From assembly GCF_032362555.1 (NCBI RefSeq), contig NC_083527.1, positions 6,882,001 to 6,946,000 on the forward strand: 64,000 nucleotides of DNA, given 5' to 3'. Below the pieces are notes generated by a model. It was not told where the DNA came from. It ran no database searches and worked only from the letters and a program-made list of their open reading frames with translations. The translations under genes and the position numbers were made by a program. How positions within the stretch are numbered: position 1 is the stretch's first letter; the number at the start of each line of letters is the position of its first letter. This document shows, piece by piece, positions 1 to 64,000 of the stretch. This DNA comes from Amyelois transitella (lineage: Eukaryota; Arthropoda; Insecta; Lepidoptera; Pyralidae).

Positions 1-113
1 GTTAGCTCTGTCTACCCCGCAAGGGATATAGACGTGATTATATGTATGTATACCCCACATTCACATATCACGTCTTTATGCCCTACCGGGCAGAGCCAAC
101 AGTCTCGAAAAGT
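1..113. repeat. RepA tail (+, 1-53) abutting a RepA tail (-, 60-113)
   Basis: RepA is the commonest repeat here, about 255 bp when complete. Its head is a small hairpin, GTGCCG...CGGCAC. The middle reads 'GGATGTCGTAAAAGGCGACTA' and then 'GCTAGCAACCTGTCACTATT'. Near the 3' end is a CAGTCTT-TTC-AAGACTG hairpin, followed by 'CTACCCCGCAAGGGATATAG' and (TATG)n. '+' means head to tail in window direction. These two truncated copies face each other tail to tail. Confidence 0.85.
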
Positions 114-159
114 CCAAAAAGATCAAATTAAAGACGTTCTGGCAAAAGGTCAAGGGTCA
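114..159 (+). mobile_element. LINE fragment (RT C-terminal coding end)
   Basis: The stretch starting GATCAAATTAAAGACGTTCT matches the sequence encoding DQIKDVLAKG in the longer LINE copies at 15797-16168 (minus) and 53690-54012 (plus). Here it lies between two RepA pieces, so it is a scrap left by nested insertion and not a coding unit. Confidence 0.7.
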
Positions 160-161
160 GT

Positions 162-532
162 CGTGTCTATATCCCTTGCGGGGTAGACAGAGCCAAAAGT
201 CTTTAAAAGACTGATGGGCCACGTTCAGCTTTTTGGCTTGATGATAGAATACATAACATACATGATAGAATACATAACAGCTTATGAGAAAAATAAACTC
301 ATACATACATATAGTCACGTCTTGCGGGGTAGACAGAGCCAACAGTTTCGAAAAGACTGAAAGGCCACGTTCAGCTGTATGGCTTAATGATGGAATTGAG
401 ATTCAAATAGTGACAGGTTGTTAGCCCATCGCCAACAAGAAGAATCCCAAGTTTATAAGCCTATATTATCCCCTTCACGACATCCATGGGAAAGATATGG
501 AATGTTCCCAGTGCTGGGAACCATACGGCAAC
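162..532 (-). repeat. RepA, two minus copies (162-252 partial, 301-532 near full)
   Basis: The first copy is a tail fragment broken off in the sequence that complements TCTATCATTAAGCC. The second runs from the (CATA)n tail to a diverged head reading CCATACGGCA. Both carry the tail hairpin and the GGGGTAGACAGAG segment in reverse orientation. Confidence 0.85.
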
Positions 533-563
533 AGTAGGTATCAACATAGTTTATACTTTTATC

Positions 564-826
564 TATACTAATATTATAAAGCTGAAGAGTTTGTTTGTTT
601 GAACGCGCTAATCTCAGGAACTACTGACTACTGATTCGAATTGAAAAATTCTTTTTGCGTTGAATAGACCATTTATCGAGGAAGGCTTTAGGTTATATAA
701 CATCACGCTGTAACTATTAGGGGCGAAGAAATAATGGAAAATGTGAAAAAAAAACTGGGAAAATTATTCAATCAATGATGCCCAAAATAACTATTTCACG
801 CGGACGAAGTCGCGGGCACAGCTAGT
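564..826 (+). repeat. RepE interspersed repeat, copy 1
   Basis: RepE begins TATACTAATATTATAAAG, contains GAACGCGCTAATCTCAGGAA and CCATTTATCGAGGAAGGCTT, and ends GCGGACGAAGTCGCGGGC followed by ACAGCTAGT. Other copies are at 15064-15312 (minus) and 52440-52693 (plus). It shares its closing GGACGAAGTCGCGGGC block with RepF. The module is widespread in Lepidoptera and may be a non-LTR derivative. No coding capacity is seen. Confidence 0.75.
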
Positions 827-3800
827 TTCAATATAAAGCAGTACCTAAAGAAATGAACAGTAGTTAAACAATTTTGTCAACTTTAAAAAGTAACTACCAA
901 ATTTTACTTTCTCAAATAAATCGAAACAAAATGGCCGCTGTCACCGCTTCGACACAAAGTAACAATGGTACAACAAATCCCTTATTTTTTTTCGTGGCGG
1001 CTGATATATCGACAATGGGACATGTGTGTAGGGGAACAAGATGAGACATGTCTTAAAATTATTTGTAAAGTGATGTCATGCATATCAGGCAGGAGAGGAT
1101 ATCACGAGCCAAGTAGGTACTACGTGTGTGTCTACATAAAATTATCACACAGATTGAGATTTAACATAGATCGAAAGTGCTACCTAAATTCGAGACTTGT
1201 CAAATAGGAACTTACTCAAATTATACCGCATATGATTTCGGCCATTTACTCATTATTTAAATAAAATAGCACGCCTTCAGCTCCGCTCGCATTAAACTAA
1301 AAAAACTGAAATTGCCGTTTATTCCGTCCCCGTAGGAATTAACAAAAAAAGGAAATTATGGTTTCTGGGACCTCCTATTACTTTATTTTTCAAATCAATC
1401 AATAATAGGTAATCAACCTATCTGTGTTCTGGTTTATGAAAATCTGAATTCAATCATCACATTTTACGTTTTAGTAAAATTATCTACGTTAACTGCATTA
1501 GTGACAATACCCATATTCGTTAGAAATGTAACTGGCCACTTTTTTAAACCAATGTCCTAAAAAATCGAATGTTCCTAATTCGAAAAAGATGAATAAATAA
1601 TAGAGTTGCCTGTCCTGGCGACTATTACCCCGATTCAGGGTAAATAGTAAATATCGGGTCAACGACATTATTTTCACGTCAACTAATTGAGGTTATTGAC
1701 TTCAAAGTTTAGATAAAACTAAAAAAAATCTTTTTTACCCTACCAACCTATTAAGTTTAACCTTAATATAATATAAAGACTATATAAAAATGAAGTTATA
1801 CTTATATAGTTATGTGGCTTTAAAATATGTTTTTTAAGTTTTTTTTTGTCGTTCTGACTATACAGATACTTAATTCGTTTAACATACATATAGAGTGGAT
1901 AAAGTAATTAGGTGTAAAGCTTTACTCGTAGTCACTATAATTTGTTTAAATCATCGTACTGACCGAAAATTCTAGATAGATTCTAGACTTCAAGTTTTTA
2001 ATAACTGGACAAACTTTTGAAATAGCCATACAAATTACTTTGGAGAGAAAAATAATAAATGATTAATGATTTATTTTTTTCCTATTCTTATTTAAAACCT
2101 TTATAATGTAGTTTTTGAAGTAATAAAATTGAATCTAATTATAATTTATCAATAAATATGATATATTTTTTATTTAACTTACAGTAAGAACATACATACA
2201 TATAATCACGTCACACACATAGCTTCCCACGAAAAATACGCAATTGTAACGATCATTTGATTACTTAATAAAACTACAATAGTCACAGATTGGTTGGGAT
2301 TAAATGACAATCAAAGACGATACGGGCTAGTAGGTAACGTGTAAAGTTGACGCGTTGTAGATAAACATTTATTTATAGATACGTTGAAGTCTGTATGATT
2401 TCCATAAGAATACCGGAAATAAAATATTTTTCAGTTTTATACTCATTTATGTAAAAAGTTTTATATTAGTTTAATATTTAATTATATACGAGTATATCTA
2501 TAATTTTGATGATTAACAATGCGTTATGTATTATACTTAAGTGCGTTAGTCATTAGTCCGTTTTTACATACATACAATGTCCAGTCGAGCACTAATACCA
2601 TATCGTGTAACATGAGCACAAAGCCTTTGTCGAGTCGCTGTCAGCAATTAGGGAAGCCCAGACGATGACCGATACAGATACTAGGAAATGGGACCAATAT
2701 TACCGGTAATTGTGGGCAATCGATACAGTACACACGGGAAATTGCGGCTAACACTAACTTAGAGGTAGTTTGGTTTGATAGTCTATGGCTGACAAAAGTT
2801 TCAAAAATGTATGGATGCGATGTTTTTTGAATAGATTTTTTTTTAATTTAAATAAGTAAGTAGATAAGTACATCCGTTCATTCGTAGTTAGTGGGGATGT
2901 CGAGTTAAAAATATCCTGTATATTGATCGCTTTATCCTGACTATAGCTTAACATCTGTAACTAAGAAAATACGAACGTCGCTTATGATTTTCCTTTTTTA
3001 TTGAAATTGAGGAAGCTTACGTTTTACAGTAATAAACTGTATATTTTTAACACGTTAAAGAAAATTCGTACAATTTTAATGAAAACCGCACTTACCGTAA
3101 CCACGAGGTTATTAAAAAGATGAACGTGATCTAATGAATTCAGAAAAGTGCTTGCGGTTTGACCCAGATTCATCAATATCAGACTCTTAATTTCTACACA
3201 ATATCAATTTAAATCAAAGGCGATGACGACAGAAAGAAGAGTCTTAATAATCTTATGTTACTAGCACAAAAAATAAATCAATGTCAGTGTCAACCGCTGT
3301 GATCCAATCCAAGTCAAATCTATAAGAGAAAGTTTATCATAAGTGCAAATATACCTTTTAAAGAATAATGTTTGATTGACATATATCTAAGGAGAGAAAA
3401 TGATTTCGAAAATTTAAAGCACGCTAGTCTTTTTATTAATTAAAGGTACGATGTAGGCAACACTGTGACACAAAAACGCGCGAACCGTAAAATTTGCAAT
3501 AAATAACTGTACTGTGTCGCGAAAGTTATCTTTCTTTTTTAATTATTAACCGTGTGAAGATGGATTGAGGTAGAAAATGGAATGCAGGCAATTGGTTTTA
3601 TGTAAGCAGATATCTATGTATTCCTTGGAAAGTGTATAGGGGCACTAAGAGAGAAATTCTTACGAAAACTTCAGTAAATGACAAATGTATAATCTAAATA
3701 AATATATTGTGAATTCCAGTAGATTTTCGATCCGAACTGAAATTACTTCCACTCAAAACATTCTTTTTTTTTTGTTGAAACACGCCATCTCGGAGACAGC

Positions 3801-5520
3801 TCTCCACTGCAATTTGAAAATAGAATACAAACTTTTTCTTATTGCATCCCGCGTTGGCCGTTGACATGCGACTGCATCTTATTTTCGGCCAGTCCGGGAG
3901 TGTTGCCATATCTGGTGAAGAAACTTGATACCGATCAAAGGAGTCTTTATAAGCCATTGATTACGGACATGGAAGGATATGGCTGTCAGCGTTTAAAGCA
4001 CTCGAATACCAACCCTATTTTAAAGGAATGATTCATTGTATGTACTTACCTATGTAAAGTCTGGAAGTCATAGACAAATGCCAGATGTCGATGACAGAGT
4101 GCTAGCGAGTTTTATGGCAGTAAACTAAACGCATGTTTTTATTTTTAATTTGAGAGGTTTTATGCCTGATACTTGACGGTGTTAATGTGTTTCAAACGTT
4201 AAGGAACGTTGATAGAATATTTTAAACACGTATTGCTATCACGCTTTGATATTTTTATGAAATTTAGTAGCTAGATAGAAAAGGATACTGCAATTTTAGG
4301 GTTGTAAGGCATCAAAATTGGTTCAATAGTTTGCAAGTTAAACCAATGATATTAAATATATTACTGTTACACACAAGTTTTATTACTAGGTGACGCTGAA
4401 AATAATCACGTACCTACGAACGTAATTTCTAATAACGCTAAAAACTATTAGTCGTGCGCTACGAATTGTATTAATAACTGCATAGTAGGTATAAGTAGAA
4501 CTATAATAAACATACACAATTTGTGCCCACTTATCTCCTTACGCTAGGCAAGTGTCAGGAATTTTAAACAAATAACCATCACTATTTTCTTTATATTATT
4601 ATGAGTGGTCACAGCTGTGCTGTTGGATTTTATTCTTGTAGTTATCAATAAAGAAGATATCTTATTCTTTGCCTTCTCGTAAGGTTACCTTAAAAACATT
4701 TAAGTATTAAAAAAAAATCTAAAGCAGCTTACCGTGAAATCTTTGCCAAATCCTTTACTTTATGTGGGGTGACTTGTTTTGGGATGGCAATACTTAAAAA
4801 TGTAAATAAATATGTTTTTTTTTAATATGGTGCAATGTAGATTAAATATTAATATGATGATAAATAATTTATATAAGTTTAACAAATTTATAAAATTTTG
4901 AAGTAACCTAAAGAATTTCAGATCCAGTTTAAGTACATAGGCAGGTTTTGTTTGAACTTATTTATTGCAAATAAAAATCAAGAGTTGCAAATCTTTTCTC
5001 TTTGTATTATATTCCTACGTATATTCGAAAAATTATTGGAAATACAAAATGGAAAATACATATTGGAATTCTATGTTGTAAGTACATTGTAGGTACAATC
5101 ATTTCACAAAAAGTATATGGAGCCAGGAAGGCAGAGTAACATTAGCTAGACTTTGCGATATGGCGCCAGGAGGGTTCATTGACCGCGCGCGCGAGCCATC
5201 TGTATGCGGGACAGTGGAAACTAGATCGTTTGCTTAGACCAGGACTAGCTGTAGCACTCAGCTAAGCTCACGTTAAACTAAAATTCCCCGTTTTTAAGTT
5301 CCCTTAGGAATATCCAGAAGAACAAGCCTGATAATAACTTGAAAAGCTAACTAACTACAAACAAAAAAATCAAAATGAATCAGTATTTATTTGTTTCTAA
5401 AAGACATACATACATTCATAAAGACATTGTTTTTGATATTATCCTCGGTCTCATCCTTATTAGTGTAATAACTATTGTATCGATAAAAAGGTAATCTTAC
5501 CCATCTACATTACTTAACCC
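827..5520. other. Gene-free AT-rich stretch
   Basis: No exon is recognised on either strand. Short ORFs at 965-1207, 2754-2954 and 3694-3957 have no family resemblance or coding-like composition. If tubulin C (first exon 12449-12505) is a working gene, this region is part of its first intron. Confidence 0.6.
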
Positions 5521-5521
5521 C

Positions 5522-5640
5522 CCTGGCACGGCTCGTGCGACGCTGTTTTTCTTAAACGAAAAACTATCGCTATTTCGCTTTTTATTATGAGGTGAAACGG
5601 GACAGCGGCAGCTTTTCCCGCGAGAAAAACCGCAGTAAAG
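5522..5640. mobile_element. RepH fold-back element, copy 1
   Basis: This is a degenerate palindrome of about 120 bp. One arm contains AAACTATCGCTATTTCGC and the other GAAACGGGACAGCGGCAG, so it could fold into one long hairpin. Related copies lie at 22383-22497 (best preserved) and 28180-28252. The form fits a non-autonomous DNA transposon. No target-site duplication is clear. Confidence 0.55.
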
Positions 5641-5820
5641 GTCATTGTCCAACAAGACAATGAAATAACCTGACATTATCACAATGACATGCTGCAAATT
5701 ATCATCAATTACCTAATCAGCTGCCCAATTGTAATTGGGCATTTTGCGACAGCGAATGAGTTCAAGAGACCGTAAGCTTATTCTCAAAATAGATATTATT
5801 TCTACGAGTACTTTCTACAT

Positions 5821-5952
5821 TAAGTCTTTATCCTTTACGGGGCAGAAAGAACTAATAGTCATAAACACAGATAAGGAATAATTTTCACAAAATTTAATGG
5901 CCACGTCACGCCACGCCACGCCACGACAGCGACAGGTTGCTAGCCCATTTGC
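5821..5952 (-). repeat. RepA, degenerate minus copy with CGCCA microsatellite
   Basis: The tail (TTTACGGGGCAGAAAG) and the GGTTGCTAGCCCAT block are recognisable. The middle is replaced by a short (CGCCA)n run near 5906-5927. Confidence 0.6.
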
Positions 5953-6432
5953 TTATTAAAATATCATAAATTTTTTTGTTGTTATATCTACCTGCTTTTG
6001 AATTTGAATGATGGCAGCCTTACTAGCAATAAGTAAGCAAACTTAATAAAATTTACATTATAACAGGAAACTAATAAAAAAATTAACATCTTAACCCAAT
6101 GCGGAGCAAAAAAAATGGCGTGAGTGAATGCACTAAGTAGGTATAAATAAATACCCGCAAAAAACGAACGAATTCGAGCGACCGGCGCCGGCGCAGCTAG
6201 ACCTTGAACCCCCTGGCTCATTGCAACTGCGACAGACTTCAAGGATAACGTTTTTGTGTACCTACAATGTTTGAAATTTTCTTGTGTATTCCAAGTTTCC
6301 AAGAAATGTTAGTCACAAAGAATGCAGAACTAACACTTATTTAATTTTGTACTCATTATGGTATATTTTTAATTTGAGAAAGGTAAACTAAGTATAAGAT
6401 CTAAAAACAAATAAGATATTTTTAAAACTAGC

Positions 6433-6614
6433 TGTTGCCTTGTGGTTCCCGGCACCAATAGAAAAATAAATAGGACACTCCAGACAGGTTTCTAGCCCAT
6501 CGCCTAAAAGAAGAATTCCAAGTTTCCCCTTAGTCGCCTTTAACGACATCCATGGGAACGAGATGGAGTGGTCCTATTCTTTTTTTCTTTGGTTCCGGGA
6601 GCCACAAGGCATTA
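6433..6614. repeat. RepA head-to-head inverted fragments
   Basis: A plus head (GTGGTTCCCGGCACCAATAG) runs into a minus piece that starts mid-element and ends in a second head (GGTTCCGGGAGCCACAAGGC). The two heads are inverted about 130 bp apart. Confidence 0.8.
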
Positions 6615-6923
6615 ACTCTTCACCGTTTTATAGATATCGTTAAATTCATCGCTTTTTGCAGATGGCGCTAAATTCACGCGATAAATGCTAGTAAAACGTG
6701 AGGTAAATAAACATCTGTATTAAAAAAAAAATTAGACCATCAACCTCATCACCTCATTCATTTTAATCACCCATCAACCTACTAATTACGATCTGGTTAA
6801 AACCGTACTCTTCCCGGTTCATTTCACTAATACAAATGTCGTAAAAATGTCAGGAAGAAACAGAAAGCATTCCAATATGTTCGTTGGCCGAATGCCAATC
6901 CCTGACAGATATGTTTATTATGT

Positions 6924-7157
6924 TCAAAAAAGAATAGGACCACTCCATCTCTTTCCCATGGATGTCGTAAAAGGCGACTAAGGGATAGGTTTCGAACTTG
7001 GGATTCTTTTTTAGGCGATGGGCTAGCAACCTGTTACTATTTGAATCTCAATTCTATCATTAAGCCAAATAGCTGACCGTGGCCGTTCAGTCTTTTCCAG
7101 ACTGGTGGCTCTGTCTACCCCGCAAGGGATATAGACGTGACCATATGTATGTATGTT
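6924..7157 (+). repeat. RepA, nearly complete plus copy
   Basis: It lacks only the hairpin head and ends in GTATGTATGT. The core is close to consensus, so this is a relatively young copy. Confidence 0.88.
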
Positions 7158-7256
7158 TATGGAGTGTCAGTTCTTGATGTTCTAAAAATTTTTTCGGAAA
7201 ACATTTCTATAGAAATCTTGTAAAAGGCGATTTATCATTTTTCCCATCCAAGCTAC

Positions 7257-7479
7257 ATAGTCCCTCTCTTTTCCATGGATGTAGTAAAAGGCTACTGAGG
7301 GATAGGCTTATAAACTTGGGATTCTTTTAGGCAGTGGACTAGCAAACTGTCACTATTTAAATCTCCATTATATCATTAAGCCAAACAGCATAACGTGGCA
7401 TATCTTTCGTTTCAAGAAGTTGGCTGGTTGGAAGAACAAGTTGGCTCTGTCTACCCCGCAAGGGATATATACGTGATTA
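7257..7479 (+). repeat. RepA, older plus copy
   Basis: The core is recognisable but diverged. A few dozen extra bases interrupt the sequence near 7410-7438, before the GGCTCTGTCTACCCCGCAAG tail. Confidence 0.8.
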
Positions 7480-7778
7480 AATCTAAGAAGGTACGTCTGA
7501 GAACTAAGAACCAATACAGTGAATTCAGATAACAAAACAGTTGAGTCATCACAATATACTAACAAAAAGATAAGACTTGAATCACAAAGTTTGATAGAAA
7601 TAATCCTGGAGGGTAAGCATGAATCACAAAATAATTACAGTTCTAGGAATGGAGTAGCAATAGACTAATTTTATAGTAGTAAGTTCGGGGTAATCGTGAT
7701 TCATAACAATATTACATTACATAGGTAAATCATTTTTACCTCTCACTGCGCAAATACTAATACCAGACTAAATTAGAC

Positions 7779-7898
7779 ATAAGGAGAGTGGGAATAGAAA
7801 TGTTGGAAGGAGAAGGTCAAGACCTTGATCAAATCAGGGACATCATGGCAAAAGGTCAGGTCAAGAGTACTTTAAACCAATTAGCTTGGCTTGAAGAG
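7779..7898 (+). mobile_element. LINE fragment (RT C-terminal end)
   Basis: One frame reads QDLDQIRDIMAKGQVKST, matching the DQIKDVLAK(G)QVKST segment of the LINE copies at 15.8-16.2 kb and 53.7-54.0 kb. Conserved upstream and downstream LINE sequence is missing, and a RepA copy follows after about 50 bp. It is a dead fragment. Confidence 0.72.
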
Positions 7899-7947
7899 AA
7901 TTTTTGTCCGAGAAAAGGCGCGATCTCCAATCAAAACAAGAGCTTAT

Positions 7948-8181
7948 GTGCCGTGTGGTTTACGGCACTTTAGAATCTTTACGTTTTTGTCGTAAAAGGT
8001 GACTAAAGGATAGGCTATATTCTGAGGACACCTCTCGCAGGCGATGGGCTAGTAGCCTGACACAATTTGAATCTCAATTCCATCGTAAAACCATGCAGCT
8101 AAACGTGGCTTTTCAGTCTCCTCGAAACTGTTCGACCTGCCTACTCCGCAAGGGATATAGACGTGATTATATGTACGTATA
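7948..8181 (+). repeat. RepA, full-span plus copy
   Basis: It runs from the GTGCCGTGTGG head to ATAGACGTGATTATATGTA, with diverged middle sequence. It follows a LINE fragment in the same orientation, as at 114-252. Confidence 0.82.
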
Positions 8182-8635
8182 TACAAGAACTTAAATGTAA
8201 CAAGTACAGATACAGCCCACATGCATTTCCGTGGGTGGATTTCTCGACTTGGTGTGAATAAAAAGTAAAAATAACCAACCTTGAATCATTGTTTACAATT
8301 TCTTGAACATAACCATGTTTTTAGACATAAGTACTATTGATTTTTCAATACACACCTCATTAGTATTAGTGTGCTGATCAATTTAAGGAAAACTATAATT
8401 AGTATTTTATATAGTTTCCTTATAAATGTTTATTCATTGATTGAATTAAATGTTTATGTTAATCTTTTTCGTATTCATTAACTGACTAGAACTGATGTCA
8501 TTCTGATATTTTTTTCTTAAATAAACAAATAAGTAAGTAGTAATTATGTTCTAGGTTTGAGTGTTCATCCTTTGAATTATTATTTTTTTTAAATCCATCT
8601 TCTATAAGTAAATATATGTTTAAAAAACACTTTTC

Positions 8636-8785
8636 CTCTTGGCTTTAGTCCTAGTTGCATCCTCACCACTCTGAAGAGGAGCCTGGGGTATGCCTTCAAC
8701 CATGGATCCTGCATTGGGTGAGTCAGGTTTTTACTCGAAGCGACTCCCATCTGACCTCCGCAACCTTTGCAGGAATATATTCTGT
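8636..8785 (+). repeat. RepK interspersed repeat, copy 1
   Basis: It contains GGCTTTAGTCCTAGTTGCAT and GAAGCGACTCCCATCTGACC. The same module occurs at 46440-46690 (minus) and 47338-47512 (plus). It is not coding. Bases 8786-9775 that follow show no gene. Confidence 0.6.
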
Positions 8786-9775
8786 ATATATATATATGTG
8801 TATATGAAAATATTCGTTAAACAGTCGAATCTTTCCCTCTAAGAAATATGAAATTTGGTATGCTAGGTGCCAGGGGAATGTAGTTGTAGCATTTCTTAAT
8901 ATTACCGTGGAACTGATTCATTGTTACTCTGAGGTTATAATGAAATTTAGCGCGCAAGAGAAAAGATACGATAATACCTAGTAATCAGAGTTAATTTTAG
9001 TATTTTCGCAATATAAGTAATGAATAAATCAACTTACCCACTTAAAAACGATGTGCTTTATGAAAAATTTGAACTGATATTAGTTAAAACGCGTCTGTGT
9101 TGTGCACTGCCTTGTATCTCACTAAACAGAAGCAGGAATTAAAGATTTACGTAGGTATGTTTGATGCGTGCGCGCATCGTCCTTGATTGAAGTTTATTGA
9201 CAAATATTTATCCGCCTAGCTATTGATGGGGAATTGGTGGACGTATACAGAAGACAGGGAATCCTTCTTGCGACCGCAAGAAATTCTTTCTAAGTAAAAA
9301 CAAAATAGTTCAAATTATTTATATATTCTGTTATTTTTAATGATCATGAAAAACTGTTAGCTCCACTACTTAACCAAAATAAGGAAAATCAAAAAAGCAT
9401 CTGCAGACAACGCGAAGGCACAGATAACTAATTTTGGGATTCAAATTGTCACAAAAAGTGTTTTAACAGTTCTCCAAATTGTCCATATAAAACCTTAAGA
9501 AGTCTTATTCGAAAATTAAATACGTTAATTAACCAAATAAGACTGGCCGTAATGACAGAAACAGGCCGGATATTCGTCAGTTGTGGCATAAAACAAAGAA
9601 AACAATGGCCAGTGACCATAGCTTAAAAAAGGCCGAAGCCGTGTTTTATATTCTGTGCGCACGAAGACACTTCCCCGTGTGAATCACGGGCTGGAAATTT
9701 CGAACAGTTTATTCATTTTTAATGGATTTATTAGACACATTGAGCGATGCAAGCCAAATAGTTTCAGCAAATTCA

Positions 9776-9905
9776 TACATGTCACGTTTTTATAACCTTA
9801 CGTGGTAGACAGACCCAATAGCCACTAGACTCATAGGCCACAATCTGGAGTGCTTAGTAATGGTTAGTTTGACAATAATATGTTGCTGGTTCTCTCCTAA
9901 AAAGA
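9776..9905 (-). repeat. RepA, very degenerate minus copy
   Basis: Recognised by GTCACGTTTTTATAACC and GGTAGACAGACCCAATAG, with weak similarity through TCCTAAAAAGA. The low identity marks an old insertion. Confidence 0.5.
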
Positions 9906-12448
9906 TCATTATATGGCATGAATATAGCATGGCATGGCACTATATTGTAGGAAAAGGTACTTTGTTACTTATAATTTATTGACACTTTTTTTTAATTTAC
10001 AGTTATTTAATGTGATATTTATAAAATTATATAGTTCTAGCGACTAGTTCCTGCTTCCCACGGGTAGCAGTTATAGATAAACCTTCCTCAAAAAAGGCTT
10101 TTTCCAACATTTCTAATTGAAACAAAATGCGTCCATAACATAGAGAGCATACTTAGAAGAATTTCATTAAAATACTATCCATGAATGACTCAACAACCAA
10201 CACAGTTGAACCTTATCAAAAATAATATTAGCGGTTAAAAATTAAAATTATCGTTGTCCAAAGACCTTCTTATCATTCGTTTTTTTTTATGCATACTTAT
10301 CATTGTTGTTGTAACGGCTATTGCTAATTTTAATAAACGTGTTTAATTTTAGTTTAACGGTTTGTTATAAAACATTTACACACATTACATTTAGTTCATC
10401 AAGAGCACAATTTCTTAAAAAACTAGTATCCATATAATATCCATATAATGATTTAACGAAGACTTGTTAACAAAATCTATAATAAAATAAAAAAAAAAAC
10501 AATAGTCTCGGACCAGTACTTTAGACTGCAATTAATTTTCAGACTACCAATTAAAATTGCTTGCGTTCTAAATTCGATTTTTTTTTGTAATTGATACGGA
10601 TCAACCGTTTGTCCATTACTGAATATAATCGCGTAGTGGATTCCATATTTGAAAGTAGTTCTTGATAAAATAATAACGGTCTGTAACGGCCAGTCAATGT
10701 CGTTTTTAACAAGTGCCATTATTTCGGGTAAGAATAATTCTTGTGTAGGATATAATTACAATGTGTTGTGTCGCGTTAAATGATAATTATATTATGCTTT
10801 GACATCGTTTGTCTGTTCTTTTTCTTTGGGTCACCCGCAATATAAATTGATGTGTCAGCAGAAATTGAAACAATTTGTACTGATGACGCAAATCGTAAGA
10901 CTGCACACACGGTTTAAAATTGTTTCAAGGTTTTTAATTATTTGCATTTTTTATATATAGATTTATGTAAGAAGAAATGCACTATAAAGGTAAGTTCATA
11001 CAAGTTAATAGATTTCCTTTTTATTTATTAATTCAAAGTAGGAATGTAATAAAGGTTTTATTAGATGTTCTCACGAGACTGATGCCTAGGCCAGACGCTT
11101 AAATTTCAACACAATATATAATAATACAACGATATTAATAAAAATATCATCGATTCTATTATTATTTACTTTATCGATATACTTATAAAACTAATTAACA
11201 CACAGTGAACAACCGGTCCTTTTTGGAAACAATATGTATATTGTTATGAAGAAAACAGAACAATGCAACTCTGTATTTGAATACAAAATGTCTAAATAGT
11301 GAACATATAAATTAAATTTTTAATTTATTGTACCATATTAAACTACCTTTTATAGCCAGCCTTCTGGGCACTTTACCTTAGGACATCGATCTGCCGGAAC
11401 TGGCAGTTTTGTTAATAAGTTTTAGTATTATTTAACGTTTCTTGTATATACATAAATATGTAATAGCATAATTTTATTATTACTTAGGTATATCATAAGT
11501 TATCTTCAGGTAAATCAACTTAGGTGACATTTTGTCACCATCAACGCATATAGGGTTAACTTTAACTAACAGGATTTGATTATAAATAACCTTGGGCTGT
11601 CAGTTGGTTTTTAATTTAAAAACATATGAATTAATTTTTTTTCCACTATCAAATGGAACCAACAACGTCTCGACCTTATTTAATTTTATTTCTTTCATAA
11701 TCTTCTATAATTTTTGTCTCAAAATTCAAACTTCGAAGAGAATTTGCAATGTTTCTGCCATATCAACAGTAAATCAAATTCAAAAATCGAATTATGTTTG
11801 TCCGATTCCGTTAGAAAGCATATCGGTTAGACGTGCTCCAATAAAATAAAGAACACTCGCATTGTAATACTTGATCACTGGCCAGTGAAAGCAGACAAAA
11901 AAAGAAAAAAGTTATGAAAGTAAAATGTTATCGTAGTTAAAACATTTGAATTGGTCAAAATGGCTTGTTTACTTTTTTTAGACACCAAGTTTAGGTAAAA
12001 GAAATAAAAAAAAATACCACTTGAATTAGTATTAATTAACTACATACTCATAGGCCATTCACATGTAAAAAATAATTTGCTAATCATGAAAAATGAGTTC
12101 CAATTCAAATCGTTTACTCACATCGTAGCGGTATTTAACAAAACCAAATTAATTAAAGTTATTTGCATTTATTTGTTTTAACATAAATAAAACTTACAAG
12201 GCAATTAAAATGTTTATATTATAACTAAACGTCTTTCAGGTTATGATGTTTAAATCTTATCAGATATAATACCTGTCTAATTATTCAGAGTGTAATATTG
12301 TACATACATATTTTTTTTACTAAAGAAATATGATAATTACAATATTATTTCCCCATCACATGCAATAGTTTAATTATTAAAAAGAAAACAAAATATTTAA
12401 ACCGTTACTGTCAAATTTGACAGATTCGAAATTCAAATAAGGACTTAC
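9906..12448. other. Gene-free stretch left of tubulin C exon 1
   Basis: AT-rich, with no recognised exon or dated repeat. Short ORFs at 10477-10719 and 11592-11849 are low-complexity and unsupported. By transcript direction it would begin the first intron of tubulin C, since the donor is at 12448. No second tubulin exon is found here or further left. Confidence 0.6.
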
Positions 12449-12505
12449 TTTTGCTCCAATCTGGTTCCCGCACTGTCCAGCCTGCAGGTGCACTATTTCC
12501 CTCAT
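12449..12505 (-). CDS. Beta-tubulin C, first coding exon only
   Basis: Nineteen codons read MREIVHLQAGQCGNQIGAK, the beta-tubulin N-terminus. They are followed by a good splice donor (AAA|GTAAGT) at the same phase-0 position as the first introns of tubulins A and B. The MREI start is the tetrapeptide through which tubulin mRNAs are autoregulated during translation. The strand matches A and B, so this is a third member of a tandem array. Residue 7 is Leu where A and B have Ile, which is tolerated in the family. The next exon would begin FWEIIS or similar, and no such sequence exists at 1-12448. Either the intron exceeds 12.4 kb and continues past the window, or this is an orphan exon of a decayed gene. 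The intact reading frame and donor favour a live gene. Confidence 0.85.
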
Positions 12506-12720
12506 TTTCTTTATTTATTTTTTTATTTCTAAAACTATAAATGGACAGTACTTGGTGGCGGTCGAACGAGTACTGAGCCGGTACTCCCGTTGCGCACACA
12601 ACTTGCGAGAGAAATGAAGTAGAGGAACGATGGACGACTGTAGTGCTTGGGGTGTGGGGTGCCCAGCTTTTTATGCGTACCAAAAATGGGGTAAGTATTT
12701 TTTTTTATAATTTGCACCAT
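12506..12720 (-). promoter_or_regulatory. Putative 5' UTR and core promoter of tubulin C
   Basis: On the minus strand a TATA-like ATAAAAAG lies about 34 bases upstream of an ACAGTC. Further down, GGCTCAGTACTC contains the arthropod initiator TCAGT, about 70 bases before the ATG. The leader just before the ATG is A-rich. It lacks the leader motif shared by tubulins A and B. Start-site choice is inference. Confidence 0.4.
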
Positions 12721-13375
12721 TCATGCTAGTGTTAATGTCAGTCAAAACCATGTGTTTTTATTAAAAAAATATTTTATTGTTTTTTTTTTAAACTGTACTG
12801 TGTTATCATTATAAGTGCATGGTGCAAGTAGACAATGAAACTTATTCTGTTAAATCGACAGCGTTTAGTTGTTACGACAAAATTAAACATTGTTTTGTTT
12901 TTATTTCCACATAATTACTTATTGTATTAAATGAAAAAAAAATACTGGAAATTTTCATTGCAATCTAATATTTACTTCGAAAATTACAGCGAAATAACAA
13001 ACTAACAAAATAAATAACATTAAACTTTTTTGTGCACTCTTAAGAAAGTTAGATAATCAAGCAAAGAAATCTTAAACTTTAATTTCCTATCCCAAAATAT
13101 CCAGAATTAAGCAAACGTAATAATCAAGCCAAACAATCTAGTAAACCAAAAATTGGGGTTAATTCCCCGCTTCGCGCTGGCAACCCATTATGATTCACCG
13201 CCGCCGCCGACCCGCCGATGAAACCATAAATTAATTCTACGCTAATTATGCATCAGTTCATGCCATGCTCACTCCGAAGCGAATGCAATATGCCGTTTTC
13301 TCTTCACCTTTTTAAGACTTGAATTTCATCAGATCGAAGGATCTGATTTACTTAGTGTTAGTACATAGGTACATA

Positions 13376-13586
13376 AACACGTCTATTTCCCTTGGGGGGT
13401 AGACAGAGCCATCAGTCTGGTGGTGGAATTGAGATTCAAATAGTAACAGGTTGCTAACCCATCGCCTAAAAGAAGAATCCCAAGTTTATAAGCCCATCCC
13501 TTAGTCGCCTTTTACGACATCTATGGGAACGAAATGGAATGGTCCTATTCTTTTTTTTTTATTGGTGCCGGGACCCACACGGCACT
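13376..13586 (-). repeat. RepA, minus copy with internal deletion
   Basis: The tail to head order is intact, but the segment between the tail hairpin and the GGAATTGAGATTCAAATAG block is missing. It ends in a clear head (GGTGCCGGGACCCACACGGC). Confidence 0.85.
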
Positions 13587-13679
13587 AAGGGTAAGTTACA
13601 CTTATTAGTACACCTAATATTTTTTTTTAATATGGTCACAGAATTGTTACCGCTAAAATCGAATTTGACAATGCCAGCA

Positions 13680-13888
13680 GAAAACCATGGTTCGAATCCC
13701 GGCCAGGGCATGATGAGAAATGAAACTTTTTCTGATTGACCTGGGTTTTGGGTGTTTATCTATATAAGTATTTATTATAAAATATAGTATCTTTGAGTTA
13801 GTATCTCGTAACACAAGTGTCGAACTTACTACGAGGCTAACTCAATCTGTGTTATTTGTCCCGTGTATATTTATTTATATTTATTTTA
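13680..13888 (+). repeat. RepB tRNA-derived SINE, 5'-degraded copy
   Basis: RepB has a tRNA-like head with an intact pol III B box (GGTTCGAATCCC), then CAGGGCATGA. Its body reads TATTATAAAATATAGTATC and AGTATCTCGTAACACAAGT, and it ends GTCCCGTGTATATTTATTTA. In this copy the A-box side is eroded. The full version is at 54530-54776. Confidence 0.8.
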
Positions 13889-14039
13889 AAAAACATGACG
13901 CCCTCCCTCTCATACATAGGTAGCATGGCAAGGAGGGTCATCCAATGAAATGTGCAAATAATTTTTTTTTTAAGATATAAGTTTATTTTTTAACATTTTT
14001 ACAGTAAATAAAATACGATATCGATTTAAAATAATACAT

Positions 14040-14125
14040 ATTCACGGCCCTATCCCGCACCGCATGGATATAAGGGTTTATGAGTTAGACAGAACGAACA
14101 GTCTCGAAAAGACTGAAATGCGTGC
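14040..14125 (-). repeat. RepA, degenerate minus tail
   Basis: GACAGAACGAACAGTCTCGA followed by AAAGACTGAAATGCG preserves the tail hairpin. The terminal part is rearranged. Confidence 0.5.
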
Positions 14126-14424
14126 TCGGTCCTTAAAAATAACTAACCACATTTAAAATCAATCTAGACTAGCGTTTAGAATGCCTGATTTCCTGACCCG
14201 AGTGGATAAAGTACCGTAACATAATTGCCTTCGAACAATGATCCCGCCATTTTTGCTGTCAATTTGACATTGTAATTACGGTCGCCAAAACTTCGTGGTC
14301 GACGACGAAATGCAGATAAAAACTGTCTAGTCTAGACGTAGCTTCCATTGTGTGGTTGTGAAGGAAAAATATAGTGTGTGCCGGTGACTTCTCATGCAGA
14401 TTGTAAGACTTTTAAACTTGTGAT

Positions 14425-14638
14425 TAGAATAGAATAGATTTATTTTCAAAATTGGATACTAGGTATCCATTTATTGACGTCGCCTCACTTAAATCTAATT
14501 ATAACCACTACCGCTTTTAAAGCGCATGTGTAGAAGAACCGGCGGAACAAACTACACTGCAGCATTTACACCGGACGTCAATTTACATATATCTATAGAT
14601 TTCTTAAATCTAAATTGTTAACGAATGCACATTGTCTA
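14425..14638 (-). repeat. RepC SINE-like element, minus copy
   Basis: Read on its own strand, RepC contains CTTCTACACATGCGCTTT, a 'GGTAGTGGTTATAATTAGAT' type segment and TGACGTCAATAA, and ends GAAAATAAATCTATTCTATT, a TTCTA-repeat tail. Other copies are at 19178-19255, 33110-33245, 50229-50676 (two) and 55963-56185. Confidence 0.75.
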
Positions 14639-14737
14639 CATTAAAAACATGAATGAACGACGATATTCTAAAAATCATTTTTTTTGTTTCTATTTGTTTT
14701 ATTTAAGTAGATGCTAATATGGATTTTTTTTGCAATT

Positions 14738-14810
14738 TTAAACTTTATTGAGCCTCAAAGGTGTAATAGGTGGACTTAATGCTAATAGCATTCTCTATCA
14801 GTCAACCTTT
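14738..14810 (-). repeat. RepD, 3' end of a non-LTR retrotransposon (minus)
   Basis: The complement reads AGAGAATGCTATTAGCATTA AGTCCACCTATT, then an AATAAAGT-type end. The same terminus occurs at 33330-33415 on the plus strand with an A-rich tail. Similar 3' ends occur in lepidopteran LINEs. No coding part is kept. Confidence 0.6.
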
Positions 14811-15063
14811 AGAAAATAGCAAACGGATAAAAAATCCGGTGTCAATTTAAGAGAAAGAAAAAAAATAACGAATATAGATAAACATGCATAAATATTATTC
14901 ACATAAGTAAGACATCACATGATGCATCATTCCGCTGTTTGTTTTCGGAGAAAGAAAAAATGTACCATTTCCTTAAAATTATGCCTGTTGAATATAATAT
15001 AAAAGAGTTGGCCACTCACACACACAAAGATACTCACCCAACTATAATATATTTTATTACATT

Positions 15064-15312
15064 ACTAGCTGTGCCCGCGACTTCGTCCGCGTGGAATAGT
15101 TATTTTGGGCATCATTGAAACCTTCAAGGATGAATAATTATCCCCTTTTTTCACATTTTCCGTTATTTCTTTGCTTCTTATAGCAAGCCAAGCCTTCCTC
15201 GATAAATGGTCTATTCAACGCTAAAAGAATTTTTCAATTCGAACCAGTTGTTCCTGAGATTAGCGCGTTCAAACAAACAAACAAACACTTAGCTTTATAA
15301 TATTAATATAGA
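15064..15312 (-). repeat. RepE, copy 2 (minus)
   Basis: Starts ACTAGCTGTGCCCGCGACTT and ends at TATTAATATAGATT. It is near full length and contains a TTTGTTTG-type run in reverse (CAAACAAACAAACA). Confidence 0.78.
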
Positions 15313-15397
15313 TTACTTATAAAGATAAACATCAAAGAGATTTCGTGTCTTATCGTGCCCTGGCCGGGATTCAAACACGGGACATCGCAGTTGTTGA
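15313..15397 (-). repeat. RepB SINE, minus fragment
   Basis: Carries GTGCCCTGGCCGGGATTC, the complement of the B-box region, but lacks both the AT-rich 3' end and the A-box side. It abuts RepE directly. Confidence 0.65.
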
Positions 15398-15796
15398 AAA
15401 AAAAAAAAGTAACTATACGCCTATAGATGACAGAGAAATTAAATCCAACTTTCATAGACATTTAATTTTCTACTTTTGAATTCAGATCCTATAAGTTATT
15501 CCATTGAGAATTGGTACGTGTTTGACTTGCCCGAGTGAAAATTGAATTGTAAAATGAAAGCGTATAAATATTTTATACTGATCTTTATGGTCAGACGGTT
15601 TATTGGGAGTTTTACTCGATCAAACGAGTCGAGCAAGTAAACGCCAATTTGTATGTAATTAAATCAGCGCCATCTAGTGGTAAGGCGATGGCACTAATGC
15701 AGTTCCATACAGATTCGCGTTAACTATACTCCCACTAACCCTTCATATACTATAGTTTTCATGTATGTCTGTACTTTAGCATAGTATATACATAGG

Positions 15797-16168
15797 TACA
15801 TAAAAATTCACGCTTCTTTCCCGGAGGGGTAGGCAGAGACTACATCTTTCCACTTGCCATGATCTCTGCATACTTCCTTCAATTCATCCTCATTCATTAC
15901 TCTCTTCATGCAAGCTCGGTGGTTTCGGGTACTCTTGACCTGACCTTTGCCAGGACGTCCTTAATTTGATCAAGATACGTTCGTCTAGGTCTTCCCACTC
16001 CGACCTTTCCCTCCACACTCTCCTTGTATATCTGCTTAGTCAACCTGCTTTCATTCATCCTCTCCACATGACCGAACCATCTTAACATACTCTTTTCTAT
16101 TCCTGTAACTACATTTTCTTTCACATCACAACATTTCCTTATCACGTTGTTCCTTATCCGGTCACTCC
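15797..16168 (-). mobile_element. LINE 3' end with RT C-terminal remnant
   Basis: On the minus strand the frame ending at 15906 encodes about 79 residues containing MLRWFGHVERMNESRLTKQI and GVGRPRRTYLDQIKD. This is the conserved C-terminal tail of endonuclease/reverse-transcriptase non-LTR elements, and the RT core is absent. The 3' UTR closes with CTACCCCTCCGGGAAAGAAG CGTGA, much like the RepA tail. The plus copy at 53690-54012 is colinear. It cannot encode a functional enzyme. Confidence 0.85.
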
Positions 16169-16236
16169 ATATATAATAGTAAACTTATACTTATACATAC
16201 TTATTCAAAATTTAATCTAACTATGTATCTCCTGTA

Positions 16237-16510
16237 AGTGCCGTGTGGATCCCGGTAATTTAAAATAGAACCATCACACCAGGATCACACCATCTCTTTC
16301 CCTTGGGTGTCGTTAAAAATGACTAAGGGATTAGCTTATAAACTTTGGATTCCAGTTTTTTTTAGCTTAGCAACCTGTCACTATTTGAAATCTCAATACC
16401 ATCATAAATAAAATATACACGCTCTGCTGTTCTACTTTGAGAACTTTTTAGCAAGATTGTTAGCTACTGTTGTCTACTCCGTAAGGGATAAAGACGTGAC
16501 TATATGTATG
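16237..16510 (+). repeat. RepA, plus copy with insertion
   Basis: The head (AGTGCCGTGTGGATCCCGG) and tail (ATAAAGACGTGACTATATG) are both present. Between them, about 40 bases of A/T-rich sequence replace part of the segment before the tail hairpin. Confidence 0.8.
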
Positions 16511-16797
16511 CGTTAACACCAACAGCTAACGTATGTACTTACATGCCAATGCCAATCGTTAGTGTGAACGCATCTTTAGCTGATCCTAAAGGTTATCACT
16601 TCAAATACCTACATGACAGTCAGGGGCAGGCAATTAATTTTATACGCTCAAGAAATGATTGATTGGTATTTAGGTAAGATCCGATAAATAAATATGAACA
16701 CACAATGATGCGAGTTGAATGAACAAAAAGCGCGACGCCCGTGATTAAGAAGAATGATGTAAGTTGTATGCACGGGCCGAGGGTCTGTTAGGTCGTG

Positions 16798-17060
16798 CAT
16801 ACATACATACATATGATCACGTCTATATCCCTTGCGGGGTAGACAGAGCCAACAGGCTTGAAAAGACTGAATGGCCACGTTCAGCTATTTGGCTTAATGA
16901 TAGAATTAAGATTCAAATAGTGACAGGTTGCTAGCCCATCGCCTAAATAAGCATCCCAAGTTTGTAAGCCTATCCCTTAGTCGCCTTTTACGACGTCCAT
17001 GAGAAAGAGATGGAGTGGTCCTATTCTTTTTTGTATTGGTGCCGGCAACCACACGGCACT
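16798..17060 (-). repeat. RepA, full-length minus copy
   Basis: Complete from (CATA)n to the head GTGCCGGCAACCACACGGCA and close to consensus. A 76-residue ORF at 16648-16878 overlaps it and is a by-product. Confidence 0.9.
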
Positions 17061-17062
17061 AA

Positions 17063-17820
17063 CACATCCATTTTAAAGATATCGCTAAAAGGATACATAA
17101 AATAGTAGTAAAGATATCCTGGATCGCCAGGAATGCACCCGAAGTGGAGTCACCGTCTGGCACGGCGCCAAACTTATCCGGGAGTCGGGAATGATCTTGT
17201 TTTGATAAACTGGTAACAATCCTTTACTGTGGGGAAACGTTATTATTTTAAAAAAGCATCCTGTGATTTTAAATAAGAATTATAGTTATCCAAAGAGTGA
17301 GGTTATATTAAGCTTAAATAAAGGTAGGTATTTTATAATTTACACTAGTTATAGGGGCTCCGCTCTCAGAAAAAAAAATGTTGTCTATGTTACTCCCTAA
17401 GGTCCTATTCTATATCTGTGTTATTATTGTCTTTGGTAATCGCTGTTTGTTTAACTTTTAATCAACACGGCTTAAAGGTTTACTTCCCACAATATTTATA
17501 ACTTAGAAATCTAGAATGCTAATTTCCTTGTCCATTTTATCTTCCCTTTAATCAGTGATCATTTTTAATTAAATTAAATTAATTTGTTGGTTTTACTAAG
17601 ATTGTGCTACATACTCATTAAGCGTAACGGAAACGTTTTGTTCCAGTTCTTTATTTAAATTAACCAGTTATTTTTTTTAAATTTATGAACATTGAACCTA
17701 ATTAAGTGGACATCACAGTTTCCTGAATATTTATTTTTATTGATGATTGAATATCATTAAATCATTGTGTAATCATTATAATCCTGGGTATAAGAATAAC
17801 TCCAATGATGAGCATTATTC
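17063..17820. other. Gene-free stretch
   Basis: AT-rich single-copy-looking sequence. No exon, RNA gene or repeat is recognised on either strand. Confidence 0.5.
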
Positions 17821-18118
17821 CGGTATCAATAGAAAAAAGAATAGGACCACTCCATGTCTCCCCATGGATGTCGTAAAAAGCGACTAAGGGATAGGCTTAC
17901 AAACTTGGGATTATTTTTTAGGCGATGGGCTAGCAACCTGTCACTATTTGAATCTCAATTCTATCATTGAGCCAAACAGCTGGGCGTAGCCTTTCAGTTT
18001 TCCTTCTTCTCATGTTTAAAAGCCCATCCCTTACTCGCCTTCTACAATATCCATGGGAAATAAATGGAATGATCATATTCTCTTTTTATATTTGTGCTCG
18101 GACCGACACGGCACTCGA
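17821..18118. repeat. RepA inverted pair (+ 17821-18003, - 18004-18118)
   Basis: A plus copy truncated before its tail is joined directly to a minus copy truncated at its own tail side. The heads lie at the outer edges. The 102-residue ORF at 17967-18275 spans the junction and is not a gene. Confidence 0.82.
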
Positions 18119-18500
18119 TGTCAATAAAGTTCGATCTCATCTCATTAGTAGGTTTAATGTAAATGTCATAAATATTTATAAACAACCGGTTAAATACAGT
18201 AGTAACTATAATGTATGTATATTAGTAACTCCAGATAGATCTATCACATTCTGCTTGTTTGCCAATGGAGAGTGACCGTGTGTCTTGTTCATAATAAACA
18301 ATATTTTCCATTAACAACGAAAGTGAAAAGATATATTTTCTGTGTTGTGTGTTAAATATGTGATTTCTCTTTCATTTGGATTTAATTTTTCTGACAGGTA
18401 AGAGCATAGTCTAATTTTTAAAACTTTAGCTACCTATCCCACTAAAATAACCGGCCGTTGTATTGGAAAATTTCTTTTTTTATAAATACAAAATTATAGT

Positions 18501-18722
18501 TTCGTCTTTATCCCTTACGGGGTAGACAGAGACGACAGTCTTGAAAACACTGATGAAGGGGGCCTCTTCACCTTTTTGGCTTCATGATAGAATTGAGATT
18601 CAAATAGTGACAGGTTGCTAGCTTATCGCCTAAACGAAGAATCCCAAGTTTATAAGCCTATCCCTTAGTCGAATTTTACGACATCCATGGGCAAGAAAAG
18701 GAGTGATCCTATTCTTTCTTAT
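18501..18722 (-). repeat. RepA, minus copy lacking head
   Basis: Runs from TTTCGTCTTTATCCCTTACG to GATCCTATTCTTTCTT, with moderate divergence in the tail hairpin. Confidence 0.82.
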
Positions 18723-18784
18723 TACAGTCTTATATTTTTTATTTTGATGAGAAATGAAGAGACTACTTATCCTACTTCCTATCC

Positions 18785-18980
18785 TACTACTATTATAAAG
18801 GCGAAAGTTTGTATGGATGTTTGTTACTCTTTCACGCAAAAACTACTGAACCGATTACCATGAAATTTGGTATGTAGGTAGCTGAAGACCCAGAATAACA
18901 CATAGGCTACTTTTTATCCCAGAGTTCCCGCGGGATTGATAGGGTTTCCATGCGGACGAAGTCGCGGGCGGCCTCTAGTA
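18785..18980 (+). repeat. RepF interspersed repeat, copy 1
   Basis: RepF reads TACTATTATAAAGGCGAAAG, then TTACTCTTTCACGCAAAAAC, ATGAAATTTGGTATGTAGGT and AGGCTACTTTTTATCCC, and ends GCGGACGAAGTCGCGGGC GGCCTCTAGT. Copies are also at 46924-47167 (minus) and 53421-53626 (plus). It shares its ends, but not its middle, with RepE. Confidence 0.75.
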
Positions 18981-19056
18981 TGCTATATTCATTATTTTTC
19001 GGACATTTCAATTCAAACATCACTTATTGTAATTTTTTTTTGGTTTCACAACATTG

Positions 19057-19255
19057 GTTGATTCTATCATTAGGCCAAACAGCTGAACATGGCCTGTCAG
19101 ACTTTCAAGACTGCTGGCTCTGTCTACCCAGCAAGGGTTACAGACTTGATTATATGGATGGATGGGTGGACATTGGTTGGCGTCGAATTAAATACTTAAA
19201 ACCAAGTTTACTGCCGCTTCCAAAGCGTCAGTGCTAAAGAAGCGGTAACGGAATC
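19057..19255. repeat. RepA tail (+, 19057-19167) then RepC fragment (-, 19178-19255)
   Basis: The RepA part keeps the TTCTATCATTAGGCCAAACA to tail segment. The RepC part keeps ACTGCCGCTTCCAAAGCGTC. The 95-residue ORF at 18950-19237 runs through both and has no support. Confidence 0.65.
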
Positions 19256-19340
19256 TAACTTCACTTGGCTAAAACATCTCTATACGATTTTTGAAGAACT
19301 CTCTTTCTCTCTCTCTGTCTCTGTTAAATATAAATATATA

Positions 19341-19535
19341 CGTAAGTTCGAGACTTGTGTTACGAGATACTAACTCAACGATACTATATTTTATAATAAA
19401 TACTTATATAGATAAACATCCAAGACCCAGGTCAATCGGAGAAAGTTCGTTTCTCATCATGCCCTGGCCGGGATTTGAACCCGGGACCCCCGGTGTCACA
19501 GACAAGCGCACTACCGTTGCGCCACATAGGCCGTC
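19341..19535 (-). repeat. RepB tRNA-derived SINE, minus, with full tRNA-like head
   Basis: On its own strand the head has an A-box-like GGCGCAACGGTAGTGCG and a B-box-like GGTTCAAATCCC, about 35 bases apart as in tRNA genes. The element's 3' end is cut at the complement of AAGTTCGAGACTTG. Confidence 0.85.
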
Positions 19536-19600
19536 ATCTGTTGAGGTTGAGGTTATAAGGAAACATCATGAGGAAACCTGCAAATATATAAGTATGTTTC

Positions 19601-19660
19601 GTAAGCCAAACAGCTGAACGTGGCCTGTCAGTATTTCCAAGACTCTGTCTACCCCGCATG
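19601..19660 (+). repeat. RepA tail interrupted by a DNA transposon
   Basis: The last part of RepA (AAGCCAAACAGCTGAACGTG through CTGTCTACCCCGCATG) is directly followed by the terminal inverted repeat of the element at 19665-20152, which gives a relative age. Confidence 0.75.
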
Positions 19661-19664
19661 TATG

Positions 19665-20152
19665 TATACAGGGTGACTTTTAATTCAACTGCATAAATTT
19701 AACTGTTAAGTGTACTCATCTAAAGGATATTTTAAAAACGTTAAAAGAAAAATATCGGTTCATATTTCAGAAAGTACGAAAAAAAATGTATCAAAATCCA
19801 CGATCCTAAATACGTCATATGACCTGGCCGGCGAAAAAGCGACGTGTAAGATTATGAGGTCAAATTTCAGAGGACATAATACATTCAGCTGAGCGATCTC
19901 GACAAGTCTGTACTTTACTTGATCTTGATGCTAGAAAAATAATTTATTTTTCAGACATTTATTTACATGTTTAGTTTTAATTTCTTTTTGTAGTATTGGT
20001 CTTTAATAAAGCGTGTGACGTAGTTTTTGAGGTTTTTTTAAATGTGAAAATGATGACGTTTAATTTAAATAAAAATAGGCTCAAACAGCTCAGAAGCATG
20101 GGTATAGTCTATGTTTAAAAGGATGCAGTTGTTTTAAATGTCACCCTGTATA
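19665..20152. mobile_element. RepI, 0.49-kb MITE with about 28-bp TIRs
   Basis: The left end TATACAGGGTGAC plus TTTTAATTCAACTGCAT is mirrored by the right end ATGCAGTTGTTTTAAAT plus GTCACCCTGTATA. Allowing a few mismatches, these are inverted repeats of about 28 bp bounded by TA. That fits a non-autonomous Tc1/mariner-like element. The internal 60-codon ORF has no transposase features. Confidence 0.82.
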
Positions 20153-20162
20153 TCTTTCTCTT

Positions 20163-20225
20163 CAAAATCACGCCTCTTTCCCGGAGGGGTAGGCAGAGAA
20201 TAAGTACAACTTTCCTCGTTAGAGA
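20163..20225 (-). mobile_element. LINE 3' terminus fragment
   Basis: AAATCACGCCTCTTTCCCGG AGGGGTAGGCAGAGA is the complement of the 3' end seen in the LINE at 53690-54012. Nothing further upstream of the element is kept. Confidence 0.7.
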
Positions 20226-20895
20226 GAACAACCAGGACTAGATTAATCAACTCTTTATCTCAGAAACCACACGGTTTACTAACTTATAATCTAATTGATG
20301 TTAGGAAAATCACTGCAGTGGTGATGGTATAATTCCGTGGTGATGAATAGTGATGATGATTGGTGACTTAACTAATCCGTCGGATTTTCTAGAAAACACG
20401 ATACGTCCGCATTCTCATTTTAATATTGTAACGTTTAAGTATTACGTAATTTGGAACTTTATTTTTTCCTGTATAAACAAATGTTTGTCTATGGAATTTT
20501 ACTTTTATATGTTTATTTTTTTTTTAATGATATAAACTGCTTTTTTTTGTGATATAAACTGTTTTCTCTTTATTAAGCGGAAAAAAACCGGTAAGGATGC
20601 AAATGGGAACACACAAATATTATGATTAAGTATTATTACCCTTATTCTAAGTAAATACTGACTATAATGTAATGATAACTAGGTAAATAATTTTGTTAAT
20701 AAATAAATATTACGAATTATTACTAAATATTTACATGTGTGAAAATATTCATTCATTTATTCATTCATATAATCACGTCTATTTCCCTAGCGGGGCCTTG
20801 GGGGGTATAGAAGTGATTATATGAATTAATCAACATTTTGTCAAATTTATTTAATAAAAATGTAACTAAAAGTCTTAATAATACAAATAAGTAAC
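20226..20895. other. Gene-free stretch with a palindromic RepA scrap
   Basis: Mostly AT-rich with no exon. At 20770-20828 ATAATCACGTCTATTTCCCT is followed by an inverted echo (GGGTATAGAAGTGATTATAT), which looks like two RepA tails in palindrome. Confidence 0.5.
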
Positions 20896-21540
20896 GTAAA
20901 GTACCCAATGTCCGACAGACCACCAATGATCGACACATAAAAAGTGAAATAAAAAAAGGATATACTAATGTTGTGTATTTGAACGTAAACGAAGCATAGG
21001 TTATACTCAAGGTTCATCCAGCTCTCATTGCAAGTGTCACTTTCTACATTCGGTTATTTTGATAAAAATGGTGGAGCTTTAAATAATGACCGGCAGAAGT
21101 TATTAACGGAAAGCCAGTTTTATTAGTGAAATCACTAAGGAGGTGAGTAAGGTCTATTGCTCATAACTTCTTTCGGTTTAAAGCTACCATTTGAAAATTT
21201 TAGGCTGGGTGCACGATTAATGGACCGTTAAATATTGGGTGTCCATAAATAGAACATGTCGATTACTAGATTTCGATTATTGGAACATGTCGAAAACCGG
21301 TTGTCGGTAAATGAATTTCTGCAGTCGAATATTAGGCCAAAAATACCATAAATCTATATTGGTATATCTTGTAAATTTTTATATCACATTCATTTCTACT
21401 TTAATATACTTATCATGCAAAATACCCTAAAATTTTACTCAAAACTTCAAAATATGATAAAATAATGAAAATAAAACAAATATTGTAAAAATACTAGAGT
21501 TCGTGCGTTAAAGTGTCGATGATTGGGGGTTTTACCGTAC
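20896..21540 (-). mobile_element. RepG non-autonomous element, copy at left edge of gene block
   Basis: The complement begins GTACGGTAAAACCCCCAATC ATCGACAC and ends GTGTCGATCATTGGTGGTCT ... GGGTACTTTAC. By eye it is about 95% identical over its whole length to 43421-44052, in opposite orientation. The two ends share an inverted CCAAT(C/G)ATCGACAC set slightly inward. Several ATCGACA motifs recur inside. No ORF is long enough for a transposase. It lies about 390 bp upstream of the OPRT start codon. Confidence 0.8.
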
Positions 21541-21617
21541 CTAGTTTATCAAATGACCTCTTAAGTCGTTGTTAGCTTAGCACTGTACTACTTTCTCCTT
21601 ATCATTTACGAATATAT

Positions 21618-21869
21618 ACATACATATTATCACGTCTATATCCCTTGCAGGGTAGACAGAGCCAACAATCTTGAAAAGACTGAACGGCCACGTTCAGCTA
21701 TTTCACTTTCAGGTACGGGACCCTAAAATTCTGTTACTAGGTACATACATACATATGGTCACGTCTATATCCCCTGCAGGGTAGACAGAGCCAACAGTCT
21801 TGAACAGACTGAACGGCCACGTTCAGCTATTTCACTTTTAGGTACGGTACCCTAAAATTATGTTACTAA
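21618..21869. repeat. Tandem duplication of about 125 bp upstream of OPRT
   Basis: Two units (21618 to about 21740 and about 21743 to 21869) each hold a minus RepA tail, then CACGTTCAGCTATTTCACTT and a segment ending in CCTAAAATT...GTTACTA. They differ at a handful of bases. The duplication ends about 65 bp before the OPRT ATG, so it occupies the putative promoter or leader. Confidence 0.85.
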
Positions 21870-21933
21870 TAATACTCACACTTTCTTTGTTACCTAGATA
21901 GTGCACTTAAAACCTCACGATCTCTTCCTCAGC

Positions 21934-23580
21934 ATGAGTACCCTTGAAGACCTGGCGGTGCAGCTGTTCGATGCTGGGGCCGTACGGCTGGGGGACATCG
22001 AGGCGAAGGTCGGGAGGCGGACACCCGTCTACTTCGACCTTCGGGTCATCGTCTCACATCCAAGGATTATGGTAAGCAGACTCTTTGCTTAAGGTTTATT
22101 ATGGTAAGCAGACTCTTTGCTTAAGGTTTATTATGGTAAGCAGACTCTTTGCTTAAGGTTTATTATGGTAAGCAGACTCTTTGCTTACGGTTTCTTCCCT
22201 GGGTAAAAATCTAGAAAGATTATTTCCTTTCCAAAGTTACTAATACACATGCGTTTTGTTCAAGCTAATTTTTATTTGAAGTTTTACGTCTTTATTAAAA
22301 AACAAATCACTGGTAGATTGTAATGGAACCAGATTTTGGAATTTTGTAAATTTAATACTTAGGTCCAGCGTTGCTAGCAATGGCGCGCGCGACGCCGTTA
22401 TTATCGCGCGGTAAACTATCACTGTCCCTTTTTACGTCATACTAAAAAGCGAAACAGCGATGGTTTATCGTGCGGTAAAAACGACGACAGCCATGCTAGT
22501 TCTGCTGGTGAGAAACATACGAGAAACCGATAAATTAAACCTTCCAAAGGTCTCCAACACAGGATTTAAGTTAGCAAGGCTAAATGCCGTGTGATTGAAG
22601 GTTCTTTTGGATGTCAAATTTTTATGTAATTAAATCAAAAAAGGTTTCCGGAGGTTGTAGATCATGGACAGTATGGCTTTGGCTCAATATCTAAACACGT
22701 TGGAGAGGCAGCATACACCTATTCTTCAGCCTTTTCAGATACTTTTTTGGAAAATAAATTGAATTAAAACGTCAATAATCACCAAGCTGGTTGTTTGTTT
22801 TAAATTTGAATTATTTCGTTTGGAAAATACATTTTGAAGAGGGTTTTTCAATTTGTTCGTCATAAAAAAGACACGTGATCATGCTCATAATATGCACCTC
22901 GAACTTAGTGAAGGCGCAACAGGGAGGCGCCAGGAGAATGCTAAAGACCATTTGTCATACCATAATTCCTCTATTAGCTAGCAGAATATTGGATAATAGC
23001 CCATTCGACACGCGGACTCCCATTGCCCAATTCAAGCGTTCATCTGACCATAACCGCTTTACAAGTAGGAAGTAACTTTTCCAATTATTTTTAGTTGGCG
23101 GTTGCAGAACACCTACAAAGATTGTCTTCAGAAATAACCCACGAGTTGCTGTGTGGCGTCCCCTACGCCGCCCTACCGCTCGCAGCCGTCATGTCAGTCA
23201 ACACCGACACTCCAATGATTATGAAAAGGAAAGAAACAAAACTTTACGCCACAAAAAAGATTATAGAAGGCGTCTACAAAAAGCACCAAGAATGCTTAGT
23301 CGTCGAAGACGTAGTGACCTCTGGTGGCAGCTTGCTAGAAACAGTTAATATATTGCGCGAAGAGGGTTTGAAAGTGTCGCATGCTGTTGTAGTTCTAGAT
23401 AGAGAACAAGGTGGCGCTAGTGTGTTAAAAGCAAATGGCGTCCATGCGACACCACTTTTTACGTTGTCCAATTTAGCAAAAATTTTAAGAGACGCCGGCA
23501 GAATTAATGATGAAACTGTAGATATAATTGCTGAACATATAAAAGTATGTCAATTCGGTATGAAAGATAACTTGGAATAA
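21934..23580 (+). CDS. Orotate phosphoribosyltransferase, stand-alone (UMP synthase N-half)
   Basis: Exons 21934-22071 (46 codons, ends ATG|GTAAGC) and 23095-23580 (TTTTTAG|TTG to TAA) give 207 residues, about the size of bacterial PyrE. The enzyme joins orotate to PRPP to make OMP in de novo pyrimidine synthesis in the cytosol. Visible motifs are VYFDLRVIVS (residues 32-41), CGVPYAALPLA (66-76), the catalytic-loop lysines in KRKETKLYATKK (90-101), the PRPP site VVEDVVTSGGS (115-125) and LDREQGG (147-153). In animals this domain is normally fused to OMP decarboxylase as UMPS. Here a stop follows the OPRT fold and no decarboxylase sequence is recognised downstream. The chosen ATG follows a TCTTCCTCAG acceptor-like sequence at 21923-21932, so a noncoding first exon is possible. 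A phase-0 GTATGT at 23545 may be an alternative donor. Family assignment is firm; independent function is inference. Confidence 0.9.
22069..22196 (+). repeat. Four tandem 32-bp copies, each with the OPRT splice donor
   Basis: The unit starts ATGGTAAGCAGACTCTTTGC and recurs at 22069, 22101, 22133 and 22165, exact except for the last copy's end. Unit 1 includes the final codon of exon 1 and the donor, so GTAAGC exists four times in a row. Use of any later donor would read V-S-R-L-F-A and stop. Confidence 0.95.
22072..23094 (+). other. OPRT intron 1
   Basis: A phase-0 intron of 1023 bp. It contains the tandem donor copies, the RepH palindrome (22383-22497), and an unrecognised ORF at 22875-23075 that ends just before the acceptor. 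No conserved motif is seen in that ORF. Confidence 0.8.
22383..22497. mobile_element. RepH fold-back element, copy 2 (best preserved)
   Basis: Arms of about 50 bp face each other. GGTAAACTATCACTGTCCC on the left pairs imperfectly with GAAACAGCGATGGTTTATC on the right, around TACGTCATACTA. It is GC-rich at its ends (GGCGCGCGCGACGCCG). It sits inside OPRT intron 1. Confidence 0.65.
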
Positions 23581-24140
23581 TATCTCGTGTTTGTAGGGTT
23601 GGTACCTATAAGATGTATAATGTAAGGTTTAAGCTGGTAGGTAACCTACCTTGCTACGTAGGTACTTACCTACTTGATTTATTTATTGATGTAAATAAGA
23701 TTTAAATGGATGGTAGGAAGATATTACATAACATTTATATTTAAATATATAATTAACAAAACTTTGTTGTATTTTTTTCTATCCTTTATATTTGTTCCTT
23801 CTACACAACTAATTATGAACCACCTGGCGACTTACTTGAAGACGCGGTTGACAAGAAAAATACTGTAGGTACCCCCAAAAATAGGTGCCCCCAATGAATA
23901 TGTACCTCACCTAATTGACCTTGACAATTCTTTTTGCTTGTTGATTTCAAAACAGACTATTTTGTTCATGTTGCATCAATCTTGTAAAGAATTTTGATAT
24001 CAAAAGATATTTGTAGGTAACCTAGGAAGGTTACACAAGTTCGACATCTCTACTAAAACCTACTCACTGCGTTGTTAAGGGTCATTCAAATCTTTTTACC
24101 CGCGCTGTCAGGGATGTATCAAGGAAAAGATGCGATGTTG

Positions 24141-24174
24141 AATAAAAGCGTTGTATAAAATCAATTAGTTTATT
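24141..24174. terminator. Convergent polyadenylation signals: OPRT (+) and tubulin B (-)
   Basis: AATAAA at 24141-24146 on the plus strand is the first canonical signal seen after the OPRT stop. TTTATT at 24169-24174 is AATAAA on the minus strand, about 450 bases after the tubulin B stop. If both are used, the two transcripts overlap by a few tens of bases at their 3' ends. 23581-24140 holds no other feature. Confidence 0.5.
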
Positions 24175-24625
24175 ATTCACCAGCTGGAATATAATTAAAA
24201 ACTTTGATCGATTCGAAAAATTACATTGTTGCTTAGTTTTTGCCACAAAGCTAATGTATGTGAAATTATCACACTGGTTACATATAAAAATTAAAACTTA
24301 GAAACTCAAGTTCAGCCTTATAAAAAAAGATCTTTCCTTTTGTGTCATCAGTGTATTCACAGCACCGGGTGGTCAGTCGAATGACTGCGTCAGGGAGGTT
24401 ATGTTTACGACGTAAACAACCGGCGAGCAGCCTTCGGTCAAGGAAAAACACTGGGAATGTGAACGTAACCATGAAACTGTAACAAAATGCTCCCTAGTTG
24501 AAACTTAAATTGTCCAGGACTTTACAAATTACATGTAAAAAAAATGCTAAGCGAAAAAATGCATACATCCCGAGAGGCGGGACGCAGTGAGGGGGAGGTT
24601 ACAGTGACTGGCGGGGATCGGGCGC

Positions 24626-30569
<5,944 letters not shown>

Positions 30570-30720
30570 TTTGTTGAATTTAAAACTTAATAAATTACTT
30601 AACACTAAATATTTCTGCTCCGCACGCACCACGTACTTTCGTGGTTGCTTGAAGAATAATCTTGTTCCGTTTTGCGCGGACCACTAAAGCTGGGTATTTG
30701 ATAGTGATGAGATCGTTTTC
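30570..30720 (-). promoter_or_regulatory. Tubulin B leader and proximal promoter
   Basis: The leader contains TAGTGTTAAGTAATTTATT (complement of 30589-30607), also present with one extra base in the tubulin A leader. No TATA box is obvious. A RepA copy begins about 200 bp upstream of the ATG, so the non-repetitive promoter is short. Confidence 0.45.
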
Positions 30721-30766
30721 CGGTTGACTATCGATAAAAATGTGTCGCAATGCGTCATTTAGATCT

Positions 30767-31013
30767 ATACATACATATAATCACGTCTATATCCCTTGCG
30801 GGGTAGACAGAGCCAACAGTCTTAAAAAGACTGATAGGCCACGTTCAGTTGTTTGGCTTAATGATAGAATTGAGATTCAAATATTGACAAGTGCCTAAAA
30901 GAAGAATCCCAAGTTTATAAGCATATCCCTTAGTCGCCTTTTAAGACATCCATGAGAAAGAGATGGAGTGGTCCTAGTCTTTTTTCTAATGGTGCCGGGA
31001 ACCACACGGCACT
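30767..31013 (-). repeat. RepA, near-complete minus copy upstream of tubulin B
   Basis: Runs from ACATACATATAATCACG to the head GGTGCCGGGAACCACACGGC. A short deletion removes part of the GACAGGTTGCTAGCCCATCG block. It is the nearest mobile element to the tubulin B start. Confidence 0.88.
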
Positions 31014-31539
31014 TTGATCTATGATTATATTAATACTTTTATAACAGTTATTTTTTTTATTTGAACGAATAAATCCACCTCATAATAAACTCATATCACC
31101 CAGCAAGATTTAAAGCCTTTTCCATGTGTAGTTTAGGTTTTCAAATCATATCAAAAATATTTATTTCGTTAACGGTGTAGGCATGCAATATTTCAAAAAT
31201 TGGCATATAATCCACTATGTTTTTAGTATAATACAATAATTATATTGAATATTACTGTATCAAAACATAACAATATGGTTTAGCTGACCTTGATTACCAA
31301 AATGAGTATTATAATGCAAACACTCAGACAAGTTACAAAAACATATTCTAATAGCCAAGGTTTGAATTTAATTTTGAAAAGATGAGTATTATAGATACTT
31401 TTAATCTGAGTAGGCAAATGGTTGAAAACTTCTGAACCATTAATAAATACATTTTTTCTTATGCGTTTCACTATTAAAATTTGGTAGATACGGGTTATCT
31501 TTACAGAGTTCTCTTTGGTTACTTCTGAAACAATACATA
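31014..31539. other. Gene-free spacer between RepA copies
   Basis: AT-rich. The 97-codon ORF at 31280-31573 has no recognisable domain and runs into RepA. Confidence 0.45.
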
Positions 31540-31885
31540 GCTTCATGATGAAATTGAGATTGCTCGCTAGCAATAGGCGCTCATCGCCTACACGAGTTAT
31601 CTCAAGTTTATTAGACTATCCATTAGTTACTTTATACGACATCCTTGTGGTTCCCGGCACCATTACAAAAAAGAATAGGACCACTCCATCTCTTTCCCAC
31701 GGATGTCGTAAAAGCCGACTAAGAGATAGGCTTATAAACTTGGGATTCCTCTTTTAGGCGATAGGCTAGCAACCTGTCACTATTTGAATCTCAATTCTAT
31801 CACTAAGCCAAACAGCTGAGCGTGGCCTATCAGTCTTTTCAAGACTGGTGGCTCTGTCTACCCCGCTAGGGATATAGACGTGATC

Positions 31886-31913
<28 letters not shown>
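31540..31913. repeat. RepA inverted pair (- 31540-31650, + 31651-31913)
   Basis: A diverged headless minus copy meets a complete plus copy that starts TGTGGTTCCCGGCACCATTA and ends in six TATG units. The long tail suggests the plus copy is young. Confidence 0.85.
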
Positions 31914-31916
<3 letters not shown>

Positions 31917-32604
31917 CGACATCCTTTAACAGTAACAATATTGTATGCGTTCGTACATAGGTTAACAAAAAGTACAATTTCAATTTATCGATATTCCAGA
32001 TTATCGATATGACCGCATCCCAAACTTTAACGCGGCCTCCTATTGGTGCTAGCCGCCGTAATGGCGTCATAGTTGCCAACTTAACGAAATCGTCGATGAC
32101 CTCGTTTTATATTAAATATAAAAAATTATATACTAAAAATGATTTTTCTTTATATGAATAATAATTTAGATTTTTTGTAATCGTATTCTATCATTCAAAC
32201 ACAAATATTTTTCGTCATTACTGATAGAAATGATAAATAATCTGCAGGTGTTCTTGTCCGTCATGTTGGTATTTCAATACCGGTGTCGTAATCGCCGCGC
32301 CGGCCGGCACGTCAATATGAAAAGAATGAATACCATTATGTTAGTATTTTTATAAACCTTTGTATTTATTAACCTCTTATTAAGCTTTTTCCCGGTGCTT
32401 TAAATTTCTAGAAAACTGTTTACCTACTACGGTAAGTTCAGTTACCCAGTTAGGTAGATTTTTAGGGACTGAGATGTTATCTAAAATTATTATGGGACAC
32501 ATAAACAGTAGGTAGGTACTTTTCATTTTAAAAAGAGACATGCAAGGGAAAGTATTTTGTATTTACGATATTATACGAACCGATAATTTATGTAGGTACC
32601 TACA

Positions 32605-32797
32605 TACTTATAATCACTTCTATATATCTTGCGGTTGTGGGGGTAGACAGAGCCAATAGGCTAAATGATCGAATTAAAATAGTGGCAGGTTGCTAGCCCA
32701 TCGCCTACAAAAAGAATCCCAAGTTTATTAGCGACATCAATGGTAAAAGATATGGAGTGTTCCAATTCTAAAATGCTAAGAACCACACGGCATGTGT
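32605..32797 (-). repeat. RepA, diverged minus copy
   Basis: The tail has an internal insertion (TTGCGGTTGTGGGGGTAGAC) and the hairpin region is deleted. The head is AAGAACCACACGGCATG. Confidence 0.75.
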
Positions 32798-33109
32798 TGT
32801 ATGATTTCGTAAACTCAATGAGATGAATCAGTCGACTTTCTCAAATCAACGCATCATTCATCTTACGAGGTGTTGTGTAAACGTACCTACCTACCATAGA
32901 TCATTATACAATGCAAGACAATAGAGGTGGTAAAAATAAAAGTATATAGCTATAACCAAAGTTTACAGAGGTCTTTTTTTTACAGCTAATGAGTTTAGTT
33001 GGCAAGAATTACTAAAAAGTTTGCGGAGGTTAGACGGGGTTCGCTATGTGTTACACTCTGACTTACTTACACTTACCCAATCCCTGATCATTGTCATGAG
33101 GCGCATTCT

Positions 33110-33415
33110 GGGCAATTCTGCAGAGAGGTGGAGGACTAGACCTAACAGCTAGCTTTGGAAGCGGTAGTAGATACAATTTAAGGTTACCTTGACGTCATTA
33201 AGCAATACCTTATGTTATATGATAGTATACATTTTTGAAAATAAAACTTCCTTTTTCATCACGAGGTAAAAGGTAGACATGGTGAGAATCTTAAAAGTAC
33301 ACCGGAATATTTATCTATTTGCTTTTTTCTAAAGGTAGACTGGTAGAGAATGCTATTAGCATTAAGTCCACCTATTGTACCTTATGAGGTTCAATAAAGA
33401 TTTGGAATAAAAAAA
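33110..33415 (+). repeat. RepC fragment (33110-33245) and RepD 3' end (33330-33415)
   Basis: RepC: TTTGGAAGCGGTAGTAGATA and CTTGACGTCATTAAGCAATA. RepD: GAGAATGCTATTAGCATTAA followed by CAATAAAGATTTGGAATAAA and an A-rich tail, the 3' terminus of a non-LTR element. Confidence 0.65.
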
Positions 33416-34635
33416 TAAATAAAATAATGAATGTCATATCGTAACTGATGGTACTAAGTGATACCCAAACGTTTTTATATTTTTCAATTTTTAAATCATT
33501 CACCGCTTTACCTTTATTGCGCAGATGTGCGATGCAATGCGACGACAACTTTTTCTAAGTTTTAATTTCAAGTACCACATGGCATTTCTATTGTATTATA
33601 TAATTATAATGTCTATGGTAGCTAACTTTACGCAATCGTAATTGGGTTTTATACCAAGTTTGGTGGTAGATAGTAAGGAGTAGGTTTTTTTTAACACTTT
33701 AAATGTCAAATAACATATTGATTTCGGGACAGCATATACTGACCCAAATTATGTGCCCATTCGATTAGACGCAAATCCTACAAAACTTCCGGGTTGTAAA
33801 ATAGTAAGTAAATACCTATACGTTTTTCATAAAAGAAAAAGAAAATATTTTTTTGTAATAAAATTACCATACACACCTTTAGGTATTAGGTACCTACTTT
33901 TTTAATTTCATGTCCATTTCTACCACAAACCACAGCACTGCAGGGTGCAACCGGGAACATGCAAAAATTATTAGGCGGCGCCATTTTTATTTCGCCAATG
34001 CGTTAGGGTTGAACATGTCGAGTTACCGATTTTAGTTCGCTAAACATCAACTAATATTAATATATTTATTAAATTATTTAAAATAAAAATAAAGTTTGTT
34101 TTTTTTTTGTTTTCTCTTTGCGCATTATCCACTGAACCAATATACGGAAAGGACACGGGACTTTTCATCCCGGTATATACCTATACTTAGTCGTTACCGT
34201 GAATTTGCGAAATACCTTTATCGTTTTGTAAAAGCTAATTTCGTTTGCATCTCATTTCACAGAAATTTGTTGAAATGAATTTCTTTTTTCAATAAACCTA
34301 GTTTTGTAATATTTAATATAATTTATGTTAGTGAATACTTAAAAAACAATGCAGGAATCGTGGGAATTTGAAAGTATAGTTTTTACCCAACTCCGGGAAA
34401 GATATTTTTTATGTATTGTACTTTCTGCCATAACAAATTATCAAATGTATTAACTAACTCTTCAACTGCGTGTCACCAGGCCGGGAGACCTCTGTCCCTC
34501 ATAACTTAAATACTAAATACTTTTAGGTACTTAAATATTTAAATTGATCTTCATGACCAAATACGGCTTGTTATTATTCATACTTCTCATAAACATGAAT
34601 TATAAGGATGCCATTCAAACTCACAATAAATAAAT
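33416..34635. other. Gene-free intergenic stretch
   Basis: No exon recognised. The 60-codon ORF at 34096-34278 lies in T-rich DNA without coding features. Confidence 0.5.
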
Positions 34636-34797
34636 AATAAACTTTTTCTGATTGGCCTGGGTCTTGGGTGTGTACCCATATAAGTAAGTATTTATTATAA
34701 AATATAGTATCGTTGTGTTAGGATCTCGTAACACAAGTCCCGAACTCACATCGAGGCTAACTCAATCTGTGTAATTTGTCCCGTATATATTTATTTA
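34636..34797 (+). repeat. RepB SINE, head-truncated
   Basis: Begins AACTTTTTCTGATTGGCCTG, downstream of the lost tRNA-like part, and ends GTCCCGTATATATTTATTTA. It is otherwise colinear with 54530-54776. Confidence 0.78.
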
Positions 34798-35265
34798 TTA
34801 TTTATTGATTATGAGGATGTCATTCAAACTCACAGTATGTTTCGCCCACTACCAGCCTTCTGGGCGTGTACCGATCATTCATTGTCTTCGTCACGTCAGT
34901 CATTGTTGGTTCGATATTATCCTGAATTCACATGACCTAATTTATTTAGGTCAATGCAAACTGTATTTTTGTGATTAACCAATTTGACGAATTGAAATTG
35001 AAACCATTATAGGGTCTTCAAATAATTTTAGTTCAGTACCTACTTTTATTTTCAGTTTAATTCGTAAGAGAAACAAATAAAAATAAATATTTTTTTTTTA
35101 AATATTTTGTGATTGAATCAAATGTTTTTGAACTACGCCAAAGTCTTTTATAAGCGTAAGTGTTTTTTTATGTTTAAATTGAATTGACAATGCGAACTTA
35201 CGATTTTATTTTAATTTTTAGAGACATCATTGTATAGCTTGGTGATTACTGATGGCTATAGTCAC

Positions 35266-35530
35266 TAGTGCCTTGTGGTTTCCAGCACTTTAGAATAGAA
35301 CCACTCCATATCTTTCCCATGGATGTCGTAAAAGGCGACAAAGGGATAGACTTTTAAATTTGGGATTCTTCTTGTAGGCGATGGGCTAGCAACCTGTCAC
35401 TATTTGAATCTCAATTCTATAATTATGCCAAACAGCTGAACGTGGCATTTCCAAGACTGTTAGCTCTGTCTACCTTGCAAGGGAATTGAAAAATTTGGTT
35501 AAAAGAGTATGAATGTATGTTTGTATGTTA
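35266..35530 (+). repeat. RepA, plus copy; last before a RepA-free 10.5 kb
   Basis: Complete head and core. In the tail an A/T insertion separates CTACCTTGCAAGGGA from ATGTATGTTTGTATG. No further RepA is seen until 46121. Confidence 0.85.
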
Positions 35531-36215
35531 AAACACCAATATTGCCAATTAAATGTGTCATAATACTGATAATAAACAACATACTCGATATGACCTAATT
35601 ATATTACAAATGAAAAAACATCCACAGTGTCATTTCCAATGAATTCATGATCTACATATTCTACCTTGTTTACACATGACATAAGACTGTGACGAATTGG
35701 ACCATGACATCATGTTATCAGTAACACCTCATGGACATAGAGGCTTACTACATATCACGTATTGAATATACATTTATCAAAAGCAGCTATAACGGGGACT
35801 CTGAGGTCAGAAATAAGTGCATTCCTAAATATAGCCAAGGCAGATGATGTCAGATGTATTCTCCTGGCCGTGATAAGTCGGATGTGCCATTTTATTGTAG
35901 CTGTATTGTTAATGTCTTTGTCGAATAATAATCATAATTTGAAAAACTTGTTTACCAACAACTTCGACTTCATTGTGATTTCTGTCATCGATGTCATTAT
36001 TATTCTATAATGCAAGTATCAAGGAGATGATAACTGGTGTTATGTAAAGTAAATATTTATAGTTAGCCTTAAGCCATCCAAGGGCCGGTGTAAACAACTT
36101 CTTGATACCTACGAGTACCTATTTGTTTTTCTACATGAAGAACTTGTTTTATAGGCGTCTTGACATTTGAGCATCAGAGGACATTGAAAGAAACGACCAT
36201 GAATAAATAAAAATC

Positions 36216-36221
36216 TTTATT
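36216..36221 (-). terminator. Poly(A) signal candidate, tubulin A
   Basis: TTTATT is AATAAA on the minus strand and the first canonical hexamer after the stop at 36629, implying a 3' UTR near 400 bases. 36222-36628 shows no other feature. Confidence 0.55.
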
Positions 36222-36628
36222 ATATACATTAAATTATTGTACGAAACAATTTTAATAATAATAAAACTTCGGTTATTGAAGCCTACGTAATTATTCACGT
36301 TTGGCCGCTACACCACGACCAAACAATATAATAAGTATAAATATAGATAAAGAATGTCTGTAGGATAGATCAGCCTTTACAATATCAGATCTTACTCTCA
36401 ACGAGGCATACAGAGACGGAGAGGAATGTACGCAACTGATACAAATGCTTTCGAGTCATACTAATTAATGTCATGACCGGCAGTTTTTTTAGTCGTGCAT
36501 TCTGTTAAGAGTTAGAAAGCATGTCTTTTCAATAAACTGTATAGGAATCATTAATGTTACTTAAACGTAAAGTAACTCGAGAAATAATGGCATGTTTTTT
36601 TTTGATTGCGACCAATCGCTGGCAGTGA

Positions 36629-41951
<5,323 letters not shown>

Positions 41952-42120
41952 TTTTGTTTTGTAGAATTTGAATAAATTACTTAAACACTATACGCGTCTC
42001 TCGCGCCACTCAACTAGCAGATTTGATCAGCATTCAGGGCCGGTGGGGATTTTTGAGCTGAGCGTCGCCTCCGCGCCATACGCCGTCGGCGCTCTGTGAT
42101 TGGTCCAATATCTACACCCG
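41952..42120 (-). promoter_or_regulatory. Tubulin A leader and promoter
   Basis: The leader carries TAGTGTTTAAGTAATTTATT (complement of 41971-41990), shared with tubulin B. Around 42020-42100 the DNA is locally GC-rich. A palindrome of two CCAAT boxes head to head, ATTGGTCCAAT, is at 42099-42109, about 150 bp before the ATG. No clear TATA box is seen. Confidence 0.5.
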
Positions 42121-43420
42121 CTGCTTACTTCAAATCAATCGAACGCCGTTCTGATTGCACGCTTCAAGGGAATATTAAAATTTCAGCTTCCATTGCTATT
42201 TTCAACAGTATCAACTTATTTAATACACATTTAAAATGCGCAATCTATATGATATCAAAATTTTGCTGGTTATGTCGTGTTTTAAGTTAAACTTGTTGTA
42301 CAGAAATGGAGTTGATTCTATTCGTCTGTCCATTTACAATTTTCTTTGATTGTTTAGCATATTATTTTTATTCAAGTTATTTTTATCGTGTAGTCTAATG
42401 AACACATTGAATTAATTCAGTAGATTCATCATCATACTTGTCTTCAATGAGTTATATCCTCAACCTACTAGCGTAGTTGCATCTATCTAATGGATGTAAC
42501 ATTATGATAATTTATTGTACATAAATAGAGTTGAATTGGAATCCTCTACTATGCTACTTGACTTATTGGCTTCTATTAATTAATTTATATGATAAGTTCC
42601 ATAGCGTAGGAAATGGTAATAAAAAACAATGTCATAAAAAAAAATATTATTGAACACGAAACTTTGAAAACCATCTTAAATTCGATCAATTCATATTTAA
42701 AATCAGAACGAAAGAACCTTTTTTGAACTATCTTTTTTTTAATCCTTTGTATTTTCTACTTTTCCTATCTGTGGCAAAAGTGGGCAAATAATTTCTCATA
42801 TTTGATTGATTCTCGATGACTATCTTAGTTTTTGTAGGGTCGATATAAAATTTTTTTTTTACTATTTTTATATTTTACTGTCAGAAAAAAAAGATTGTTA
42901 CAAACTTTTATATAAAGATTCTTTTAAAAGTAATTGAAAATCTACGTCACCCTAATTAAATGAATATTGAAAAGTAACTAACAAACAAATACTTTTATTA
43001 AAAAAACACCGACCTATTTTATAGACAAAATAGAAAATAAAAAATCTTCCCCTCATTAATTTCACTAAAACCAAACCAAATTGATATCAAAGAAGCTCGT
43101 CTTTTGAAGTTTTTTATAGCAGCTCTTTTTATTTGGTTCCCTTTTGCATGTCTGGGTCGGAGTATTTCCAAATGCGGTCATGAATGCGATATTTTTAAAC
43201 AGATAGCTAACAGCAATTCATTAAACAAAGTGGCGACAGGCACACCCGTGTTAGCGGCAACCCTATCATGCAACAATTTATTTTCATAAATATCAAATGG
43301 TACAAAAGTTAATGGCCAGCTTTAATCTTTACCTAAACTTTCTTTTTTTTTTATTTTTTTTTCTATCATCTTTCCGATGTTTCCCTGCTCGGATTCTTTT
43401 TGCAATTTTTTTATTGGTAA
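42121..43420. other. Gene-free stretch upstream of tubulin A
   Basis: AT-rich. Small ORFs at 42096-42290 and 43104-43289 lack support. No dated repeats. Confidence 0.5.
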
Positions 43421-44052
43421 GTACGGTAAAACCCCCAATCATCGACACTTTAACGCACGAACTCTAGTATTTTTGCAATATTTGTATTATTTTTATTATT
43501 TTATCATATTTTGAAGTTTTGAGTAAAATTTTAGGGTATTTTGCATGATATATTAAAGAAGAAATGAAAAAATAAACAAGATATACCAATATAGATTTAT
43601 GGTATTTTTGGCCTAATATTCGACTGCAGAAATCCAGTTACCGACAACCGGTTTTCGACATGTTCCAATAATCGAGATCTAGTAATCGACATGTTCTATT
43701 TATGGACACCCAATATTTAACGGTCCATTAATCGTGCACCCAGCCTAAAAATTTAGAATGGTAGCTTTAAACCGAAAAAAGTTATGAGCAATAAACCTTA
43801 CTCACTTCCTTAGTGATTTCGCTAATAAAACTGGCTTTCCGTTAAAATCTTCTGCCGGTCGATATTTAAAGCTCCACCATTTTTATCAAAATAACCGAAT
43901 GTAGAAAGTGACACTTGCAATGAGAGCTGGATGAACCTTGTCTATAACCTATGCTTCGTTTACGTTCAAATACACAACATTAGTATATCATTTTTTTACT
44001 TTACTTTTTATGTGTCGATCATTGGTGGTCTGTCGGACATTGGGTACTTTAC
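43421..44052 (+). mobile_element. RepG non-autonomous element, copy at right edge of gene block
   Basis: Starts GTACGGTAAAACCCCCAATC and ends ACATTGGGTACTTTAC. It differs from the inverted copy at 20896-21540 by scattered substitutions and a few small indels. Recurrent motifs include TTCGACATGTTCCAATAATC and TAATCGACATGTTC. No convincing target-site duplication was seen. Confidence 0.8.
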
Positions 44053-45410
44053 TTTAGGTATGTCGTTTGTTCCGAGTTCAATGACGTGGTCAAATAATAA
44101 TTTCTCATGACGGTATAGGACCTCGATGAGATTTTTGTATTTGCAAAGTTATTCTACGGTTGATGTTCCCGGTTCTCATCCCAGCTGGCATAGGAATTTC
44201 TATAAAGAAAGATCTCACGTAGCTGTTCCTAACTGTAATGATCTAAATCAATCAAGTTTTTTTACTACTAACAGAATAATCGGACTTTCTTCCAAAATAT
44301 TGCATCCTAGAATTCCCAGAAAATGGCCTAGTAACTTCCTAGAAACCCTTTGTAAATACGCCCGTGTTTATGCCAAAGAAAAAGCCGTGTTCGCATTTTT
44401 AAACTATTTTTTGTAGAAATAAACACAGTTCAACGGCCCAACAAAATTGGTGAAAAATAATAGGCTAGACGTAGCAACGCCTATAAATTATGAAATTACC
44501 GAAACTGGCAACATGTTTGGCCGAGTATGTTAATTTATTGTACTCCAAAGAGTTTTTTGATGTTAGTCTAATCTGCTCCTTTGTTACATGTGAAGTGGAA
44601 ATCCTCTTTTATTTCGGGTTGAAAATTGCTAGTTGTCTAATTAATGTTAATCTCTCTCTCATCTTTGCGTGTTTCCAATTGCACCCTTAGCTAAAACGCT
44701 TCGGGGTACAATTAGCGCGGGAGAGAGGCAACTGACAAATGTATAATTGTTTTTCTTTGACGCCACATGAGAATGAAAGCACTTGCATTTACATGCATAC
44801 AGCCTAGAAAGTTTTCTTTCTCGTTACAAATTTTTGGGTAACTTTAGAATAAGAGAAAGAGTTAAGTTACCTTAAGTAATAATAAGCGAATTTTTTTTAT
44901 GAAACCGATCAATGAAACTTAGCAAATAAGTTACCGGTATGACATAAGTGTCGCCTACATTCTTTAAATAATATGAGTCATTTCACCTCGTCTCATAAGT
45001 AGGTACCTATTGAAAGTGTTTCTGTTTAATGTTGCCATTATGTCACGTCAAAGCAGCTGTATTGCGTATTTTACTTTATGTAAAGTAACTATACATAGCT
45101 ACTTAAAACTTTTACTCTGTTTTTCCGTACCGTAGAAATTTCTAAAAATGCATGCTTTGTGATACTTTTTCATAGATTTTCTAAGGTATTCTATTCAGAC
45201 ATTTATGTGTGGTAGTCATCATTAAGTGGAAAGATCAATACCTACAAATAACAAAAAAAGAAAAAAAAAACTATTACATACGAAATTTAAAATCGGTTGA
45301 TGTTTTTTCTTTGAATAATATTGAAAATTTAACTCAGCTTTACGTGGCTTTTCAATTTTGACAACTTGTGATAAATAAGTTAATATTCATTTTAATAAGT
45401 TATTATTCAT
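44053..45410. other. Gene-free stretch
   Basis: ORFs at 44126-44416 (96 codons) and 44490-44690 are open but show no family motif, no splice context and no coding-like composition. Left unannotated as genes. Confidence 0.45.
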
Positions 45411-45645
45411 TTTAGTCTGGGGTTCCGTCGCAAAAACGGAACCCTTACATTTTGATCATGCATGTCCACTACATTACATTGAAGTTGATCGAAGGTAATA
45501 AATAATTCGCTACAAAATATTGCATTGAAAAATAAATAAGAGTAGGCATAACTCTGGACATGTAACCGAGGAATGATTTGTCTTTTGATACCGTAGCCCT
45601 GCAGCGTATCGCCGACTCGCACTTGGCCGGTTTTCAACAAATAAC
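45411..45645. mobile_element. Fragment of a common lepidopteran 'CACTTGGCCGG' repeat
   Basis: Contains the hairpin GGGTTCCGTCGCAAAAACGG AACCC and, further on, GCCGACTCGCACTTGGCCGG TTTT. Both modules belong to a dispersed element often seen in moth DNA; they are rearranged here. Overlapping minus ORFs at 45407-45707 come from it. Confidence 0.5.
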
Positions 45646-46120
45646 ACCATCCCTTTTGCGGGCAGGGGCAATAAAAAATTAAAAACATACACATGACACG
45701 TTTTCACCGACGATTTGCATTTTAATTCGGCTCCAAAAAGCCGTGTCCTCGATTCTTAGCAGATATCGTGGCTTCATAAGGCAACTTGCACCGGCCGGCC
45801 ACTTATACGACCGTCTCCCAATAAATATTAACAAAAACCTTGGACAAATGTTCCCGAATACGCAAAACGGTTATTGCGACAGGGTTGTAAATTTATTTTC
45901 ATTATACAAAAAATTTATCATTATTTTTTTTATTATTTCACAAATCCCACGGGAACTATAGTTTTAACCGGGATTAAAGGTCCAATATGTCCTTCTCCGT
46001 ACTCCACATGCATATCAGTTCAATTGTGAAGCCTGTGTTTTAACCTTGAAGAGGTAACAAACAAACTAACTAACTTAGGACTTAGATAATTTCAGATATG
46101 TTTCACTTAAATTCACGGTA

Positions 46121-46377
46121 GCCGTGTGGTTCACGGCACCAATAAAAAAAGAATAGTACTACTCCTTCTCTTTCCCATGGATGACGTAAAAGGCGACTAA
46201 GGGATATGCTCTTAAATTTGGGATTCTGCTTTTAGGCGATCGGTTAGCAAACTGTCGCTTTTTGAATGTCAATTCTATCATCAAGCCGAGAAGCTGAGCG
46301 TGGCCTATCAGTCTTTTCAAGACTGTTGGCTCTGTCTACCCCACAAGGGATATAGACGTGACTATATGTATGTATGT
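46121..46377 (+). repeat. RepA, full-length with 12-bp target-site duplication
   Basis: AAATTCACGGTA at 46109-46120 is repeated exactly at 46378-46389, directly flanking the element. The copy begins GCCGTGTGGTTCACGGCACC and ends TATGTATGT. The duplication fixes the element's ends and supports target-primed insertion. Confidence 0.93.
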
Positions 46378-46439
46378 AAATTCACGGTAATGTAATAACA
46401 AAAGTGAATTGAAGTGAATGTAGTTTGAGTATAAACCGA

Positions 46440-46690
46440 CGCTATCTTACACCGAGGGCAAAACATCGTGAGGAAACCTGCACATTCAGGCAGCTGGACG
46501 TGTAACCATGATCGATCCAATACGGGTTAGGTTCCCCTGCTAAGGTTGCGAAAGTCAGACGATAGTCGCTTCGTGTAAAAACGTGACTCACCCAATCCAG
46601 GATCCATGGTCAAAGGCACACCCCGGCTCCTGTCCAGATTGGTGAAGATGCAACCGGGACTAAAGCCAGGAGGAAGAGTAATAAAATAAC
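46440..46690 (-). repeat. RepK, minus copy
   Basis: Includes CATCGTGAGGAAACCTGCAC, GAAGCGACT in reverse (AGTCGCTTCGTGTAAAAACG) and GCAACCGGGACTAAAGCCAG. It is the longest RepK copy. Confidence 0.6.
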
Positions 46691-46847
46691 AAAAGGGAAT
46701 TTTTCAAGGTAACGTTGAAGGGTTGCGTCAGGTGGTAGGGTGCCTCCCTTATAGCAGGTGGCTTCAGTTCCTAGAACCACGGTAAATAGGCTTCAAGGTC
46801 ATGGCTTAGTGTAAAAAAAAAATCATTATTTTTTTTTCGTGGCAAAT

Positions 46848-47167
46848 TACACAGATTGGGTTAGCCACGAAGTAAGTTCGAGACTTGTGTTACGAGATAA
46901 TAACTCAAGGATACTATATTTTACTAGAGGCCGCCGCGACTTCGTCCGCGTGGAATCAATCCCGCGGGAACTCATAAAGCCTATATGTTATTCTGCATGG
47001 AAACCCTATCAATCCCGCGGGAACTCTGGGATAAAAAGTAGCCTATGTGTTATTCTGGGTCTTCAGCTACCTACATACCAAATTTCATGGTAATCGGTTC
47101 AGTAGTTTTTGCGTGAAAGAGTAACAAACATCCATACAAACTTTCGCCTTTATAATAGTAGTAGGAT
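46848..47167 (-). repeat. RepB tail (46848-46923) joined to RepF copy 2 (46924-47167)
   Basis: RepB breaks at GATACTATATTTTA, where RepF begins ACTAGAGGCCGCCGCGACTT. Within RepF, a piece around CAATCCCGCGGGAACTC is duplicated (about 46960 and 47012). The 84-codon ORF here is an artefact. Confidence 0.75.
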
Positions 47168-47169
47168 TG

Positions 47170-47335
47170 TCTCCTCTCTTATTCTCCATCTTCATCTACC
47201 TCTCTTACTCTTTACTCTTTCTTCTTTTCAGACGACCGTCTCTGATCGCGACCTAGGTAAAACAGAGTTGATCGCTTCTGACCTCAGTGTCCCTGATTAT
47301 AGCGGAACCTGACCCCAACTTGGTAGGTAATAATT
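47170..47335 (+). other. Pyrimidine tract and AG followed by a short open stretch
   Basis: About 60 bases of C/T-rich DNA end in TTCTTCTTTTCAG at 47231, an ideal 3' splice site. A short open stretch (ending at a stop at 47312) follows. No homology or paired donor is clear, so this is only a possible exon. Confidence 0.2.
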
Positions 47336-47337
47336 AT

Positions 47338-47711
47338 CTTCCTCTGGGTTTAGTCCCGGTTGCAGACTCAGCTCTCTGCAGAGGAGTCGAAGGTACGCCT
47401 ATGAAATGAATAAGCGCAATTACTCACACGCAGGTTTTTACACGAAGCGACTCCGGTCAGACCTCCACATCATTTGCAGTAACCTAACCCATATTGGATC
47501 ATGGTAATATAGAATGTGATTTCCGTAAAAAGCGACTAAGGGATAGGCTTATACACTTGAGATTCCTCTTGTAGGCGATGGGCTAGCAACCTGTCGCTAT
47601 TTGAATCTCAATTCCATCACAAACCCATACAGCTGAACGTGGCCTTTTAAGACAGCTGGCTCTGTCTACCAAGCAAGGGCTAAAGACGTGACTATATGTA
47701 TGTATGTTTGT
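47338..47711 (+). repeat. RepK (47338-47512) followed by RepA (47516-47711)
   Basis: RepK: GGTTTAGTCCCGGTTGCAGA and GAAGCGACTCCGGTCAGACC. RepA is headless, with the tail CTACCAAGCAAGGGCTAAAG ACGTGACTATATG. Confidence 0.72.
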
Positions 47712-48199
47712 AATATAGAGACATCCACAAATCCTTGTAATTTAGAACCATCTGCACGTAATCGTTTGTAAACAACATTTATAGAATTGTACATTTCTTA
47801 GAATCAGTGTGTTGAGTCAGCGTTGTAAACGCAGATGTATTAATTAAGTTATCCGTCCATATTTAGCAACGGCTTAGTTTTCGATGAATTCAGTTTTCCT
47901 ACTGGGGATTCTGATTCTTAATTTCTACATTAATTTAAGGACTGAAATCCACGTTAAGTACGATGGGGTTATACGTTGATACGCTATTTAGGTCATAGCA
48001 AAATCGGGCTTACAATTCTGTTAGCGAAGGAAAAAAAGTTAATAAATTAAGAACAATATATCTAATTCTGCTTCTTTTTTTCGTTTAGTTTGTAAAATTC
48101 AATGAATAAATGCTATTTGGATTTAGGATTCTTTTTACGCTATTGGCTTGTAAATTTTGAATTTTTTTTTATAACCTCTTAAATTAGTATAAATTTCCG

Positions 48200-48405
48200 T
48201 GTTGTTTGCGGAATCAATAGAGAGAAAATAGGACCGATGTCGTAATAGGCGTCTTAGGGATAGGCTTATAAACTTCTTTGAGGTGAAAGGCTGGCAACCT
48301 GTCTATTTGAATCTCAATTCTATCATTAAGCCTAACAGCTGAACGCGGTCTCTCTTCCAGGACTCATGGCTCTGCCAACCCCGAAAGGGATATAGACGTG
48401 ATAAT
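48200..48405 (+). repeat. RepA, old plus copy
   Basis: Head lost. GGATAGGCTTATAAACTTCT and CTGCCAACCCCGAAAGGGAT are recognisable, with internal deletions. Confidence 0.75.
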
Positions 48406-48515
48406 TCGAATGAGTGAATGAATGGAAATGTGTACTTATGTATTTATTTTCTCCAACAAGCCACAATCTTTATTAATATCTACAATATCTATGCAAAAAT
48501 ACAATCGTTTACATG

Positions 48516-48896
48516 GTGAAGCCAAGTAGCTGAACGTAACCGATCAGTCATTTAAAGACTGTTGGCTCTGTCTACTCCCCAAGGGATATAGACGTGACCA
48601 TATGTATGTATGTTTACATGGTCTGTGTTAAATACATACATACATATGGTCACGTCTATATCCCTTGCGGGGTAGACAGAGCCAACAGTCTTGAAAAGAC
48701 TGAATGGCCACATTCAGCTATTTGGCTTAATGATAGAATTGAGATTCAAATAGTGACAGGTTGCAAGCCCATCGCCTAAAAAAGAATCCCAAGTTTGTAA
48801 GCCTATCCTTTAGTCGCCTTTTACGACATCCATGGGAAAGAGATGTAGTGGTCCTATTCTTTTGGTATTGGTGCCGGGAACCACCCGGCACGGCAC
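48516..48896. repeat. RepA tail (+, 48516-48612) and full RepA (-, 48634-48896) with TSD
   Basis: The minus copy is complete and flanked by TGTGTTAAAT at 48624-48633 and 48897-48906. At its head CGGCA is doubled (CCCGGCACGGCAC). The two copies lie tail to tail. Confidence 0.92.
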
Positions 48897-48969
48897 TGTG
48901 TTAAATGGCGTCTTATGTAGCTAGGTAATGTCTGTATTAACAGTAAAACAATGATCTCCTTTCTCGATG

Positions 48970-49298
48970 CTGTCAGTGTCATGTAAGTACCAATGTTAAA
49001 TTCGTTTTTTTTTAAATTATTTATCATAAATATTTTTTTTTTTTAAATTAGTAGCAAGCAACACGCAAAAATTAGAGATAAAGAGCTTTATTTATCCTTT
49101 AGTACTGTCAGTGGCATGTAAGTACCAATGTTGAAATTGTTTTTTTTTTAATTATTTGTAGTAGCAAGCAACACGCAAAAATTAGAGATAAAGAGCTTTA
49201 TTTATCTTTAAGTACTGTTAGTGTCATGTAAGTACCAATGTTAAAATTGTTTTTTTTTAATTATTTAAAGTAGCAAGCAACACGCAAAACTGAAAGAT
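48970..49298 (+). repeat. Minisatellite, about three units of 110-135 bp
   Basis: Units begin at 48970, 49105 and 49215 with CTGTCAGTGTCATGTAAGTA-type sequence, pass a poly(T) run, and contain GTAGCAAGCAACACGCAAAA and GATAAAGAGCTTTATTTATC. The first unit is longer because of an extra A/T segment. No coding. Confidence 0.9.
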
Positions 49299-49624
49299 AC
49301 AGGAACTGTTAAAATATATACATATATTTATGATTGACAAACAAGCCACGCCAGATGTGCTCGGCCCACGCCTTCAGATCGATGCCTCGGGCTCCGTATA
49401 AGGACGTTTGCTTTCCAGTTTTTTTTTTATAGCCTTTGCTTGGGCAAGCTTTATATAATCTGTGGTTTGGGTCAGCGGTTTCTGCAACAACATTATTTAT
49501 ATCCTTCGTCCTTTAATCAACCCCAAAATAATAGGTACTCAAGATTTTCAAACTTTTCAGCTAACGTTTTTAGACTTTCGTCGACATCTTTCAATGTATC
49601 TTCAGGTCCAAATTTACTAAATTA

Positions 49625-49820
49625 TATCACTGCATCTCCTTTTCATAGAAGTCGTAAAAGGCTACTAAGGGATAGGCTTATAAACCTGGGACTCTTCTTT
49701 TAGGCGATAAGCTAGCAACCTTTCATTATTTGAATCTCAGCCATACAGCTGAACGTGGCTTATTAGTCTTTTCAAGACTAATTTTTCTGTCTACCCCGCA
49801 AGGGATAAAGACGTGATTTT
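49625..49820 (+). repeat. RepA, plus copy without head
   Basis: Begins in the GATGTCGTAAAAGG region (AGAAGTCGTAAAAGGCTACT) and lacks TTCTATCATTAAGCC. The tail is CTACCCCGCAAGGGATAAAG ACGTG. Confidence 0.82.
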
Positions 49821-50228
49821 AGTAAGGTAGGTAACTAGGTATACCTTCTCTTTTCAACATTACTGGAGATTTTTCGTCAAATAATCCTGAACGGATATCC
49901 GGAACATGTCCAGACATGAATTTCAGCAGACTAGGGCGAAGCCCCTATCGATTGCTGAGTCACGTGTGACGTCACCCAGCGCCCCTACCGAGGGGAGCGA
50001 CGCAGGCTGCCCGCAGGCTAAAACATTAATTTGTAACCATCAATATTTTTTTGCCATACGGGTGAATCAAAACCAATAAGTCAGCAAGTCTCAAAAATTA
50101 CGTTAAGGTAAAGCATTTAGGGCATTTCATCGATTTAGTTAATAGATATATCTATATATTTTTTTATTATTTAGAACTATTTGCTATGTCGATGAGGCAT
50201 TTATAGGACACGGCAGATCAATTCGGTG
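49821..50228. other. Gene-free, with a GC-rich palindromic patch
   Basis: At about 49958-49978 TGAGTCACGTGTGACGTCAC holds an E-box (CACGTG) overlapping a CRE-like TGACGTCA, in locally GC-rich DNA to about 50020. No gene is adjacent. Confidence 0.4.
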
Positions 50229-50676
50229 CTTGAATTAGAATAGAATAGATTTATTATCAAAATTTTATACAAAAAGTATCACTCATTGATTGACGTCAAC
50301 AATTACTTAAGTCTTATTATATCTATCACCAAAGCGCTACTGTAGAAGAAGTGGTGGAACAAACTACACTGCAGCATTTTTACTGGGCGTCAATCCGGCC
50401 AGGATCTCTCCTACAGGATTAGTTCTACATTAATTCATGTTTTTTTTAATTTAGACAATGTGCATTCGTCCACGATTTAGATTTAAGAGATCTATATTTG
50501 TAAATTGACGTCCGATGAAAATGGTGCAGTGTTATATGTTCCGCCGCTTCTTCATCACATGCGCTTTGGAAGCGGTAGTAGTTATAATTAGATTTTGAGT
50601 GATGTGACGTCAATAAGTGATACCTTGTTTCCAATTTTGAAAATAAATCTATTCTATTCTATTCTACTAGTGTAGG
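50229..50676. repeat. RepC inverted pair (- 50229-50400, + 50446-50676)
   Basis: The minus copy starts with its tail (TAGAATAGAATAGATTTATT). The plus copy ends with GAAAATAAATCTATTCTATT and more TTCTA units. The arms pair over about 170 bp around a 45-bp centre, a large potential hairpin. Confidence 0.85.
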
Positions 50677-50814
50677 CCGCTCTCCTGCATTTTGTCTGCT
50701 TAGTCACGGACATGAAGGCTCTCGTATGCTGGAGTAAACTAAAACAACATTTGAAAAAAAATGTTATGTGCACGTCAGTATGCCTGATAATAAGTCACCA
50801 ATGAGTACTATTAA

Positions 50815-51180
50815 TAAACAAATATATATAAAAATATACAGGACAGATAACACGGATTGAATTGGTTCTCATTCTTCTTCTACGTCGTTACCTTTTCCCA
50901 CTTCCTACACGGGGTCGGCACAGTTCGTAGTTTTTTCCAATTACTTCTGTCATCTCACTCGTCACCTCTTTCTCCTCGTACTATCCTTTACGCCGTTCAT
51001 CCATCTCTTTTTCGGTCTTCCCCTATTTCTTAAACCTTTCAGTTCCATATTTATCTAAGGCTCTTTTAGTAACATGACCTTCCCCTCTTCTCGTGATGTG
51101 TCCGTACCAACCCAGCTTATTACCATTCATCTTTTCATTCATTGGCACTACTTTCATACTACTACGGATTTAATTAGCAT
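50815..51180 (-). mobile_element. RepB tail scrap plus 3' end of a second LINE family
   Basis: 50815-50866 complements the RepB 3' end. From 50867 the minus strand has CCGACCCCGTGTAGGAAGTG GGAAAAGG near the terminus. Upstream it encodes LGWYGH, then RRGEGHVTKRALDKYGTE with stops. It resembles the C-terminal end of RTE-type reverse transcriptases and is distinct from the 15.8/53.7-kb family. Confidence 0.65.
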
Positions 51181-51189
51181 TAAAGTTCC

Positions 51190-51305
51190 AAATTTGTGTT
51201 ACGAGATACTATATTTTATAATAAATATGTAGATAAACATCTAAGACCCAGGCCAATCAAGGAAAGTTCGTTTCTCATCTTACCCTGGCCGGAATTGAAA
51301 CTCAG
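51190..51305 (-). repeat. RepB SINE, minus fragment
   Basis: Has GTGTTACGAGATACTATATT and TCATCTTACCCTGGCCGGAA. The tRNA-like head is cut within the B box. 51306-51742 shows nothing further. Confidence 0.72.
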
Positions 51306-51742
51306 TTAAAACGTTAATATATAGTTAATAAAATATATAGGTATCTAGATACTACCTACTTATTTAAACAGCAAAATATTTGGAGTGAAAGTTTTTTATT
51401 TTAGTCAGACAAATAAACTTGTTAATTACTCTTATAAACATTCTCTTAATTAACTCACCAATACTTTAACCTTTCTCTTAATCCACCTTATTAAGATTTT
51501 ACTACAAAAGTTTATATGTATATGTGATGTTTTTACTCATAAAGTCGCCGATTTACAGATGCCCTAAAATAAATTTAATAACAAACAGGCACAGGATATT
51601 CAAGTAAATAAATGAGACTTTATCTTCTGTGTAATTGGGTTGAAAGTTGAGTGAAAAGTGTTTTTATTTATTATACTTTTCCCTTGGGAATTGAAGAGGC
51701 TCCCCGAGATAGGTTTATTTTAGGCAGGCAGCCTTAGTAAAA

Positions 51743-52264
51743 ACATACATACATACATAATAGTCACGTCCCTTGCGGGGTAGACAGAGCCAACAGTGTC
51801 GAATAGACTGAATGGCCACGTTCAGCTATTTGGCTTAAAGATAGAATTGAGATTCTAATAATGACAGGTTGCTAGCCCATTGCCTAAAAAAGAATCCCAA
51901 GTTTATAAGCCTATCCCTTAGTAGCATTTTACGACATCCATGGGAAAGAGATGGAGTGGTCCTATTCTTTATTACCACACGGCACAAGTAGCACTTAGTA
52001 AAAAATTTGTGCCAAAATCCTATTGTGCCGTGTGGTTCCCGGTACCAATAAAAAAAAGAGTAGGGCATCATCTCGAGCGATGTCGTAAAAGGCGACTAAT
52101 GGATCTGCTTATCAATTTGGGATTCTTCTTTTAGGCGATGGGCTAACAACCTGTCACTATTTGAATCTCAATTCTATCATTAAGCCTAACAGCTGAACGT
52201 GGCCTATCAGTCTTTCAAGACTGTTGGCTCTGTCTACCCCGCAAGGTGATCATATGAATAAATG
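51743..52264. repeat. RepA inverted pair (- 51743-51986, + 52023-52264)
   Basis: Two near-complete copies lie head to head, 36 bp apart. The minus head ends CCACACGGCACAAG and the plus head starts TGTGCCGTGTGGTTCCCGG. Each contains most of the core, so the transcript could fold into a hairpin of over 200 bp. Confidence 0.88.
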
Positions 52265-52439
52265 GAAATAATAAGCAACAACAAAATAAGGTACGTCACA
52301 TCCAAGATTTCCTTGGCATCACCCACGACACGACTCAATTTAAGCCAACTAGATTTGAACCTGTGACTAACATACAAACAGGCTCGCCTACACTACGCCT
52401 AAGGTCACAAGATAGTTGCACATTAGCGGAAACTTATAT

Positions 52440-52693
52440 CTATACTAATATTATAAAGCTGAAGAGTTTGTTTGTTTGAACGCGCTAATCTCAAGAACTT
52501 CTGGTTCGAATTGAAAAATTATTTTTGCGTTGAATAGACCATTTATCGAGGAAGGCTTTAGGCTTTATAACATCACGCTGCAATTATAAGGAGCAAAGAA
52601 ATAATGGAAAATGTGAAAAAATAACCGGGAAAATTATTCATCTTTGAGTAACAAGTTCAACTATTCCACGCGGACGAAGTCGCGGGCACAGCA
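52440..52693 (+). repeat. RepE, copy 3
   Basis: Starts CTATACTAATATTATAAAGC and ends GACGAAGTCGCGGGCACAGC. Close to copy 1, with a few small deletions. Confidence 0.78.
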
Positions 52694-52779
52694 ATATGTA
52701 TAATAACATTATTTGTTCATAAGTTACATAACTTTTAAATATGGGTAACGTAATTATATGTAAGTAATAAGTAAAATGC

Positions 52780-53092
52780 TATGTGGTATACGGATCCTTA
52801 GAGTAGGACTCTTTCCCGGGGATGCCGTAAGAGGCAACTAAGGGAGTAAGCCAATTCAACAGATAGACAAACTAAACATGGTCTTCGAATCATATGATTC
52901 TTTCCTCCACGACGGAGAAGTTCCTTCCATACTTTTCTAATGGATGTCGTAGAAGTCAAATAAGGAATTAAGCAACAAATGGAGCATTAAAAATACCCAT
53001 AGGTAGTTCACAATTCTTTGTCGTTACACACACACACACACATTGTCACGTCTATATCCCTTGCGGGGTAGGCAGAGCCAATAGTCTTAGGT
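52780..53092. repeat. Very degenerate RepA-like sequence, then RepA tail (-, 53029-53092)
   Basis: ATGCCGTAAGAGGCAACTAA GGGA near 52830 and ATGGATGTCGTAGAAGTCAA near 52945 echo RepA. A (CA)n run then leads into CACGTCTATATCCCTTGCGG, an intact RepA end. Confidence 0.5.
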
Positions 53093-53420
53093 TTGGCGAA
53101 TTATACCGTGGGGTCGGCTGTGTATGTTAATATTTTCAACCACGTTTCTCTTCCTAAAACCTCCACAATAGGAAAATCTATAACCGTTCCCAATTACTAA
53201 AGCCTTTGTTTGCTTCTTATGTACTTTAGTATTAAATCCATTAAATTTGGCAAACCTGCAAATTGATATGTGGTTCGCGTGAAAAATGTTAGTACAATAT
53301 ACTTTGTGTTCGTGTTAAACTATAATGTGTGTGGAGTAAAGGAGTGGTATTCAGGGATAGGCTACCAAGCCTAAAAATGGTACTATTAAAGATACATACC
53401 TAGGTATCCTTTCCACTAAT

Positions 53421-53626
53421 ACATATATTATAAATGCGAAAGTTTGTGAGTATGTCAGTATGAATGTTTGTTACTCTTTCACGCAAAAACTACAGAACCG
53501 ATCGCGATGAAATTTAGTATGTAGGTAGCTGAAGACCCAGAATAACATACAGGCTACTTTTTATCCCGGAGTTGCCGCAGGATTGATAGGGTTTCCGTGC
53601 GGACGAAGTCGCGGGCGGCCTCTAGT
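53421..53626 (+). repeat. RepF, copy 3
   Basis: From ACATATATTATAAATGCGAA to GACGAAGTCGCGGGCGGCCT CTAGT. Full span and well preserved. Confidence 0.78.
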
Positions 53627-53689
53627 TACCTATATCGGGAACGCTTATAAATCGGCTATTATAATCGCTTGATCACTCATGTAATCACT

Positions 53690-54012
53690 AATGATGTAGT
53701 TACAGGAATAGAAAAGGGTATGTTAAGATGGTTTGGTCATGTGGAGAGGATGAATGAAAGCAGGTTGACTAAGCAGATAAACAAGGAGAGTGTGTAGGGA
53801 AAGGTCGGAGTGGGAAGACCTAGACGAACGTACCTTGATCAAATTAAGGACGTTCTGGCAAAGGGTCAGGTCAAAAGTACCCGAAACCACCGAGCTTGCA
53901 TGAAGATAATTATGAATGGGGATGAAGCGAAGGAAGTATGCGGAGATCGTGGCAAATGGAATGATGTAGTCTCTGCCTACCCCTCCGGGAAAGAGGCGTG
54001 ATTTTTATGTTA
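53690..54012 (+). mobile_element. LINE 3' end with RT C-terminal remnant (plus copy)
   Basis: Colinear with 15797-16168 in reverse. It encodes SMLRWFGHVERMNESRLTKQ-like sequence interrupted by stops, then GRPRRTYLDQIKDVLAKGQV. The 3' end is CTACCCCTCCGGGAAAGAGG CGTGATTTTTATGTTATGTT. Confidence 0.85.
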
Positions 54013-54529
54013 TGTTTGATCACTCACTGACGCTCCAACCACGACGATTTAGTCGAATGAAGACATTGCATCACTATGTTATGATTACAAAGATTAATAT
54101 CAACACTTTCATATTGAGGCAAGGATACTGATACACTCCGTGTAGGCGACCCGTGGGTGTAAAACTAGTTCCTACTGCATACTCCTTTCTTACCGAAGCA
54201 AAAAGGTATATATTCCCTTGGCAAATCAAATGGGAAGGCAAAACACAAAAGTCATTTAATACACTTAACATCTGTCTCAATTTACGTCCCTTAAGGAAAC
54301 TGGGATACGTCTGTGATTATTTATATTAATGGTATGGTTGATAAGGCGTTTTCGGACAGATTTTATCTTCTATGTACAGTCACCAGCAATAAGATATATA
54401 CACAAAACACATACATAAGTACAGTCATGATCATCATGATTATCACTTAATATTTTTTTATCTATACATAATGATTCTGTACCTACACGTTGTGACAATA
54501 CCCACATACCTAATATATTTTTACATTTG

Positions 54530-54776
54530 ACGGCCTCTGCGGCGCAGCGGTAGTACCCTTGTCTATGACACCGGAGGTCCCGGGTTCGAATCCCAGCCAG
54601 GGCATGACGAAAAAAGAACTTGGATGTTTACTCATAAGTGTTTATTATAAAAATATAGTATCGTTGAGTTAGTATCTCGTAACACTTGATAACTCGTAAC
54701 TCAACGATACTGTGTACTGTACTTCGAGGCTAACTCAATCTGTGTAATTTGTCCTGTATATATTTATTTATTTACT
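54530..54776 (+). repeat. RepB tRNA-derived SINE, reference full-length copy
   Basis: The head GCGGCGCAGCGGTAGTAC supplies an A box and GGGTTCGAATCCC a B box about 35 bases on, the internal pol III promoter arrangement. The body is AT-rich with a small duplication around GTATCTCGTAACAC, and the end is GTCCTGTATATATTTATTTA. Not a tRNA gene: no acceptor-stem pairing. Confidence 0.88.
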
Positions 54777-55154
54777 TTTTGTTTTAGTACCCGCATCTAC
54801 ATCAAATGGTGATAACTGAAAATCATCGTTTTTGTATTCTTTCAGTGCAAAAAGATCGCTGAATTATGACCATTTCGACTTGGTACAGCACACCTGTGTT
54901 AGTTTTTAGGATTTGTTATTGTTACCTATATCCATTTTCACCGGGCAAATTACCTATTCGACCACCGACACTCTCAATAAAAGTATGGTAGGTATGCTAA
55001 CTTAATTGAATGCGGCTAATCCTAATTTGGGTTCGTGCTAACAGCCTGCTAGAGTTGGCATACATCCAGTATCGATTTTAGTGCGTTGACCGAATGCGGC
55101 ACGGGACAGTGTGTTATGACTAGCTCACGCTAAGGGGATATTTATTTATTTATA
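54777..55154. other. Gene-free spacer
   Basis: No exon or recognised repeat on either strand. Confidence 0.5.
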
Positions 55155-55413
55155 GTGCCGTGTGGTTCCCGGCACCAATACAAAAAAGAATAGGACCACT
55201 CCATCTCTTTCCCATGGATGTCGTAAAAGGCGACTAAGGGATAGGCTTATAAACTTGGGATTCGTTTTTAGGCGATGGGCTAGCAACCTGTCACTATTTG
55301 AATCTCAATTCTATCATTAAGCCAAATAGCTGAACGTGGCCATTCAGTCTATTCGAAACTGTTGGCTCTGTCTACCCCGCAAGGGATATAGATGTGAACA
55401 TATGTATGTATGT
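55155..55413 (+). repeat. RepA, reference full-length copy
   Basis: Closest to consensus across its length. Head AGTGCCGTGTGGTTCCCGGC, core, tail hairpin slightly decayed (CAGTCTATTCGAAACTG), and TATGTATGTATG end. No flanking duplication is obvious. Confidence 0.92.
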
Positions 55414-55962
55414 AGTTTTTACTAAGAAATATAATGATCGATACTTTACTACCTCCTCTTATCCGCATGGAGGCAGATGCCCTAGGTTTTGCGCAGGCTA
55501 GGCGATCAATAAAGTCTGGATTGCCGCCAGCCACTCCCCTTGCGACTACGGACATTTTTACAACAGGGACACACCCTGTAGATGCAATAAAATTGTAAAT
55601 TAGATTTGACTCTATGTATATAGAAGTTGAACATGTAAGTACCTATCTATAAGTTAAACATAGGCCTTTGAATACCCTTGCAAAAAAGATATTTATGACT
55701 TGTCTCAGGGAATAGGTAGTATATATAATAGTAGACAGAGTTTACAGTCTCAAAAGGACTGTAATACCTTAGTCAGCTATTATGGTTATGACTACATGAT
55801 GGAAATCAGATTTTCGAATTCCCATTTTGTCCTCGTCTTGAGAATTACCATGAAAAAGTGACAGACCACGATCACAAAAATTTATTAAAACGACGTTATA
55901 GTAGCGGACAATGAGACATAATTTTGAATTTACGATGTTAGTATTCGATAACCGTCTTAATT
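55414..55962. other. Gene-free spacer
   Basis: No exon recognised. A weak RepA echo (GTAGACAGAGTTTACAGTCT) is at about 55731. Confidence 0.45.
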
Positions 55963-56185
55963 ATTAGAATAGAATAGATTTACTTTCAAAATTGGATACA
56001 AGGTATCACTTATTGACGTCACATCACTTAAATCTAATTATAACTACTACCGCTTCCAAAGCGCATGTGTAGAAGAAGCGGCGGAACAAACTACACGGCA
56101 GCATTTTCATCGGACGTCAATGTACAAATATAGATCCCTTAAATCTAAATCATGGACGAATGCACATTGTCTATGAATGTAGAAC
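55963..56185 (-). repeat. RepC, near-complete minus copy
   Basis: Starts with tail TTAGAATAGAATAGATTTAC, keeps ACTACCGCTTCCAAAGCGCA and CATCGGACGTCAATGTAC, and ends near GAATGCACATTGTCTA. Confidence 0.8.
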
Positions 56186-56399
56186 TAGTCAATTTTAGAG
56201 TTTCTCAAACATAGATAATTTCATGTCAACAAAGTTTTTGGTACATATCCACTATTTTTATATCATCAATGTGTGTTAGAAGGAATGTAGAATCGATGGG
56301 ACTTCCAAGCCCAATTTTTATGGGATTGTCTATGGCCAATGAGCCGTGGAGCCGCTTAGAGACGATTTAGGAGACGTTGAATCATCACGTAGACATATT

Positions 56400-57013
56400 T
56401 GAACATGCCTATTACGTCTTTATTTCTTACGGGGTAAACAGAGTTAAACGCCAGACTCGAAGGCCACATTGAGTTGCATGGCTCATTGATATAATTGAGA
56501 TTCAGTGCTAGTGACAAATTGTTAGCCCGTCCATCCACATAGGTATTAGAGAATCCCAAATATGTATATACATATAGCTTTTACTTTTCTTGACTTATAC
56601 ATTTGACGGGGAAGAAATGAAATAAGATATAAATTTCACTGAGGCCATGCAAATCTTCGTGGAAAAACACAACGATAACGATTTTGTAATAAAATAAAAA
56701 TAACATGTTAGGTACTTAATGAACTTTTGATATGGCTTTTCCTTGTCAAAGTTTGCACTATAAACAAAAATATCTACCTACATAGAAACATATTGTCACG
56801 TCTATATACTGAGTTTTCAAGAGTCTGAAAGGTCACGTTGAGCTTTATGATGGAATTGAGATTCAAATAGTGATAGGTTTATAGCCCATCTCCCTAAAGA
56901 AGAATCCCAAGCTTATATACATAGGTATAAACCTATTTCTTAGTCGCCTTTTCCACATGCATGGGAAAGATATGGAATGGTTTCATTCTAAAGTACTAGA
57001 AACCACACACCAA
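56400..57013 (-). repeat. Two degenerate RepA minus copies (56400-56560, 56790-57013)
   Basis: The first keeps TTTCTTACGGGGTAAACAGA. The second keeps GGAATTGAGATTCAAATAGT, TTAGTCGCCTTTTCCAC and GAAACCACAC. Both are older than the 55155 copy. Confidence 0.68.
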
Positions 57014-58063
57014 CAAGCTTAATAAAACCGTTTTATATAAGTAAACCAAATCCTTCTTAATAAATCACAAAGGCATGTAACTAAACAGCTTATCATACGG
57101 AAACAAACTTAATGACATTTTTTCACGAAACAAATAATCTGTTTTGGAAAATGGGTTAGTAGGTATTATTTTCCTTTAGCAAATTAAGGTCATTGCGTGC
57201 TGCCACTATACCATTTTGGTACATATATGAATTCGTCTCCTTCGCTTTATCTTACTATTACTCAATTATCATATCCAATTCTTCAATATAATTTGATTAT
57301 AATAGCAATCGAATGATTGGAAATCTGAATGGATAGGGTGAATAAATATGTAATGTAATGGATGTAAGTTACATATACGTCCATGTTGGTTAATGTAATA
57401 GGCACGGTGTTGCCATATTATAAAATGTTAGATTGTTAATAATATGCGCATAAGAAAGATTATGAGATTGTATTGATATGTAATGCGATCGATCACGGAA
57501 GTTCCATCAAAGTTTAGATTATTGTTTAACAGGTATGCTTAAAAATTGGACTCTGAAGTTTAAAGTGAGTGACAGACGTACTAATAAATACGTGAACTAC
57601 CCAGTTGTTGTTGTTGTTAACCGTATTTGCAAAGTTGATACTGTTAGACGATCCGTTATTTTGTTTTGAATATACATAACATAATATAAAAGAAATGTTT
57701 TCCGAAAAAGTACCTATATATTAAAAAAAGAAGCAGATAAAATTAAAAAAAAGTTAAAGTAGTATTTTCCTAATTATCACAAAACGGTCTATTGCGAGTA
57801 CGTATCTAAATCTCTTTGTGTGTCACTAACATCGAGAAAATTCGTATAACTACAAGCCGAGCTTTAAAGTTTGTGCGTCTGTCACCTACTTAAGATAAAT
57901 ATTTATAATTTGGCAACCATAACAGGCAACACTGCTGTGTTAGGGAAAAAAAATTCTTCTTCAATGTGTTCGTGAAGTGAAAACATCAAGTTTTTCTCCG
58001 GTTCAGCGCTGAGCAATTTTTATTTGAGAAGTTGTTTATCTCGGCCGGGAAATCAAAGGAAAA
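57014..58063 (+). promoter_or_regulatory. RpS20 upstream region and leader
   Basis: No coding sequence. Pyrimidine runs near the start (TTCTTCTTC at about 57954 and TTTTTCTCC at about 57990) are candidates for the TCT-type initiator/5'TOP that ribosomal protein genes use. Choosing between them needs transcript data. Confidence 0.35.
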
Positions 58064-59442
<1,379 letters not shown>

Positions 59443-59454
59443 GCATAACTGCCC

Positions 59455-59460
59455 AATAAA
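59455..59460 (+). terminator. RpS20 polyadenylation signal
   Basis: Canonical AATAAA 13 bases after the stop codon. It implies a very short 3' UTR, usual for ribosomal protein mRNAs. Confidence 0.85.
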
Positions 59461-60387
59461 CGTTTGACAGAAAAATCTCTTTCATTTTAAAGTATTTTTA
59501 CGGAAACATCTTGATTGTACGGTGACGTACAGTTGAGATATTGAAAATAAAAATTCGGTTGAATTGAGTACTTCTTTTTGTAGTCGGTTAAAAAGAATGG
59601 TCAGAATTTTGAATGTCTCATAAACTGAAACATTACATGTATTTATAACTCTTTACCTCATCAAAAGCTACGGAATAAGATTTCTTTTCATTTATCCGAG
59701 GGTACGGCAGTGACCCCGCCAAGTCGAGCGCTAAGCCATTACTGCCATCCTTTAGGTACTAGAACCATTTCGTCGTGCATGTTCAGGTTCTTGTTAGAGA
59801 ACCTCTAATTTCCGTCATCCAGTAAGCTAAATTTACATACTTAAAATCCAAAATTTCTAGTCTTCATGTCATTTAGTTCCAAAGCAAAATACCTACATAG
59901 GTTATACGGGACAAAATAGTTTCAAGAAATCTGTCGTGCAAGAAAGTTTCCTAATGACCCCACCAGGGGACGAACCCGGGACATGGTAAGTATTCAGAGA
60001 TAAAATACTAGCTTGCGTCAAACACTGTTGTATGTAGGTACCCGTCATAAATAAATCAAACTCCAATAATGTGATTTTAAATTATTTTTATTTCTGACAT
60101 TTAAATTGGATGAACAGCTGAGCAAAATGCTTCAGAAGTTACCCAAATATTATTGAAATTGCGCGCTAACAGGGAGCAAGCTGACAATCCCATTTCTTGT
60201 CTGATAACCAACGTTCCGTTAAAGAGCCGTCACGATTTTCATCACAATATTCTTCACCAGCGCTCCTGCTATCAGAGCCAGTCATTTCTGGGACCCGCCA
60301 CCCCCCTTACACCAACCAACGTCTTGTTATATGGTGCAAAACGTGGGACCCGACCATACGCCCTTATGCTTAAACTTTCTGTAAGAG
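59461..60387. other. Gene-free intergenic stretch
   Basis: No exon recognised. GACGAACCCGGGAC at about 59969 resembles a reversed B box of a SINE. The ORF at 60153-60395 has no domain. Confidence 0.45.
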
Positions 60388-60615
60388 CGCGATGACCGAT
60401 CCGTGTAATGATGTTATGTGTTACGGTCACGAAATATAGCCCCAATTGTAGAAATCTAGCCCTCGTAACATTAGGGTAAGCTATAGCGCGCCGACCGGAT
60501 CTACTGATCCGTGTAATGATTGCCGCCTTCTTTTTTGGGGGTGTTACGGTTAGAAACGAGAAATAGATTGCAGAAATCCAGCACTCGTAACATTAGGATA
60601 AGCTATGCATGCCTA
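60388..60615 (+). repeat. Degenerate direct duplication of about 110 bp
   Basis: GATCCGTGTAATGAT...GTGTTACGGT...CTCGTAACATTAGG(G/A)TAAGCTAT occurs twice (about 60395 and about 60506 starts), with an insertion in the second copy. Confidence 0.7.
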
Positions 60616-60818
60616 GGCGCGACAGACCTTGAATTGGCAGACAGTGGCAGGTAAAAAGGGAGGTATATGAAGATTTCGCATGAAAACAAGGTCACTGCCT
60701 TCAATTCACTCTTCAAACTCATCACGATTGACATGTATCAAAATCGCCAAAACACGATAATCCATTCAATTCCCTTGCTATTTTTCAAAACATGTCGTAT
60801 TCAAACTTAGAACACGTA

Positions 60819-61470
60819 CGAGGTGAACCCAAAAGTTCGTAGCCTAACCAAGAAAATATTTTTTTTTTTAAATATGTAGTAATATTTTTATTATAGGCTA
60901 TGAACCACACAAAGCGGAGCGTTCGAACTGAGTCAAAAAGGGTTAGCATAGGTTAGGTTTAGATAGGTGTTAAAGAAATCTAATAATCCTTATACTTGTT
61001 TTCTAGTCCTCCCCCCCTGGCCACGCGGGGGTGTTACCTTTCCTCCCTCCTGCCCGCTTCTCCCCGCTGCGGCAAGTTTCTAAAGTTTACCCGTGGAAGT
61101 TGATGGCCGACCGCTTCTGGGTTCGTCATCCAGACTCTCCCGTCCGCGTTTAAAATCAGCTACCCACTTTTTTACACGAATATGACGGAGCAGATTCTTC
61201 TAATGTGTTAACCATATCTTCATGGATTTCCTTCGGCGTTAACCCCTTCTTATACAGGTACTTAATCACAGCACGCAGTAAAATTTTTTCCATATTAAGA
61301 AAACTTCACGACTTGCTTTGCACAAAAAAATATTTAACTAAGACAGAGAGATGTATCCAATTGCAAATTTGCACGCTTACTACTAAATATAGAAGCAACA
61401 AAATGAGGGTAGTAAAAAAATTATAGATATTTATTTACTAGGTGAGGCCACAAACTTTTAGATTCACCTC
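60819..61470 (-). mobile_element. Internally deleted mariner-like element
   Basis: Inverted ends match imperfectly over about 30 bp: CGAGGTGAACCCAAAAGTTC at 60819 and, on the minus strand, GAGGTGAATCTAAAAGTTTG from 61470. A TA precedes the left end. On the minus strand from 61291 a frame encodes a mariner transposase N-terminus with its HTH (AVIKYLYKKGLTPKEIHEDM); after a frameshift it continues as ADFKRGRESLDDEPRSGRPS. The DDD/E catalytic region is missing. About 650 bp against about 1.3 kb for intact mariners, so it is inactive. Confidence 0.82.
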
Positions 61471-63209
61471 ATCTCTCATACATTTGTATTTCTTATGTGC
61501 TTCCTTAAACATCAATCTAATCATATTTTCTTCTTTTCGCACACAAATTCTGGCATACAATTTTGTTTTTTTATTAAAACCACACACTTTTAAATCCATT
61601 AATCTGAGAACTGCTATTATGAAGACATTCAACGAACCAGGTCCGTAGTGATCTAGACAATTGGTGTAAATGGCAACTTTTGACTAACTTATTTATTTTC
61701 TTGACTGTTTTTGTTCCTATAATCACCTAAAAACTCACCTAGCACCTTTTCACTGACCCAATAATATCACCTAGCATAATAATCCTATCATTTGCCTTTC
61801 AATCTAAATATATCTTTCATACTTTGGGGTACTTCTTCCATATTATTATTCAGTGGACATAAGCAGAGCCCTAATAGGTTGGCACCTAGTTCCTAATTAA
61901 GATTTGTCGTCGGCGCGGCAGACCTTAGCTCACTGGACTATGTGTGGTATAGCATAAGAGTAAAAGGAACTAGAAAGGTAGGACTTGGGCAGCCAGGGTC
62001 ATTGTGTTCTGAAGAATCTAGTTGAGCAGTATGCGGGACCCTGGAATAGAAAATATGATATTGTTACAAATAATTTAAATATAAATTAAATTTTAAGCCT
62101 TTTGATTTACTTTTACAATTTGAGCAGGCTAATGTAGGTGCTACAAACCTGCCTAACCATCATGAAAGTTAAAAATTGATGAAAGTGCTTTTTCCTTGGT
62201 TAGTTCTACTCGTAATGTTATATTTTTTATAACATAATACATTCATAACATGATTATGTTATATATTCTAGACTTGTAGGGGGGTAATTTAGAGTAAAAA
62301 AGTGTTACTTCCCTATGAGCAGAATGTGGCATAGACAAACACACACACTGCACTTTGAGAAGTGTTATTATGGCGCCGTTTTGGTGAACATAGCTGTATG
62401 TAACTAACTATGTCTTCATCTTGGCGCTCACCTTCATTACACAGTGTTTAAAATGGAAATAAGACTTAAAAACTTCAGTTGTAAATGGAAGATAATATTT
62501 TGTTTTTCAAATCTTTACCTTATCCATTAATTTGTGGTTTCTTGGCTTTTTGGAAGTAAGGGCACTCTGCTTCTCCAAGGAGTGGAATTTAAAAGCTAAA
62601 TCAGTACGCGTGAGAAGCCTCCAGCTCAGGCTTTGGACATAGGCAGACCTATGTCCTAACGCAACATCTGTAGTAGATGAAACATTTCAATGTTTTTGTG
62701 TTTCGTCCCAACGTGTAAGTGAACATAACCTCAAAAAACGAAGATGTGCCTTCACCTATGTTCGTTACTGAGGTAGGTAATTACAATATTAGTCAATACT
62801 CTGCGATTTTTCGATTGTGATACTGAATAAATTACGATTCGGTAGATTGAAGGTAACGGCAAAGACAATTGAGATTACCTATCGTTGAGTTATATTAAAC
62901 AAGAAAGAAGCAACCTGAGGAAGCGACAGAAGAGTAAGTGTTAAATGACAATGACATAACATTAATTGATTCAGTTGAGTTGACATTGACATTAGGTAGG
63001 TGTAAGTTATGTAGGTACTCCATGCACAGATTGATCATTGATAATTGAAATTACCCTTCTGTGTAAAGTAATGGGTGACACACAGCCGAATATAGTAAGT
63101 ATAAAAGTAAGATCGTTGCTTCTTTACAACCAATCTGAAATAATACTCTAGGATAGTCTCAGCTCGAACTAGTCGATCGCTACTGCATCCAGTATTTTTT
63201 TATTCTTAT
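61471..63209. other. Gene-free stretch
   Basis: No supported exon. On the minus strand near 62440 an ATGAAG|GTGAGC looks like a start codon plus donor, but nothing supports a gene. Confidence 0.45.
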
Positions 63210-63372
63210 AATTCTTTTTTTTTAGATGGGCCAGCAACCTGTCGCTATTTGAATATCAATTCCACCATTAAGCCATGCAGCTGAGCGTTGCCTTCAGTCT
63301 TATCGAGACTGTTGGCTCTCCCTACCCTGTACCTTAACAGGGTATTTTATTACAGACGTGATTATGACGTGA
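63210..63372 (+). repeat. RepA, 5'-truncated plus copy
   Basis: Starts in TTTTTTTTTAGATGGGCCAG and keeps the tail hairpin (CAGTCTTATCGAGACTG). About 20 foreign bases split CTACCCT from ACAGACGTGATTATGACGTG. 63373-64000 shows no feature. Confidence 0.78.
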
Positions 63373-64000
63373 AGGTCACTCTACGAATCTAACTGTAATC
63401 AATTTGTTATTATTTATAAAACCACCTTCTAATTATATTTTTTAGCTTGACCAGAAATGTAGTATATCTGTCAATTAAGACCAAACTTGTTAATTTTAAA
63501 TAGCAACACCAAATAATTATGTCATATTGAGATAATGGTTAGTGAGGTAATTTGATAATAGGGCACTAATATCAAATATAAACAGTCTTAGGAGATGTAA
63601 ATAAGAATCTTAAGTAATAAAAAAGCCATAAACTAACACGACTGATCACGATAAGCTTATTGTAATTTTTACTTATTTTAATTATTGCCAGCTCAATATT
63701 TAATTTCACTTGCAATATGGCATTTAATAACTGAACATTTTCTTCAGGATCTTTTAAACTACATTGGATTTCTTGTGACTGATGAGGACGGCTATCAAAT
63801 TGTTATTACTTCAAGTAAGATACGATGGGAGTAGATGGAATAAAGGAAATAAACGCAACACGCAAAACAATTTAGATTCGCTACATAAGAATAGATTTTT
63901 ATGACCTCAAGACAATTAACATTTATAAAAACAGGACGAAAATCATCAATATTATAACGAAAACATGCATAAATACTGCATAAGTAATACTATAGAATAC

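Follow-up and report, generated by a model that had tools for sequence, protein, structure and literature searches.

In a 64-kb window of the Amyelois transitella genome (C23:6882001-6946000, the whole stretch of DNA analyzed here, taken from a 327-Mb assembly of 33 contigs), we identified a gene that encodes OPRT alone and that is very probably a retained paralogue of the bifunctional UMPS. In animals, OPRT and OMP decarboxylase are normally joined in a single protein, UMPS, which is rudimentary-like in Drosophila. As a complete explanation we favor, with a probability of roughly three in four, an OPRT-only UMPS paralogue that acts as a stand-alone enzyme beside an intact fused UMPS. The gene consists of two plus-strand exons, namely exon 1 (21934..22071, 46 codons, ending in phase 0) and exon 2 (23095..23580, comprising the catalytic loop, the PRPP motif, a tail and the stop codon), separated by a GT..AG intron (22072..23094, its GT at 22072 and its AG just ahead of 23095). 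Splicing yields 207 residues followed by a TAA stop, and together with structure and profile matches it confirms the complete two-exon OPRT proposed in the initial annotation. The best match of the protein among solved structures is 2wns (E 1.2e-49), identified in PMC9978035 as the human UMPS OPRT domain. Profile scores exceed the cut-offs of Pfam PF00156 (36.4 bits, cut-off 26.3) and NCBIfam TIGR00336 pyrE (115.8 bits, cut-off 106.8), and stay below those of NF010382 (181.9, cut-off 208) and of the bifunctional model NF004034 (140.5, cut-off 656). The OPRT domain of the UMP synthase 3qw4, presumably from Leishmania, is matched as well (E 8e-32); this protein is fused, with 453 residues and a C-terminal OPRT match (residues 261-439), whereas the window gene encodes OPRT alone.

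A search of the assembly for OMP decarboxylase and a second, fused UMPS, as suggested in the initial annotation, located a complete fused gene on contig C21. The PF00215 profile, searched against the whole 327-Mb assembly, matched only at C21:1712018-1712749 in two pieces; two candidates were scored, both on C21, and both matches are exons of one minus-strand gene. This gene has four exons (1713986-1713840, 1713758-1713284, 1712856-1712378 and 1712287-1711955) and three GT..AG introns, and encodes a complete 477-residue fused OPRT-decarboxylase UMPS. An assembly search with the window protein, scoring the best three candidates, gave four matches, namely both exons of the window gene and both OPRT exons of the C21 UMPS. 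Two OPRT loci are hence present among the candidates scored, and a very diverged third copy may exist given that the best candidates alone were scored. Of the origins considered beforehand, the extra OPRT-only paralogue is the one borne out by these two loci and the fused gene on C21, whereas half of a gene broken by rearrangement, in the sense of a lost working gene, finds no support. The window protein is homologous to UMPS through almost all of the N-terminal OPRT half (residues 2-196), but a decarboxylase half is missing: exon 2 runs into a tail of ~11 residues, from about residue 197, that bears no clear similarity to UMPS, and then reaches the stop. UMPS, understood as OPRT fused to OMP decarboxylase, therefore does not include the window gene.

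Both gene structure and trees trace the window gene back to UMPS. In each of the two genes, intron 1 follows an identically aligned methionine, in phase 0 (after ..HPRIM in the window gene and ..YPDVM in UMPS); this favors duplication at the genomic DNA level over a retrocopy or a transfer from bacteria, and a processed retrocopy is rejected because intron 1 is present where UMPS has it. The two proteins share 94 of 196 residues (48%), and they group together against other OPRTs with ultrafast bootstrap values of 86%, 96% and 85% in trees of 6, 10 and 19 sequences, respectively. The window protein has its single-domain architecture in common with stand-alone PyrE-type OPRTs of bacteria and yeast, but differs from them in descending, by intron and tree, from the animal fused gene. 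A more apt description of the gene than a broken half is an old copy of UMPS exons 1-2, the 5' part. Duplication at the DNA level of UMPS exons 1-2 together with intron 1 would have created the OPRT-only gene and, in the simplest account, loss of the exon 2 donor would have led to read-through into the former intron up to a nearby stop. Exon 2 of UMPS, with its phase 1 end, is spliced to the decarboxylase exons, and homology of the paralogue stops near residue 196. A donor-like site at 23558 shares phase 1 with UMPS intron 2; it scores under the consensus threshold and could be what is left of the former exon 2 donor. No DNA similarity to the UMPS region that would support read-through was found at the end of exon 2, and blastn of window positions 20000-25600 against the 10-kb stretch around the PF00215 matches on C21 found no duplication borders. 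In coding DNA, this comparison recovered a single stretch, 204 bp of exon 2 at 66%; the remaining rows are mainly interspersed repeats 5' of the gene, one upstream 39-bp match at 97% and short weak matches. The duplication may predate the insect lineage; the two genes of this genome are the only arthropod sequences in the trees.

As a stand-alone enzyme, the protein would convert orotate and PRPP into OMP and pyrophosphate, and UMPS would then decarboxylate the OMP supplied by the paralogue. We take R99, K100, D124 (or E), D125 and R156 of E. coli OPRT to be catalytic or PRPP residues. K26 and K103 of the same enzyme are described as essential for catalysis in PMC10087573. All seven have counterparts in the window protein, where K26, R99, K100, K103, D124, D125 and R156 correspond to K25, R91, K92, K95, E117, D118 and R149, with E accepted in place of D124. 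The catalytic-loop and PRPP motifs reported from the sequence are likewise present in exon 2, as R91, K92 and K95 and as EDVVTSGGS (residues 117-125). R91, K95 and D118 match residues identical in 18/18 other OPRTs; K25 (K in 13/18), K92 (K in 12/18) and R149 (R in 13/18) are kept too, and the E for D exchange at E117 is common here (E in 11/18, D in 7/18). E. coli K73 is replaced by A71, a position occupied by T or A in the five other compared sequences as well. The catalytic lysines, loop arginine and PRPP aspartate of E. coli PyrE are thus retained, but the catalytic-loop glycine (E. coli G106), present in 18/18 other OPRTs, is an alanine (A98); this glycine is conserved in our sample and lies outside the formal definition of the family. 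The G110 position, G in 16/18 others, is occupied by H. Activity may be altered by A98 and G110H; overall, we lean toward real OPRT activity of the window protein.

Departures from otherwise invariant positions were compared among relatives (notation: consensus residue, window-protein position, window residue). In a sample of six relatives, the paralogue alone departs at 4 of 25 columns (F19L, S26V, G98A and G110H), and the reverse test in the same sample identified no residue peculiar to UMPS. In a wider sample of nine relatives, from which locus L004 was left out as the same gene as L016 and in which loci L011-L013 were also unused, it departs at 4/29 invariant columns (F19L, G98A, G110H and I115V), the S26 position being variable among these relatives. 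Leave-one-out counts are 5/34 for UMPS, 2/31 for human, 7/36 for L005, 1/30 for L014, 0/29 for L015, 0/29 for L016, 2/31 for L017, 3/32 for L018 and 10/39 for Leishmania. Given this range (0/29-10/39), the 4/29 of the paralogue is not exceptional, and it is the loop glycine that stands out.

The glycine change would suit altered catalysis, and hence an OPRT-like subunit without enzymatic function, or with a regulatory one, that would form pairs with the UMPS OPRT domain and alter its activity or assembly. Two papers offer a structural setting for such pairing: the flexible loop reaches the active site of the neighboring subunit in most OPRT structures (PMC10087573), and in human UMPS it appears to be mainly the OPRT domain that drives a reversible switch to inactive condensates (PMC9978035). 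Retention of the tested catalytic and PRPP residues speaks against a regulatory subunit, as does, according to PMC9978035, the seeming activity of human OPRT in the absence of OPRT-OPRT contacts, and we regard this alternative as unlikely. Slightly more doubtful still is a broader proposal, in which an OPRT-only partner would tune UMPS by mixed OPRT pairing, or would independently make OMP or phosphoribosylate other pyrimidines, for example diet-derived ones. If true, a UMPS-tuning partner would uncouple two steps that are normally held together in animals. Under the stand-alone paralogue that we prefer, nature would offer, in an old and constrained OPRT-only duplicate beside an intact UMPS, an example of the first activity possibly being supplied separately; it could serve to examine the reason for the fusion of the two steps and any effect of free OPRT on OMP levels or UMPS assembly. 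The gene is a curiosity of metabolism, not a new system, and represents neither a broken nor a split pathway. In the open-licence literature, the titles and abstract beginnings among the matches listed contained no OPRT-only UMPS paralogue in insects.

Sequence divergence between paralogue and UMPS is high. Over 197 aligned codons, the last six aligned codons (tail) having been dropped as unalignable, pS is 0.87 (saturated) and pN 0.36, and of the 38 fourfold sites whose codons agree in the first two bases, 29 differ. When the UMPS OPRT was evolved neutrally to the same nucleotide identity, 0 of 2000 simulations remained stop-free (mean 11.3 stops), and the highest protein identity across these runs was 30%, compared with 48% observed; in the simulation a single lineage takes all the change and the base composition is an assumption, but the margin is wide. 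We therefore conclude that selection preserved the window protein during much of its past. This constraint would cover much of the divergence and not necessarily the present day. The branch of the paralogue is about twice that of UMPS (1.05 vs 0.48 and 0.97 vs 0.45), which fits relaxed constraint as well. Relative-rate comparisons with four outgroups gave 27/17, 15/14, 29/15 and 29/17 unique changes for paralogue and UMPS (chi-square 2.27, 0.03, 4.45 and 3.13), one of the four exceeding 3.84.

The long branch would also be expected of a gene that was conserved until recently and is now a pseudogene or silent, and an unusual donor region adds to this reading. A 32-bp unit in four tandem copies (22066..22193, plus strand) spans the junction of exon 1 and intron 1 and contains the exon 1 donor, so that the array holds donors at 22072, 22104, 22136 and 22168, all starting GTAAGCAGACTC. 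Only the first (22072) keeps the frame; the other three lead to an in-frame stop after six codons, and tandem donors of this kind could reduce correct splicing. Recent loss is nevertheless improbable, a shade more so than the regulatory subunit, in view of 207 open codons, intact GT and AG ends of intron 1 and a protein identity above that of every neutral run. The 32-bp array could be a polymorphic or poison-splicing site. Further upstream, a 129-bp repeat is present in two tandem copies at 21616-21868, just 5' of the OPRT start, and relatives of this repeat also occur around the UMPS gene on C21. Exon 1 stands apart in GC3 (74%) from exon 2 (40%) and from the OPRT part of UMPS (27%).

A split UMPS, with OPRT here and a separate decarboxylase elsewhere, had been raised from the sequence and would agree with the lack of a decarboxylase in the window, which holds. 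A yeast URA3 query of the 64 kb found no credible decarboxylase, its best match having an E of 0.68 and an internal stop, and the decarboxylase half of this genome's own UMPS found nothing there at E 5; the latter query recovers its own gene in the C21 stretch at E 0.0, a control by construction only. A donor-like GTATGT inside exon 2 (23545..23550, plus strand) agrees with the consensus at 7/9 positions, in phase 0, at the end of the homologous part, and the PF00215 search found no decarboxylase exon on C23 reachable from it. Splicing to decarboxylase exons farther along the chromosome, the case named in advance as refuting an OPRT-only gene, has no candidate exon, all PF00215 candidates lying on C21. 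The pathway is not split, because the sole decarboxylase found sits in the fused UMPS gene with its own OPRT exons, and we give a split UMPS hardly any weight.

Equally negligible is horizontal transfer of a bacterial OPRT: bacterial sequences are up to 54% identical to the OPRT part of the C21 UMPS, and L004 41% to the window protein, but the intron position and phase common to UMPS and the grouping with UMPS in all three trees stand against it. Two bacterial OPRTs, recovered from 97 candidate stretches in a scan across contigs of prokaryote genomes, served as outgroups, and the viral contigs scanned contained no relative. L004 stems from Candidatus Magasanikbacteria and the L014-L018 genomes from the same phylum, which we take to be Patescibacteria; 13 of 145 genomes searched have a match at E 1e-20. 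With the OPRT part of the C21 UMPS, the OPRTs of L014-L018 share 47-54% identity, which is about as much as the human one (50%).

Downstream, the OPRT transcript would end before the coding part of a convergent tubulin gene. The 3' coding exon of this gene, with its stop, lies on the minus strand at 24626..25936 (Pfam), so the convergent tubulin of the initial annotation is real; the distance of 0.6 kb given there does not apply to the coding end, which at 24626 is ~1.05 kb from the OPRT stop. A separation of 0.6 kb fits the nearest facing AATAAA on the tubulin strand (24174-24169, minus), a candidate tubulin poly(A) signal. It faces the candidate signal of the OPRT gene (24141..24146, plus), the sole plus-strand AATAAA in 23581-24640. 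Further minus-strand AATAAA motifs are located at 23687 and 23683, within the 3' region of the OPRT gene. With the candidate 24174 signal, OPRT and tubulin transcripts would end side by side, and with 23687 or 23683 they would overlap. The tubulin genes of the window are presumably of beta type. The second one, at 36632-37933 (minus, Pfam), lies on the same strand as the first, and the two are identical at 418 of 420 compared residues and 91% identical in DNA over 1290 bp, which suggests strong purifying selection, perhaps together with gene conversion.
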